DNA from: an uncultured Bacteroidales bacterium
GTDB taxonomy: Bacteria > Bacteroidota > Bacteroidia > Bacteroidales > Muribaculaceae
Direction of reading: 5' to 3'
DNA length: 47,019 bases
Assembly (NCBI GenBank): GCA_902800715.1
Contig: CADCFN010000019.1
Coordinates: 1 to 47,019 of the forward strand
Shown here: positions 1 through 47,019 of the stretch, piece after piece
How positions within the stretch are numbered: position 1 is the first letter of the stretch
Layout of the letters: each line of letters opens with the position of its first letter
Made by a program: the position numbers and the translations under genes
The notes under the pieces: model-generated
Told to the model about the DNA's origin: nothing
Database searches by the model: none
What the model saw: only the letters and a program-made list of their open reading frames with translations

Positions 1-1061
1 CCCTTTTCATTGACCTCGATTTTAGCCTTCTGCATCATCATCGAAACCCAGAGTTCTTCATCCTCGATCATTTTGGAGAATTGGGCAGCGAGATAATGGA
101 AAGCCAGCGGCATTCCCATCGATGAGAGGACTTGCTCAAGTTTGATCTCGCTTTCGGTTGTGAAGCGGGGCATCATGATATCCACATTGTGAATCGTCAT
201 TTCCTGCGTTCGCTGCTGCTCCAGTTGTTGCGCCGATAGGCTCTGGATGATGTCGCCGACGGTCTTGCTCTCGTGTGGAAGCAGCACATACATGCTGTAG
301 CTGCCGTTGCCATAGGGCAGGCGCAGCATCTTACACAAGTTGTTAGAGCCGTAAGCGGCTTTTATGGCAACGTGCATCATCTTGTGCTCGAGGATAGTGC
401 CGTCCTGCTTTGTGAAAATCCTATTGCGGGTATTATTAGGGTCAAATTTGTCGGTCCACGACGCCTTGAAGAAGACAGCGTTGAGCAGATACATTGCGGC
501 GTAGGGGTCGAGACTGTCAAGGATTTTGGGGATCATGCCATCGGTGTGGGTGTTGCACCAGTTGTTGATGATGTCCACATTCCTGTTATCGGTGAAGGGA
601 AATGCATCGATTTGGGCATCGTAAAACTTCTGCATATTCTCCTTATACTTTGGGATAAGGCGGTAGCCCCTAGCCGAGTTGATGTTGATGCTATTAGCGA
701 TTTTAATCGTCACCGTTGAGTCAACGCTGGAGGCTTCATCCATTATCTTCTTGAAATGCTGGTTGTTCTCTTGTGCCGAAACATCCAGCCCAAGCACGTC
801 GGTAATCTGGCGTTGTGTATCACCTTCGGCGCCAGCGTTGAGCATACCCAGCAAATAGCCCACACTGATGGGAGACATGATAAAGCTGCCATTGCCATGT
901 TTCTGCTCGTAGATGGTGCGGAACAGGTTGCAAGCAAAATCATTGTTGCCTTCAGCTATCTTGCCTTGAGTTGCGGTCGGTGCGCTGTCTTTGGCAAAAG
1001 CCAGAAGGTTACTCATCAGCACGAAGGCAACCATTGTGACATATTTCCAAGTTCGTTTCAT
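1..1061 (-). CDS. Secreted serpin (serine protease inhibitor), 3' end beyond the window
   Basis: The frame is open on the minus strand from an ATG at 1059-1061 to the window edge, giving about 353 residues. Residues 1-23 form a signal peptide (MKRTWKYVTMVAFVLMSNLL...). Serpin hallmarks follow: FIMSPISVGYLLGMLNAGA at about 60-78, the hinge-like INNWCNTHTDGMIPKIL at about 165-181, and NAVFFKASW at 194-202, the counterpart of the conserved NAIYFKGxW. Serpins are suicide inhibitors that trap serine or cysteine proteases through a C-terminal reactive-centre loop. That loop lies outside the window, so target specificity cannot be read. Export suggests action at the cell surface or periplasm against host or microbial proteases. 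A TAACTTTG promoter box lies about 50 bp upstream. Family assignment is firm; whether it is inhibitory is unknown. Confidence 0.93.
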   Translation of the reverse strand, partial: MKRTWKYVTMVAFVLMSNLLAFAKDSAPTATQGKIAEGNNDFACNLFRTIYEQKHGNGSFIMSPISVGYLLGMLNAGAEGDTQRQITDVLGLDVSAQENNQHFKKIMDEASSVDSTVTIKIANSININSARGYRLIPKYKENMQKFYDAQIDAFPFTDNRNVDIINNWCNTHTDGMIPKILDSLDPYAAMYLLNAVFFKASWTDKFDPNNTRNRIFTKQDGTILEHKMMHVAIKAAYGSNNLCKMLRLPYGNGSYSMYVLLPHESKTVGDIIQSLSAQQLEQQRTQEMTIHNVDIMMPRFTTESEIKLEQVLSSMGMPLAFHYLAAQFSKMIEDEELWVSMMMQKAKIEVNEK

Positions 1062-1108
1062 ATCAGTCAAAATGATTAGGTTGATAAAAACGAGTTAACT
1101 CTCGCCCA

Positions 1109-1116
1109 CAAAGTTA
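1109..1116 (-). promoter_or_regulatory. Bacteroidetes -7 box for the serpin gene
   Basis: TAACTTTG on the minus strand matches the TAnnTTTG consensus and lies about 48 bp upstream of the serpin ATG. No clear TTTG -33 element is seen at the expected distance. Confidence 0.55.
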
Positions 1117-1390
1117 CAACGGATTATTTGATTTAATGAGAGAACAGGCTACAATTCATGGGTTGTTGTGTAAAATTAAACAATTTGTTTACAAGTATTT
1201 ACAAAACAAAAGGTCATTCGGCAGGTGATTCACTTGAATAAACACTAATCAAGGTATGAGATTACAGGGGTACACGCGCTCCCCCCCTTTTTGTGCTGTT
1301 CAACGCCTCATTGGCTTGTTGGAAAGGGCTGTCAATCAGGCGCCGGGAGGTTTTAAAGGTTTTGGAAGGCGCGAGCATGACTCTTTTTGG
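1117..1390. other. Intergenic stretch without a gene
   Basis: This lies between the serpin promoter and the terminator of the 860-aa protein gene. It holds an AT-rich half and, from about 1275, a GC-richer half with the first copy of a short repeat (1349-1383). A plus-strand open frame from 1293 has no recognisable protein features and runs into the terminator and the neighbouring gene, so it is not called. Confidence 0.5.
1349..1383 (+). repeat. Imperfect direct repeat, copy A
   Basis: The sequence around AAAGGTTTTGGAAGGCGCGA followed by TGACTC matches 5821-5853 at about 29 of 33 positions with two single-base gaps, in the same orientation. Each copy lies a few tens of bases left of a terminator-like hairpin, and a short TGGAAAA(A)GAA stretch is also shared between repeat and hairpin. 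The two copies bracket the genes at 1461-5524. Confidence 0.6.
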
Positions 1391-1435
1391 AAAAAGAAAA
1401 AAATCTCAATCAATTTTGAGGTTGATTGAGATTTT
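1391..1435 (-). terminator. Rho-independent terminator of the 860-aa protein gene
   Basis: A perfect 13-bp stem (1401-1413 with 1422-1434) is followed on the minus strand by a T-rich tract, 25 bp downstream of the stop codon of the gene starting at 4043. Confidence 0.85.
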
Positions 1436-1460
1436 TAGTGATGTGCCTGATGGATTGAGT

Positions 1461-4043
1461 TTATTGGATGAGAATCTTTCTTCCGTTCATGATGTAGATG
1501 CCTGGAGTGTTAGGTTTCGTATCGTATTTCCGTCCTAGTAAATCATACCAAGCGTCATCCTGCACGGGAGTGGGCATCATAATCTCAATGACTTTTGTTA
1601 TTACGTTCTCTTCATCGGCAATATTCATGACAATTTTCTTGACGTTCTGTTCGCCTGGCAAGCCTAGACCGTTGCCCAAATCAACCAGTATATAGGCATA
1701 GAATGCGTTCACATAGTCGGTGCTGGTGGGATAGGTTAGCTTATCCTCAGGTCCCATATACAAGTTGGCAGTCGTGTTGCCAATCAGCGTTGTCGGCGCG
1801 TAGGTCCCGATGAACTGCACTGTGCCATCGTTGCTGGTAACCGCCATTTCGCTTTCCTCGCTGCTCTTGATGGTGACATTCTCAAATATTGGGTCATTGA
1901 TAACGCTGCTTGTGGTAGTGCGCCACTCAAAGACGTAGGGTTTACCTGGCTCGATGTTACGGGCAGGCTTGAAGTTCAGTGTCAGCACTTCGGTCTGGGC
2001 GTCGAAACCTGTGGGTTGAGCATAATCATCTTTTTGGGCAATATCCAACTCCCAGATTTCGGCATTCACCAGTGGCGTTTGGTCGATATTCTCGCCAATG
2101 ACGTCAAAGGGCAAGCACAGGGTGTTCCACATGTGGTTCTTGAAGAAAGTGTGTCCGTTGAGCTCTACCTGGCTGATGGTACGTCCCTTGTATTGCTCGA
2201 TGAGCGGGCGATTATCTTCGGTGTCGTAGAAAATGAGCTGTGCGATTTTCTCGGGCACATCTTCCTCAGTCAGGTAATATGTCTCGGTGTTGGTGGCACT
2301 ATGATATTTCAGATATACCTCTCCGTCGGGCAGAATATCGCTTGCTGAGGAGCGTTGGAAGACATATCGGTCGCCCTGCTTGGTTTCCTCTTTGGCGAAA
2401 CGATAGATGTCTCGTCCGCCTTTAACGGTTCCGTCCGATACCCAAAGCTTATTGTTGTTGCGCACATAGGCGTCATCGGCCCTGGTGAGCGGGATGTTGT
2501 GAACTGCACCGGCGACGTCTGAATGGATGATAATGATATCACCCATGGGTACTTCTTCGATGGCATTTAACGTGACATGCTTGGCCTCGTCGTCAACGCC
2601 TACCACCTCAAATGCATCGACGGTGAGCAGGCCTATACCATCGAGGTCAATCTCGCTCTTCGCCACATAAGGTGTGAAGTTATAACCCTCAGGGAATCGC
2701 ATAACCTCGCAAATCTCACCTGAACTGGTAATGGGCATACAGAGTCGATAGCTGTCGGCCTCGCCATACACATAGAGCTTCATGGTGACATGGTCATAGA
2801 GGTAAATATCGTTAGGCTTCGCAAAGTTGGGTAATGTGTCGAGAAGCACACTGTCGGCATTGACATACTCATACAGTTTTGATTCCAACAGGTTGCCCTG
2901 GGTATCAGAGAGTGTCATCTTAACCTTGGCAGATTTGTTTTCGCCCTCAAGACGAAGTTGCACAAATGCTTTCTTGTGTTTATAGGAGAAGCCTTCGCCC
3001 ATCTGAAAGCTTACAGAGAGATATTTGCTCTCGTCAAATTCGTTAGGGACTTCAATCTGAGCCGAGAGGCTATCAAGCGGTGTCCCCGCAACCACGCTAA
3101 GTCCGCCGTTAACTTCTATGTCAGAGATGTCGTATAGCAGGCAACCCGAGGGGTCGCTCTTGCTCACCGTGATGATTGCGTCTTGGTCGGTTTTCATGTC
3201 TGGTGTCCACGACATGTAATTGTCGCCACCAGGGTAAGATGCCGAAACCGAAATCAAACGAATGTCCTCGCCCATCACAATGTCGATTGAGTCCTTCGAC
3301 GACTCATAGTAGAAGAGCGTGGCAAGATAGTTGCCGTTATCGTCAATTGTGGTCTTATAACTGGTGCTGTCGGCAATGGTAGTGGATGATAACGCATCTT
3401 TTGTCACCATCTTATAAATGGTGCCGTAGCGCGCGGGCAACCTGAATTTTGTGCCAGTCCCCACTTCGGCATAGCCTTCATTGTAACAAAGTTCATTATC
3501 AATCCATCCCTCCGAAGCATCGATTTTCATGTTCATGTCAATGTAGTAGGAGTTGTAGAGCGTTGGCTTGACAAAACTGCACACATTCTGGAAATTGCTG
3601 AACAAGGCCGCGCTATCGGGCAAGCCGAACTCCCACAGTGTCGTGACAGTGGCATCGCCTAAGTCCTCCTCGTTAAGCACGAAATTTGGTGTCAATATCA
3701 CATCCGACGTTAGCGTATCGCGAGTGACGATTGCGTCGCTCACGTTGTTGTCGGGCAAGTAGGTCTTGCCGTTACTGCCAGTCCATGATTGGAGAGTGTA
3801 GCCGAAGGAGCGCAGCTTCTCGTATTTGTGGTGGTAGTAATTTGAGGGAATAGTAATTACGCCACTGCTGTCGGCATATTTCACGAAAGGAGTTCCGTAG
3901 AAAATGAACTTGTGGTTTCCCGCATTGTTCGCCTCAATTTGGTTCTGCGCAGGGCCCTGTGGTGCCTGCTGTTTTAGTGGGAGTGCCGAGAGTGACATGG
4001 AAAACAGTCCCCCGGCCACAAAAATGAATAATAAATTTCTCAT
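1461..4043 (-). CDS. Large secreted protein of unknown function with GIYI-type C-terminal tail
   Basis: This encodes 860 aa. A signal peptide (MRNLLFIFVAGGLFSMSLSA) is followed by a low-complexity Q/N/A-rich linker and a segment at about 45-125 resembling InlB-type or Flg_new-like repeats (YTLQSWTGSNGKTYLPDNN, then TSDVILTPNF). The middle is beta-rich with no recognised enzyme motif. The end, DDAWYDLLGRKYDTKPNT then PGIYIMNGRKILIQ, is the tail seen in many Bacteroidales exported proteins and resembles type IX secretion sorting tails; whether it is a true sorting signal here is uncertain. The gene stands alone with its own terminator and a possible promoter at 4267-4274. A surface or secreted adhesin-like role is a guess; no function can be assigned. 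Confidence 0.85.
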   Translation of the reverse strand: MRNLLFIFVAGGLFSMSLSALPLKQQAPQGPAQNQIEANNAGNHKFIFYGTPFVKYADSSGVITIPSNYYHHKYEKLRSFGYTLQSWTGSNGKTYLPDNNVSDAIVTRDTLTSDVILTPNFVLNEEDLGDATVTTLWEFGLPDSAALFSNFQNVCSFVKPTLYNSYYIDMNMKIDASEGWIDNELCYNEGYAEVGTGTKFRLPARYGTIYKMVTKDALSSTTIADSTSYKTTIDDNGNYLATLFYYESSKDSIDIVMGEDIRLISVSASYPGGDNYMSWTPDMKTDQDAIITVSKSDPSGCLLYDISDIEVNGGLSVVAGTPLDSLSAQIEVPNEFDESKYLSVSFQMGEGFSYKHKKAFVQLRLEGENKSAKVKMTLSDTQGNLLESKLYEYVNADSVLLDTLPNFAKPNDIYLYDHVTMKLYVYGEADSYRLCMPITSSGEICEVMRFPEGYNFTPYVAKSEIDLDGIGLLTVDAFEVVGVDDEAKHVTLNAIEEVPMGDIIIIHSDVAGAVHNIPLTRADDAYVRNNNKLWVSDGTVKGGRDIYRFAKEETKQGDRYVFQRSSASDILPDGEVYLKYHSATNTETYYLTEEDVPEKIAQLIFYDTEDNRPLIEQYKGRTISQVELNGHTFFKNHMWNTLCLPFDVIGENIDQTPLVNAEIWELDIAQKDDYAQPTGFDAQTEVLTLNFKPARNIEPGKPYVFEWRTTTSSVINDPIFENVTIKSSEESEMAVTSNDGTVQFIGTYAPTTLIGNTTANLYMGPEDKLTYPTSTDYVNAFYAYILVDLGNGLGLPGEQNVKKIVMNIADEENVITKVIEIMMPTPVQDDAWYDLLGRKYDTKPNTPGIYIMNGRKILIQ

Positions 4044-4468
4044 AAGATGTAAATTTCAAATATTTGTAATTAGGTTGAATAAACACATGAATTCTGGTTT
4101 TGTTGCTGAGTTAGCGCAAGAAATCTCTCATACTCATCGGCTGTGGCCATTCCACGAGTGCTATCTTCATCAACGCGCCGGCTGAGCCTCGCCTGATTTT
4201 TCACGGACAGCGGTGTTAATTCTTGCCGCGCCGCCCGAGCCTTTCAGACAGCTTCAAATAACGTGTCAAAGATACAAAATGTTTTTGAAATGGTTATAGC
4301 GTTACAAGCCTTTTTTTGCCGTTTCATCCCTAAATGACATAGCAAAGAAGACCTGCATGATTAACACTATTCTTAATTATGGCATGCTCAACACCAATTA
4401 TTCATGCAATCAAAATACGAAACTCCATGCGGCAGTGGGTTGGCTGTTGATTTGTTTGCTGGGGATAT
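4044..4468. other. Intergenic leader and spacer
   Basis: This 425-base stretch between two minus-strand genes carries a possible minus-strand -7 box (TATCTTTG) at 4267-4274, which would give the 860-aa protein gene a leader of roughly 215 nt. No supported gene, RNA or clear terminator for the glycosyltransferase gene was seen. Confidence 0.4.
4267..4274 (-). promoter_or_regulatory. Possible -7 box for the 860-aa protein gene
   Basis: TATCTTTG on the minus strand fits TAnnTTTG. No good TTTG lies 19-21 bp upstream. The implied leader is long. Confidence 0.4.
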
Positions 4469-5524
4469 TTAATGACCTATAATACCTTTAAAGATCTTTT
4501 TCATCCTGTAAATTGCCCTTTGCATGAATGGATCAATGGTATTCTCATAGACTTTGGCGTAAATGTATCGGCCGAATACCAGCGTATGTGGGGCGTATCT
4601 GAACAATAAAGTCAAGGTTTTTCTTTTTATGCCTTTTCCAAAGTCCAAGTTTGGAGCCATTTCTCTTAATAAGTCTATTGGGGCATACCGGTCAAATGAT
4701 ATATTTTGAAGGTGGGATATCGTGCCTTGAGAAACTAAGAAAAAGTGTAGAATACTATCTTGAAGTTTGCTTTTTACCTGAGTGTCATTTCCTATAATGT
4801 CAGTTAGTTTCCAGAGGTTGGCAATGGCTATACTTTCTGACAGTTCTATATCTTTATGCTTTCTGCTTCTAGTTGCTGATTCTGAATGCGTCCTGTAAAT
4901 ATTGAGTAACCATTCTGCTTTAACGCAAAGATTTGCTTTTAGATAGCATTCATGAGTAAACGGTTGGTCTTGTAAATAAATACCAGGAATAAACGTAATA
5001 TTATTATCGGTTAGAAATTCTCTCCTATATAAATTGCACCATACGTAGCATCGTGTAGGGGCTAAGAATGTTAAGAATAACTCCCTTCCTGTATACATGC
5101 GACATTGGAACTCTTTTTGAGGAGGGAAAATGTTTTGTTTGATTTCCTCATTCGACATTTTGAGAAAATCTGCTATGACAATGTCTGCTTTTGTTTCCAG
5201 GGCTTTTTGTAGCAGTACACTTAGACTATTCTCAATTAGTAGGTCATCAGGGTCTGGCATGAGTATATACTCTCCTCTTGCAGCTGCTATACCATTGTTG
5301 CGGGCAACGGACGCACCTTGGTTCGCCTGATTGATAACAGTGATGTTGCTGTGTTGGTGAATGATATCTGCAATTATTTCGATGCTTTTGTCTGTCGTTC
5401 CATCATTAATCAGGATAACCTCAAAGCAATCCTCTTCAAGGTTTTGATTATAAATACTTTCTATACAAGGTCTGATATAATTCTCGACATTGTACACAGG
5501 AACAATTATGCTTAGTGATATCAT
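4469..5524 (-). CDS. Family 2 glycosyltransferase
   Basis: This 351-aa GT-A fold glycosyltransferase starts SLSIIVPVYNVENYIRPCIE, has the NDGTTD nucleotide-sugar binding motif at 40-45, NQGASVARNNGI at about 68-79, and the metal-binding DPDD at 91-94. It transfers a sugar from an activated nucleotide donor to an acceptor in polysaccharide or glycan synthesis at the cytoplasmic face of the membrane; donor and acceptor cannot be read. The C-terminal 150 residues are family-typical but undiagnostic. Base composition is much more AT-rich than the genes around it and codon use differs, a common sign of transfer for surface glycan genes. It stands alone, with no other glycan genes beside it. A TACTTTTG box lies at 5677-5684. 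Confidence 0.93.
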   Translation of the reverse strand: MISLSIIVPVYNVENYIRPCIESIYNQNLEEDCFEVILINDGTTDKSIEIIADIIHQHSNITVINQANQGASVARNNGIAAARGEYILMPDPDDLLIENSLSVLLQKALETKADIVIADFLKMSNEEIKQNIFPPQKEFQCRMYTGRELFLTFLAPTRCYVWCNLYRREFLTDNNITFIPGIYLQDQPFTHECYLKANLCVKAEWLLNIYRTHSESATRSRKHKDIELSESIAIANLWKLTDIIGNDTQVKSKLQDSILHFFLVSQGTISHLQNISFDRYAPIDLLREMAPNLDFGKGIKRKTLTLLFRYAPHTLVFGRYIYAKVYENTIDPFMQRAIYRMKKIFKGIIGH

Positions 5525-5676
5525 GTCATTAAGATTTTATGCGCTGTTATTCTATTGGACATCAGTAGAAAAAAGTAAACAACACTCTGCCCTCCAATAA
5601 CTTCCCATGCTTTTTAAATAAAGTCTGTTTGCCTATTGAAAATGGCAGTCTTACTGATATGTTGTTTTATAATCTG

Positions 5677-5684
5677 CAAAAGTA
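5677..5684 (-). promoter_or_regulatory. Possible -7 box for the glycosyltransferase gene
   Basis: TACTTTTG on the minus strand matches TAnnTTTG about 150 bp upstream of the start. No clear -33 element. Confidence 0.45.
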
Positions 5685-5716
5685 CGAAAAGTTGATAAAT
5701 CGTCGGTCGTTTTTAG

Positions 5717-5827
5717 TATAAAAAACATGCCTCGCTTGACGAGTTCTGCAGGAAATTCTTAGACAAAGATTTAAAATACTATCTGGTTTACGCCAAGGAC
5801 CCACATACCGATAGCGAAACCGTTTAA
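5717..5827 (+). pseudogene. Possible remnant of a protein C-terminus (36 codons, no start)
   Basis: After a stop at 5714-5716 a 36-codon frame runs to TAA at 5825-5827. It reads like the tail of a real protein (LDEFCRKFLDKDLKYYLVYA then KDPHTDSETV) but has no start codon and no recognised family. Its stop overlaps repeat copy B. It may be what is left of a displaced gene; a chance open frame is also possible. Confidence 0.25.
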
Positions 5828-5853
5828 AGGTTTGGGAGGCGCGAACCTGACTC
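5821..5853 (+). repeat. Imperfect direct repeat, copy B
   Basis: This is the partner of 1349-1383 in the same orientation, with AAAGGTTTGGGAGGCGCGAA and TGACTC as the core. It is followed by a hairpin at 5877-5903, as copy A is followed by one at 1401-1434. Confidence 0.6.
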
Positions 5854-5876
5854 CTATCAGGCACGTGGAAAAGAAC

Positions 5877-5903
5877 AAAACCCGTTGGATTCCAACGGGT
5901 TTT
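5877..5903 (-). terminator. Hairpin terminator for the 194-aa membrane protein gene
   Basis: AAAACCCGTTGGA pairs with TCCAACGGGTTTT. On the minus strand the stem runs into TTTTGTTCTTTT, as expected for an intrinsic terminator about 95 bp after the stop at 5999. Remaining bases 5904-5998 show nothing else. Confidence 0.7.
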
Positions 5904-5998
5904 ATGCGTTTTTGGGTCCTTGATTCAAACTGAACCCATTTTATTTTATCAAAAAGTTACACGTTGATGTGTATCTTTCATTGCAATATTATAGCTGA

Positions 5999-6583
5999 TT
6001 ATTGCAGGAGGCGGTAGAATTGCCAGGCATAGATGAGTTCGATGATGACAATGATGGCATTCAAGATAATGCCGTTTAAATCGATTCCCAGCATGAAGCA
6101 GGCAATCGGGAGGAGTACGACGACAAGGATGCGTACAATCATCCAGATGCCTAGGCGCTGCAGTTGCCCACGGTACCAAGTGATAATCAGTGCCCCCAGC
6201 GGCAGGTAGAACAATGGCAGCACACAGGCAATGATGAAACCGACCTCGGGCTGAGCCGATTCAAAGAAGATGGCAAAGAAATCGACAATGTTTTTCGCCA
6301 AGACAATAATCCACAATGCCGTGAGCGGGTGATACAGGCGTTTCATGCCACGCATCGCGGCATAATACATGGTCACCATACCCACTGTGTTGATGAGCGC
6401 AATGGCTATCGAGGCGTGCTCTTTCATCCAGCTATCAATTTGGGAGATGGTGCATATAGCTGCTGCCACCATGATGACGAAGGCTGCTGTAATGACCCAT
6501 TTGGGCAGGCCTGAGTCCAGATGGTCAATGTTGCGGAGAGCGGATTGAGTGTAATCCAGATTGTCGTTAGTGCTCTTGCTCAT
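5999..6583 (-). CDS. Multi-pass membrane protein of unknown function
   Basis: This encodes 194 aa. A polar N-terminus (MSKSTNDNLDYTQSALRN) is followed by hydrophobic segments that predict about five membrane helices: WVITAAFVIMVAAAICTI, IAIALINTVGMVTMYYA, LWIIVLAKNIVDFFAIFF, FIIACVLPLFYLPLGALII, and a C-terminal pair around VRILVVVLLPIACFMLGI and IIVIIELIYAWQFYRLL. No catalytic or transport signature is visible. It is divergent from the AraC-type regulator gene, and the two promoter boxes lie in the 225-bp gap, so shared regulation is possible. Confidence 0.8.
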   Translation of the reverse strand: MSKSTNDNLDYTQSALRNIDHLDSGLPKWVITAAFVIMVAAAICTISQIDSWMKEHASIAIALINTVGMVTMYYAAMRGMKRLYHPLTALWIIVLAKNIVDFFAIFFESAQPEVGFIIACVLPLFYLPLGALIITWYRGQLQRLGIWMIVRILVVVLLPIACFMLGIDLNGIILNAIIVIIELIYAWQFYRLLQ

Positions 6584-6615
6584 TTATGAATTTTGATTGT
6601 TTTTTATTAATGATA

Positions 6616-6623
6616 CAAAGGTA
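6616..6623 (-). promoter_or_regulatory. -7 box for the 194-aa membrane protein gene
   Basis: TACCTTTG on the minus strand lies about 33 bp upstream of the ATG. A CAAG (minus CTTG) at 6641-6644 is a weak -33 candidate at short spacing. Confidence 0.6.
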
Positions 6624-6770
6624 ATCAACTCTTTTTAAAACAAGGCTAAACGGATGAACAAATCAGCCATTTCTGACGCAAAATTGTCGATTTGGTCGCT
6701 TTGCGGCCGATTTGGTTGGTGCAGAATTGAGGTTTTTGTCATATTGACGGAGTCCAACACAAAAATATAG

Positions 6771-6778
6771 TAATTTTG
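6771..6778 (+). promoter_or_regulatory. -7 box for the AraC-type regulator and probable downstream operon
   Basis: TAATTTTG matches TAnnTTTG. It lies only 4 bp before a possible TTG start at 6782, which argues for the ATG at 6809 as the real start. Confidence 0.6.
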
Positions 6779-6808
6779 TAGTTGAATCACAAATTATGGT
6801 TGACTAAT

Positions 6809-7489
6809 ATGCAAGATGCACTTATCCTTAAACTCATCATTGTAGCCCTAGCGGCTACTTTTGTTGCAGTTATCCTTGCACTGGTGTTGTCGTTTAATGT
6901 GATTCATAAGCTGATGAAGCACAACACCAATCTGTTGAGTGAGGTGCGCGAGAGGGATGAGCAGCAGGCATCAACCAAAGAAGCCTTCTTTCAGACTGAG
7001 CATGAACTGCATATAGCAGAAGAGGAACTCAGGAAAGCCCAAGATAAGATTAATGACATGATGCGTCAAGCCAATCAGGCCGACCGTGCGGACACGTTGT
7101 TACAGCAGGAAATCAATGATGTGACCAATGTTGCCGACATGACCGACGAGCAACTCATGAACTGGATTGACGCACAGATGGACAGAGTGGGACTGCACAG
7201 AAACCCCGATGTGACCCTCAAAGAGATCGCCCAGACGCTCGGCTTGACGCAGCGTCGTGTCACCCAGGCCATTAAAGCCCGGAAAGATGACAACACCCTC
7301 GCCGAATACTTGACCACCAAGCGCCTGCTGGAAGGCTGCCGCCTGCTGGTGGAGCAGCCCAACTGGACTGTCGATGCTGTGGCCCACGAGGCGGGATTCG
7401 GCGGCACGACCACCTTCCGCACCATATTCAGGAACCGCTTCGGCATGTCGCCCAAGCAATATCGCGAGAAAAAACGCCTGATGGACTGA
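6809..7489 (+). CDS. Membrane-anchored AraC-family transcriptional regulator
   Basis: This encodes 226 aa from the ATG at 6809. An upstream TTG at 6782 would begin right at the expected transcription start and is rejected. Residues 4-29 form one transmembrane helix, residues about 40-100 a heptad-like coiled coil (EVRERDEQQ, EEELRKAQDKINDMM), and residues about 125-222 an AraC-type double helix-turn-helix ending GFGGTTTFRTIFRNRFGMSP then KQYR. The DNA-binding half is the conserved Bacteroidales type; there is no ligand pocket or histidine kinase part, so the membrane helix and coiled coil probably couple it to dimerisation or to an envelope signal. It is followed at 59, 47, 18 and 12 bp by hydrolase, hydrolase, BspA and dockerin genes with no promoter box seen between, so it likely heads and regulates that operon. 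Confidence 0.88.
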   Translation: MQDALILKLIIVALAATFVAVILALVLSFNVIHKLMKHNTNLLSEVRERDEQQASTKEAFFQTEHELHIAEEELRKAQDKINDMMRQANQADRADTLLQQEINDVTNVADMTDEQLMNWIDAQMDRVGLHRNPDVTLKEIAQTLGLTQRRVTQAIKARKDDNTLAEYLTTKRLLEGCRLLVEQPNWTVDAVAHEAGFGGTTTFRTIFRNRFGMSPKQYREKKRLMD

Positions 7490-7548
7490 CTCGAGGTAAC
7501 AGATGTCGCCATTAGCCGAGAAGAAAAAGACTAAATCAAAGATATAAA

Positions 7549-8847
7549 ATGAGAAATTTAAAAAATATTTCACTTGCAATACTACTGTTGGCCATGTTTG
7601 CTGGCATCATGACATCTTGCTCAGATGAACCCAAAAACGGTGAGAACCATCGCGATTATGAGCTGAATGTGAAGGTGCTGAATACCCGTCACTGTCATGC
7701 GTTGAAAAGTCTTGCAAACGATGCGTTGGACCTGCAGTTTGATCAGGTTATCTTTGAATACACGTCGGTGGGTCCCGATATGAAGACGCCAGTGCGCTTG
7801 ACGGGCGTTATCTCGATGAATCCTGCCGTGTTCAACAAGGAGGCCGCTCCGCGTGCACTCATGTTCTACAACGAGTTCACGACTGCCAAGCATGGGGAGC
7901 GCACCTCACAAAACGAGATTGACGATGTGGGTTTCTATATGAACAAATTCCAGAACCTGATTGCCATCTCCTCGGACCTGTATGGTTGGACATTGACCGA
8001 GGACAAGCCCCAGGCCTACTGCTGCCCGGAGATTACCGCCCAGGAATCGATTGACTGCTGGGATGCCGCAATGAGCGTCTTGAAAGACAAGGGCTATGCC
8101 ATCGATGGTCTGCGCAAATTCAACGTGGGCTACTCCAGCGGCGGCTTCTCGGCCATTGCCTTGCAGCGCTATGTGGACGAGTATCGTCCCGACCTGCATT
8201 GGGACCTCACAGCTGCCGGTGCCGCCCCCTTTGACATCTGCACCGTCTATGAGAACTATGTGGAGAGCGATTTCTCGGGTTACATCTGCTCCCTGCCGCT
8301 GATGATGGTGGCCTACAAGGAAACCTACAACATGGACTTCAGCTACAGTGATGTCTTCAAGGAGCCGCTGGCCAGCCACATTCAGGAGTGGATTCTCTCA
8401 AAAGACTACGGCACCTGGGACATCAATCGCCTGATAGGCACCGAGAAAATCAGTGAGGTGTTGACCCCTGCCGCCTGCAACTATAAGAGCGGAATCGGCA
8501 AAGTGGTCTATGACAAGTTCCGCAGCAACTCGCTGTGCGGCCCCGGGCAGAACTGGCAACCCAGCAGGGACACCAAGTTCTTTATCATGCACAGCTCAGG
8601 CGACCTGTACATGAATTATCAAGTGGGCGTAGAGATGGCCGACTATCTCAAGAGCAAGGGCTGCCAGGTGGAGACCGACTTTGACAACACGGGCAACCAC
8701 GTGTACTATGGTCTGCTGACCTTTACTGGCGGCACCATGCTGCGCATGGAGGAAATCCTGGGCAATAGCGATACCGTGACACAAATCAAGGAACTGTTTG
8801 ACCAAGTCAAGGGCAAGATCAGCGAACTGAGCGGCATTGGCCTGTAA
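7549..8847 (+). CDS. Lipoprotein alpha/beta hydrolase, secretory-lipase-like
   Basis: This encodes 432 aa. A lipoprotein signal peptide ends at TSC (Cys24), followed by the acidic SDEPKNGE, typical of surface-exported Bacteroidetes lipoproteins. The serine hydrolase nucleophile elbow is GYSSG (Ser196). HSSGDLYMNYQVG (acid) and TGNHVYYG (His) near the C-terminus fit the rest of the triad. The layout resembles the LIP/secretory lipase group of alpha/beta hydrolases; esterase or lipase activity at the cell surface is expected, but the substrate is unknown. It is the second gene of the probable operon and lies beside a second, divergent hydrolase of the same broad group. Confidence 0.85.
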   Translation: MRNLKNISLAILLLAMFAGIMTSCSDEPKNGENHRDYELNVKVLNTRHCHALKSLANDALDLQFDQVIFEYTSVGPDMKTPVRLTGVISMNPAVFNKEAAPRALMFYNEFTTAKHGERTSQNEIDDVGFYMNKFQNLIAISSDLYGWTLTEDKPQAYCCPEITAQESIDCWDAAMSVLKDKGYAIDGLRKFNVGYSSGGFSAIALQRYVDEYRPDLHWDLTAAGAAPFDICTVYENYVESDFSGYICSLPLMMVAYKETYNMDFSYSDVFKEPLASHIQEWILSKDYGTWDINRLIGTEKISEVLTPAACNYKSGIGKVVYDKFRSNSLCGPGQNWQPSRDTKFFIMHSSGDLYMNYQVGVEMADYLKSKGCQVETDFDNTGNHVYYGLLTFTGGTMLRMEEILGNSDTVTQIKELFDQVKGKISELSGIGL

Positions 8848-8894
8848 AAGAACGATAAGAGAACCAAAATCACTTTTTTAAAACAGAGAAGAAT

Positions 8895-10673
8895 ATGAAG
8901 AAATTGTTATTAACATTCATGTTGGCGCTTGCCACGATGTGCGTAAGCGCCCAGTCATTAGGCGATGTACCGGAAACGGTCGATCCCAATGATGTGACCA
9001 TTCTCAAAGAGAGCGTGATGGTGTTTGCTGGTCACGACTCTATCGTTGTTAATGTCCAGACTGGCAAGATGGATACCTTGAAAGTGCAAGACGGGGCGAG
9101 GTTTTTCAGCCTCGAGGAGTATGAGCAGCTGTCACGTGAGCCTAAAAGGCTTCGCGCCGCTGTAGTCCCCGCCGAACAGTGGGGTACTGATTACGACAGT
9201 TCCAATGAGGACTATCTTACCGGAGGATGGTTTACTGATGCCAAACTTTATACTTTCAAATATCCTTCGGTCGATGCCGATGGCAACACAATCTACCTTT
9301 CGGGTCTCATGGGTGTTCCCGACGGTGCAAAGCCCGATAATCTGGTTATTGGTTGCCACGAGACGATTACGAGTAACTATGAGTGCCCTTCGGAGTGGCA
9401 CATCTCTGCTGACGCTCCATTAGAGTCGGGTCATTTCATGATGCTTCAATACTGTAGATATAATCTTATTCGCCAGCCATGCTGCCTGGTCATTATGCCC
9501 GACTATGAAGGCTATGGCATCACAAAAGACCGTGCTCACCCTTATCTCTACCAGGAGTTGACTGCACGCCAGGTGGTGGATGCTGTGCGCAGTGCTCTTG
9601 CTTGGTATGATCACCTTATCGCTATCGGAAAAGTCAAACCCTTTGAGCCAGGCTGGAAGAGCGTGTCTATCGGTTACTCGCAAGGCGGTTCGGTGTCGCT
9701 GGCTACGCACAAGTTCATTGAACAGAATGGCCTTGTCGACGAACTGCACTTCGCTGGCTCGGTGTGTGGCGACGGCCCCTACGACCCTGTGGCCCACTTG
9801 CGCTATTATATGCAGGACGACGGTGAAACCTACGACGGTACTAATAAGACTGCTCACCGCAAGGAAAAGGTGTCGATGCCCATTGTCATGCCGCTTATCC
9901 TCAAGGGCATGTGCGACAGCAATCCCTTGATGAGGCAGCACTACGTTGACGATTACCTGAGCCTGAAATTCCTGTACACTGAATCAATCAAATTTCTCGA
10001 GGATAAGGCCCAAGACGAGAATGAAAAACAGTACAGCACCAATCGCATCAACAAGGAATATGTGAAAATGCTGAAGGAGGGTAAAACCGGAACCTACACC
10101 AAGAGCATTCATGACAGCGACCAAGTTGAGACTTTCACCAAAGAGTGCAAGGCCGCCGACTTCCAGGAAGTGATGGAAATCTACAAAAAAGACACAGCGC
10201 ATGGCAAGCTTGACAAGATGATGACACAAACCTGTTATAACTACTTCCAAAGACTTACTGCCAACACGCCGGTTCCCACCCAGCCTGGTTTGATGGAAGA
10301 CCTGCACCGTGCCCTTGAGAGCAACAACCTCACCAAGGGGTGGATTCCGCAGCACCGCATCGCTTTCTTCCACTCAACCTACGACACAGTGGTGCCCTAC
10401 GAGAACTTGCTCTCATTCATCCGCAACCAGCAAAGTCTCACTTATTACTTTTTGGACAAGACCCGCAGCCGCACTAGAAAAGCCGGAGTGACCTGCAGGA
10501 CTGCCAGTGAAGATCAGGCCAATGTATATATACGTGACGCCACCTGCAAAGATGACCACGTGGATGCCGGCTCTAACTTCTTCATGAAAGGTGCCTGGGG
10601 ACCTTTGGGAGCTGTGGGAACATCGCCCGACATGCAGATGATTAAATGGGTTTTAACTGGTGATGATGATTAA
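8895..10673 (+). CDS. Secreted alpha/beta hydrolase, secretory-lipase-like
   Basis: This encodes 592 aa with a signal peptide (MKKLLLTFMLALATMCVSAQ). The nucleophile elbow is GYSQG (Ser262). The upstream MPDYEGYGIT at about 201-210 and the later AFFHSTYDTVVPYENLLSF, where the catalytic Asp is likely, match the LIP-type hydrolase plan; DDHVDAG near the C-terminus could supply the His. It is longer than the preceding hydrolase because of an N-terminal beta-rich domain (20-110) and an insert at about 330-450 rich in charged residues. It probably cleaves esters outside the cytoplasm. Co-transcription with the 7549 gene is likely (47-bp gap). Confidence 0.85.
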   Translation: MKKLLLTFMLALATMCVSAQSLGDVPETVDPNDVTILKESVMVFAGHDSIVVNVQTGKMDTLKVQDGARFFSLEEYEQLSREPKRLRAAVVPAEQWGTDYDSSNEDYLTGGWFTDAKLYTFKYPSVDADGNTIYLSGLMGVPDGAKPDNLVIGCHETITSNYECPSEWHISADAPLESGHFMMLQYCRYNLIRQPCCLVIMPDYEGYGITKDRAHPYLYQELTARQVVDAVRSALAWYDHLIAIGKVKPFEPGWKSVSIGYSQGGSVSLATHKFIEQNGLVDELHFAGSVCGDGPYDPVAHLRYYMQDDGETYDGTNKTAHRKEKVSMPIVMPLILKGMCDSNPLMRQHYVDDYLSLKFLYTESIKFLEDKAQDENEKQYSTNRINKEYVKMLKEGKTGTYTKSIHDSDQVETFTKECKAADFQEVMEIYKKDTAHGKLDKMMTQTCYNYFQRLTANTPVPTQPGLMEDLHRALESNNLTKGWIPQHRIAFFHSTYDTVVPYENLLSFIRNQQSLTYYFLDKTRSRTRKAGVTCRTASEDQANVYIRDATCKDDHVDAGSNFFMKGAWGPLGAVGTSPDMQMIKWVLTGDDD

Positions 10674-10691
10674 TCCTTTAAAATACTTGAT

Positions 10692-13600
10692 ATGATGAGA
10701 AAGTTTATATTCCTGTTCTTAAGCATGCTGTTGCCCATGGCAGCAATGGCTGCTATCACCGAGGGAACGATAAATATTACAGTGGGTGGTCGCACTGTCG
10801 CTGCCACCGCTCTATTCGATAGAGGAAGCCGTAGCGCCACCCTGGGCAACGGCCGCAACGCTTGTGTGCCGCATTATGTGGAAGGTGTTGTCAACATTCC
10901 CGGCACCTGCAACTTAAACGGCATTGACTATGCAGTAAATATCGGAGACTATGCCTTCCGCTTGTGCACCAATATCACGCAAGTGATTATTGGCGAGGGC
11001 TCCAATATCATTGGTGACTGCGCTTTTGTGGGATGCTCTAAGCTTGAAAAGGTGACACTGCCATCATCAATGTGGGATCTGGGCCGTGGCGCATTTGCCA
11101 ATCTCAAGTCCTTGAGGTATATGGTATTAAAAAGAATAATTAATCCGACTCAATGGACCTACAACGATGTCTTTAACTTCTATGGCACCAAGCATAGCAT
11201 GAAGGCAGATGCCCAAAAGCGCATTCTCTATGTGCCTGCACGAGCCCTTGACGAATACAAGAACACCAATTATGGTGACAGCATCGGCTGGAAAGATGCC
11301 TTTGCACGCATCTATGAGATCACTGACGGTGGAGTAGTCGCCATTAGCAACAAAGCCGAATTCATAACATTTCGCGATAAAGTGAACGATGGCACGGCTT
11401 TTGAGTACTACAATGGAGCCTCCTCGTTTGAACTCACTGCCGATATCGAGTGGGACCGTCTCACCGACGGGAATTGGACACCCATTGGTACCCTTGATCA
11501 TCCGTTTGACGGAAGTTTCGATGGTAATGGTCACAAAATCTCGGGATTACAGAATGCCAGTGCTGGTGATCTAAGCCCTTATACCGCCAAGGAAGCTTAT
11601 GTTGGACTCTTTGGCTATGCCGACAATGCCTATATTCACAATTTCCACATGGAGAACCCTCGATTTCTCAGTACAGATTATGCTGGTTGTGTGCTGGGAT
11701 ATGCTGCCAACTATACCCGCGTGAGCGATGTGCTCGTCACAAGCGATGCTGGGTCACTACAGTACACCGTTTATTCTCGTGGTAGTGGTGGCGGTATCGT
11801 GGGACTTGTAAAGAATGGTGTGGTTGAACGCTGCTATTTCCAGGGTCGAGTGTGGTCCGAGAAAGGTTGGGCTGGCGGCATCGTGGGTCACATGCAAAAC
11901 GGTAAAGTGGAAGATTGCGCCGCTGGTTCCTATGTAGCCAACACAACCACTTCAGACAACTGGCGCCTGGGCGGTATTGTGGGCGGCACTTATGGCAGCC
12001 ATACCACTGAACGGGTTAACGTCACCATCAACCGATGCATTGCTTGGTCTAATTTCATTATTGACGGCACTTACGTATCTGCTGACCAGATGAGGTATTC
12101 CGGTTGGATTTTGGGTTATGCCAGTGTGCCCACCGAGATTACAAATTGCGCCTTCTATGTAGATCCCAATAAGCGTGGATATAGTATCTACGGAGGAAGT
12201 GGTGAAAATATTACCGTCTATTGTGATAATAACGCAAGCTCGGGTGATAATGCCACCTACACCACCTTAAACAGTCTCAAGGGGCGCAATACTGAGCCAT
12301 ACTTGGGCAATGAAAACTGGTACTACTTCACCCTGGGTTATGAGAACTATCCTATACCCTTCAACTTGAAGGACATGTATTATGTCAATGTGGCTTATGA
12401 CACCGATGACAAGGGCATCATTTATCTGCCTGTGCACAACGAGAGCAATCAAATCGTTGCCTACAAGGTGAAAGGCCATGACAGAAATATTCCGCTGGAT
12501 ACTTGGGATGGCACATTAACGATACTGGAAATCCCTGCAACACACAACGATAAGCCGGTAACCGAGATTATGCCCAAGGCTTTCTATGGCAGAACCGATT
12601 TGAATATACTGCAACTTGGTAGCTCTGTCGATGCTATGGACTCTGAAGTTACTGCCATTGGTGACTCAGCATGCATGTCACTGAACCTCAGGTACTTGTT
12701 GTTGTGGTGCAATAAACTGAAAACTATTGGTATCAGCGCATTTGAGGACTGTGACAAGCTATTTGAGGTACGTATTCCCAATAGTGTCACCACCGTGCGC
12801 AAACGCGCCTTCCGTGGCTGTGACGACCTCAGTCGTTTCATCATTAGCCGCGACTTCAAGGACCATGACGACAATTTCCTTGCCTATTGTCCCAACCTTT
12901 CTAGACTCTTTTTGGAAAGTTATAGCAATACTTCTCCTAACAGCAATGGTTACCGAGTTGTCAACAACATGCTGCTGCACAACGTGGGCAATTATCGCAG
13001 TTATGTAGTCGTCTGCGCGTCAGGCGTGAGTGGCGACGTCGTGCTGCCTGTAGAGTACCTCACGAATAGCGAAGTCAATATCTTTGGCAGCTCATTCGCC
13101 GGCTGTAACAAGATCACCAGCCTCACCATCCCTGCGAGCAAGAAATACTCTATGGGTAAGGGCGTCTTTGACGGGTGTAACAACATTCGCTATATCGACA
13201 TGCGAGGCGCGCAACGCTTCGAGAAGGAAAATGGTCAACCATTACCATGGGATGTGGAGCGCAACGATCCCGAGAATTCATTCTACGGCCTGAGCGAGCG
13301 TACCATCATCTGGACCGATGCAACGACCACTTGCGAGGAAAGTGAAGAAAACGTGATCAGAGGCAACCAGGCCAACTCACTCCTGCTCACCGATGGATGG
13401 GACTTTGAGGCCAAAGTCGACTTCACCGCCGGCAGCGCAAGTCTGGACCGAGTGCTCGAGGCAAACATCGCGCGCGATGAGTATGAGGAAGATGGCGAAC
13501 TTGTCGCCAATACCTACTATGTGAACACTGGCTACAGTGTGTATCTGCCTTATCCGCTCACGCTCACTGGCGATAACGTGCAGGTGTATGAACCTCGTGA

Positions 13601-14135
13601 GATTCTCAATGAGGATAGTACCACCATCGTCACATTCAATGAAGTGGCAGGTGGAGAGATGCAGGCTTACAAGCCTTACTATGTGGTGGTGAGCAGCGAT
13701 GAGGTGTCGCTCGAAAACGACAATGAGGTTACCGTCACACTCCAGCCCACCGACAATGAAGACTGGGAAGACGGCGGCTATATCTTCTCGGGTACGACAG
13801 TCACTATCCCGAACAGCATACTGCGCACCATGGGAGCCTATATCCTGCAAAAAGACAACATGTGGCATCGGGTGCCTGCCGACAAGGTGCTTGAAAACGT
13901 GTATGTGGGACCATTCCGTTCCTACTTCCACACGGCAGCAAGCAATGCTGCGTTGGCACCACGACTGTTATCACGGTTTATCAACAATGGTTCGGAAACT
14001 ACCGACAATATTGTCATCAAGACTGTCGATAACAATGGTGACGAGCATTATTATGACCTGAATGGCCGTCTGCTGCCAGGCAAACCTAGCAGCGGCATCT
14101 ACATCCATCAGGGCAAGAAGTATGTTGGACATTAA
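10692..14135 (+). CDS. Secreted BspA-type leucine-rich repeat and GLUG-motif protein
   Basis: This encodes 1147 aa with a signal peptide (MMRKFIFLFLSMLLPMAAMA). Two regions (about 70-150 and 630-880) carry BspA/LRR_5 repeats such as GDYAFRLCTNITQVIIGE and ISAFEDCDKLFEVRIPNS. Between them (about 300-430) are GLUG-type glycine repeats (GGIVGLVKNGVVERCYFQG, GGIVGHMQNGKVEDC). The C-terminus has a beta-sandwich region and ends HYYDLNGRLLPGKPSSGIYI then HQGKKYVGH, the tail also seen on other exported proteins here. BspA proteins bind host matrix or other bacteria; GLUG motifs occur in surface adhesins and peptidases. It is probably a surface adhesin made together with the two hydrolases; the next gene, a dockerin protein, follows 12 bp later. 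Confidence 0.9.
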   Translation: MMRKFIFLFLSMLLPMAAMAAITEGTINITVGGRTVAATALFDRGSRSATLGNGRNACVPHYVEGVVNIPGTCNLNGIDYAVNIGDYAFRLCTNITQVIIGEGSNIIGDCAFVGCSKLEKVTLPSSMWDLGRGAFANLKSLRYMVLKRIINPTQWTYNDVFNFYGTKHSMKADAQKRILYVPARALDEYKNTNYGDSIGWKDAFARIYEITDGGVVAISNKAEFITFRDKVNDGTAFEYYNGASSFELTADIEWDRLTDGNWTPIGTLDHPFDGSFDGNGHKISGLQNASAGDLSPYTAKEAYVGLFGYADNAYIHNFHMENPRFLSTDYAGCVLGYAANYTRVSDVLVTSDAGSLQYTVYSRGSGGGIVGLVKNGVVERCYFQGRVWSEKGWAGGIVGHMQNGKVEDCAAGSYVANTTTSDNWRLGGIVGGTYGSHTTERVNVTINRCIAWSNFIIDGTYVSADQMRYSGWILGYASVPTEITNCAFYVDPNKRGYSIYGGSGENITVYCDNNASSGDNATYTTLNSLKGRNTEPYLGNENWYYFTLGYENYPIPFNLKDMYYVNVAYDTDDKGIIYLPVHNESNQIVAYKVKGHDRNIPLDTWDGTLTILEIPATHNDKPVTEIMPKAFYGRTDLNILQLGSSVDAMDSEVTAIGDSACMSLNLRYLLLWCNKLKTIGISAFEDCDKLFEVRIPNSVTTVRKRAFRGCDDLSRFIISRDFKDHDDNFLAYCPNLSRLFLESYSNTSPNSNGYRVVNNMLLHNVGNYRSYVVVCASGVSGDVVLPVEYLTNSEVNIFGSSFAGCNKITSLTIPASKKYSMGKGVFDGCNNIRYIDMRGAQRFEKENGQPLPWDVERNDPENSFYGLSERTIIWTDATTTCEESEENVIRGNQANSLLLTDGWDFEAKVDFTAGSASLDRVLEANIARDEYEEDGELVANTYYVNTGYSVYLPYPLTLTGDNVQVYEPREILNEDSTTIVTFNEVAGGEMQAYKPYYVVVSSDEVSLENDNEVTVTLQPTDNEDWEDGGYIFSGTTVTIPNSILRTMGAYILQKDNMWHRVPADKVLENVYVGPFRSYFHTAASNAALAPRLLSRFINNGSETTDNIVIKTVDNNGDEHYYDLNGRLLPGKPSSGIYIHQGKKYVGH

Positions 14136-14147
14136 AACATCAATGTT

Positions 14148-14696
14148 ATGAAAAGAATATTTATATCGATGCTTATAGTGTGTGCTTCATGGGTTGCAGG
14201 CGTGGCGCAACTATCATACTCGGTGCAACTCTTGACGAGCGAGAATGGTTATGTCATGAGTGACCGAATGTGGGCAAGCGAGGGCGAGACCGTCACCCTC
14301 ACCTTAGTCCCTGACCCCTATTATGCCATGTGCCAGTTGGGTGTTCAAAGTGAGATTATGGGTGAAGGTTTTTCGGATGACGAACCCTGGGGACCTGCTA
14401 TGGTGCCCTCCTACATCATGGTTCCTACTACCAAGGTCAGTGAGAACATTTACACCTTTGTCATGCCAGCCAGCAAAGTCAAGGTCATGGCCGATTTTGC
14501 TCCGGTCTTGATGGGTGATGTGGACAATAATGGTGACGTGAATATCACAGACGTGACCGTCCTGATCGACTACCTGCTCACTGGTAATGCCTCGGGCATT
14601 AATCTGACAGCTGCCGATTGCAATAAGGACGGCTATGTCAGCATCGGCGACGTGACCACCTTGATTGACTATCTGCTGAACGGCAGTTGGGAGTAG
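14148..14696 (+). CDS. Small secreted protein with InlB-repeat-like domain and C-terminal dockerin
   Basis: This encodes 182 aa. A signal peptide (to about residue 20) is followed by a domain at about 24-119 ending ENIYTFVMPASKVKVMADFA, the pattern of divergent InlB B-repeat/Flg_new_2 modules. Residues 123-182 form a type I dockerin: GDVDNNGDVNITDVTVLIDY then LLTG, and CNKDGYVSIGDVTTLIDYLL. Both halves show the calcium-loop Dx(D/N)xDG-like pattern and the F-helix hydrophobics. Dockerins bind cohesin modules, so this is probably a small module or adaptor that docks to a cohesin-bearing partner. It ends the probable AraC-hydrolase-BspA operon. No enzyme domain is present. Confidence 0.88.
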   Translation: MKRIFISMLIVCASWVAGVAQLSYSVQLLTSENGYVMSDRMWASEGETVTLTLVPDPYYAMCQLGVQSEIMGEGFSDDEPWGPAMVPSYIMVPTTKVSENIYTFVMPASKVKVMADFAPVLMGDVDNNGDVNITDVTVLIDYLLTGNASGINLTAADCNKDGYVSIGDVTTLIDYLLNGSWE

Positions 14697-14807
14697 ATTT
14701 GCCGTGCCAATCACTACTTATTGCTGCTATGCAGACGAGAAAAAGTGTTTCCCTAGCTAAATACAGACAAATAAAGTAAAATCATATTAATATAAATTGA
14801 AAAAACA

Positions 14808-15581
14808 ATGAAAACTAGATTATTGATTGTAACAATGATGGCACTAGCTGCCATGATGATGCCTGTCCAGGCACAGTACACCCAGGCCGACCGCATTGCC
14901 AATGGCGTGCTCAGCGGTCTCAACTCGGTGCTGGAATCGCAGGAACGCAAGCAGAGGGCCGAACTTTATGCTAAAGAGAAGGCCCAGTTCAAATCTGCCT
15001 TTGACGATGCTATCGAAGAGGCTCGCGAACTGGAGGAGGACGGCAAATTTGCCGAAGCCCTTACCAAGTATGAGGAAGCAGCTGTGTTGAACTGGAAATA
15101 TGAGTACGGTGACCAGCGCAACCTGACACGTAAAATCACCAGCCTGTATGTGCCCGCTGGCCGCACCGCAGATGACCTCAGCATCCTCAACAACGACAAA
15201 GTGACGCTGCCTGACTACTCAGGCTACCGCTTCATGAGGGAGAACCCGATCTGCAAGCCAGGTAAGAAAGCTGTGCGCATTCAGATCTTGCGCGTGTGCT
15301 GCTCCGACACCGAGACACGCATCGAAATGGAGGCTGAGAACGCGTATATGGATGGCTCTTTCTATGTTACCCCTGATACCTACATCAAGGGCAAGAAGAG
15401 TGGCAAGTTGGGGCTTGTGAAGACGCAGAATATCTCGGTCAAGCCCGCTAAAACCATTGTGGAGCAGCCTTACCAGAAACTGCGTTTCGCTCTCATCTTC
15501 CCGCCTCTGTCGCTTGAAGATACCGAGTTTGATTTCAAGGAGAGCAAAGAGTGGGAATTCAAGAAAATCCCCTGCAAGTAA
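14808..15581 (+). CDS. Secreted protein of unknown function with TPR-like helical N-terminus
   Basis: This encodes 257 aa with a signal peptide (to MPVQAQ). Residues about 45-105 are helical and charged (ELYAKEKAQFKSAFDDAIEE, then EEDGKFAEALTKYEEAAVLN), the latter resembling one TPR unit. The C-terminal half is beta-rich, contains a CCSDTETRI segment, and has no recognised motif. It starts behind an AT-rich leader 111 bp after the dockerin gene. No promoter box was recognised upstream, so it could be part of the same transcript or have a non-consensus promoter. Function unknown. Confidence 0.8.
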   Translation: MKTRLLIVTMMALAAMMMPVQAQYTQADRIANGVLSGLNSVLESQERKQRAELYAKEKAQFKSAFDDAIEEARELEEDGKFAEALTKYEEAAVLNWKYEYGDQRNLTRKITSLYVPAGRTADDLSILNNDKVTLPDYSGYRFMRENPICKPGKKAVRIQILRVCCSDTETRIEMEAENAYMDGSFYVTPDTYIKGKKSGKLGLVKTQNISVKPAKTIVEQPYQKLRFALIFPPLSLEDTEFDFKESKEWEFKKIPCK

Positions 15582-15650
15582 TAACTATAACAAATTAAAA
15601 CAGAATCATTTAATTCACTATTTTTATAATCAAATTAGATTCAATAAGTT

Positions 15651-17033
15651 ATGTTTAAGAAAATCACCTTTAATCGTTTTGGCAAGTTGGCTATTGCTGC
15701 TGCCATTTCACTTACTTCAAGTGTTCCAGCCCTTGCGTGGGAATACAGTGACTTCATTGTGATGTCGGGACCAAACTTGACGCAGGTGGCTTATGCACCT
15801 TCAAGTGGTGCTACTGCACCAGACTATTCTACCTTCCCCTTTTGGGCTGGAGCGTTCGACTACAGCTTTGGAATGGGTGTTTTTGGTGAGAGAATTCCCC
15901 AGGGTTTCTCTTGGCCAAATGACATGTTAGTTAAGATGTCGGTGAGGGATGCCTATGGCAAGTATATCCGAGATGTAGACTACTCCGAAGATGTTAAAAA
16001 GATGCTGCAAGACGCGCTCGAAACCGATAGCGTGTTATATGCACAACATACAAATCTTAATATTGAATTGGGTGGTAAATACATATTCAACGCCTACTTT
16101 AACATTATGAACTGGGATAAGGAAATAACCCAGGAGATCTATGACCCGGCTTCGGTGAGAGTTTACGGCGAACCCCAACCTAGATTGGGTTCCAATGCTG
16201 ACTTCCATGTGTATTTTAATACGGGCTATCCTTACGATATCGCTTCCTTTACTGGTAACGAAAATGTGAATTACCGTTTCGAGTACACGGCACCCAAGGG
16301 TACTGAATCGGTACTCATCACTAGCGGCAACGTGCCATTGAACTTCGCTCAAAGCACCACACCATTGCTTGCCGTGCGCGACTCGCTGCATCTCTTTGTC
16401 GAGAAACCCCAGATTGGCTATTACAGACTGTTTGTCGATTCCGATACATGGCCCGAAGGCAATTCTAATTTCACATTTACCGTCGGCGATACTGTGCGTG
16501 CCGATGCCACCATCGACCGCGAAGTCATCGATCTGGATGTTGACTCAGAAATCAATACGAGTGCATGGGTGAACTATGGCTTCCCCTATATTCCCGTTGT
16601 CAAGCCGGATAACGATACCACTGAGTATGATACTATTCCCACCGTGCGCTTCATCACCACTTTGAAATATTCTGCTAATCCAGATCTTGCTATCAGCGAT
16701 ACGGTTGCTGTTGTGGACGAGGCATTTGCCGACAACGATATTGACTTGAGCCGCAATATGAAAATCCGTCTCAATGAGATTAAGCGTGATAGCTTGTCTA
16801 ATTATATGCCCTTTGTGAATGTGGAGGTTTCATTCAATGGCAAAGCGGTGTTTGACAAGAACTTCCCTCTGAGAATCATTGGCACCCCGAGCGCTGTCGA
16901 AGAGATTTCCGCAACCCTTCCCGAGTCACGTCGTGGCATCTACAACATCATGGGTATGAAGATAGACGTGCCGTTCGAGCAGCTGCCTAGTGGCATCTAT
17001 ATCGTCGACGGCAAGAAGGTCGCAAAACGATAA
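15651..17033 (+). CDS. Secreted beta-rich protein of unknown function with GIYI tail
   Basis: This encodes 460 aa with a long signal peptide (MFKKITFNRFGKLAIAAAIS to ALAW). The body is aromatic and beta-rich without known motifs. The C-terminus, GIYNIMGMKIDVPFEQLPSG then IYIVDGKKVAKR, is the common Bacteroidales exported-protein tail, also found at 1461-4043 and 10692-14135. An AT-rich 69-bp leader separates it from the preceding gene. Surface or outer-membrane association is likely from the tail; no activity can be proposed. Confidence 0.82.
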   Translation: MFKKITFNRFGKLAIAAAISLTSSVPALAWEYSDFIVMSGPNLTQVAYAPSSGATAPDYSTFPFWAGAFDYSFGMGVFGERIPQGFSWPNDMLVKMSVRDAYGKYIRDVDYSEDVKKMLQDALETDSVLYAQHTNLNIELGGKYIFNAYFNIMNWDKEITQEIYDPASVRVYGEPQPRLGSNADFHVYFNTGYPYDIASFTGNENVNYRFEYTAPKGTESVLITSGNVPLNFAQSTTPLLAVRDSLHLFVEKPQIGYYRLFVDSDTWPEGNSNFTFTVGDTVRADATIDREVIDLDVDSEINTSAWVNYGFPYIPVVKPDNDTTEYDTIPTVRFITTLKYSANPDLAISDTVAVVDEAFADNDIDLSRNMKIRLNEIKRDSLSNYMPFVNVEVSFNGKAVFDKNFPLRIIGTPSAVEEISATLPESRRGIYNIMGMKIDVPFEQLPSGIYIVDGKKVAKR

Positions 17034-17103
17034 ATCACTTAATTGATCATACTGTTTTAATTTTTTAATTATTCAAATTTTTAATACCTATCAAAACAAA
17101 AAA

Positions 17104-17592
17104 ATGAAGAAATTCTTATTTGCTGTAGGCACCATCGTGTGCGTTGCTTTACTGAGTGTTTGCTTTTCGTCGTGTGGTGACAACGACGATGAGCCCTTAG
17201 CTGCCTTATATAGTGTTGGCGGTAATACTACCAATGAGGCTACAACAATAACAGCCGATCAGAGCGAAACCCCTCAAATTGAAGCTAATATAGAGGCACT
17301 CCGTGCCGAACTTAAGGCTATCATCAAAAACGATAGTTGGTCTGCATCTCTCAACAACAAGACTAAAGATGAGGTCCTGAAGCGTGAAGATGAAATCGCA
17401 AAGAAGAAATTTGATGAGATGGTTACCAAGGTTAATGCTTTCAAGACCAAGCTCGAGAATCTCGACAAGACCCTCGTGAAGAATCAGTTTAACTGGGACT
17501 TCAACGTAGAAATGAGTTGCTCTCGTTCTGGGCTCAATATCGACAAGAACATTGATGCCAAAACGATAACCATCCATTACAAAGGTATGTAA
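17104..17592 (+). CDS. Small lipoprotein of unknown function
   Basis: This encodes 162 aa. The lipobox is VCFSSC (Cys24), followed by GDNDDE, an acidic stretch typical of surface-exported Bacteroidetes lipoproteins. The mature part is charged and helical (IEALRAELKAIIKNDSW; KRTE-type K/E-rich run at about 95-125) and may form a coiled coil. No family was recognised. It lies between two other exported proteins in the same direction, with AT-rich leaders and no consensus promoter. Confidence 0.78.
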   Translation: MKKFLFAVGTIVCVALLSVCFSSCGDNDDEPLAALYSVGGNTTNEATTITADQSETPQIEANIEALRAELKAIIKNDSWSASLNNKTKDEVLKREDEIAKKKFDEMVTKVNAFKTKLENLDKTLVKNQFNWDFNVEMSCSRSGLNIDKNIDAKTITIHYKGM

Positions 17593-17660
17593 TGATACTG
17601 ATTAAAAAACAATTATTCGCTTATATTATTAATTTCAAAAAAAATCAAAATCAAAGAATC

Positions 17661-18191
17661 ATGAAGAAGTTTTTTTACATGAGTGTGCTGGTCCTGATGG
17701 CCGCCCTCACTCTGGCAAGTTGTGGCAGTGACAATGACAAGAAAGACGAGCCCACACCCTCGAGCAAGTCTGCAGCCTATAATTTCACTGTCAATATCTC
17801 CCAGGATTTGCTTGACGTCAGTGAAGTGACCGTAGTCTATAAGGATGGCGATGGCAAGACTGTTCGCGAAGCCGCCAAGTCCACCAAGTTTACCAAGACG
17901 GTGAACATCAATAAATTCCCCGCAGTTGTTGGTACAAAGTGCGAATTTAAGTTGAAAGATGGAGTCCAGTTGACGAAAGAAAAATATGACCTCATTGCTA
18001 CCTATGACCATCAAATCTCCATCAATGGCAAGGATCCTTACGGTGCCAAGAACCTCACCTTCATGCAGAAGGAGGGCGTACGTCCCAATGTTGTTGCCGA
18101 ACAGCTGTCTAAGTGGAGTGGCGCACAAGCTTACGGTTTCACCATTGATGCCAAGGGTGCCTCCAGCACTACTCAAGACGTTACCTTCTAA
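17661..18191 (+). CDS. Small lipoprotein of unknown function
   Basis: This encodes 176 aa from the ATG at 17661. An upstream in-frame ATG at 17592 would overlap the previous stop and bury the signal peptide, so it is rejected. The lipobox is LTLASC (Cys21), followed by GSDNDKKDE. The mature part is beta-rich (YNFTVNISQDLLDVSEVTVV, then YKDGDGKTVRE) with no recognised domain. It ends 33 bp before a strong terminator hairpin and is the last gene of the plus-strand block beginning near 6809. Confidence 0.8.
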   Translation: MKKFFYMSVLVLMAALTLASCGSDNDKKDEPTPSSKSAAYNFTVNISQDLLDVSEVTVVYKDGDGKTVREAAKSTKFTKTVNINKFPAVVGTKCEFKLKDGVQLTKEKYDLIATYDHQISINGKDPYGAKNLTFMQKEGVRPNVVAEQLSKWSGAQAYGFTIDAKGASSTTQDVTF

Positions 18192-18224
18192 ACGGTAGTT
18201 TTCACGATACACTACTTAGGAGAA

Positions 18225-18260
18225 ATGAGCCCTTGTTGCATTTACGCAACAAGGGCTCAT
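18225..18260 (+). terminator. Intrinsic terminator after the 17661 lipoprotein gene
   Basis: A perfect 15-bp stem (18225-18239 with 18246-18260) with a 6-nt loop, followed by a moderately T-rich stretch. It closes the plus-strand block. The rest of the gap to 18435 shows nothing recognisable. Confidence 0.85.
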
Positions 18261-18435
18261 TGTATTCAATCTTCTTTTCGATAGGACCTGGTGACAGAAT
18301 TAGCTAACTATAAGTCGCATGCACCCCATATAGATATCCGCTGGGCATCTCAAGCCACCGAAAAGCATATCCCTTACACCTCAAAACTGGCGTAAGAGAT
18401 ATGGATGTATGTGGTTCTTGACTTGTTTGGGTTGA

Positions 18436-19545
18436 TTAATTACCGTTCAGAATCAGATCAACCAGGTCGGTCGCGTCGCTGATGTTCACGCTTCCATCCT
18501 GATTGACGTCAGCTGATTTGTCGTTGATGTCATCGCCATTGAGGAGCAGGTCGATGAGCGTGGTGACATCGCTGATGGCGATTTTGCCGTCACCATCCAC
18601 ATCACCGATGATGTCTTCGGCCAGTTCAAATGTCACAGTCGCCTGTCCGCTTCCCAGTGCCTCGGCTAGTCCCGTGGGGTCGTTGATGGCGCCAATGCGG
18701 GTATAGGCGTAGCTGGTTTCAAAAGTATCGTAGAACAAGACCAGGCAATTTCGACCATAGAGCATGATATCGCCAGCATGAATCATATCAGGAACGGCCT
18801 CATCGACAGTCAAATTGTTACTCATGTAGTAGTATTTCTCGTTACCATTGAGCTCAGCCATATTGAAAGTGAGCGGCAACAGTTCCCTGAACTCCTCGGC
18901 TGTGTAATTGTCGGCAAGCGTGGCAGGGAAAACCTTATCGCCCACGATGACGCGCATCTTGTTGGTCTTGGGAAGTTCAAAATCAAGCGTGTTGAGCCAT
19001 TCGACAGCCATCTCGGGGATATCGTCACGGTGTTGATAGTTAATGTGGAGGGTGGTACCGATAAAGGAACTGTTCGGCAGGGTGTTGTGTGCATCGGTAA
19101 CCACGCCATTGGGACCACTGCTCCAGCTGGTCACTGCCAGGGCAACCTGCTTGTGATTGAGTTTATCTGCATGGTTGTGCAGGAAGGTGAGCATCGGGTT
19201 AGCCATTTTTCCGTTCCACAGCGGGGTGCAGATGATAATGGCGTCCCAGGCGTCAAAACTCTCTACGCTCGTTTTGATTTCGGGCCAATTTCCGGCATTG
19301 ATTTGGCTGCGCTCATTGTTGGCGTAGTTGTATGTGGTCTGGCTCTCAGGACGTGGATAGTTGCCATGGTCCTCGACCTGGAGCAGCGTTCCACCACAAT
19401 TATCGGCAATTTCCTGGGCAAGTTCCTCAGTCACGCCACTATAGGTGTAATACACAACCAGCGTACGCATCTCGGAAGCTGTAGCAGCCTTACATGTTGC
19501 ACACATCAACATCAATAATACAAACAAAAAGAATGATTTTCTCAT
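18436..19545 (-). CDS. Secreted flavodoxin / cyclophilin-like / dockerin fusion protein
   Basis: This encodes 369 aa. Signal peptide about 1-21. Residues 27-187 are a flavodoxin-like domain: TLVVYYTYSGVTEELAQEIA is the FMN phosphate loop, TPLWNGKMANPMLTFL lies after the central strand, and TSWSSGPNG is a late loop. Residues about 196-308 match the cyclophilin-like domain often fused or adjacent to such flavodoxins in Bacteroidales (MRVIVGDKVFPATLADNYTA, then EEFRELLPLTF). Residues 312-369 form a type I dockerin (GDVDGDGKIAISDVTTLIDL and DVNQDGSVNISDATDLVDLI). Exported flavodoxins are unusual because FMN is normally loaded in the cytoplasm. The dockerin suggests attachment to a cohesin-bearing scaffold. 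It is a single gene with its own -7 box at 19591-19598. Confidence 0.88.
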   Translation of the reverse strand: MRKSFFLFVLLMLMCATCKAATASEMRTLVVYYTYSGVTEELAQEIADNCGGTLLQVEDHGNYPRPESQTTYNYANNERSQINAGNWPEIKTSVESFDAWDAIIICTPLWNGKMANPMLTFLHNHADKLNHKQVALAVTSWSSGPNGVVTDAHNTLPNSSFIGTTLHINYQHRDDIPEMAVEWLNTLDFELPKTNKMRVIVGDKVFPATLADNYTAEEFRELLPLTFNMAELNGNEKYYYMSNNLTVDEAVPDMIHAGDIMLYGRNCLVLFYDTFETSYAYTRIGAINDPTGLAEALGSGQATVTFELAEDIIGDVDGDGKIAISDVTTLIDLLLNGDDINDKSADVNQDGSVNISDATDLVDLILNGN

Positions 19546-19590
19546 TTTCTCAAATATTAATTAAAAACACTAAGCTTATTTTTTACGTTG

Positions 19591-19598
19591 CAAAGGTA
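19591..19598 (-). promoter_or_regulatory. -7 box for the flavodoxin-dockerin gene
   Basis: TACCTTTG on the minus strand, 46 bp upstream of the ATG, matches TAnnTTTG. The -33 element is weak. Confidence 0.6.
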
Positions 19599-19764
19599 TT
19601 TCAGATAGCTTTAGCCATCATTATCTGGATTATCGCAAATAATACCATTATTATCGCAAAATGCTCACATACAAACGTATACATCGGGTAATGGCATGCA
19701 CCATGGCGTTCGGGTTGCTCAAATTTTGAGTCTCCAATAGTTCCGTCATCCACATGTTATCCTT

Positions 19765-19786
19765 GAGACGCAAAATTTTGCGTCTC
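19765..19786. repeat. 22-bp perfect palindrome, REP-like
   Basis: A perfect palindrome whose halves are GAGACGCAAAA and TTTTGCGTCTC lies in the gene-free stretch 19599-19859. A weaker related inverted sequence (CTCAAATTTTGAG) lies about 40 bp to the left. It may be an intergenic dispersed palindrome or a terminator for the DUF58 gene on the minus strand, though no T-tract follows. The rest of the stretch shows no gene. Confidence 0.65.
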
Positions 19787-19859
19787 TACATGAGGATGAA
19801 TTGAGTGTAAGTACTGTATTTGTGGCTTTTCGGAAGGGGATATAAGAGAGGTGGGGCGT

Positions 19860-21170
19860 TTATAGCAGTTGCCGTGACTTCATCTCGAGGTAGCGGTTGA
19901 TGACGTTGACCGAGAGGCTCTGCGGTGTGGTGAGCAGGCTGCTGATGCCGCACTGACGCAGGGTGTTGATGATGAGCGTCTGCTCGTTGTCGATTTTGGC
20001 TGCAATGGCGTGCTCGTAGTAGTCCTTGATGCTGTGGGGTTGCTGGCCGATGAAGTCGCGGCGGTCTTCGTCGATGAAGAACACGACCAGCAGGCGGTGG
20101 CGCTTGTTGAGTTGGCGCAGGTAGGGCAGTTGCCGCTGCATGCCGTTGTAGTCAAAGAAGTTGGTGTACAGCACGAGCAGGCTGCGTTGGCCTACCAGGC
20201 GGTTGGTGCTTGCAACGAGTGCCGAATAGTCGCTCTCGGCAAAGTCGGTGGCCTGGCGGTAGAGGCACTCGAGGATGTCGTTCATCTGTGACGGGCCGCG
20301 GTCGGGTTTGACGAAGTCGCTGAATGAGTTGGCAAAGGTGATGACGCCAGCCTTGTCGTCGCGGCGCAGGGCGACATAGGAGAGCACGAGCGCCGCATTG
20401 ATGGCATAGTCGAGGATGGTCATCCCCGCGAAAGCCTGCTGCATGATGCGCCCCTTGTCGATGACGTTGATGATGGGCTGTGAGCGCTCGTCGGTATAGA
20501 CATTGACCATGAGGTGGTGGGTGCGAGCACTAGCTTTCCAGTTGATGTGGCGGTAGTCGTCGCCCTGGACATAGGACTTAATCTGCTCGAACTCGGTGTT
20601 GTTGCCCACGCGACGGATGCGCTTGATGCCCATCTCGGTCAAGTTGTTGCTGATGGCCAGCAGTTCATACTGGTTGAGCATGAGGTAGCTGGGATAGACA
20701 GCCACATCAGTGGGTTCGCCGCAGGTGAAGCGGCGTTGTACCAGCCCGATGGGCGTAGCGGTGAAAACACGGATGTGCCCAAAGCCGTACACACCGCGAC
20801 AGGTGGGGCGCAGGGTGTATTCCATCGCCTTGCTGCCTCTTGCCGGCAGACGCAACGGGAAATTCACGTCGCGGCGCTGGAAGATGTGCGGAATCTCGTC
20901 GATAATCTCCAGCTTGACGGCAAACGGGTAGCTGTTGTCCACCTGCAGGCTCACAGGGTTGTCGTCGCCATTAGAAAACCGCTGGCTGCAGTGCCGTGAT
21001 GCCGTGATGCCGCGGCGCGTCCACAACAGGGCGATATCGACGAGCAGCAGCAGGCCAAACAACGCCAGCAGTGCGCCCCCCACATAGAACAATGGGGGCC
21101 ACCACTGCCCAAGCGCCAGCAGGGCAGTGATTACAACGGCAGTGTAGTAGAATCGAGCAGGCAGAAACAT
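19860..21170 (-). CDS. DUF58 family protein
   Basis: This encodes 436 aa. Two N-terminal membrane helices (FYYTAVVITALLALG, VGGALLALFGLLLLVDIALL) precede a soluble part. The DUF58 signature is YVQGDDYRHINWKASAR at about 218-234, followed by a von Willebrand A-like fold (VIDKGRIMQ, AGMTILDYAINAALVLSYVA). DUF58 proteins partner with MoxR ATPases, encoded here immediately upstream with a 23-bp gap. The complex is thought to act in envelope homeostasis or protein maturation; its exact job is unknown. It is the last gene of the six-gene minus-strand operon. The C-terminus ends in a basic MKSRQLL. Confidence 0.92.
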   Translation of the reverse strand: MFLPARFYYTAVVITALLALGQWWPPLFYVGGALLALFGLLLLVDIALLWTRRGITASRHCSQRFSNGDDNPVSLQVDNSYPFAVKLEIIDEIPHIFQRRDVNFPLRLPARGSKAMEYTLRPTCRGVYGFGHIRVFTATPIGLVQRRFTCGEPTDVAVYPSYLMLNQYELLAISNNLTEMGIKRIRRVGNNTEFEQIKSYVQGDDYRHINWKASARTHHLMVNVYTDERSQPIINVIDKGRIMQQAFAGMTILDYAINAALVLSYVALRRDDKAGVITFANSFSDFVKPDRGPSQMNDILECLYRQATDFAESDYSALVASTNRLVGQRSLLVLYTNFFDYNGMQRQLPYLRQLNKRHRLLVVFFIDEDRRDFIGQQPHSIKDYYEHAIAAKIDNEQTLIINTLRQCGISSLLTTPQSLSVNVINRYLEMKSRQLL

Positions 21171-21193
21171 AGCAGCAGCGGTTGATTAATGCA

Positions 21194-22168
21194 TTACTTG
21201 GGCACCTCGACATTGTTGATCAGCGTGGCGACAATCTTGGAGGCGGTGTAGCCCTGCATCTCGGCCTCGGCGGTAATGATGATGCGGTGGTCGAGCACGG
21301 CGGGTGCCACAATCTTGATGTCGTCGGGGGTGACAAAGTCGCGGCCGTTGATCAGGGCGATGGCCTTGGAGGTCTGCAGCATGGCTACAGCGGCACGAGG
21401 CGAGGCTCCCAGGAATACCGCCTTGCTGGTGCGCGTCTGCTGCACGATTTGGGCGATATAGCCCATTAGCGAGTCATCGACCAGCACCGACCGCATGGTG
21501 TCGCGCAGTGCCAGCAACTCGTCCTTAGAGATGATGGGCGCGATGTTGTCCAACTTGGTCAGTCGTGCGTTGGCCTGATGGCGTTGCAGGATAGCCTTCT
21601 CCTCGTCGAGCGTGGGGTAGCCCATCACGATTTTGAACATGAAGCGGTCGAGCTGTGCCTCGGGCAGCTTGTAGGTGCCTTCCTGCTCCACGGGGTTCTG
21701 CGTGGCGATGATGGTGTATGGCTCTGCCATGCGGTGGGTAACGCCGTCGATGCTCACCTGGCGTTCCTCCATCACCTCGAACAGCGCCGCCTGTGTCTTG
21801 GCAGGTGCGCGGTTGATTTCGTCGACGAGTACCATGTTGGCAAAAATCGGGCCCTCATGGAAGTCAAATTCGCTTGTTTTCATGTTGAACACCGTAGTGC
21901 CGAGCACGTCACTAGGCATCAGGTCGGGGGTGAACTGGATGCGGCTGAAACGTGCATCAATCAGCCGTGCGGTGAGTCGAGCTAGAAGCGTTTTTGCCAC
22001 TCCGGGCACACCCTCGAGCAGCACGTGGCCATCGGCAAGGATTGCCGCAATCAAGAGGTCCACGGCTTGATTGTGTCCGACCACTACACGGGCGATTTCT
22101 TCTTTAATCTGCCTCACCTTGGCCGAGAATTGTGCCAAGTCGAGGCGTGGGGGTGTCGTTTGTTCCAT
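21194..22168 (-). CDS. MoxR-family AAA+ ATPase
   Basis: This encodes 324 aa, a usual length for the family. The Walker A motif is GVPGVAKT at 53-60, Walker B is VLVDEINRAPAKTQAAL, sensor 1 lies in IIATQNPVEQEGTYKLPEAQ and the arginine-finger region at LDRFMFK; the C-terminal lid contains VFLGASPRAAVAMLQTSKA. MoxR ATPases use ATP to remodel or chaperone partner proteins, usually vWA or DUF58 proteins, and the DUF58 partner follows directly. It is cytoplasmic, acting at the membrane. Its place among SpoIIM, DUF4129 and DUF4350 genes is the conserved arrangement seen in several phyla. Confidence 0.96.
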   Translation of the reverse strand: MEQTTPPRLDLAQFSAKVRQIKEEIARVVVGHNQAVDLLIAAILADGHVLLEGVPGVAKTLLARLTARLIDARFSRIQFTPDLMPSDVLGTTVFNMKTSEFDFHEGPIFANMVLVDEINRAPAKTQAALFEVMEERQVSIDGVTHRMAEPYTIIATQNPVEQEGTYKLPEAQLDRFMFKIVMGYPTLDEEKAILQRHQANARLTKLDNIAPIISKDELLALRDTMRSVLVDDSLMGYIAQIVQQTRTSKAVFLGASPRAAVAMLQTSKAIALINGRDFVTPDDIKIVAPAVLDHRIIITAEAEMQGYTASKIVATLINNVEVPK

Positions 22169-22185
22169 TGTCTTATATCTGTTTT

Positions 22186-23454
22186 TTAGATGTTGATTCG
22201 TTGCAGGATATTGTTCATCGCGTCAATGAGTTGCTGGAGGCGTTTGTCGTTGATGGAGGAGGCATTAGTGGCTCTCCACACGTCGTAGATTTGCTGCTGC
22301 AGTTCCTTGAATGGAATGCCCGTGCGGGTGGATAGTGATTGCAGCTCGTCGTCGATGTGGTCATAGTCGTCGACGTTGATCATCGCCTTGGTGCGCAACT
22401 CGTTGCCGAAGGTGACATACTTCTTGATGAGCAGGTCCACGTTATCGTGCCGTTTGTAATAGATGCCGCCGATGCGCTTGACGAAATCCATCATGTGGTT
22501 CACGGGCGGCTTGATGACCGGTATCACGCGCTGGCGGCGCCGAGCCGAGAACAGCACGAAGAGTATAACTGTCGTCAGGGCCAGGTACAGTGCCCATCGC
22601 AGGGGACGGTTTGCCAGCAGGTAGTGTAGCGGCGAGTCCTCTTGTTCATCTTGTTCCATCTCGCTCATGAGGGACGGGTCATAGCGCACCATGGGCAAGT
22701 CGCTGCATTGGCTCAACAGGCGCAGTACCAGCGGACGGATGGTGTCGTTGAGAATGCCGTAATTGGAGAATAGCATGGGCATGCTCACCACGACGATTTT
22801 GCCCTTGCCGCAGTCACGGATGCCCGCTACAGTGTCGACTTCTCCGTCGGAACCGTTCTTATGTTTCTCGTTGAGCGTTGCCAAGATGCGGTAGTCGCTC
22901 GACAAAATGAGTTCTTTAGAGCAGAAGACACTATTAATCGGATAGGAAGCAGGAGCGAACATTTCACCGCTTTCCCAATATACCGTGTCATAACTGGCGT
23001 TGATGCTCAATGACTCTTTACTGAAATAATCCCCGTCATAATAGTAATTATTTGAGTAGCATTTGTATCCCAATCCCATTTCCTCGGTTGAGTCGTCGTA
23101 ATAAGATATATTATAATCAGTAGCAATGATTGCGTTGTTGCCTTCCTCAATCATTTTGAGGAAATTTGTATCTGGTCGGAAATACTCAAAAGTGTTGGTG
23201 AAAAGAAAAGTGTGTTTCACGGGTTTTGCATTCTCGCCGATGTATTGCTCGAAGTCGCTACCGATCACCTCATAGCCATGCGGCAGGGACGCCCGCAGTA
23301 CGCTGTCCATCACATAGCAGCCGAAGGGTTGCTTGCTCTTGTAGCTCTGTGAATGGTCATCCCAATTGAAACGAGCTGGTGCATTCATCTCAAAGAGTAT
23401 TATCACCACCATGAGCGCAATGATTACCACGATAAACAGGCGGCTGGATTTCAT
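22186..23454 (-). CDS. DUF4350-type membrane protein
   Basis: This encodes 422 aa. A single N-terminal helix (LFIVVIIALMVVIILFEM) is followed by an extracytoplasmic domain with the DUF4350 layout: KQPFGCYVMDSVLRASLPHG, TFLFTNTFEYFRPDTNFLKM and GNNAIIATDYN, resembling a glutamine amidotransferase-like fold without its nucleophile. A second helix (WALYLALTTVILFVLFSARR) precedes a cytoplasmic C-terminal part of about 120 residues. Its start overlaps the stop of the upstream DUF4129 gene by 4 bp, indicating translational coupling. It likely senses or recruits a partner for the MoxR-DUF58 machine; the true role is unknown. Confidence 0.85.
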   Translation of the reverse strand: MKSSRLFIVVIIALMVVIILFEMNAPARFNWDDHSQSYKSKQPFGCYVMDSVLRASLPHGYEVIGSDFEQYIGENAKPVKHTFLFTNTFEYFRPDTNFLKMIEEGNNAIIATDYNISYYDDSTEEMGLGYKCYSNNYYYDGDYFSKESLSINASYDTVYWESGEMFAPASYPINSVFCSKELILSSDYRILATLNEKHKNGSDGEVDTVAGIRDCGKGKIVVVSMPMLFSNYGILNDTIRPLVLRLLSQCSDLPMVRYDPSLMSEMEQDEQEDSPLHYLLANRPLRWALYLALTTVILFVLFSARRRQRVIPVIKPPVNHMMDFVKRIGGIYYKRHDNVDLLIKKYVTFGNELRTKAMINVDDYDHIDDELQSLSTRTGIPFKELQQQIYDVWRATNASSINDKRLQQLIDAMNNILQRINI

Positions 23455-24110
23455 GGCGTCACCCCTCCTTCCTGTTCAATGCCTGTCGGCTGCTGTGTGG
23501 CATTGCGGGTGGCAATGCGGGCCAGCACGTCCTCTTGGCGTGAGCGCATCTCTTGGGCCAGCACAGCGTCGGCGGTGTAGTGGCCATAGCGGATGCGCAT
23601 GAAATGGTTGGTCATGATGCCGAAATCCTCATCGGGCCACTCCATGGCATACTGCGTGGGCGTCTTGTAGCGTTGCCAGGCCACCAGCGACGCATCGCTG
23701 GCGGCTTTCAAGGTCTGCAGATACCGCAATCGGCACAGCGCCAGGTAGTCGTCACTACTTTCGGCCTCGGCAATGAGTTGGTCAAAGTCTACCTCATTGA
23801 TGTCTTCCTCGGTAATCTCTTCGGCTGTGAGCCCGACATCCTTGGGACCGAATAATGTGGCCTGCTGTTTCCACAAGAAATAGCCCACTGCCATCACTGC
23901 CATCGCCCCCAAGCACCACCAAACCCATTGGGGAAAGCTTATTGACGTAACATCGAAGTCTAGTAAATCCTCGAGATTGTCCCAGAACCGGTCAAAATAG
24001 TTGGTCTCGTTGCCAGGCTCCAGCTCGCGGGCATAGTCATAGTCCTTTGAGCGCTGGAACGCGTCAAGTATCGTGTCGTTGGTTACTATTGTGTCACGGG
24101 GCGATACCAT
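23451..24110 (-). CDS. DUF4129-type membrane protein
   Basis: This encodes 219 aa. An N-terminal extracytoplasmic region precedes one transmembrane helix (WVWWCLGAMAVMAVGYFLW at about 82-100). The C-terminal cytoplasmic domain has the DUF4129 pattern (SSDDYLALCRLRYLQTLKAA, then WQRYKTPTQYAMEW). In other organisms this domain sits at the end of transglutaminase-like membrane proteins and in MoxR operons. It lies 9 bp after the upstream membrane protein gene. Its role in the MoxR complex is not defined. Confidence 0.82.
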   Translation of the reverse strand: MVSPRDTIVTNDTILDAFQRSKDYDYARELEPGNETNYFDRFWDNLEDLLDFDVTSISFPQWVWWCLGAMAVMAVGYFLWKQQATLFGPKDVGLTAEEITEEDINEVDFDQLIAEAESSDDYLALCRLRYLQTLKAASDASLVAWQRYKTPTQYAMEWPDEDFGIMTNHFMRIRYGHYTADAVLAQEMRSRQEDVLARIATRNATQQPTGIEQEGGVTP

Positions 24111-24119
24111 AATCGAGGG

Positions 24120-24977
24120 TTATTTCAGTTGAGCAAAATTATCTATGTCACTCTCCAGGCCGAAGTCCTCGGTCTCGGCCACGACACTACCGTAGTGATA
24201 GGTCATCGCCAGGACAAACAGCCCCATCTCCACGAAGAACATGAAACATTGGGCCACACTGAGGACATAATCACACACGTCCATAATGAATGACCAAATC
24301 ACGTTATCGGTGGTCGAGAACTCAAAAACGGATTCTGCTATAGTGTAAATGGCACGGGGAAAAGCGGCGGCATTGTTGATGAGGATTGACATGAGGCCCA
24401 TAATCAGCGCCAAGAGGATGAGCCGTCCCCACTTGCTATAGCCTAGCGAGAAAGCACGACTGACATGGCCCATAAACGAGTCCGTGGGCTCCAAAAGCAT
24501 GATGGGACACACCATGAACACAGGCAACACAGCGAATTGCAGCACCCAACCGAATATGGGGATGAAAAAGAAGAATAACACCAGTGGAAAGCCTATCACG
24601 ATAACACCCAGGCACTTAAGCATCGGGCGCGGCAACATGCGCCACATGGTGGCCACTTCACAACCGTCGAGCGTGCCATCGTGCGTATCGTGCCATTGTA
24701 CAAGCAGTATCTGCATTGCCGTGACCACAGCGCAGCCCACTATCGACAGGACAAAGGCCGTCACCAAAACGGTGCCGATTGAGTACGACATGCCTTTTAT
24801 TGTAAAATCGACGATGTCAAACGAAGCGAGGGCAGCGCCCATCAGTACGCTGAACGGCAACAGAAAGTATACCATCATCTTGATCCACTTCTTCCAGTTC
24901 TCGCCCACAAGGTCAAACACCATGTTCACGGTGTCGGTGAGCGTGCGGTTGCTATACAGTCGGTTGCTATTCATCAC
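24120..24977 (-). CDS. Multi-pass membrane protein of the MoxR/SpoIIM operon
   Basis: This encodes 285 aa with about six predicted membrane helices (for example MVYFLLPFSVLMGAALASF, TVLVTAFVLSIVGCAVVTAM, LGVIVIGFPLVLFFFFIPIF, LILLALIMGLMSILINNAAA). It is broadly similar in plan to DUF4013 or glycerophosphodiester phosphodiesterase membrane-domain proteins, but no signature is decisive. The start overlaps the SpoIIM-like gene by 11 bp, so it is translationally coupled. It is probably an integral membrane component of the same system. Confidence 0.82.
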   Translation of the reverse strand: MMNSNRLYSNRTLTDTVNMVFDLVGENWKKWIKMMVYFLLPFSVLMGAALASFDIVDFTIKGMSYSIGTVLVTAFVLSIVGCAVVTAMQILLVQWHDTHDGTLDGCEVATMWRMLPRPMLKCLGVIVIGFPLVLFFFFIPIFGWVLQFAVLPVFMVCPIMLLEPTDSFMGHVSRAFSLGYSKWGRLILLALIMGLMSILINNAAAFPRAIYTIAESVFEFSTTDNVIWSFIMDVCDYVLSVAQCFMFFVEMGLFVLAMTYHYGSVVAETEDFGLESDIDNFAQLK

Positions 24978-25944
24978 TCACTGAGGTGTTTTGGCCTTTG
25001 CGCCCCACATAGTGGGGCAGAATAATGTAGTAAAAAACAATAAACGTGGCCGATAGGATAATCACCATTACCCTGAATGCCAGCGGAAACTCGGTGTGCC
25101 GTGTGAGATATCCCTCGATGAACGCTGCCACGATGGTCACCGGAAATATGCTCAGGGCGATTTTCAGTGCATCCTTGGCCTTGCGGCGGAATGCTGTCAT
25201 GCGGCTGTAGGTGCCGGGGAACAACCATCCCGAACCCATCACAAAACCTGCTCCCCCCGAGAGCACCATTGTGCTGATTTCGAGCGTGCCGTGCTGCATG
25301 ATGGCCAGCAACGCATCGCCCAACACGCCATACTGGAAAAAGAACATAGTGAATGCCCCGACCATAATAGCATTGTACATCACGACGATGGCAGTGAAGA
25401 ACGGCGTGAAAATGCCCATCGAGACGCTGATGGCATCCACCCGCAGATTGTTGAGCATGATGTACAGAAACGACTCGGCCTCCTCGCCGTAGCTATAGAC
25501 ATCGGTGGGTGCGCCATTCTTGATGTTCTCGATGGTCATGTCCACATAGTCATCCCCCAGAATCATCCTGGCAAAGTCAGCATCGTTGAAGAGGGAAACA
25601 ATACCCACGCCCAGGAAGAGCACAAACACCGCCAGTGCTGCCAGCATGGCCTTGCGGTTGTCATAGACCGCCTGCGGCACCTCCTGTGTCCAGAACGTCA
25701 ACAGTCGCGACCACTTCTCCTGGCGACCGCTGTAGATTTCGTTGTGCAGCTTGAGCGTCATGGCGTTGAGCATCTGGGTGATAGCGGCATCGGGGAAGTG
25801 TGTACGGGAAAACGCCAGGTCAGATGTCAATTCGGTGTACATCTGCGCAAGCATGTCCGGTGTCTCGCCAGCAGGGTGGTCGAGACGCCGTTGGTAATCC
25901 CTCCAGCGGGCAATGTTTTGCTTGATGAAAACGGGTTCTCTCAT
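24967..25944 (-). CDS. SpoIIM-like (DUF95) membrane protein
   Basis: This encodes 325 aa. The N-terminus matches the DUF95/SpoIIM family (FIKQNIARWRDYQRRLDHPA, then YTELTSDLAFSRTHFPD), followed by several helices (AMLAALAVFVLFLGVGIVSL, FFTAIVVMYNAIMVGAFTMF) and the family glycine-rich segment HGTLEISTMVLSGGAGFVMG. In Bacillus, SpoIIM works in peptidoglycan remodelling during engulfment; in non-sporulating Bacteroidetes the homologue belongs to the MoxR envelope operon. It is first in the operon, with a well-formed promoter at 25979-26009 that overlaps the promoter of the divergent RDD gene. Confidence 0.9.
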   Translation of the reverse strand: MREPVFIKQNIARWRDYQRRLDHPAGETPDMLAQMYTELTSDLAFSRTHFPDAAITQMLNAMTLKLHNEIYSGRQEKWSRLLTFWTQEVPQAVYDNRKAMLAALAVFVLFLGVGIVSLFNDADFARMILGDDYVDMTIENIKNGAPTDVYSYGEEAESFLYIMLNNLRVDAISVSMGIFTPFFTAIVVMYNAIMVGAFTMFFFQYGVLGDALLAIMQHGTLEISTMVLSGGAGFVMGSGWLFPGTYSRMTAFRRKAKDALKIALSIFPVTIVAAFIEGYLTRHTEFPLAFRVMVIILSATFIVFYYIILPHYVGRKGQNTSVSDE

Positions 25945-25974
25945 GACATGTCAAGGACATTAAGGCTTTTTCTG

Positions 25975-26006
25975 TTTGCAAAAATAGACTTTATTTTGTA
26001 CTTTTG
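25975..26006 (+). promoter_or_regulatory. Promoter of the RDD gene
   Basis: TTTG at 25975-25978, a 20-bp spacer and TACTTTTG at 25999-26006 give a full match to the Bacteroidetes consensus, 38 bp upstream of the ATG at 26044. Confidence 0.85.
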
Positions 26007-26009
26007 CAA
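25979..26009 (-). promoter_or_regulatory. Promoter of the SpoIIM-MoxR-DUF58 operon
   Basis: On the minus strand TTG at 26007-26009, a 20-bp spacer and TATTTTTG at 25979-25986 fit the consensus. It overlaps the plus-strand promoter almost completely, so polymerase binding in the two directions should be mutually exclusive. Confidence 0.8.
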
Positions 26010-26043
26010 CAAAATCCTGCAAAACTCTAGTGACAAAATCGTT

Positions 26044-26793
26044 ATGGCACAGTCGTCAATCATCACCGGCCAATATGTGGAGCTCACCCAAACGCCTGCT
26101 AGCGTGGGAGATAGACTCATTGCCGCTATCATCGACTATGTCGTTCTTGGCGTCTATTCCATGTTTGTGGGCTTGGTTTTCTCCGATGTGCTGTCACGGT
26201 TGCTGTTGAATGCCAACACCATGGTTGCCGTTATAAGTTATATCCTGCTCTATTCCCCGGTCATTTTTTATTATCCCTTTTGCGAGATATTCGCCAAGGG
26301 GCAGAGCTTGGGCAAACTGGTGATGAAAACGCGGGTGGTGACTGTCGATGGCAATGCCCCCACTGTGGGCAGTTCCTTGCTACGGTGGCTGCTTTACCCG
26401 GTTGATACCGTTTTCACCGGTGGTCTCGGAGTGGTGTTCATCACCTTCGGCAAGCACAGGCAGCGTCTGGGCGACCTCGCAGCGGGCACCATGGTCGTCA
26501 AGACGTCGGCGGCACGGTACGACTTCTTCACAATTAACGACTACAGCTATGTTCAGCAGGGCTACCAACCCACCTATCCTGAGGCCGCCAACCTGTCCAC
26601 CAAGCAGGTCGACGTCATCCAGCGCACGCTCTATAGCTCCGATCCCCGTCGTCGGGGCGAACTCGAGTACAGGCTTGCCGTGCAGGTGCAGCAGTTCCTG
26701 GGAGTGCCCATAGCCCAGAACCTCTATGCCGACGTGTTCCTCAAGACGGTGCTCAACGATTTCTATTACTACTCCTCGACCATCACGGTGTGA
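26044..26793 (+). CDS. RDD family membrane protein
   Basis: This encodes 249 aa from the ATG at 26044, placed 38 bp after a strong promoter; a longer in-frame extension to 25096 is antisense to the SpoIIM gene and is rejected. The RDD domain is clear: SVGDRLIAAIIDYVVLGVYS carries the R and D of the family name, then AKGQSLGKLVMKTRVVTVDG and HRQRLGDLAAGTMVVKTSA. Three to four membrane helices lie at about 25-130. The soluble C-terminal 100 residues are specific to this group. RDD proteins are often found beside MoxR/DUF58 operons and are proposed membrane transport or assembly components. Confidence 0.92.
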   Translation: MAQSSIITGQYVELTQTPASVGDRLIAAIIDYVVLGVYSMFVGLVFSDVLSRLLLNANTMVAVISYILLYSPVIFYYPFCEIFAKGQSLGKLVMKTRVVTVDGNAPTVGSSLLRWLLYPVDTVFTGGLGVVFITFGKHRQRLGDLAAGTMVVKTSAARYDFFTINDYSYVQQGYQPTYPEAANLSTKQVDVIQRTLYSSDPRRRGELEYRLAVQVQQFLGVPIAQNLYADVFLKTVLNDFYYYSSTITV

Positions 26794-26884
26794 GGGACAG
26801 CCGCATCACTCCTTGTAGTAGCAGCCTCCCTGCCGTTGGAAAGAATACCAAAATTCTCTGTTTCCTATAGTTTTTTATTTTTTA

Positions 26885-26915
26885 TTTGTAGAAATCAAAA
26901 ATCTAAGTATATTTG
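26885..26915 (+). promoter_or_regulatory. Promoter of the 27033 secreted protein gene
   Basis: TTTG at 26885-26888, a 19-bp spacer and TATATTTG at 26908-26915 match the consensus. The predicted leader is about 110 nt. Confidence 0.8.
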
Positions 26916-27032
26916 CATCCTGAACAATATATTTTAAGGTTCACGTTGGAAAGTGGGGCCGCTCCAATGCTGTACGTCATCACCCGATTTTGGCCTCGAA
27001 TTGATTTGTTTAACATCTAAAACTTAACTACA

Positions 27033-28013
27033 ATGATGAAAAGATTACTCATGATGTGCATGGTGCTCTTGACGGGCCTGTGCCTGAGTGCCCAACTTGT
27101 GGGCAACCCCTCGGTGGACTACACGGTCGATGAGGTCGGCACCGATTACATCACCATCACGTTTACGCCCAATGCCGATGCCAGCGGTTATGCCATCTGC
27201 CTATTTGAGGCAGGAACGGCCGAGCAGCAGTTTGCCATGTTTGGCGCATGGATGGGGTTCCAGACGATGGGCGACATGATTAGGGGTTGGGGAATTACCA
27301 AGACCGAATCCTATCAGCACACTTGGGTCAACCAGAATCCCGGTTCTGACTATGAGATTTATGTGCAGTGCTGGGATGCCAACGGTGTGGATGCCGACAT
27401 GATTATCATCCCCGTTACCACCCAGAGCATAGGTGGCGAAGGCCTGGCCGAGATGACCATCGAAATCGGTGAGTTTGGAGGTGACGAGGATACGGGTTAC
27501 TACCAGTGGGTGACCTACACGCCCAACGAGAATGTGAGCCTTCACCGCGACATTATTATCGAGCTCGAGGCCTACGAGAGCGAGGAATGGGGCGAAGATA
27601 ACCTGATTGCCTATCTCAAGCAGGACAACCCCTACGACCCCTACTGGGACCAGTACGGCGTAGATGTGGCCCAATGGTCGGCCAAGCCCAATACCTGGTA
27701 TATGGCCTTCTCCATCGCCAAGAACGCCCTCGGCGAGTGGGGACCCCTGGCAGGCGTTGAGTTTAAGACACCGGGTACGACTGGTGTCAACGAACTTGTC
27801 GCTAGCAAGACACAACTCACCATCGGTGCCGGCGCTATCACTGCCACTGGCAGCACTGCAGGCAGTCAGGTGAAGGTGTTTGACATGAACGGTCGTTTGG
27901 TTGCCAGCGCACTGGCCGATGCTAATGGCGAGGCCGTGATTTCGACCGCCGGCCTGAGCCGCGGCATCTATGTCGTAGTAGATGGCAAGAGTTCCATTAA
28001 AATCAAGTTATAA
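27033..28013 (+). CDS. Secreted fibronectin III-like protein with type IX sorting tail
   Basis: This encodes 326 aa with a signal peptide (MMKRLLMMCMVLLTGLCLSA). Residues about 27-135 look like a fibronectin type III-like domain (VDEVGTDYITITFTPNADAS, then GYAICLFEAG; QNPGSDYEIYVQCWDANGVD). A second beta domain spans about 140-245. The C-terminal 75 residues (QVKVFDMNGRLVASALADAN, then STAGLSRGIYVVVDGKSSIK) are a good match to the type A Por_Secre_tail sorting domain (TIGR04183 type), which directs cargo through the type IX system to the cell surface. The role of the protein is unknown. It has its own promoter and terminator. Confidence 0.85.
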   Translation: MMKRLLMMCMVLLTGLCLSAQLVGNPSVDYTVDEVGTDYITITFTPNADASGYAICLFEAGTAEQQFAMFGAWMGFQTMGDMIRGWGITKTESYQHTWVNQNPGSDYEIYVQCWDANGVDADMIIIPVTTQSIGGEGLAEMTIEIGEFGGDEDTGYYQWVTYTPNENVSLHRDIIIELEAYESEEWGEDNLIAYLKQDNPYDPYWDQYGVDVAQWSAKPNTWYMAFSIAKNALGEWGPLAGVEFKTPGTTGVNELVASKTQLTIGAGAITATGSTAGSQVKVFDMNGRLVASALADANGEAVISTAGLSRGIYVVVDGKSSIKIKL

Positions 28014-28155
28014 TAAACAGCCGAGGCTACTTTTATAACTTGAGCATTTTAGTGTTTAAAAAATTTGACCGATGTAATCTCACGTGGGCGGATGCTTCTT
28101 TAAACATGAAACTTTAAACATTGCGTACCGAGCATTAGCGAGGTTATTTCTACAG

Positions 28156-28194
28156 GAAAAGCACTGGAATCCGTTCCGGTGCTTTTCTTTTTTT
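28156..28194 (+). terminator. Intrinsic terminator of the 27033 gene
   Basis: GAAAAGCACTGGAA pairs with TTCCGGTGCTTTTC (one G-T pair), with a TCCG loop, followed by a run of T at 28188-28194. Confidence 0.9.
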
Positions 28195-28204
28195 GGGGGT
28201 GTTG

Positions 28205-28236
28205 TTGGGCTGTGTGGTGTGATTGTTGTATCTTTG
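28205..28236 (+). promoter_or_regulatory. Promoter of the P1 peptidase gene
   Basis: TTG at 28205-28207, a 21-bp spacer and TATCTTTG at 28229-28236. This places transcription start near 28243 and supports the ATG at 28265. Confidence 0.75.
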
Positions 28237-28264
28237 TGCAGTAATGCAACAAATGACAACGACA

Positions 28265-29392
28265 ATGAAACGACAGGTTTTAATGGCTGTGGTGCTGGTA
28301 CTGGGGATGGCAACCCTCACGGCACAGCAGCACAGGACGTTGAGGGAGTGGGGCTTTCCCACCGGGATTTTTGAAACGGGCCGTTATAACGCCATTACCG
28401 ATGTGCCAGGCGTGACGGTGGGCCATGTAACGCTCATCGAGGGCGACAGCGTGCGCACGGGCGTTACCGCCATCGTGCCGCATCAGGGCAACATTTTCCG
28501 CCAGAAGGTGCCTGCCGCCATCTATGTGGGCAACGGCTTCGGCAAACTGGTGGGTGTGACTCAAGTGAGTGAACTCGGCAACATCGAGACTCCCGTCATC
28601 CTGACCAACACGTTGAGCGTGGCTGCAGGCATCGAGGGCGTCGTGCGCTACACGCTGATGCAGCCCGGCAACGAGCAGGAGCGCTCGGTCAACGCTGTTG
28701 TGGGTGAGACCAACGACGGCAGGCTGAACGACATCCGCGGCATGCACGTCACGCCCCAGATGGTCATCGACGCCATCAATGGGGCGCACGGCGGTCCTGT
28801 GGAACAGGGCTGCGTGGGTGCTGGAACGGGTACCATCTGCTTTGGCTTCAAGGGTGGCATCGGCACCTCGTCGCGTGTGTTGCCCGCTTCGCTGGGCGGT
28901 TACACTATCGGTGTGCTGGTCCAGACCAACTATGGCGGCATTCTCGAGATTGACGGCGTGCAGGTGGGCCAGAAATTGCAAAAGCATGACTTCATCAACC
29001 ATGTGCGCAAGACCGAGAACGTGGACGGCTCTTGCATGATGGTCGTTATCACCGACGCGCCGCTCGACTCGCGCAACCTGGAACGCGTCGCCAAGCGCGC
29101 CATGATGGGTATGGCCAAGACGGGCGGCATTGCTTCCAACGGCAGTGGCGACTATGTCATTGCCCTGTCGGTGGCACCAGGCAATCTTATCGACAGCCGT
29201 GCCAAGACGATTACCTCGACAGTGCTGGCCAATGGCGAGATGTCCTCCATCTTTGCTGCCACCATCGAGGCCACTGCCGAGGCGCTGTGGAACTCGCTGT
29301 TCATGGCCGACCCGATGACTGGCAGGAACGGCAACCATGTCGATGCGCTCCCTGTTGAGCAGGTGCTGAAAATGCTGAGGGACAGGAATTAG
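28265..29392 (+). CDS. P1 (S58, DmpA/BapA-type) aminopeptidase, exported
   Basis: This encodes 375 aa from the ATG at 28265; in-frame starts further left fall at or before the predicted transcription start. Signal peptide MKRQVLMAVVLVLGMATLTA. The family is clear from GRYNAITDVPGVTVGHVTLI, TNTLSVAAGIEGVVRYT and KGGIGTSSRVLP. Members autocleave at Gly-Ser; here the scissile pair is Gly255-Ser256 in DGSCMMVVITDAPLDSRNLE, and the freed Ser becomes the N-terminal nucleophile of the small subunit. SNGSGDY at about 301-307 supplies further active-site residues. These enzymes release N-terminal D- or beta-amino acids or ordinary residues from small peptides. Export suggests periplasmic peptide salvage. 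The next gene, another amidohydrolase, follows after 28 bp. Confidence 0.95.
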   Translation: MKRQVLMAVVLVLGMATLTAQQHRTLREWGFPTGIFETGRYNAITDVPGVTVGHVTLIEGDSVRTGVTAIVPHQGNIFRQKVPAAIYVGNGFGKLVGVTQVSELGNIETPVILTNTLSVAAGIEGVVRYTLMQPGNEQERSVNAVVGETNDGRLNDIRGMHVTPQMVIDAINGAHGGPVEQGCVGAGTGTICFGFKGGIGTSSRVLPASLGGYTIGVLVQTNYGGILEIDGVQVGQKLQKHDFINHVRKTENVDGSCMMVVITDAPLDSRNLERVAKRAMMGMAKTGGIASNGSGDYVIALSVAPGNLIDSRAKTITSTVLANGEMSSIFAATIEATAEALWNSLFMADPMTGRNGNHVDALPVEQVLKMLRDRN

Positions 29393-29420
29393 GAGTTTGA
29401 AGTTAGGAGTTAGGAATGAT
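29393..29420 (+). repeat. Short GTTAGGAGTT-type repeat between the peptidase genes
   Basis: The gap contains AGTTTGAAGTTAGGAGTTAG, built of repeated AGTT/GGAGTT units. GAAGTTAGGAGTTA also occurs at 35579-35592. It may be a simple-sequence intergenic element of this genome. Confidence 0.5.
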
Positions 29421-30995
29421 ATGGAAAACAAGGTGTTGAGATACTGGATACTTGCCCTGTTGGCATTGGTTATTTCGCTGGTTGCAACAGCTGGTGACTC
29501 AGCGCGGGTGCGCGTTGGTATTGCATGGCAGCCCAATCGTGCAGCCTATGAACGCGTCATTATGTCCATCGAGGCGGCAGGTGGCGAGGCGGTGATTCTG
29601 CCTCAGCTGCGCCCTGCGGGATTTGACTATGACAGCACGGCTTTATGCCCGCAATATACCGATGAAATGGGTGTTTTGCGTCAGGAATATGCCGACATCG
29701 TCAAGCGAGACACCTATCATGGCATCAATGCCGACCAGCTGCTGGCTGGTGTGCAGGCAGTGGTCTTTTTGGGCGGCGGTGATATTAGTTCGACGCTGTT
29801 TGCCGTTCCGCAACCTTGGCATGGCATTGCCGATGACAGTCCCGCCAATGCCACTCGCGACGTGTCGGAATATCTCACGATGGCCTATTGCCTCGACCAC
29901 GACACTCCCGTGCTGGGTCTGTGCCGCGGCATGCAGATGCTGGGTGTCGTATCGGGGGCACCGCTCATTCAGGATTTGGGCCAATTCTTCGATGAAATGG
30001 GCAAAAATTATAATTTTGTGCACCGCATGCAACGTGATGCTGAGGGCAAGCGCTACTACACGCCCCACGATGTGATGGTGACCGACAGCACCTCGTTGTT
30101 ATATGGCGTCTGTGGCTCCGGCGTCATCCGCAATGTGCCCTCTTGGCACCACCAGGTTGTGGGTGACGTGACGGGAACGCCCTTGCGGGTTACAGGCATC
30201 ACTATGACCGAGGACGTTAAAATCATCGAAGCCATCGAACGCACCGACAAGCATTTTGCCCTGGGTGTGCAGTTCCACCCCGAGGAGGCCGTGCGTCAGC
30301 ATCTCAAGGGCGTGGCCAGCGCCTCCCATTTTATGCCCCTCGATGAGGCTGTGAAATACTTTACCGCTTTGATTGAGCATGCCCAAGAAGGCCGTCAATT
30401 CATTCATGGTAAATCGTATGCCCTGTCGGATACAACTGTCTATAATAAGACTGCCGAGGAGTGCTACAACTTCTTTGCAGTCCTCGGTCGTGCCGAGCAG
30501 GGCTCGCTCGAGGGCGCAACAGCCGAGCTGTCGTTGTTGCTCAATCTGTTTGAACGTCGCCATCCCGATGCAGGGGCAGTGTCTATCCAGGAAGTCGCCA
30601 AGTGGGCGACCGAGTGCGGGTGGTTCGCCCATGCCAGCCGTCGTTGGGAATCTGTCGCCGCGCCCGAATATGTGGCTGTGGCAAGGAATGTCCTTGGCGG
30701 GAACCGTGTGTTGCCCCCAAACATCGTTGAGCATGATTGCCGAGAGGATTTGGCATTTATCGAGACCAATGGCGTGAGATACAGCCCATATGATAATGAC
30801 AAGTATGTGAGTGGGGTGACGGTGTGTTATCAGGCTCCTGTTCACGAGCACAATGGCCGCAAGTTCGGCTTCAGGAAGCCCTCGCATTGGGTTTTCTATA
30901 CGTTCCCTGCCCCAAAGAGCGACCCCTTCGGCTCACTATGTGACGAGAATTGCGGCCATGAGAACGTGACCAACGCAGAGGATATTATCAGATAA
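29421..30995 (+). CDS. Exported C26 glutamine-amidotransferase-like hydrolase with a cell-wall-hydrolase-like C-terminal domain
   Basis: This encodes 524 aa from the ATG at 29421; a TTG 24 bp upstream lies in repeat sequence. An N-terminal hydrophobic segment (YWILALLALVISLVATAG) exports or anchors it. Residues about 28-325 are a class I glutamine amidotransferase/peptidase C26 (PuuD-like): LGLCRGMQMLG with nucleophile Cys168, and GVQFHPEEA with His286 and Glu288, plus SWHHQVVG. C26 enzymes cleave gamma-glutamyl bonds. The C-terminal 180 residues resemble SleB/CwlJ-type cell wall hydrolases: LGRAEQGSLEGATAELSLLL with a candidate catalytic Glu359, then ARNVLGGNRVLPPNIVEHDC. This second assignment is by pattern only. 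With the P1 peptidase upstream, a role in cell-wall or small-peptide turnover in the periplasm is plausible. Confidence 0.82.
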   Translation: MENKVLRYWILALLALVISLVATAGDSARVRVGIAWQPNRAAYERVIMSIEAAGGEAVILPQLRPAGFDYDSTALCPQYTDEMGVLRQEYADIVKRDTYHGINADQLLAGVQAVVFLGGGDISSTLFAVPQPWHGIADDSPANATRDVSEYLTMAYCLDHDTPVLGLCRGMQMLGVVSGAPLIQDLGQFFDEMGKNYNFVHRMQRDAEGKRYYTPHDVMVTDSTSLLYGVCGSGVIRNVPSWHHQVVGDVTGTPLRVTGITMTEDVKIIEAIERTDKHFALGVQFHPEEAVRQHLKGVASASHFMPLDEAVKYFTALIEHAQEGRQFIHGKSYALSDTTVYNKTAEECYNFFAVLGRAEQGSLEGATAELSLLLNLFERRHPDAGAVSIQEVAKWATECGWFAHASRRWESVAAPEYVAVARNVLGGNRVLPPNIVEHDCREDLAFIETNGVRYSPYDNDKYVSGVTVCYQAPVHEHNGRKFGFRKPSHWVFYTFPAPKSDPFGSLCDENCGHENVTNAEDIIR

Positions 30996-31009
30996 CCGAT
31001 TAGGGCTGA

Positions 31010-32794
31010 TTATAGCAGCACCAAGGGCATTTCAAGAGGTGCGTCCTTGAAGAGGAATTCTGCTAACTGATTGATGGTAAATGAGTTGTTGATACTAGTG
31101 CAACGCGGGATGCGTTGTGCCTTGCCATCTTGAATGGCATAACAACCATTATTTTCGATGTTGTGCTGATCTCCAACGACTTGTAACTTGAATGACTTGT
31201 CAGGGTGGACAGTCGCGTAGTGCTGCAGGGCTTCCATGACGTTGATGACGCGCACCATGCCTTTGTAATGGGGCTTGACGAGGTAATAGGACTTGTCAAA
31301 ACTGCTGTAAACCTGTAGTGCCTTCCAATTGCGCTCGTTTTGAAGCAGCACGCAGGGACGTGACTGCTGCCATCGGTCATAGGCCTCAAAGCCGGTTTCC
31401 ACCACATTTTCGTCTTGCAGCGGAGCCGTACCCACCTGGGCATAGCCCAGTTTCTCATACATCGTCTGTAAACCAGGCTGCTCAATCAGCAAGGTTGAAA
31501 ACACTTTGCCCTGGCACAGCAGCCCGCGGTGCATATACTTGAACAGGCGCGAAATCATGTGCTTGCCGCGGAATTCGGGCAGGGTGCCCACGGCATAGAG
31601 ATAAACAGCGTTGGCATGCTCACTATAGTATTTCATGGAGTAGGGGAGCGCTTGGGCAGCCGATACGACTTGGCCATCCTCGATGCGGCAATAATTGCCG
31701 GCAGGGGCATACACGCGCGAGAAAAAGATGTCGAGCGCCTCTTCACGGTCGTTGAAAACCGTCTGCATCAACATGCGCACGCCTTCACGCTTAAACTGCT
31801 CCTGTGCGTCCGACAATTCGGGATAGGAGACAGCACGGTCTTTCTGAATCTGGTAGGCAGGATGGTAGGATGATTTGGCACGCCGCAGCCCTGGCAGTCC
31901 CAGGTCTTCCTCCAGGTTGATATAGGTGTATTGCTCGGGAATCTGCTGCATGAACTCGTGGCGCACGACGGTGTACACGCCCTTGTAGGCAATGTCACCC
32001 TTCTCGACGCACAGGTCGAACGTGTTGCCGTTGATGGGCACGCCATAGGTGAACGCCACCATATTGCCATCGACAAACAATGCGCCGCCGATGGCTCCGA
32101 ATCGTTCCCAATTGTTGAACACTTGACTGATGGATTCTCGCTCCATCACCTTGCTGTCAGCACCCTGGAGGTGACCGATGGCCTCGGCATTGTCGCTCCA
32201 TTGCTGCAGCAGTTGCAGGCACTCGGGGAACAGGCTGGGCTCTAGCGGGCGGTACTCGTGGTTGGGATAAAATCGGGGAAACTGGTACAGGTGTTGGCGC
32301 TTGGGACGCATCTCCTTGCCCTCAAGGGCGATAATCTTCTCGCGCAGGCAGATGTAGTCATAGCGCTCGGGCATCGGCCCGGAGAACTCAAATTCGCCCG
32401 GGAACACGCGTTGCAGGAAGTCGATTCCCTGCTGGTTGATGTTGGTGATGCTGAAAGGCTGGTGATGGGCAAAACACTCGTCGCGCAGGGCTCGGACGAC
32501 GCATTCCAGACAACCGTCGCCCGCCTCGGCCAGGCGTGGGTGTTCAACCCCCTCGGGCACTGGCGGCAGCGGCATGGTGTGGGTGTATTGTCCGTCATAG
32601 ATGAACCGCAGCACCAGATACCCCTTGACGATGGCATATTCCAGCCCGAAGCGGTTCCACGTGAGCAGGTTCACGCTGCTCCATTCGCAGCCCTGGACAT
32701 CTTCCCACCGTAGAAATCGGCGGAAGATGTCCAGGTCATCAAAGCTTATTGCCTTAAATTCAATCACACGAGTTGTATTGGAGTTAATGTCCAA
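31010..32794 (-). CDS. DUF2156 - GNAT acetyltransferase fusion
   Basis: This encodes 594 aa. Residues 1 to about 320 match DUF2156 proteins, relatives of the C-terminal domain of phosphatidylglycerol lysyltransferase (SFDDLDIFRRFLRWEDVQGC, YDYICLREKIIALEGK, YTYINLEEDLGLPGLRRAKS). Residues about 335-594 are an N-acetyltransferase half (YLYAVGTLPEFRGKHMISRL contains the acyl-CoA loop; LIEQPGLQTMYEKLGYAQV), ending in an SCP2-like segment (FKLQVVGDQHNIENNGCYAI). The two halves are more often seen by this annotator as separate neighbouring genes, so this looks like a fusion. No signal peptide; cytoplasmic. It follows the metallophosphoesterase gene after 23 bp, so probably one transcript. Substrate unknown. 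Confidence 0.85.
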   Translation of the reverse strand: MDINSNTTRVIEFKAISFDDLDIFRRFLRWEDVQGCEWSSVNLLTWNRFGLEYAIVKGYLVLRFIYDGQYTHTMPLPPVPEGVEHPRLAEAGDGCLECVVRALRDECFAHHQPFSITNINQQGIDFLQRVFPGEFEFSGPMPERYDYICLREKIIALEGKEMRPKRQHLYQFPRFYPNHEYRPLEPSLFPECLQLLQQWSDNAEAIGHLQGADSKVMERESISQVFNNWERFGAIGGALFVDGNMVAFTYGVPINGNTFDLCVEKGDIAYKGVYTVVRHEFMQQIPEQYTYINLEEDLGLPGLRRAKSSYHPAYQIQKDRAVSYPELSDAQEQFKREGVRMLMQTVFNDREEALDIFFSRVYAPAGNYCRIEDGQVVSAAQALPYSMKYYSEHANAVYLYAVGTLPEFRGKHMISRLFKYMHRGLLCQGKVFSTLLIEQPGLQTMYEKLGYAQVGTAPLQDENVVETGFEAYDRWQQSRPCVLLQNERNWKALQVYSSFDKSYYLVKPHYKGMVRVINVMEALQHYATVHPDKSFKLQVVGDQHNIENNGCYAIQDGKAQRIPRCTSINNSFTINQLAEFLFKDAPLEMPLVLL

Positions 32795-32817
32795 AGCCTA
32801 ACACCGAAAGCCTGTTT

Positions 32818-33918
32818 TTAGCGAACCGAATATCCTTCAAGCATCAGTTCCTCTTTTGACCTTTCTTTGCAGTGTAGGCCCACGCGCTCCATCTTGTATG
32901 TGCCGTCTTTCTTGACCGTGATTCTGACGAGCAGGTCGTCACCGCCATTGGGATGGTCCACAAAGTTCATTGAGGGCATGGTGATGTGGTGTACGCCGCC
33001 AAAATCGCGCTCATCCCACGCGTGGACATGTCCCCAGAACGCGATGGTCGTATTCCAGTCGGCCAGTTTGTCCAGGATGTAGTACAATTCCTCACGGCAG
33101 TAGGTCGATGCGAACTCATTGAGTGATGGGCGGAAGATGTTGGTGTGGGTGAAGACGAAGGTGTTGCGGATTAGTTCATTCTCATCTAAGATATCGAAGA
33201 CATCCTCGTCGATTTTTTCAATTTGGTATTTACCCAGAGTGCCGTTGGCTGAGTCAAGAAAGATGAACCGGTCGCAAACCGTATCTCCGTTGATGACGAG
33301 GCTGACTTTAAACTCATAGAACGAGGTCTTGAACAGCCGGCTGTACAATGCCCACCCGTTGTGGGTAATGTCATGGTTGCCGACAACAGGATAGAATGGC
33401 AAGGAAGAGGGCACAAAGTAATCAAATAAATCGGTACGATATAGGGTGCTGGTTCTCGGGTCCATATACAGAGTCGTGTCGGTGTACACATTCCCGAGAG
33501 TGTCGGCAAAGGGAACAAGGTATTTGGCAAACCATTTATGGGTGGCTTTGTTGAGCGCTATTTCGGTATTATAATAATACTCGGGCTTGGTGTCGGCAAG
33601 GTCGCCCAGGTGGCAATAGAAGAGGTCTTCGTGTTCCATGCCGATTTCCAACATCTCTTCGAGTCGTCCCGGGTCATAGGTGATGTGGCTGTCGCTGCCC
33701 ACGAGGAATGAATACTCATCGATGGTGTCTACGAGCGTCTTGTCCCAAGCCATACCTAAGTAGGAGTCGTTGGTCAGCGACTGTTGCACGCGGTCGTCAA
33801 CACTGGTGTTGCCGATGAGTACGCCCGTGGGGCTCACTTTTTCACATGAGGTGAAAGATATGTTTGTTGCCACAAGTGCCATGACAACCATGAGGATATA
33901 TGATATTGACTTTTTCAT
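32818..33918 (-). CDS. Lipoprotein calcineurin-like metallophosphoesterase
   Basis: This encodes 366 aa from the ATG at 33918; an ATG 12 bp upstream overlaps the preceding gene and is less likely. The lipobox is ISFTSC (Cys25). All metallophosphoesterase motifs are present in order: GSDSHITYDP (DxH), HLGDLADTKPEYY (GDxxD), VVGNHDITHNGW (GNHD), FTHTNIF, and WGHVHAWDERD (GHxH). Such enzymes use a two-metal centre to hydrolyse phosphate esters; the substrate is not evident. It acts in the periplasm or at the surface. It lies between an outer-membrane protein gene (5-bp gap) and the DUF2156-GNAT gene, making a three-gene operon. Confidence 0.93.
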   Translation of the reverse strand: MKKSISYILMVVMALVATNISFTSCEKVSPTGVLIGNTSVDDRVQQSLTNDSYLGMAWDKTLVDTIDEYSFLVGSDSHITYDPGRLEEMLEIGMEHEDLFYCHLGDLADTKPEYYYNTEIALNKATHKWFAKYLVPFADTLGNVYTDTTLYMDPRTSTLYRTDLFDYFVPSSLPFYPVVGNHDITHNGWALYSRLFKTSFYEFKVSLVINGDTVCDRFIFLDSANGTLGKYQIEKIDEDVFDILDENELIRNTFVFTHTNIFRPSLNEFASTYCREELYYILDKLADWNTTIAFWGHVHAWDERDFGGVHHITMPSMNFVDHPNGGDDLLVRITVKKDGTYKMERVGLHCKERSKEELMLEGYSVR

Positions 33919-33923
33919 TGTTC

Positions 33924-34640
33924 TTACCATCGATAAATTAAACCTATTTTGCCTGTTGTCTCATATTTGCTCGCCAGCTGACTCATTGAACCGGCGGGGC
34001 GGATGTTGAATTCGCCGAAAAACTTCCATCTGGGATTGAACCTGTAGTAGAAGTCCAACCCCCAGTTGATGTTCCAATTCTCGTAGTAGAAATCATCATA
34101 GTTGCGGAACAGCAAACCTACGTTCCAATTGTTGGTGCGGGGGCGCAATGTGGCATGGGCACCGAAGGTGAGCGTGAGAGGCTCGGTGTAGTGGTCGCCC
34201 ATCATGTTGTAGCCGATAAGCGAGCCACCAAGGGTGATGTCCCAATAGCTGCGTTCAAAGCGGGCTGACATGTTGACAACATTCTCGTTGGTGTTGTAGC
34301 TGTGGTAATGGTTGAACATGTACTCACCTGAGGCGAAAATGTGGAAAGATTTGACCTTCAAGTGGTACTCGCCCTTGGCCTTAAAGCCGTAAAGGCCCTT
34401 GGTGTACTGCAGGTTAGCACCGCCGTCAACGCTCCAGTGGTTGTTAAAGTAATGCTTGTAGTGCAGGGTGTTGCCGATGCAGGGACCGGTAATGACGTTC
34501 TTGCCCGTGGTCAATGAAACCGAGGCCTCATTCTTGTGTTCGCCGTCAAAGGCGTGGTCACCGCTATAGTATTGTCCTGCAGCGGTCAAGGCCGTGGCAG
34601 TGAGCAATAGGGAGAACGCTAATCGATGAATGGTTCGCAT
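33924..34640 (-). CDS. Predicted outer-membrane beta-barrel protein
   Basis: This encodes 238 aa with a signal peptide (MRTIHRLAFSLLLTATALTA). The mature part is a run of alternating, aromatic-rich amphipathic strands (LHYKHYFNNHWSVDGGANLQ, YWDITLGGSLIGYNMMG, NWNVGLLFRNYDDFYYENW, INWGLDFYYRFNPRWKFFGE) and ends GKIGLIYRW, with the terminal aromatic typical of outer-membrane barrels. About 8-10 strands are likely. Function unknown. First gene of the three-gene operon; a -7 box lies at 34687-34694. Confidence 0.8.
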   Translation of the reverse strand: MRTIHRLAFSLLLTATALTAAGQYYSGDHAFDGEHKNEASVSLTTGKNVITGPCIGNTLHYKHYFNNHWSVDGGANLQYTKGLYGFKAKGEYHLKVKSFHIFASGEYMFNHYHSYNTNENVVNMSARFERSYWDITLGGSLIGYNMMGDHYTEPLTLTFGAHATLRPRTNNWNVGLLFRNYDDFYYENWNINWGLDFYYRFNPRWKFFGEFNIRPAGSMSQLASKYETTGKIGLIYRW

Positions 34641-34686
34641 AAAATAATTATGTATAGATAATGCTGATACTTGATGAAAAGTGGTG

Positions 34687-34694
34687 CAAAGTTA
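34687..34694 (-). promoter_or_regulatory. -7 box for the outer-membrane protein operon
   Basis: TAACTTTG on the minus strand, 46 bp upstream of the ATG at 34640. No clear -33. Confidence 0.55.
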
Positions 34695-34717
34695 CATAGA
34701 ATTTCGAAAATTGTATG

Positions 34718-34725
34718 TAAATTTG
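34718..34725 (+). promoter_or_regulatory. -7 box for the rhodanese-Nudix pair
   Basis: TAAATTTG matches TAnnTTTG, 19 bp upstream of the ATG at 34745. The -33 element is not obvious. Confidence 0.5.
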
Positions 34726-34744
34726 TGCCAAATTATTTCGTGAT

Positions 34745-35188
34745 ATGATAACAATTATATTGTTAATGATGAGTTTAAAGTATTTATTGTTGCTGGCTAT
34801 TGTGGCGGTGATTGCAGTCTCGTGTGCGAAGATTCTTACTAAGAACTCTAGCGCCAACAAGATGCTTACAAATTTTTCCAATGTCAAAGTTGACGAGTTC
34901 CAGTCGCTGATTGCCGATACCAATGTGCAGTTGCTTGACGTGCGCGCCCGAGATGAGTTTGACGAGGGCCATATCGCTGGCGCAACGCTTGTCGATGTGA
35001 ATGACACCGCATTTGTTGAGAATGCGATGGCTGTGCTTGACAAGCAGCGTCCTGTCGCAGTCTATTGCCGCAGCGGGCGACGCAGTGCGCGTGCCGCCCT
35101 GTTGTTGTGCGAACAAGGCTATCGTGTGACCAACTTGTCGGGTGGTGTCATCGCATGGCAGGACGCCGGTAAGACCTTAGTGAAATGA
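34745..35188 (+). CDS. Membrane-anchored rhodanese-like sulfurtransferase
   Basis: This encodes 147 aa. An N-terminal hydrophobic helix (SLKYLLLLAIVAVIAVSC) could be a membrane anchor or a lipoprotein signal (Cys27). The single rhodanese domain (about 46-147) has VQLLDVRARDEFDEGHIAGA and the active-site loop CRSGRRS with catalytic Cys108, ending NLSGGVIAWQDAG. Single-domain rhodaneses carry sulfane sulfur as a Cys persulfide; the natural acceptor is unknown. An ATG at 34766 is an alternative start. Its stop overlaps the start of the Nudix gene (ATGA), so the two are translationally coupled. Confidence 0.93.
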   Translation: MITIILLMMSLKYLLLLAIVAVIAVSCAKILTKNSSANKMLTNFSNVKVDEFQSLIADTNVQLLDVRARDEFDEGHIAGATLVDVNDTAFVENAMAVLDKQRPVAVYCRSGRRSARAALLLCEQGYRVTNLSGGVIAWQDAGKTLVK

Positions 35189-35586
35189 CGTCACGCAAGC
35201 ATTATAACGTGGTGGCTGCCGTTATCGAGGTGGACGGCAAGGTGCTGTGCATGCAACGCGGCGTGACCCGCTATGAATACACGAGCCACCGATGGGAATT
35301 CCCGGGCGGAAAAATTGAGCCGGGCGAGACGCCTCAACAGGCCCTGCACCGTGAGCTCATCGAGGAAATGGAACTTGATGTTGAGGTTCACGAGCATCTC
35401 GCTACTGTCACCCACGACTATCCCGATTTTACAATTACGCTGGCTGCCTATCGCTGCACGGCTGCCACGACCGATTTCCTGATGCGCGAGCATGCCGCTA
35501 ACCGTTGGCTTCCCTGGGACGAACTGCCGTCGCTGGAGTGGTGCGCAGCCGATGAAAAATTAATAGCGCAGTTTGACAGAAGTTAG
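35185..35586 (+). CDS. MutT-like Nudix hydrolase
   Basis: This encodes 133 aa. The full Nudix box is present at 41-63 (GGKIEPGETPQQALHRELIE then EME), preceded by RWEFPGGK as in MutT. MutT-type enzymes hydrolyse oxidised dGTP to the monophosphate and so prevent mutation; MutT-like members also act on other nucleoside triphosphates. A short total length without extra domains fits MutT. It is translationally coupled to the rhodanese gene. A terminator follows at 35641-35678. Confidence 0.92.
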   Translation: MTSRKHYNVVAAVIEVDGKVLCMQRGVTRYEYTSHRWEFPGGKIEPGETPQQALHRELIEEMELDVEVHEHLATVTHDYPDFTITLAAYRCTAATTDFLMREHAANRWLPWDELPSLEWCAADEKLIAQFDRS

Positions 35587-35640
35587 GAGTTAAAAGGAGC
35601 GCGCAAGCTCCTCTAAACCCTAAACTCTAAACTCTAAACT

Positions 35641-35678
35641 AAATCAAGAGGCTCTTCAATCGAAGAGCCTCTTGATTT
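35641..35678. terminator. Bidirectional intrinsic terminator between convergent genes
   Basis: A perfect 17-bp stem (35641-35657 with 35662-35678) with a 4-nt loop sits between the Nudix gene and the oppositely oriented carboxynorspermidine synthase gene, with A/T-rich flanks serving both directions. Left of it, 35618-35640 holds short CTAAACT tandem units. Confidence 0.85.
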
Positions 35679-35681
35679 ATC

Positions 35682-36878
35682 TTATGCCTCCAGGTCGATG
35701 TTGAACTGCTCATGCCAGGGCAGGCCCTGCTTGTTGAGCACTTCCAGGAACGGATCCGGGTCAAATTCCTCGACGTTGTGAACGCCGGGCTTTTTCCACA
35801 ATCCCTTGAGGAACATCATGGCACCCGTCATGGCGGGAACACCGGTGGTGTAGCTGACGGCCTGCATTCCAGTCTCCATGAATGCCTTGTGGTGGTCGCA
35901 GTTGTTGTAGATGTAGTAGGTCAACGGCTTGCCTTCCTTATCAGTACCGCTGATGCGGCAGCCGATGCTCGTCTCGCCGGTGTAGTTCTCGCCCAGGTCT
36001 TGCGGGTTGGGCAGCACGGCTTTGAGGAACTGCAACGGCACGATATCCATGCCCTGGTAGTTGATGGGCTCGATGCTTGCCATGCCGATGTCCTGGATAA
36101 CGCGCAGGTGGGTCAAGTACTCCTCTCCGAAGGTCATCCAGAAGCGGGCTCTCCTCAGGGTGGGGAAGTTGATAACCAGCGACTCCAGCTCCTCGTGGTA
36201 CATGAGGTAGCTCTCACGCAGACCAATCATGGGGTAGGTGAGGGGCTTGTGGATTTCCAGCGGACCTGTCTCAATCCACTTGCCGTTCTCCCAATAGCGG
36301 CCCTTCTGGGTAATCTCGCGGATGTTGATTTCGGGATTGAAGTTGGTGGCAAATGCCTTGCCGTGGTTGCCGGCGTTGCAGTCCACGATGTCGAGGGTGT
36401 GCATCTCGCCGAAGTGGTGCTTGGCAGCGTATGCGGTATAGACGCCGCTCACGCCCGGGTCGAAACCGCAGCCCAGAATGGCGGTCAGTCCAGCCTTCTC
36501 GAAGCGCTCGCGATAAGCCCACTGCCAGCTGTACTCGAAGTGTGCCTCGTCACGCGGCTCATAGTTGGCGGTATCCAGATAGTGCACACCGCAACGCAGG
36601 CAAGCCTCCATGATGGTCAGGTCCTGGTAAGGCAGAGCCAGGTTGATGGCCATATCGGGACGATGGCGCTCCAGCAATGCCACGAGCTGGTCCACGTCAT
36701 CGGCATCCACCTGGTCGGTGGTGATGTTGTCCTTGCCGATGGCACGAGCCACGGCGTCACACTTGGCGCGATTGCGCGATGCAATCACGATTTCATTAAA
36801 CACGTCAGGGTTTTGCGCACATTTGTGGGCACATACGGTGCCGACGCCACCGCATCCGATAATAATGACTTTACTCAT
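35682..36878 (-). CDS. Carboxynorspermidine synthase (carboxyspermidine dehydrogenase)
   Basis: This encodes 398 aa. It belongs to the saccharopine dehydrogenase-like family: Rossmann start KVIIIGCGGVGTVCAHKCAQ with the NAD(P) loop at 8-13, then ANYEPRDEAHFEYSWQWAYR, ILGCGFDPGVSGVYTAYAAK and DCNAGNHGKAFATNFNPEIN, all strongly conserved in this enzyme. It condenses L-aspartate semialdehyde with a diamine or propylamine donor and reduces the Schiff base to carboxy(nor)spermidine, the precursor decarboxylated to (nor)spermidine by the alternative polyamine route used by Bacteroidetes. Cytoplasmic. It is a single gene; the decarboxylase is not next to it. A TAACTTTG box lies at 36908-36915. Confidence 0.95.
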   Translation of the reverse strand: MSKVIIIGCGGVGTVCAHKCAQNPDVFNEIVIASRNRAKCDAVARAIGKDNITTDQVDADDVDQLVALLERHRPDMAINLALPYQDLTIMEACLRCGVHYLDTANYEPRDEAHFEYSWQWAYRERFEKAGLTAILGCGFDPGVSGVYTAYAAKHHFGEMHTLDIVDCNAGNHGKAFATNFNPEINIREITQKGRYWENGKWIETGPLEIHKPLTYPMIGLRESYLMYHEELESLVINFPTLRRARFWMTFGEEYLTHLRVIQDIGMASIEPINYQGMDIVPLQFLKAVLPNPQDLGENYTGETSIGCRISGTDKEGKPLTYYIYNNCDHHKAFMETGMQAVSYTTGVPAMTGAMMFLKGLWKKPGVHNVEEFDPDPFLEVLNKQGLPWHEQFNIDLEA

Positions 36879-36907
36879 AGTTCTCTAAGTCCTTAATGAT
36901 TTGTGGG

Positions 36908-36915
36908 CAAAGTTA
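36908..36915 (-). promoter_or_regulatory. -7 box for carboxynorspermidine synthase
   Basis: TAACTTTG on the minus strand, 30 bp upstream of the start codon. Confidence 0.6.
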
Positions 36916-37036
36916 CTCATTTTTTCTTCATCAAGACAAATTTTGGAGTATAAAAACGCATGTCAGGTTATCAACAATAGTTTCCAATAATAATTATGCG
37001 AATTAGTCTATAAAATAGGTGGAATTATCGAAATTA

Positions 37037-37068
37037 TTTGTCTTGTTTACCGCTTTCAAGTAATTTTG
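37037..37068 (+). promoter_or_regulatory. Promoter of the OMP_b-brl_3 receptor gene
   Basis: TTTG at 37037-37040, a 20-bp spacer and TAATTTTG at 37061-37068 form a full consensus match, giving a leader of about 35 nt to the ATG at 37111. Confidence 0.85.
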
Positions 37069-37110
37069 CACCATCAAACCACACATTATGTAACTATCAT
37101 ACACATCAAA

Positions 37111-39945
37111 ATGAAAAAGATCATATCCCTTTTCGTTGCCGTGAGTTGCTTGCTGCCGCTGCTTTCCCATGCTGCGGTCATCAACGGCGTGCTGGTCGAT
37201 TCTCAGGATACGACTGAATTGATGGAGGCTACCGTCAGGCTCCTCATGGCCAATAAAGACAGTACCTTGGTCAAGGGCACCACGACCGACATAAATGGCG
37301 TCTTCAACATCAAGGGCGTAAAGGCCGGCAAGTACCTGCTGCGCTTCTCCTATATGGGCTACGACGATGTCATCAAGCACGTCACCGTCGGTGATGACGG
37401 CCGTGACGTGAATCTCGGTGTGGTCAAGATGGACCCTAACACCATCATGCTCAAGGAGGCCGTCGTTGTCGGTGTTAAGAGCGCCATTGTCGTCAAGGAA
37501 GATACCATCGAGTTTAATGCCGATACCTATAAGACCCAGGCCAATGCTGTGGTCGAGGACCTGCTCAAGCGCCTGCCGGGCGTGGAAGTGGGCACTGATG
37601 GCAAAATTACCGCCAATGGTAAAGAGGTGAAGAAAATCCTCATTGACGGTAAGGAGTTCTTCAACGATGACCCCACGGTGGCGAGCAAGAACATCCCCGC
37701 CGACATGATTAACAAGCTCCAGGTAATTGACCGCAAGAGCGACCTGGCGCGCCTCACCGGTGTGGATGACGGCGATGACGAGACCGTCATCAATCTCACT
37801 GTCAAGAAGGGCATGAACAATGGTTGGTTTGGCACCGTTAATGCGGGCTACGGCACTGACAAGCGCTATGCCGGCAATATGATGATTAACCACTTCCGCG
37901 ACGGTAACCAGTTTACCATCTTGGGCGGTGGCAATAACGTGAATAATTTGGGCTTCGGAGACGGCGCCTCAGGGCGTTTCCAGCGCTTCGGTGGTGACCG
38001 TGGCGTGACCACTTCACAGTATGCGGGCATCAACTTCAACGTCGGCAGCAAGGAGGATGACCACTTCCGTGTGGGCGGTGACCTCATGTACAGCCACAGC
38101 GACCGCGACACGCGCACCAAGACGGCTCGTCAGTACCTGTTTGAGGACTCAACGAGCTACTACGATGCCAACACCGCCGCTCGCGACAAGAGCCACAACC
38201 TGCGTGGTGACTTCCGCATCAAGTGGGAGGTGGACAGCAACAACACCATCGACTTCCGCCCCAATTTCTCGTTCAACTTCAACAAGAGTGAGCGTGGCGA
38301 CACGTCGCTCACCCGTGCTGGCGATGCCGCAAGGACCTATGTCAATCGCAGCTATAGCAACTTCTTCAACGATGGCAAGAGCTACGAGTGGGGTGCACGA
38401 CTGATTTATAACCACAAGGTCGCCAGTCATCCCGGTCGCAGTCAGAGCTTGATGCTCAACTACCGCTATAGCGATGTGCGTGAGGACGGTGATACCTACA
38501 CCGACAATACCTACTACCTCTTACCCGATGAGGACGAACTCATTGACCAGACGGCCAACAACCGTCGCAAGACGCATAACGTGACGGGACGCATCTCGTG
38601 GACTGAGCCTATCGGCAACGTGAAAAACGCCCGTTTCCTCGAGCTCTCCTATCGTGGTAGTTACCGCTATACCACGAGCGACAAGCTGGTGTATGACAAT
38701 GACCGCACCGGCGTCTGGCCTGGTGGCACCATCGTCGATTCAGAGTGGAACGAGTCGTTGAGCAACAGTTTCCGCAACACGTTCTACAACCAGGAGTTCA
38801 GCGCCGGTTTCCGACAGGTGCGCAAGGCCTATAACCTCAATGTGGGCATCAGTGTCAACAGTGCCATGTCCAAGAGCAAGGACCTCATCAACAGTGCCCG
38901 CGACATCAAGGAGCGTTGGGCTTGGTCGGTGGCTCCCTACGCCCGTTTCCGCTACAAGTTCACCGATACGCGCAACCTCAATTTCAACTACCGCTTGAGG
39001 GCCAACCAGCCCAGCATCGCTCAATTGCAACCTGTTGCTGACGTGAGCAACCCATTGAACATCGTCATCGGTAATCCTGAGTTGAAACCCACCTTTACCC
39101 ACAACATCAACCTGCGTTTCGGTGACTTCGCTCAGGGCGCACAGCGCAGCATCATGGCGATGGTGAATGTGGACTTCTCCCAGAACAGCATTGTATCGAC
39201 CACGACCTATGACGCCACCACGGGTGGTCGCATGACCAGTTATACCAACGTGAATGGCATCTGGAACGCTATGGCGATGAATATGTTGAGCTTCCCCTTC
39301 GGAGCCAGCAAGGTGTGGTATTTCTCGAGCCACATGTTCATGCGTTACTCGGTGACCAAGGGTATCAACAACGACATCGAGAACCGCAGTAACACGTTCA
39401 ATATCAACTACTCCCCCGGTTTGGCGTTCCGCAATAGTGTCTTTGACCTGGAAATCCGTCCCCGTTACAGTTTCCAGAACACCACCAACACGGTGCAGAC
39501 GTCCAGCAACCGCAACCTCCACACTTGGGGCGGCATGTTCAACGGCACCTATTCGGCTCCCTTCGGCCTGGTCATCAGCACCGATTTGAGCTATAGCACC
39601 ACCAGCGGTTACAGTGCTGGCTATAACACCAAGCAGTGGCTGTGGAACGGCTCGCTTGCCTATCAGTTCCTGCGCGACAAGCAGGCCGCTTTGACCATCT
39701 CGGTCTATGACATCCTGGGTCAGCGCAAGAGCGTCTTCCGCAACGTCACCGCTAACTATATCGACGATGTCATCTACAACTCCCTGGGCCGCTACGGCAT
39801 GCTCACGTTCACCTATCGGTTCACCACTTTCAAGAAGGGTGAGCAGCCCAAGGACCGCAACCAGGACAACTTCGGGCCTGGTCGCTTTGGACCTCCGGGT
39901 GGTCGCCCCGGTGGCGGTCGTTTCGGCGGACGTCCCCCCTTCTAA
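37111..39945 (+). CDS. TonB-receptor-like outer-membrane protein (OMP_b-brl_3 type)
   Basis: This encodes 944 aa from the ATG at 37111, the start of a clear signal peptide (MKKIISLFVAVSCLLPLLSH); the frame is open further left but the promoter excludes that. Residues about 23-105 are a carboxypeptidase-regulatory-like domain (INGVLVDSQDTTELMEATVR; TTTDINGVFNIKGVKAGKYL). A plug-like domain follows (EDLLKRLPGVEVGTDGKITA, NGKEVKKILIDGKEFF), then a large beta-barrel with many aromatic strands. The plan matches Bacteroidetes outer-membrane receptors of the OMP_b-brl_3 group; substrate unknown. There is no SusD partner nearby, so it is not a standard glycan-uptake pair. The C-terminus is unusual: a Gly/Pro/Arg/Phe-rich tail (GPGRFGPPGGRPGGGRFGGR then PPF). 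Confidence 0.93.
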   Translation: MKKIISLFVAVSCLLPLLSHAAVINGVLVDSQDTTELMEATVRLLMANKDSTLVKGTTTDINGVFNIKGVKAGKYLLRFSYMGYDDVIKHVTVGDDGRDVNLGVVKMDPNTIMLKEAVVVGVKSAIVVKEDTIEFNADTYKTQANAVVEDLLKRLPGVEVGTDGKITANGKEVKKILIDGKEFFNDDPTVASKNIPADMINKLQVIDRKSDLARLTGVDDGDDETVINLTVKKGMNNGWFGTVNAGYGTDKRYAGNMMINHFRDGNQFTILGGGNNVNNLGFGDGASGRFQRFGGDRGVTTSQYAGINFNVGSKEDDHFRVGGDLMYSHSDRDTRTKTARQYLFEDSTSYYDANTAARDKSHNLRGDFRIKWEVDSNNTIDFRPNFSFNFNKSERGDTSLTRAGDAARTYVNRSYSNFFNDGKSYEWGARLIYNHKVASHPGRSQSLMLNYRYSDVREDGDTYTDNTYYLLPDEDELIDQTANNRRKTHNVTGRISWTEPIGNVKNARFLELSYRGSYRYTTSDKLVYDNDRTGVWPGGTIVDSEWNESLSNSFRNTFYNQEFSAGFRQVRKAYNLNVGISVNSAMSKSKDLINSARDIKERWAWSVAPYARFRYKFTDTRNLNFNYRLRANQPSIAQLQPVADVSNPLNIVIGNPELKPTFTHNINLRFGDFAQGAQRSIMAMVNVDFSQNSIVSTTTYDATTGGRMTSYTNVNGIWNAMAMNMLSFPFGASKVWYFSSHMFMRYSVTKGINNDIENRSNTFNINYSPGLAFRNSVFDLEIRPRYSFQNTTNTVQTSSNRNLHTWGGMFNGTYSAPFGLVISTDLSYSTTSGYSAGYNTKQWLWNGSLAYQFLRDKQAALTISVYDILGQRKSVFRNVTANYIDDVIYNSLGRYGMLTFTYRFTTFKKGEQPKDRNQDNFGPGRFGPPGGRPGGGRFGGRPPF

Positions 39946-39969
39946 TAAAAGTACAGCATTTTACAAGGC

Positions 39970-40004
39970 CACCGGCAGGACACGCTACTAGCGTCCTGCC
40001 GGTG
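39970..40004 (+). terminator. Intrinsic terminator of the receptor gene
   Basis: CACCGGCAGGAC pairs with GTCCTGCCGGTG around a short CG-rich inner stem with a two-base bulge. The T-tract is weak (CTGCTTTTGT). Confidence 0.75.
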
Positions 40005-40010
40005 CCTGCT

Positions 40011-40060
40011 TTTGTCCGACCTTGTCCGACTGGGTCTGACTTTGTCTGACCAGGTCCGAC
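40011..40060 (+). repeat. Five-copy 10-bp tandem repeat
   Basis: Five consecutive 10-base units, each ending GTC(C/T)GAC: TTTGTCCGAC, CTTGTCCGAC, TGGGTCTGAC, TTTGTCTGAC, CAGGTCCGAC. The period is close to one helical turn, so all GTCYGAC faces point the same way. It lies between the receptor terminator and the promoter of the Gate-domain gene. Confidence 0.9.
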
Positions 40061-40116
40061 CAAGCAAGAAAAAAGAAAAAATCCCTCCTGATAGCCCTCA
40101 CTTCAAAACTTTTCTC

Positions 40117-40124
40117 TACCTTTG
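40117..40124 (+). promoter_or_regulatory. -7 box for the Gate-domain gene
   Basis: TACCTTTG, 43 bp upstream of the ATG and 56 bp after the tandem repeat. No clear TTTG at -33. Confidence 0.6.
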
Positions 40125-40167
40125 CCGCGTTTTTTACCATCGGAAACTTTAAACTGTGTACTAAATC

Positions 40168-41352
40168 ATGAGAATGCGTCGAATGCACATGTCGCTCACC
40201 AAACGGTACTTCCGTTCCTTGAAGCGAGCCCGCCACCGCCTTAGTGGCGTCATTTGTCTGTCTATTGTTGTCCTCCTCTTTGGTGGACTTGCCATCAAGA
40301 TGGGCGCTGCCAATATGCTAAACACCGTCATGCACACCGCCCATGACCTGCTGTTGAACACTTGCTTCTTCCTGATGGCGGTCTGCGTCGTCACTGGAGC
40401 CATCGGACGCCTCTTTGTCGAGTTTGGCGTTGTCGAGCTGCTGGAGAAGGCGTTGCGACCCTTGATGAAGCCCCTGTTCAACTTGCCGGGTATGGCATCG
40501 CTCGGTGCCGTGCTCACCTTCCTGAGCGACAACCCTGCTATCATCACGCTTTCTCAGGACAAGCGATTTGCCTCCCACTTCAAGAAATACCAGTTCATCT
40601 CGTTGACCAACTTCGGCACCGCTTTCGGTATGGGCTTGATTGTCATCATCTTCATGATGGGCTACGGTTTCTTCAAGGAGCCTCTAATAGGACTCATAGG
40701 CGCCATCTTCGGCTGTATGGTTTCGACGCGTCTCATGCAGTACTTTGTCAAGAAGACGCACCCCGAGTATGCCGATGAACCCGCTTGTGAACTCACTGAG
40801 GAAGACCTCAAGGTCGAGCACGAGGAATACAAATCGCTCTTCCTGCGCATCCTCAACTCCCTGCTCGATGGTGGCCGCACCGGCGTTGACGTCGGTCTTG
40901 CCATCATCCCGGGTGTCATTATCATTTCGTCACTCGTGATGATTCTCACCTTCTCGGCCAGCGCCGACGGCACTTACACCGGCGCAGCCTATGAGGGAGT
41001 CGCTGTTCTGCCATGGCTTGGCGAGAAAATCGGTTTCATCTTCCAGTGGCTCTTCGGCTTCGAGGATCCCCACCTCATCGGCTTCCCCATCACAGCCCTG
41101 GGCGCCGTTGGTGCCGCCCTCGGTCTGGTGCCCAAGTTCATCCAGGAGGGCTGGGTCGATGGTAACGCCATCGCCGTGTTCACCGCTATCGGCATGTGCT
41201 GGAGCGGTTACCTGAGCACCCACACCGCTATGCTCGACTCGATGCACTACCGTGAGCTGACCTCGCGTGCCATTCTGTCGCACACCATCGGTGGAATCGT
41301 TGCTGCCATTGTCGCCCACTGGGTGTATGTCCTCGTGATGATGCTCTTTTGA
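40168..41352 (+). CDS. Nucleoside-recognition (Gate) domain membrane protein
   Basis: This encodes 394 aa. A basic N-terminus (MRMRRMHMSLTKRYFRSLKR) leads into about eight membrane helices. The Gate-type domain of SpmA/SpmB and nucleoside transporters is suggested by VVTGAIGRLFVEFGVVELLE, FLSDNPAIITLSQDKRF, and the second half GVDVGLAIIPGVIIISSLVM and GFPITALGAVGAALGLVPKF. Related proteins are annotated as nucleoside transporters or spore maturation factors; here transport of a nucleoside-like or other small solute across the inner membrane is the best guess. It stands alone between its own promoter and the modular protein array. Confidence 0.82.
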   Translation: MRMRRMHMSLTKRYFRSLKRARHRLSGVICLSIVVLLFGGLAIKMGAANMLNTVMHTAHDLLLNTCFFLMAVCVVTGAIGRLFVEFGVVELLEKALRPLMKPLFNLPGMASLGAVLTFLSDNPAIITLSQDKRFASHFKKYQFISLTNFGTAFGMGLIVIIFMMGYGFFKEPLIGLIGAIFGCMVSTRLMQYFVKKTHPEYADEPACELTEEDLKVEHEEYKSLFLRILNSLLDGGRTGVDVGLAIIPGVIIISSLVMILTFSASADGTYTGAAYEGVAVLPWLGEKIGFIFQWLFGFEDPHLIGFPITALGAVGAALGLVPKFIQEGWVDGNAIAVFTAIGMCWSGYLSTHTAMLDSMHYRELTSRAILSHTIGGIVAAIVAHWVYVLVMMLF

Positions 41353-41512
41353 ACGCGCATTGGCACCATTGGACAAGCGTGTTGTGGATATCTGTCGCCG
41401 TCCCCACCTGCTGCCTTAATTATCAGCTTGCAGACTACGGTCATTGATAAGGTTTTAAGTTTTTTTAATATTTTTTTCTGCGATTAATAGAGTCGTAATT
41501 TGAAAAACTTGT
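41353..41512. other. Intergenic stretch after the Gate-domain gene
   Basis: No gene is seen. A weak, interrupted stem (CCTTAATTATCA with TGATAAGG, about 41415-41451) followed by a T-rich tract to 41478 may act as terminator for the Gate-domain gene. Confidence 0.35.
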
Positions 41513-41520
41513 TACCTTTG
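41513..41520 (+). promoter_or_regulatory. -7 box for the first modular protein gene
   Basis: TACCTTTG, about 320 nt upstream of the ATG at 41841. The -33 element is not well placed. It implies an unusually long leader, 41527-41840. Confidence 0.6.
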
Positions 41521-41571
41521 CGGTGAACTATATTTTAAAATTACCGCCATTATTAAACTAAAGTACTTAAT

Positions 41572-41652
41572 ATGAAAAACTTGCGACAATCTAAACATAA
41601 CAACTGGCATGCGTGTCAGTGTGTGAATTTCATGTTCACCACGTTAGATTAG
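41572..41652 (+). CDS. Candidate 26-aa leader ORF upstream of the first modular protein
   Basis: ATG at 41572 to TAG at 41650-41652, inside the predicted leader, about 50 nt after the expected transcription start. The peptide begins MKNLRQSKHNNWHACQCV. It has no homologue known to me. Tiny ORFs are also present at matching places in the leaders of the other two array genes. It may regulate expression by its translation or be a chance ORF; 41653-41840 is otherwise AT-rich with no gene. Confidence 0.3.
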   Translation: MKNLRQSKHNNWHACQCVNFMFTTLD

Positions 41653-41840
41653 CCGCGGGTATTTTTATCTACCTACATTAATATAAATTAGGTTTTTTCA
41701 CACCACAGCAAATGAACTTTTGACAATATAAACACAGGAGAGTTATTCCGGAACACTTTGATGATTGAATTATTTTTCTTTGATGCAAAACAGAATTGAC
41801 GAACTATTATTTTTATTAACTTTTTAAATTTTATTTTATT

Positions 41841-43760
41841 ATGAAGAAATTTTTATTTACTCTTGCTGCTGTCCTGATGGCAGGTAGCCTGTACGCCGGC
41901 GAGTATTTCGTTTGCGAGGACTATCAGATCGCTCAGGATCAGATTGGCAAAAATGTCAACATCGACATTAAGGCTCACTTCGACGCCTATGTTAGTGCAT
42001 GGATGTCTGAGTTCTTCCTGCCCGAGAACGTAACTCTGGTTGGCGTGAAGAAGGGTGCAGACATGAACCTGACCTTCCTGGATGAGTTCGGCGATGAGAC
42101 CACTGTTGCTCCCGACATCACCCGTCAGGGCACCAAGCTGATTGTTGCCGTTATGGTAGCTCAGTATTCTGAGGATGGCGAAATGTACGGTGTTGCCAAG
42201 TGGGCTCCCGGCGACTATGACCAGATGATGATTCTGGTTGTTAAGGCCAATGAGCAGTTCCAGGGCGGCGAAATCAAGATCGTCTCCGACTTCTCTTGCG
42301 GTCAGGACAGCCGTCCCGAGATCAACGAGAACCGTTCCAGCGAGCGTGGTGCTGAGGGTATCTCCCAGCTCACCGTTGAGGGTGCAACCCCCGTGCTCCA
42401 GGATCTGAGCGGTGAAATCGTTATCGGTTCTCCCACCGACGAGGGTAAGGTTTCTATCACCTACACTGGTGATGAGGACGTAACCATCCTGGTTGTTGTT
42501 AACGGCGTTGAGACTCCGATCGATGAGGATGGCAACATCACCATCAACGAGGGTCGCAGCATCATCGTTGTTACCGTTGAGGCCGAGGGCTTCAATCCCA
42601 AGTCGCTCACTGGCGAGATCGAGTGGGTTAAGCCCGTCGTTCCCGAGAAGACCGAGAAGCCCGTTATCACCTGGGAAGAGGTTGAAGGTGGTGTTCAGGT
42701 TACCGCTACCGGTGACGGCCACATCTGCCTCTACGTTGAGGACGAACTCGTAGCTGAGGGTGAAGGCACCGCTACCTACTTCATTGCAAGCACTGAGCTT
42801 GAGGAAGAGTATGGTGTAAGCGCTACCGCTAAGGAGGAAGGCAAGGAAATCAGCGATCCCGCTGTTGAGACCGTTTGGGTTCCCGGCATCGGCACTCCCG
42901 AGCCCGAGAAGACTCCCAATCCCGTCATCAACTACGATGATGAGACCTTCACTGTTGACGTTACTGGTAACGGTACCATCCACGTTTATGTTGATGGTGA
43001 GGAAGTAACCAACCCCTACACCTTCGAGCAGGGTGAGGAAGATGTAACCTACGTTATCACCGCTACCGCTCAGGAGGATGGCAAGGAGATCAGCGAAACC
43101 GTTGAGCTCATCGTTGTAGTTCCTGGCACTGGCGAGCCCGGTCCTCAGCCTCAGGAAGGCTTTGTACTGATTCTCATCGACCAGTTCGGCAACGAGGTTC
43201 CCTATCCTCTGAATGAGGGTGTTGATGGTGACCACACCACCACCGTTACCTTGAAGTACTATCCTTGGGGTGAGTTCTACTGGGATCCCGCTCTGACCGA
43301 CGAGCAGAACGAGGCTAACCGTCCCAACGTGCCCTTCTACTTCCTGATCAATGGCGAGCGCTACGGTGCTGACATTGAGATGCGCGAGACCGTTCTCGGT
43401 TATGCTATGGAGAACCCCCTGTTCTTGGGCGCTGAGGACAACTACTGCGTTCCCGTAGGCTTCTCCTACACTCTGGGTGTTGCCTTCAAGGATGGTGACT
43501 ACTATGTATACGCAGCTATCTCCAAGGCTACCGGTGTTGACGAGCTCAACGCTGAGAAGGCCGTTGCTGGCGTACGCTACTTCAACATGGCAGGTCAGGA
43601 GATGCAGGAGGCTAACGGCATGACCATCGTCGTTACCACCTACACCGACGGTACCACCAGCCATCCACCTTTAGCAGGTGAAAAAATGAGGCGGTCCCCA
43701 CTCGTGGGACCGCCTTTTTTTTGCCTTTTTTTTTTAAAAAAGTCATTTTTTTTTGATTAA
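41841..43760 (+). CDS. Secreted modular protein, array copy 1, with abnormal 3' end
   Basis: This encodes 639 aa in the open frame. Signal peptide MKKFLFTLAAVLMAGSLYA. Residues 20 to about 165 form a cohesin-like beta domain (NVNIDIKAHFDAYVSAWMSE, then FFLPENVTLVGVKKGADM; AKWAPGDYDQMMILVVKA; SDFSCGQDSRPEINENRSS). About 190-270 is a beta module; two Ig-like modules follow (GGVQVTATGDGHICLYVEDE; TVDVTGNGTIHVYVDGEEV), then a C-terminal domain with YYPWGEFYWDP and VRYFNMAGQEMQEANGMTIV then VTTYTDGTTS. The last residues, HPPLAGEKMRRSP and a Phe-rich end, read through the terminator at 43689-43722 and are not a natural tail. Codon use is extremely biased, as in highly expressed genes. Probably an abundant surface protein; function unknown. 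Confidence 0.82.
   Translation: MKKFLFTLAAVLMAGSLYAGEYFVCEDYQIAQDQIGKNVNIDIKAHFDAYVSAWMSEFFLPENVTLVGVKKGADMNLTFLDEFGDETTVAPDITRQGTKLIVAVMVAQYSEDGEMYGVAKWAPGDYDQMMILVVKANEQFQGGEIKIVSDFSCGQDSRPEINENRSSERGAEGISQLTVEGATPVLQDLSGEIVIGSPTDEGKVSITYTGDEDVTILVVVNGVETPIDEDGNITINEGRSIIVVTVEAEGFNPKSLTGEIEWVKPVVPEKTEKPVITWEEVEGGVQVTATGDGHICLYVEDELVAEGEGTATYFIASTELEEEYGVSATAKEEGKEISDPAVETVWVPGIGTPEPEKTPNPVINYDDETFTVDVTGNGTIHVYVDGEEVTNPYTFEQGEEDVTYVITATAQEDGKEISETVELIVVVPGTGEPGPQPQEGFVLILIDQFGNEVPYPLNEGVDGDHTTTVTLKYYPWGEFYWDPALTDEQNEANRPNVPFYFLINGERYGADIEMRETVLGYAMENPLFLGAEDNYCVPVGFSYTLGVAFKDGDYYVYAAISKATGVDELNAEKAVAGVRYFNMAGQEMQEANGMTIVVTTYTDGTTSHPPLAGEKMRRSPLVGPPFFCLFFLKKSFFFD
43458..43661 (+). repeat. 204-nt near-identical 3' block, copy in array gene 1
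   Basis: This block differs from 45835-46038 at only two positions, far closer than the rest of the two genes. Similarity ends abruptly after the AGC codon at 43659-43661. It encodes the segment from GFSYTLGVA to TYTDGTTS. Confidence 0.9.
43689..43722 (+). terminator. Intrinsic terminator inside the end of array gene 1
   Basis: AGGCGGTCCC pairs with GGGACCGCCT, followed by eight T. The in-frame stop codon of array gene 1 (43758-43760) lies beyond it, so transcripts ending here would lack a stop codon. Confidence 0.9.
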
Positions 43761-43763
43761 TGA

Positions 43764-43794
43764 TTGGTTATTTAAAAAAGATGTTGTAATTTTG
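43764..43794 (+). promoter_or_regulatory. Promoter of the second modular protein gene
   Basis: TTG at 43764-43766, a 20-bp spacer and TAATTTTG at 43787-43794 match the consensus. The leader is about 120 nt. Confidence 0.75.
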
Positions 43795-43830
43795 TGGTCG
43801 TATCGGGTGAAGTGCCTTCTAAACAATAGG

Positions 43831-43881
43831 ATGAACATGGAGTCCCGTATGATGAGATTAAGTTTATTTATTTGTGTTTAG
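43831..43881 (+). CDS. Candidate 16-aa leader ORF upstream of the second modular protein
   Basis: ATG at 43831 to TAG at 43879-43881 in the leader, encoding MNMESRMMRLSLFICV. It is in the same relative place as the leader ORFs of the other array genes but is not alike in sequence. Support is weak. Confidence 0.25.
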   Translation: MNMESRMMRLSLFICV

Positions 43882-43920
43882 TTACATATTTTTATTTAAC
43901 CTAATTCTTTTGTGTTTATT

Positions 43921-46110
43921 ATGAAGAAATTTTTATTTACTCTTGCAGCTATCCTGATGGCTGGTAGCATGTGTGCTGGCGAGTATTTCGTTTGCCAGGA
44001 CTTTGAGATCCCCCAGGACAAGATTGGCAAAAATGTTAACATCGACGTGAAGGCTCACTTCGACGCCTATGTTAGTGCATGGTTGACTGAGATCTTCCTG
44101 CCCGAGAACGTATCTCTGGTTGGTGTGAAGAAGGGTGCTGACATGACCCTGACCTTCCTGGATGAGTTCGGTGATGAGACCAGCATTGCTCCCGACATCA
44201 CCCGTCAGGGCACCAAGCTGATCGTTGCTGTTATGGCTGCTCAGTATTCTGAGGATGGCGAGATGTACGGTGTTGCCAAGTGGGCTCCCGGCGACTACGA
44301 CCAGATGATGATCATGGTTGTTAAGTGCACCGAGGAGTTCCAGGGCGGCGAGGTTAAGCTCGTTACCGACTTCTCTTGCGGTCAGGACACTCGTCCCGAG
44401 ATCAACGAGAACCGTTCCAGCCAGCGCGCTGGTGAGGGTATCTCTCAGCTCACCGTCGAGGGTGCTGGCCCCGTTGAGCCCGAGGTAACCGAGAAGCCCG
44501 AAATCACCTGGGAAGAGGTTGAAGGTGGTGTTCAGGTAACCGCTACCGGTAACGGCCACATCTGCCTCTACGTTGAGGACATCCTCGTTGCTGAGGGTGA
44601 GGGCACCGCTACCTACTTCATCGAGAGCACTGAGCTCGAGGAAGAGTATGGTGTAAGCGCTACCGCTCAGGAGGAAGGCAAGGAAGTCAGCGAGTACGCT
44701 GTTGAGACCGTTTACGTTCCTGGTCTGCCCGTTGTTCCCGAGGTAACCGCTACCCCGGAGATTAAGTACGAGGTTAACGAGGAAGAGCAGTATGTTGACA
44801 TCTGGGCCGAGGGTGAAGGCACCATCAAGCTGTACATTGACGGCTTTGAGGTTGCTAACCACTTCCACTATGCATTCCAGGATGAGGAGGATGTAGTTGT
44901 TGTAACTGCAACCGCTCAGGAGGAAGGCAAGGAGATCAGTGAGGTTGCTGAGATGGAGATCACCATCCCCGCTAAGCCCGTTGTTCCCCAGCCCGAGGTA
45001 ACCGCTACCCCGACCATCACCGTTGACGAGAACTACAACCTGATCGTTGAAGGTGAGGGTGAGATCCACGTTTATGTTGACGGTGAGGAAGTTGAGCTGC
45101 CCTACACCTTCGAGCAGGCTGAGGAGGACGTAACCTACGTCATCACCGCTACCGCTCAGGAGGAAGGCAAGGAGATCAGTGAGGTTGCTCGCTATGAGGT
45201 AACCATCCCTGGCACCGGCATCATTCCCGAGGAGCCCTACGAGACCCCCGCTCCCGTGGTAACCGTTGAGGAGACCGAGGACGCTGTTGTTGTAACCGCT
45301 ACCGGTGAGGGCGTCATCAACATCTACGTTAAGGAGATGAACCGTGACGAGGAGCCCATCGTTAACGAGCCCGTTGCTACTGGCGAGGGTGAGGCTACCT
45401 ACAGCATCATGAAGGGTGAAGAGGCTAAGATCTTTGCCGTTTGGGCTACCGCTCAGCGCGACGAGGAGGCTCTCGTTGGTATCAGCGAGACCCAGTACGT
45501 TGACGTTCCCGCTCTGGAGCCCGTTACTCCCGAGGAGGGCTATCAGCTGATTCTCATCGACCAGGATGGTAACGAGGTTCCCTACGAGCTCAACGAGGGC
45601 ACCGATGGTGACTACACCACCACCGTAACTCTGCACTACTATCCTTGGGGTGAGTTCTACTGGGATCCCATGCTGACCGACGAGGAGAACGAGGCTAACC
45701 GTCCCAACGTGAACTTCTACTTCATGATCAACGGCAAGCGCTACGGTGCTGAGGAGCTGACCGAGACCGTTCTTGGTTATGCAATGCAGAACCCGCTGAC
45801 CGAGGGTGCTGAGGACTACTACTGCGTACCTGTTGGCTTCTCCTACACTCTGGGTGTTGCCTACAAGGATGGTGACTACTATGTATACGCAGCTATCTCC
45901 AAGGCTACCGGTGTTGACGAGCTCAACGCTGAGAAGGCTGTTGCTGGCGTACGCTACTTCAACATGGCAGGTCAGGAGATGCAGGAGGCTAACGGCATGA
46001 CCATCGTCGTTACCACCTACACCGACGGTACCACCAGCTCGCCTTTTTTTATTAGTGTCCAGGAAAAACACGATAAAACCCCCATAAGCAGTAGAGTAAC
46101 AAAGTCATAA
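43921..46110 (+). CDS. Secreted modular protein, array copy 2
   Basis: This encodes 729 aa from the ATG at 43921, chosen because the first 25 bases match copies 1 and 3. Signal peptide MKKFLFTLAAILMAGSMCA. The cohesin-like domain (20 to about 180) is very close to copy 1. Four Ig-like modules follow, separated by Pro/Val linkers (GGVQVTATGNGHICLYVEDI; YVDIWAEGEGTIKLYIDGFE; NLIVEGEGEIHVYVDGEEVE; AVVVTATGEGVINIYVKEMN), each ending with ATAQEEGKE-like strands; copy 1 has fewer. The C-terminal domain is shared with copy 1. The tail after GTTS (SPFFISVQEKHDKTPISSRV then TKS) is unrelated to copy 1 and does not look native. No terminator hairpin was seen after it. Probably an abundant surface or secreted protein; function unknown. 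Confidence 0.85.
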   Translation: MKKFLFTLAAILMAGSMCAGEYFVCQDFEIPQDKIGKNVNIDVKAHFDAYVSAWLTEIFLPENVSLVGVKKGADMTLTFLDEFGDETSIAPDITRQGTKLIVAVMAAQYSEDGEMYGVAKWAPGDYDQMMIMVVKCTEEFQGGEVKLVTDFSCGQDTRPEINENRSSQRAGEGISQLTVEGAGPVEPEVTEKPEITWEEVEGGVQVTATGNGHICLYVEDILVAEGEGTATYFIESTELEEEYGVSATAQEEGKEVSEYAVETVYVPGLPVVPEVTATPEIKYEVNEEEQYVDIWAEGEGTIKLYIDGFEVANHFHYAFQDEEDVVVVTATAQEEGKEISEVAEMEITIPAKPVVPQPEVTATPTITVDENYNLIVEGEGEIHVYVDGEEVELPYTFEQAEEDVTYVITATAQEEGKEISEVARYEVTIPGTGIIPEEPYETPAPVVTVEETEDAVVVTATGEGVINIYVKEMNRDEEPIVNEPVATGEGEATYSIMKGEEAKIFAVWATAQRDEEALVGISETQYVDVPALEPVTPEEGYQLILIDQDGNEVPYELNEGTDGDYTTTVTLHYYPWGEFYWDPMLTDEENEANRPNVNFYFMINGKRYGAEELTETVLGYAMQNPLTEGAEDYYCVPVGFSYTLGVAYKDGDYYVYAAISKATGVDELNAEKAVAGVRYFNMAGQEMQEANGMTIVVTTYTDGTTSSPFFISVQEKHDKTPISSRVTKS
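45835..46038 (+). repeat. 204-nt near-identical 3' block, copy in array gene 2
   Basis: Partner of 43458-43661, with two differences. Similarity stops after AGC at 46036-46038, the same codon as in gene 1. Confidence 0.9.
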
Positions 46111-46605
46111 TGATGATTTTCATAAAGGGGGCTTACTTCTAAGCCCATAGGGCTGCAAGGGGTGCATCAAGGATGTGCCACCCCGATGGGGCTAGGACGA
46201 ATGCTCACTCTTATAAATGCTAATTTCGCTAATTAAACGAATTAGAAAAATTTTTGACTTAAAATACTAGCACATAATTAGTTGAATTCGTGAAATTCGC
46301 ATTATCCCCGCAGGGTTAAGTGCAATATCTATATCATTTTTCAATTTTAATGGGACACCAGTGATAGTGGATTGTGCCGGTGTTGAAAATCTTAAGCGAC
46401 CCTAATGCCTTTTTTTTGCCCGCCTCTTCTCCCGTGCTGCACATGTCTGCATCCCGCCATTGACCCCTTCCCCGCATGCGTCTCACCCCCAAGGCGGAAC
46501 GTATATTTATTAATTTCGGTAGGCGTGTTCGAGTGTCGCCTTTACTGAAATTGGTTACTTTTTCCTCCCTGATGGTGAGTGAAATAAAAAAAATAATCCT
46601 TTTTC
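46111..46605. other. Intergenic stretch between array copies 2 and 3
   Basis: No gene is supported; a minus-strand open frame across 46334-46654 has no protein features. The stretch contains a GC-rich imperfect repeat around 46130-46200 (GCCCATAGGGCTGCAAGGGG; CCACCCCGATGGGGCTAGGA), a long inverted repeat (46212-46305) and, at its right end, the promoter of the third array gene. Confidence 0.5.
46212..46305. repeat. Imperfect inverted repeat with about 32-bp arms
   Basis: Left arm about 46212-46245 (ATAAATGCTAATTTCGCTAA start) and right arm about 46273-46305 (ends GTGAAATTCGCATTAT) are reverse complements at most positions, with a loop of about 28 nt. No transposase is present. Confidence 0.65.
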
Positions 46606-46636
46606 TTTGGCGGTTAAGAAAAAAATTGTAACTTTG
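46606..46636 (+). promoter_or_regulatory. Promoter of the third modular protein gene
   Basis: TTTG at 46606-46609, a 19-bp spacer and TAACTTTG at 46629-46636 fully match the consensus. The leader is about 325 nt. Confidence 0.85.
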
Positions 46637-46694
46637 CAATACTAAATGAACCAACTAGCATCATTTCATTGATATACCAAAATCAAGTGATGAT

Positions 46695-46796
46695 ATGAAA
46701 AAATTTATATCTCGTACGCGGTTTTTGTTCTCGGTCAGGCAACTGTCTGGGAATATGTCTTTTTCCCGTTTCAAGACACGAAATGATGGCGCATGA
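46695..46796 (+). CDS. Candidate 33-aa leader ORF upstream of the third modular protein
   Basis: ATG at 46695 to TGA at 46794-46796, about 55 nt after the expected transcription start. The peptide is basic (MKKFISRTRFLFSVRQLSGN then MSFSRFKTRNDGA). The MKKF start echoes the main gene, but the rest is unlike a signal peptide. It sits where copy 1 has its 26-codon ORF. The remaining leader, 46797-46966, is AT-rich without a gene. Confidence 0.35.
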   Translation: MKKFISRTRFLFSVRQLSGNMSFSRFKTRNDGA

Positions 46797-46966
46797 GAAA
46801 CATTTACTTTACCTTATATATTATTATAGTAAATAAACCTTTGTGAATAGTAGTAATGTTAACCCGAGACTCTTTAGACAAACCATGATGATTTAACCCG
46901 ATATGAAATTGATAATTTATTGTTTTTATTCACTTTATAACTATTAATTAAAATTTTGTTCAAATT

Positions 46967-47019
46967 ATGAAGAAATTTTTATTTACACTTGCAGCCCTGC
47001 TGATGGCAGGTAGTGCTTT
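46967..47019 (+). CDS. Secreted modular protein, array copy 3, cut by the window edge
   Basis: Only the first 17 codons and part of the next are visible (MKKFLFTLAALLMAGSA). They encode a signal peptide almost identical at base level to copies 1 and 2, after a promoter and long leader like those of copy 1. It is taken as a third paralogue of the array; everything after the signal peptide is outside the window. Confidence 0.75.
   Translation, partial: MKKFLFTLAALLMAGSA

Follow-up and report, generated by a model that had tools for sequence, protein, structure and literature searches.

The window analysed here is contig C19 in its entirety (47,019 bases), one of 27 contigs in an 88.9% complete, 3.3-Mb genome of an uncultured Bacteroidales bacterium that probably came from the rumen. 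Two complete genes and the first part of a third form a tandem array that runs into the contig end. Both complete reading frames that an earlier note had described for this DNA were recovered, together with the strings it quoted, FFLPENVTLVGVKKGA and APGDYDQMMILVVKANE. Their products, array proteins A and B, have a signal peptide, an N-terminal domain (NTD), a stalk of Ig-like repeats and a conserved tail, and two genes elsewhere in the window encode dockerin proteins. The features are as follows, with IgA and IgB as labels of this analysis.

14514..14678, + strand: C-terminal type I dockerin of a 182-aa protein (14148-14696); PF00404, E 1.6e-12, 47.9 bits (cut-off 22.9)
18466..18606, - strand: C-terminal type I dockerin of the protein at 18436-19545; PF00404, E 4.2e-8, 33.7 bits (cut-off 22.9)
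41841..43760, + strand: array protein A (639 aa), with signal peptide, NTD, Ig-like stalk repeats and surface-type tail; codons beyond 43661 are doubtful
41898..42386, + strand: NTD of A, a divergent and very probably cohesin-related domain (hhalign to lineage cohesins; whole-genome family-profile matches)
42402..43127, + strand: stalk of A, three Ig-like repeats in the order IgB, IgA, IgA (HMMs built from family members)
43146..43661, + strand: C-terminal region of A with the conserved tail VAGVRYFNMAGQEM...TTYTDGTTS (tail matches elsewhere in the genome)
43912..46110, + strand: array protein B, with signal peptide, NTD, four IgA repeats and tail; codons beyond 46038 are doubtful
43978..44466, + strand: NTD of B (85% identity to the NTD of A; cohesin-profile match in its own genome)
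44494..45513, + strand: stalk of B, four Ig-like repeats (HMMs built from family members)
45520..46038, + strand: C-terminal region of B with tail (tail matches)
46967..47019, + strand: first part of a third array copy (MKKFLFTLAALLMAGSA), cut by the contig end (sequence)

The NTDs of A and B are 85% identical over 163 residues, and the stalk repeats of A gave nothing above a Pfam cut-off. Gene B opens with GTG at 43912, and its start is likely the in-frame ATG at 43921, which fits an MKKFLFTL signal peptide. The array genes have an Nc of 31-33, the lowest among the genes measured, against 36-58 for other window genes, dockerin genes and cohesin genes, and this codon bias suggests that the array proteins are probably very abundant. 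The closest named relative found is the uncultured Bacteroidales bacterium RUG12435, a metagenome-assembled genome whose locus (L035) is the only one contributed by the contig scan; judged by eye from reading frames, this array and the genes upstream of it recur on the RUG12435 contig. Relatives of the NTD were not found in phages (query, the window NTD), plasmids (query, the NTD of locus L010) or viral contigs.

The 3' ends of A and B need to be read with the assembly in mind. Both genes (A at 43644-43700, B at 46021-46110) lose a terminal ...AVKVMK-stop directly past the same 18-mer (...TYTDGTTS). Since this ending is kept in L035 and in contig C11 of the same genome (C11:194226-194433), and since A is without 27 nt that L035 has past ...TYTDGTTS and B diverges at that very point, a repeat assembly error is likely in both 3' ends. 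The possibility that the odd ends are real biology was rejected after comparison with L035 and C11. The end of C11, which contains a stretch of Ns and a 3' end that is repeated, may mark the other side of the array.

The claim that two window proteins end in type I dockerins held, with both over the PF00404 cut-off. The one described in the earlier note as a flavodoxin does carry flavodoxin and dockerin domains, but a cyclophilin-like domain is present as well; this protein (18436-19545, - strand) has a signal-peptide-like start and would be unusual cargo. The two window dockerin proteins are not special, because Dockerin_1 matches in the genome number at least 154 at E<=1, some of which share a protein, from the 150 of 241 first-look candidates that were scored. 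As two among so many, they lend no direct support to the pairing with the array proteins that the earlier note put forward. Of the 154 matches, 20 were sampled by taking every fourth entry among the 77 at the head of the list ordered by E-value, and 17 of the 20 end within 8 residues of the C-terminus. Other domains in the 20 sampled proteins were LRR or DUF285 (five proteins), peptidases (three), glycosidases (two), and a phosphoesterase, an endonuclease, a beta-helix, CHB_HEX_C_1 and CarboxypepD_reg (one each), and nothing was recognised in five. Dockerins at E<=1e-4 occur in all 37 genomes of the genus, with at least 16 in each and highest counts of at least about 87, while 18 of 24 genomes from other families had no dockerin and one had more than one, among the matches listed.

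Is the NTD a cohesin? No Pfam match at E<=10 was obtained for the NTD of A, the NTD of B gave one sub-threshold match (HalD, E 0.2), and the Cohesin model (PF00963) matched none of 26 NTDs at E<=1. Profiles were compared on both sides. The NTD alignment comprised 26 sequences, leaving out fragments (L008, L031, L032), a duplicate (L024) and the frame-broken L035, and the cohesin alignment comprised 19 segments over the PF00963 cut-off in 61 genomes, 14 of them of the genus and 5 from other families, with L054 dropped as a near copy of L045. The cohesin alignment picks up cohesins of solved structure: its best PDB match had an E-value of 4.7e-10, and the 23 distinct sequences matched at E<=0.01 were named as cohesin, scaffoldin or anchoring protein (19), endoglucanase (2) or NagJ (2). 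With hhalign, NTD against cohesins gave 96.9% (score 65, 108 columns), against 0.3% with either side reversed, at most 0.67% (score 15) over 30 column shuffles, and 0.4-1.8% for stalk-repeat and tail alignments of the same proteins, which are shallow controls of 6, 5 and 8 sequences. The two window NTDs alone reached 21.6% against the 19 cohesins. The value is 96.9% against all 19 but drops to 8.5% when the comparison is limited to the five that lie outside the genus, so the link between NTD and cohesins runs through the cohesins of the lineage.

Searches of whole genomes point the same way. Over its own genome, the cohesin profile found three cohesins at E<=4.1e-15, followed by the NTD of B (E 0.19), the NTD on contig C18 (E 0.27) and an unrelated place on C3 (E 0.52), and the NTD profile found three NTDs, then two of the three cohesins (E 0.009 and 0.36), and nothing else. 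A single-sequence BLAST between NTD and the stand-alone cohesin of contig C1 was weak (E 0.039). Over the 61 genomes the NTD profile matched weakly at 58 places (E roughly 1e-6 to 0.01), of which 13 overlap PF00963 matches, with about 0.01 expected, and 35 overlap lineage cohesins among the matches listed, with about 0.02 expected; by either list 37 fall on cohesins and 21, among the matches listed, on neither. The domain middle is the least alignable part of the NTD-cohesin alignment. The NTD profile against PDB was not significant, with 1exg (glycanase) best at E 0.18 and the cohesin 2xdh at E 0.33; we take 1exg to be the CBM2 module of a glycanase. With regard to the nine-stranded jelly roll of cohesins, AlphaFold models had a low pLDDT, 38.3 for the window NTDs plus the L035 fragment (only three sequences) and 43.1 for the two window NTDs (only two). 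The cohesin-like character that the earlier note saw in the NTD is thus upheld as remote homology, by profile-profile comparison with controls, by near-reciprocal next-best matches and by NTDs that stand beside cohesin and dockerin in one protein, but no Pfam cut-off was reached, and the profile-profile result is strong against the 19 cohesins and not against the five from outside the genus or against PDB. From these sequence comparisons, we consider the NTD to be very probably a divergent member of the cohesin superfamily by common descent.

A single-sequence search placed the NTD family in 15 of the 61 genomes, and every one of these belongs to the window's genus, which accounts for 37 of the 61. 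A clear NTD is absent from the other 22 genomes of the genus, all of them dockerin-bearing and many incomplete. Counted by hand as distinct proteins with overlapping loci merged, 41 NTD proteins fall into 16 with NTD, stalk and tail (one of which, on the contig matching RUG12435, is frame-broken in the assembly), 20 with NTD and dockerin(s) (including L031, whose NTD is partial), three with the order NTD-cohesin-dockerin-cohesin, and two cut by contig ends. A dockerin was seen in none of the 16 NTD-stalk-tail proteins, and 23 of the 41 proteins have both NTD and dockerin. Most NTD-dockerin proteins are small and have no stalk (16 of 20 are about 240-320 aa); locus L023 (G019:C40) has a 580-residue frame with the order NTD-dockerin-NTD-dockerin. 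In the three NTD-cohesin-dockerin-cohesin proteins, Pfam Cohesin is over its cut-off in two and below it in the third (17.6 vs 24.1 bits).

Cohesins of a more conventional kind are also present in this lineage. The window's own genome had no PF00963 match at E<=10 and has three lineage-type cohesins, more conventional than the NTD. Among the 37 genomes of the genus, PF00963 at E<=0.1 matched in 26, and a lineage cohesin profile at E<=1e-4 matched in 36, among the matches listed; 14 of those 36 supplied a row of the profile and match by construction, and 22 of the remaining 23 genomes match. Since the lineage profile finds cohesins in 36 genomes against 26 for PF00963, Pfam misses part of the cohesins of the lineage. 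Several individual proteins stand out. A secreted 175-residue frame (L056, C1:142984-143319) consists of little beyond one lineage-type cohesin and is, by eye, intermediate between NTD and cohesin. Tandem cohesins, among the matches listed, mark candidate scaffoldins in G039:C25:211554-221552 (seven in a 2467-aa and four in a 1239-aa frame), and in G011:C1:272980-275406 and G030:C3:72888-75329 (four each, in 918- and 921-aa frames).

What might such a domain do on the array proteins? The reading we favour, at about even odds, is that the NTD is a surface-anchored, stalked, divergent cohesin that captures type I dockerin proteins; the domain family (supported by profiles), the architectures and the genome content are what the data show, and the secretion route, the surface position and the binding are what we infer. 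Type IX secretion would export the array proteins and, by way of their tails, hold them at the outer surface. The genome encodes SprA_N, part of the type IX translocon (E 4e-180), and has 30 places that match the array tail at E<=0.01, with no Pfam or NCBIfam sorting-domain model matching the tail at E<=1. One of the tail matches, on contig C4, lies in a protein that also has a dockerin, a lineage cohesin and repeats that are LRR-like by eye. The stalk of Ig-like repeats would hold the NTD away from the cell, where it would most likely capture proteins that end in type I dockerins, such as LRR proteins, proteases, a nuclease and a few glycosidases, and the small NTD-dockerin proteins would serve as one-to-one adaptors. 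In addition to the surface tail, the dockerin would then serve as a second address label at the C-terminus, and the architectures fit such a pair of labels. Dockerin binding by the NTD is itself a prediction to which we give close to even weight, if anything slightly less. The array proteins each have a single NTD and no CBM match, unlike a scaffoldin with several cohesins and a substrate-binding module.

Capture of dockerin proteins is favoured by descent, by architecture, by genome content, by the codon bias of the array genes and by the greater number of dockerin candidates in NTD-bearing genomes. NTD-positive genomes had a median of 241 first-look dockerin candidates against 159.5 in NTD-negative genomes (p 1e-4), or 78 against 59 per Mb (p 0.005), a comparison in which genome size (3.2 vs 2.8 Mb, p 0.002) and kinship are confounders. 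Counting against it are the absence of a clear NTD from 22 of the 37 genomes, the three cohesins of a more ordinary kind in the window's genome, which could be the real dockerin receptors, the dockerins of the NTD-dockerin proteins, cargo-like by eye, and a domain middle too poorly alignable for a dockerin-binding face to be traced. The NTD as sole dockerin receptor was rejected, given those 22 dockerin-bearing genomes.

An alternative explanation, serious even if we place it somewhat short of even, is that the NTD inherited the cohesin fold and does not bind dockerins, being instead a glycan-binding or adhesive payload attached via tail or dockerin, as other secreted proteins with either label would be, with the lineage cohesins as the receptors. 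By eye, the dockerins of NTD-dockerin proteins resemble those of the sampled cargo, in which case the NTD may be one payload among others, and 23 of the 41 NTD proteins carry a dockerin. The lineage cohesins also have the wider distribution (36 of 37 genomes, among the matches listed, with three in the window's own genome, while 22 of the 37 are dockerin-bearing without a clear NTD), and the best, if non-significant, PDB match of the NTD is 1exg, ahead of a cohesin. Yet NTD, cohesin and dockerin are combined in three proteins, and adaptor scaffoldins, too, normally consist of a cohesin fused to a dockerin. It is improbable, in our estimation, that the array proteins serve a structural role or antigenic variation, with the NTD used in self-assembly or variation and capturing nothing else: tandem copies, NTDs 85% identical, stalks of varying length and the strongest codon bias measured would suit such a role, but the NTD occurs as well in stalkless small dockerin proteins (16 of 20 about 240-320 aa). 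Still less credible, to the point of being very improbable, is that the likeness to cohesins reflects a convergent beta-sandwich composition. The NTD lies below Pfam detection, its PDB search is not significant, its match to cohesins from outside the genus is weak and its AlphaFold pLDDT is low; against this, no signal comes from reversed or shuffled alignments or from repeats of the same proteins, and weak genome-wide NTD matches land on cohesins far above chance.

If the NTD does capture dockerins, it would be tempting to combine the parts into a general surface-display system of this Bacteroidales genus, in which a Pfam-invisible new type of cohesin, present in high copy on stalked, tail-anchored proteins, acts together with NTD-dockerin adaptors and divergent lineage cohesins on well over 100 dockerin-tagged proteins. 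The sampled cargo features LRR proteins and proteases, among others, instead of cellulases, and the dockerin would be the second address label next to the type IX tail. We put this joint proposal forward tentatively and regard it, taken as a whole, as somewhat less likely than not.

Dockerin-rich bacteria have many dockerins whose partners are so far mostly unrecognised. In a rumen gene catalogue study, metagenome-assembled genomes of Bacteroidetes carry dockerins and no recognisable cohesin, and the role of the dockerins is called unclear, with either no true cellulosome or cohesins too divergent to see as the options (PMC7260996). PMC7480376 likewise gives the role of dockerins in polysaccharide utilization loci of rumen Bacteroidetes as not defined, and PMC5831590 reports neither dockerins nor cohesins in its genome. 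A camel-rumen study describes cohesins in certain Bacteroidetes and Firmicutes, with bin 136 (called Bacteroidetes) both among the dockerin-rich bins and among those with 2-4 tandem cohesins (PMC6071333). Given that report, the mere finding of a cohesin in rumen Bacteroidetes is no novelty. What differs from these reports is a Pfam-invisible NTD on stalked array proteins and a genus-wide count of lineage cohesins. Among titles and the beginnings of abstracts, a scope outside which most subscription papers lie, a Bacteroidales cohesin family like the NTD was not found described. Lineage cohesins that Pfam misses bear on the puzzle of dockerins without cohesins, as stated in PMC7260996, and together with the Pfam-invisible NTD on probably very abundant surface proteins they provide a short list of testable pairs for the dockerin question.

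Compared with the PF00963 cohesins of clostridial and ruminococcal scaffoldins, the NTD shows profile homology via the cohesins of its own genus, stands beside dockerins in one protein, and shares the pattern of the first half, with a G-x(3)-hydrophobic strand ending P-V followed by a strand ending P-x-G-L. In contrast to them, it is about 30 residues longer in its middle, where a Y-G-x-x-K-W-x-x-G-x-Y region specific to the family lies, and it has no Pfam match over cut-off. The array proteins resemble the ScaE and OlpA type, the single-cohesin anchoring scaffoldins of Gram-positives, in placing one cohesin-like domain on a probably surface-anchored carrier, and differ in belonging to a Bacteroidales outer membrane, in a probable type IX tail rather than sortase or SLH anchoring, in tandem genes and in an Ig-like stalk. 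The NTD is also like 2xdh ('COHESIN') and NagJ, which we take to be non-cellulosomal cohesins, in being a single cohesin outside cellulosomes. Unlike for those two, a dedicated system is plausible here, given a genome in which dockerin matches number at least 154.
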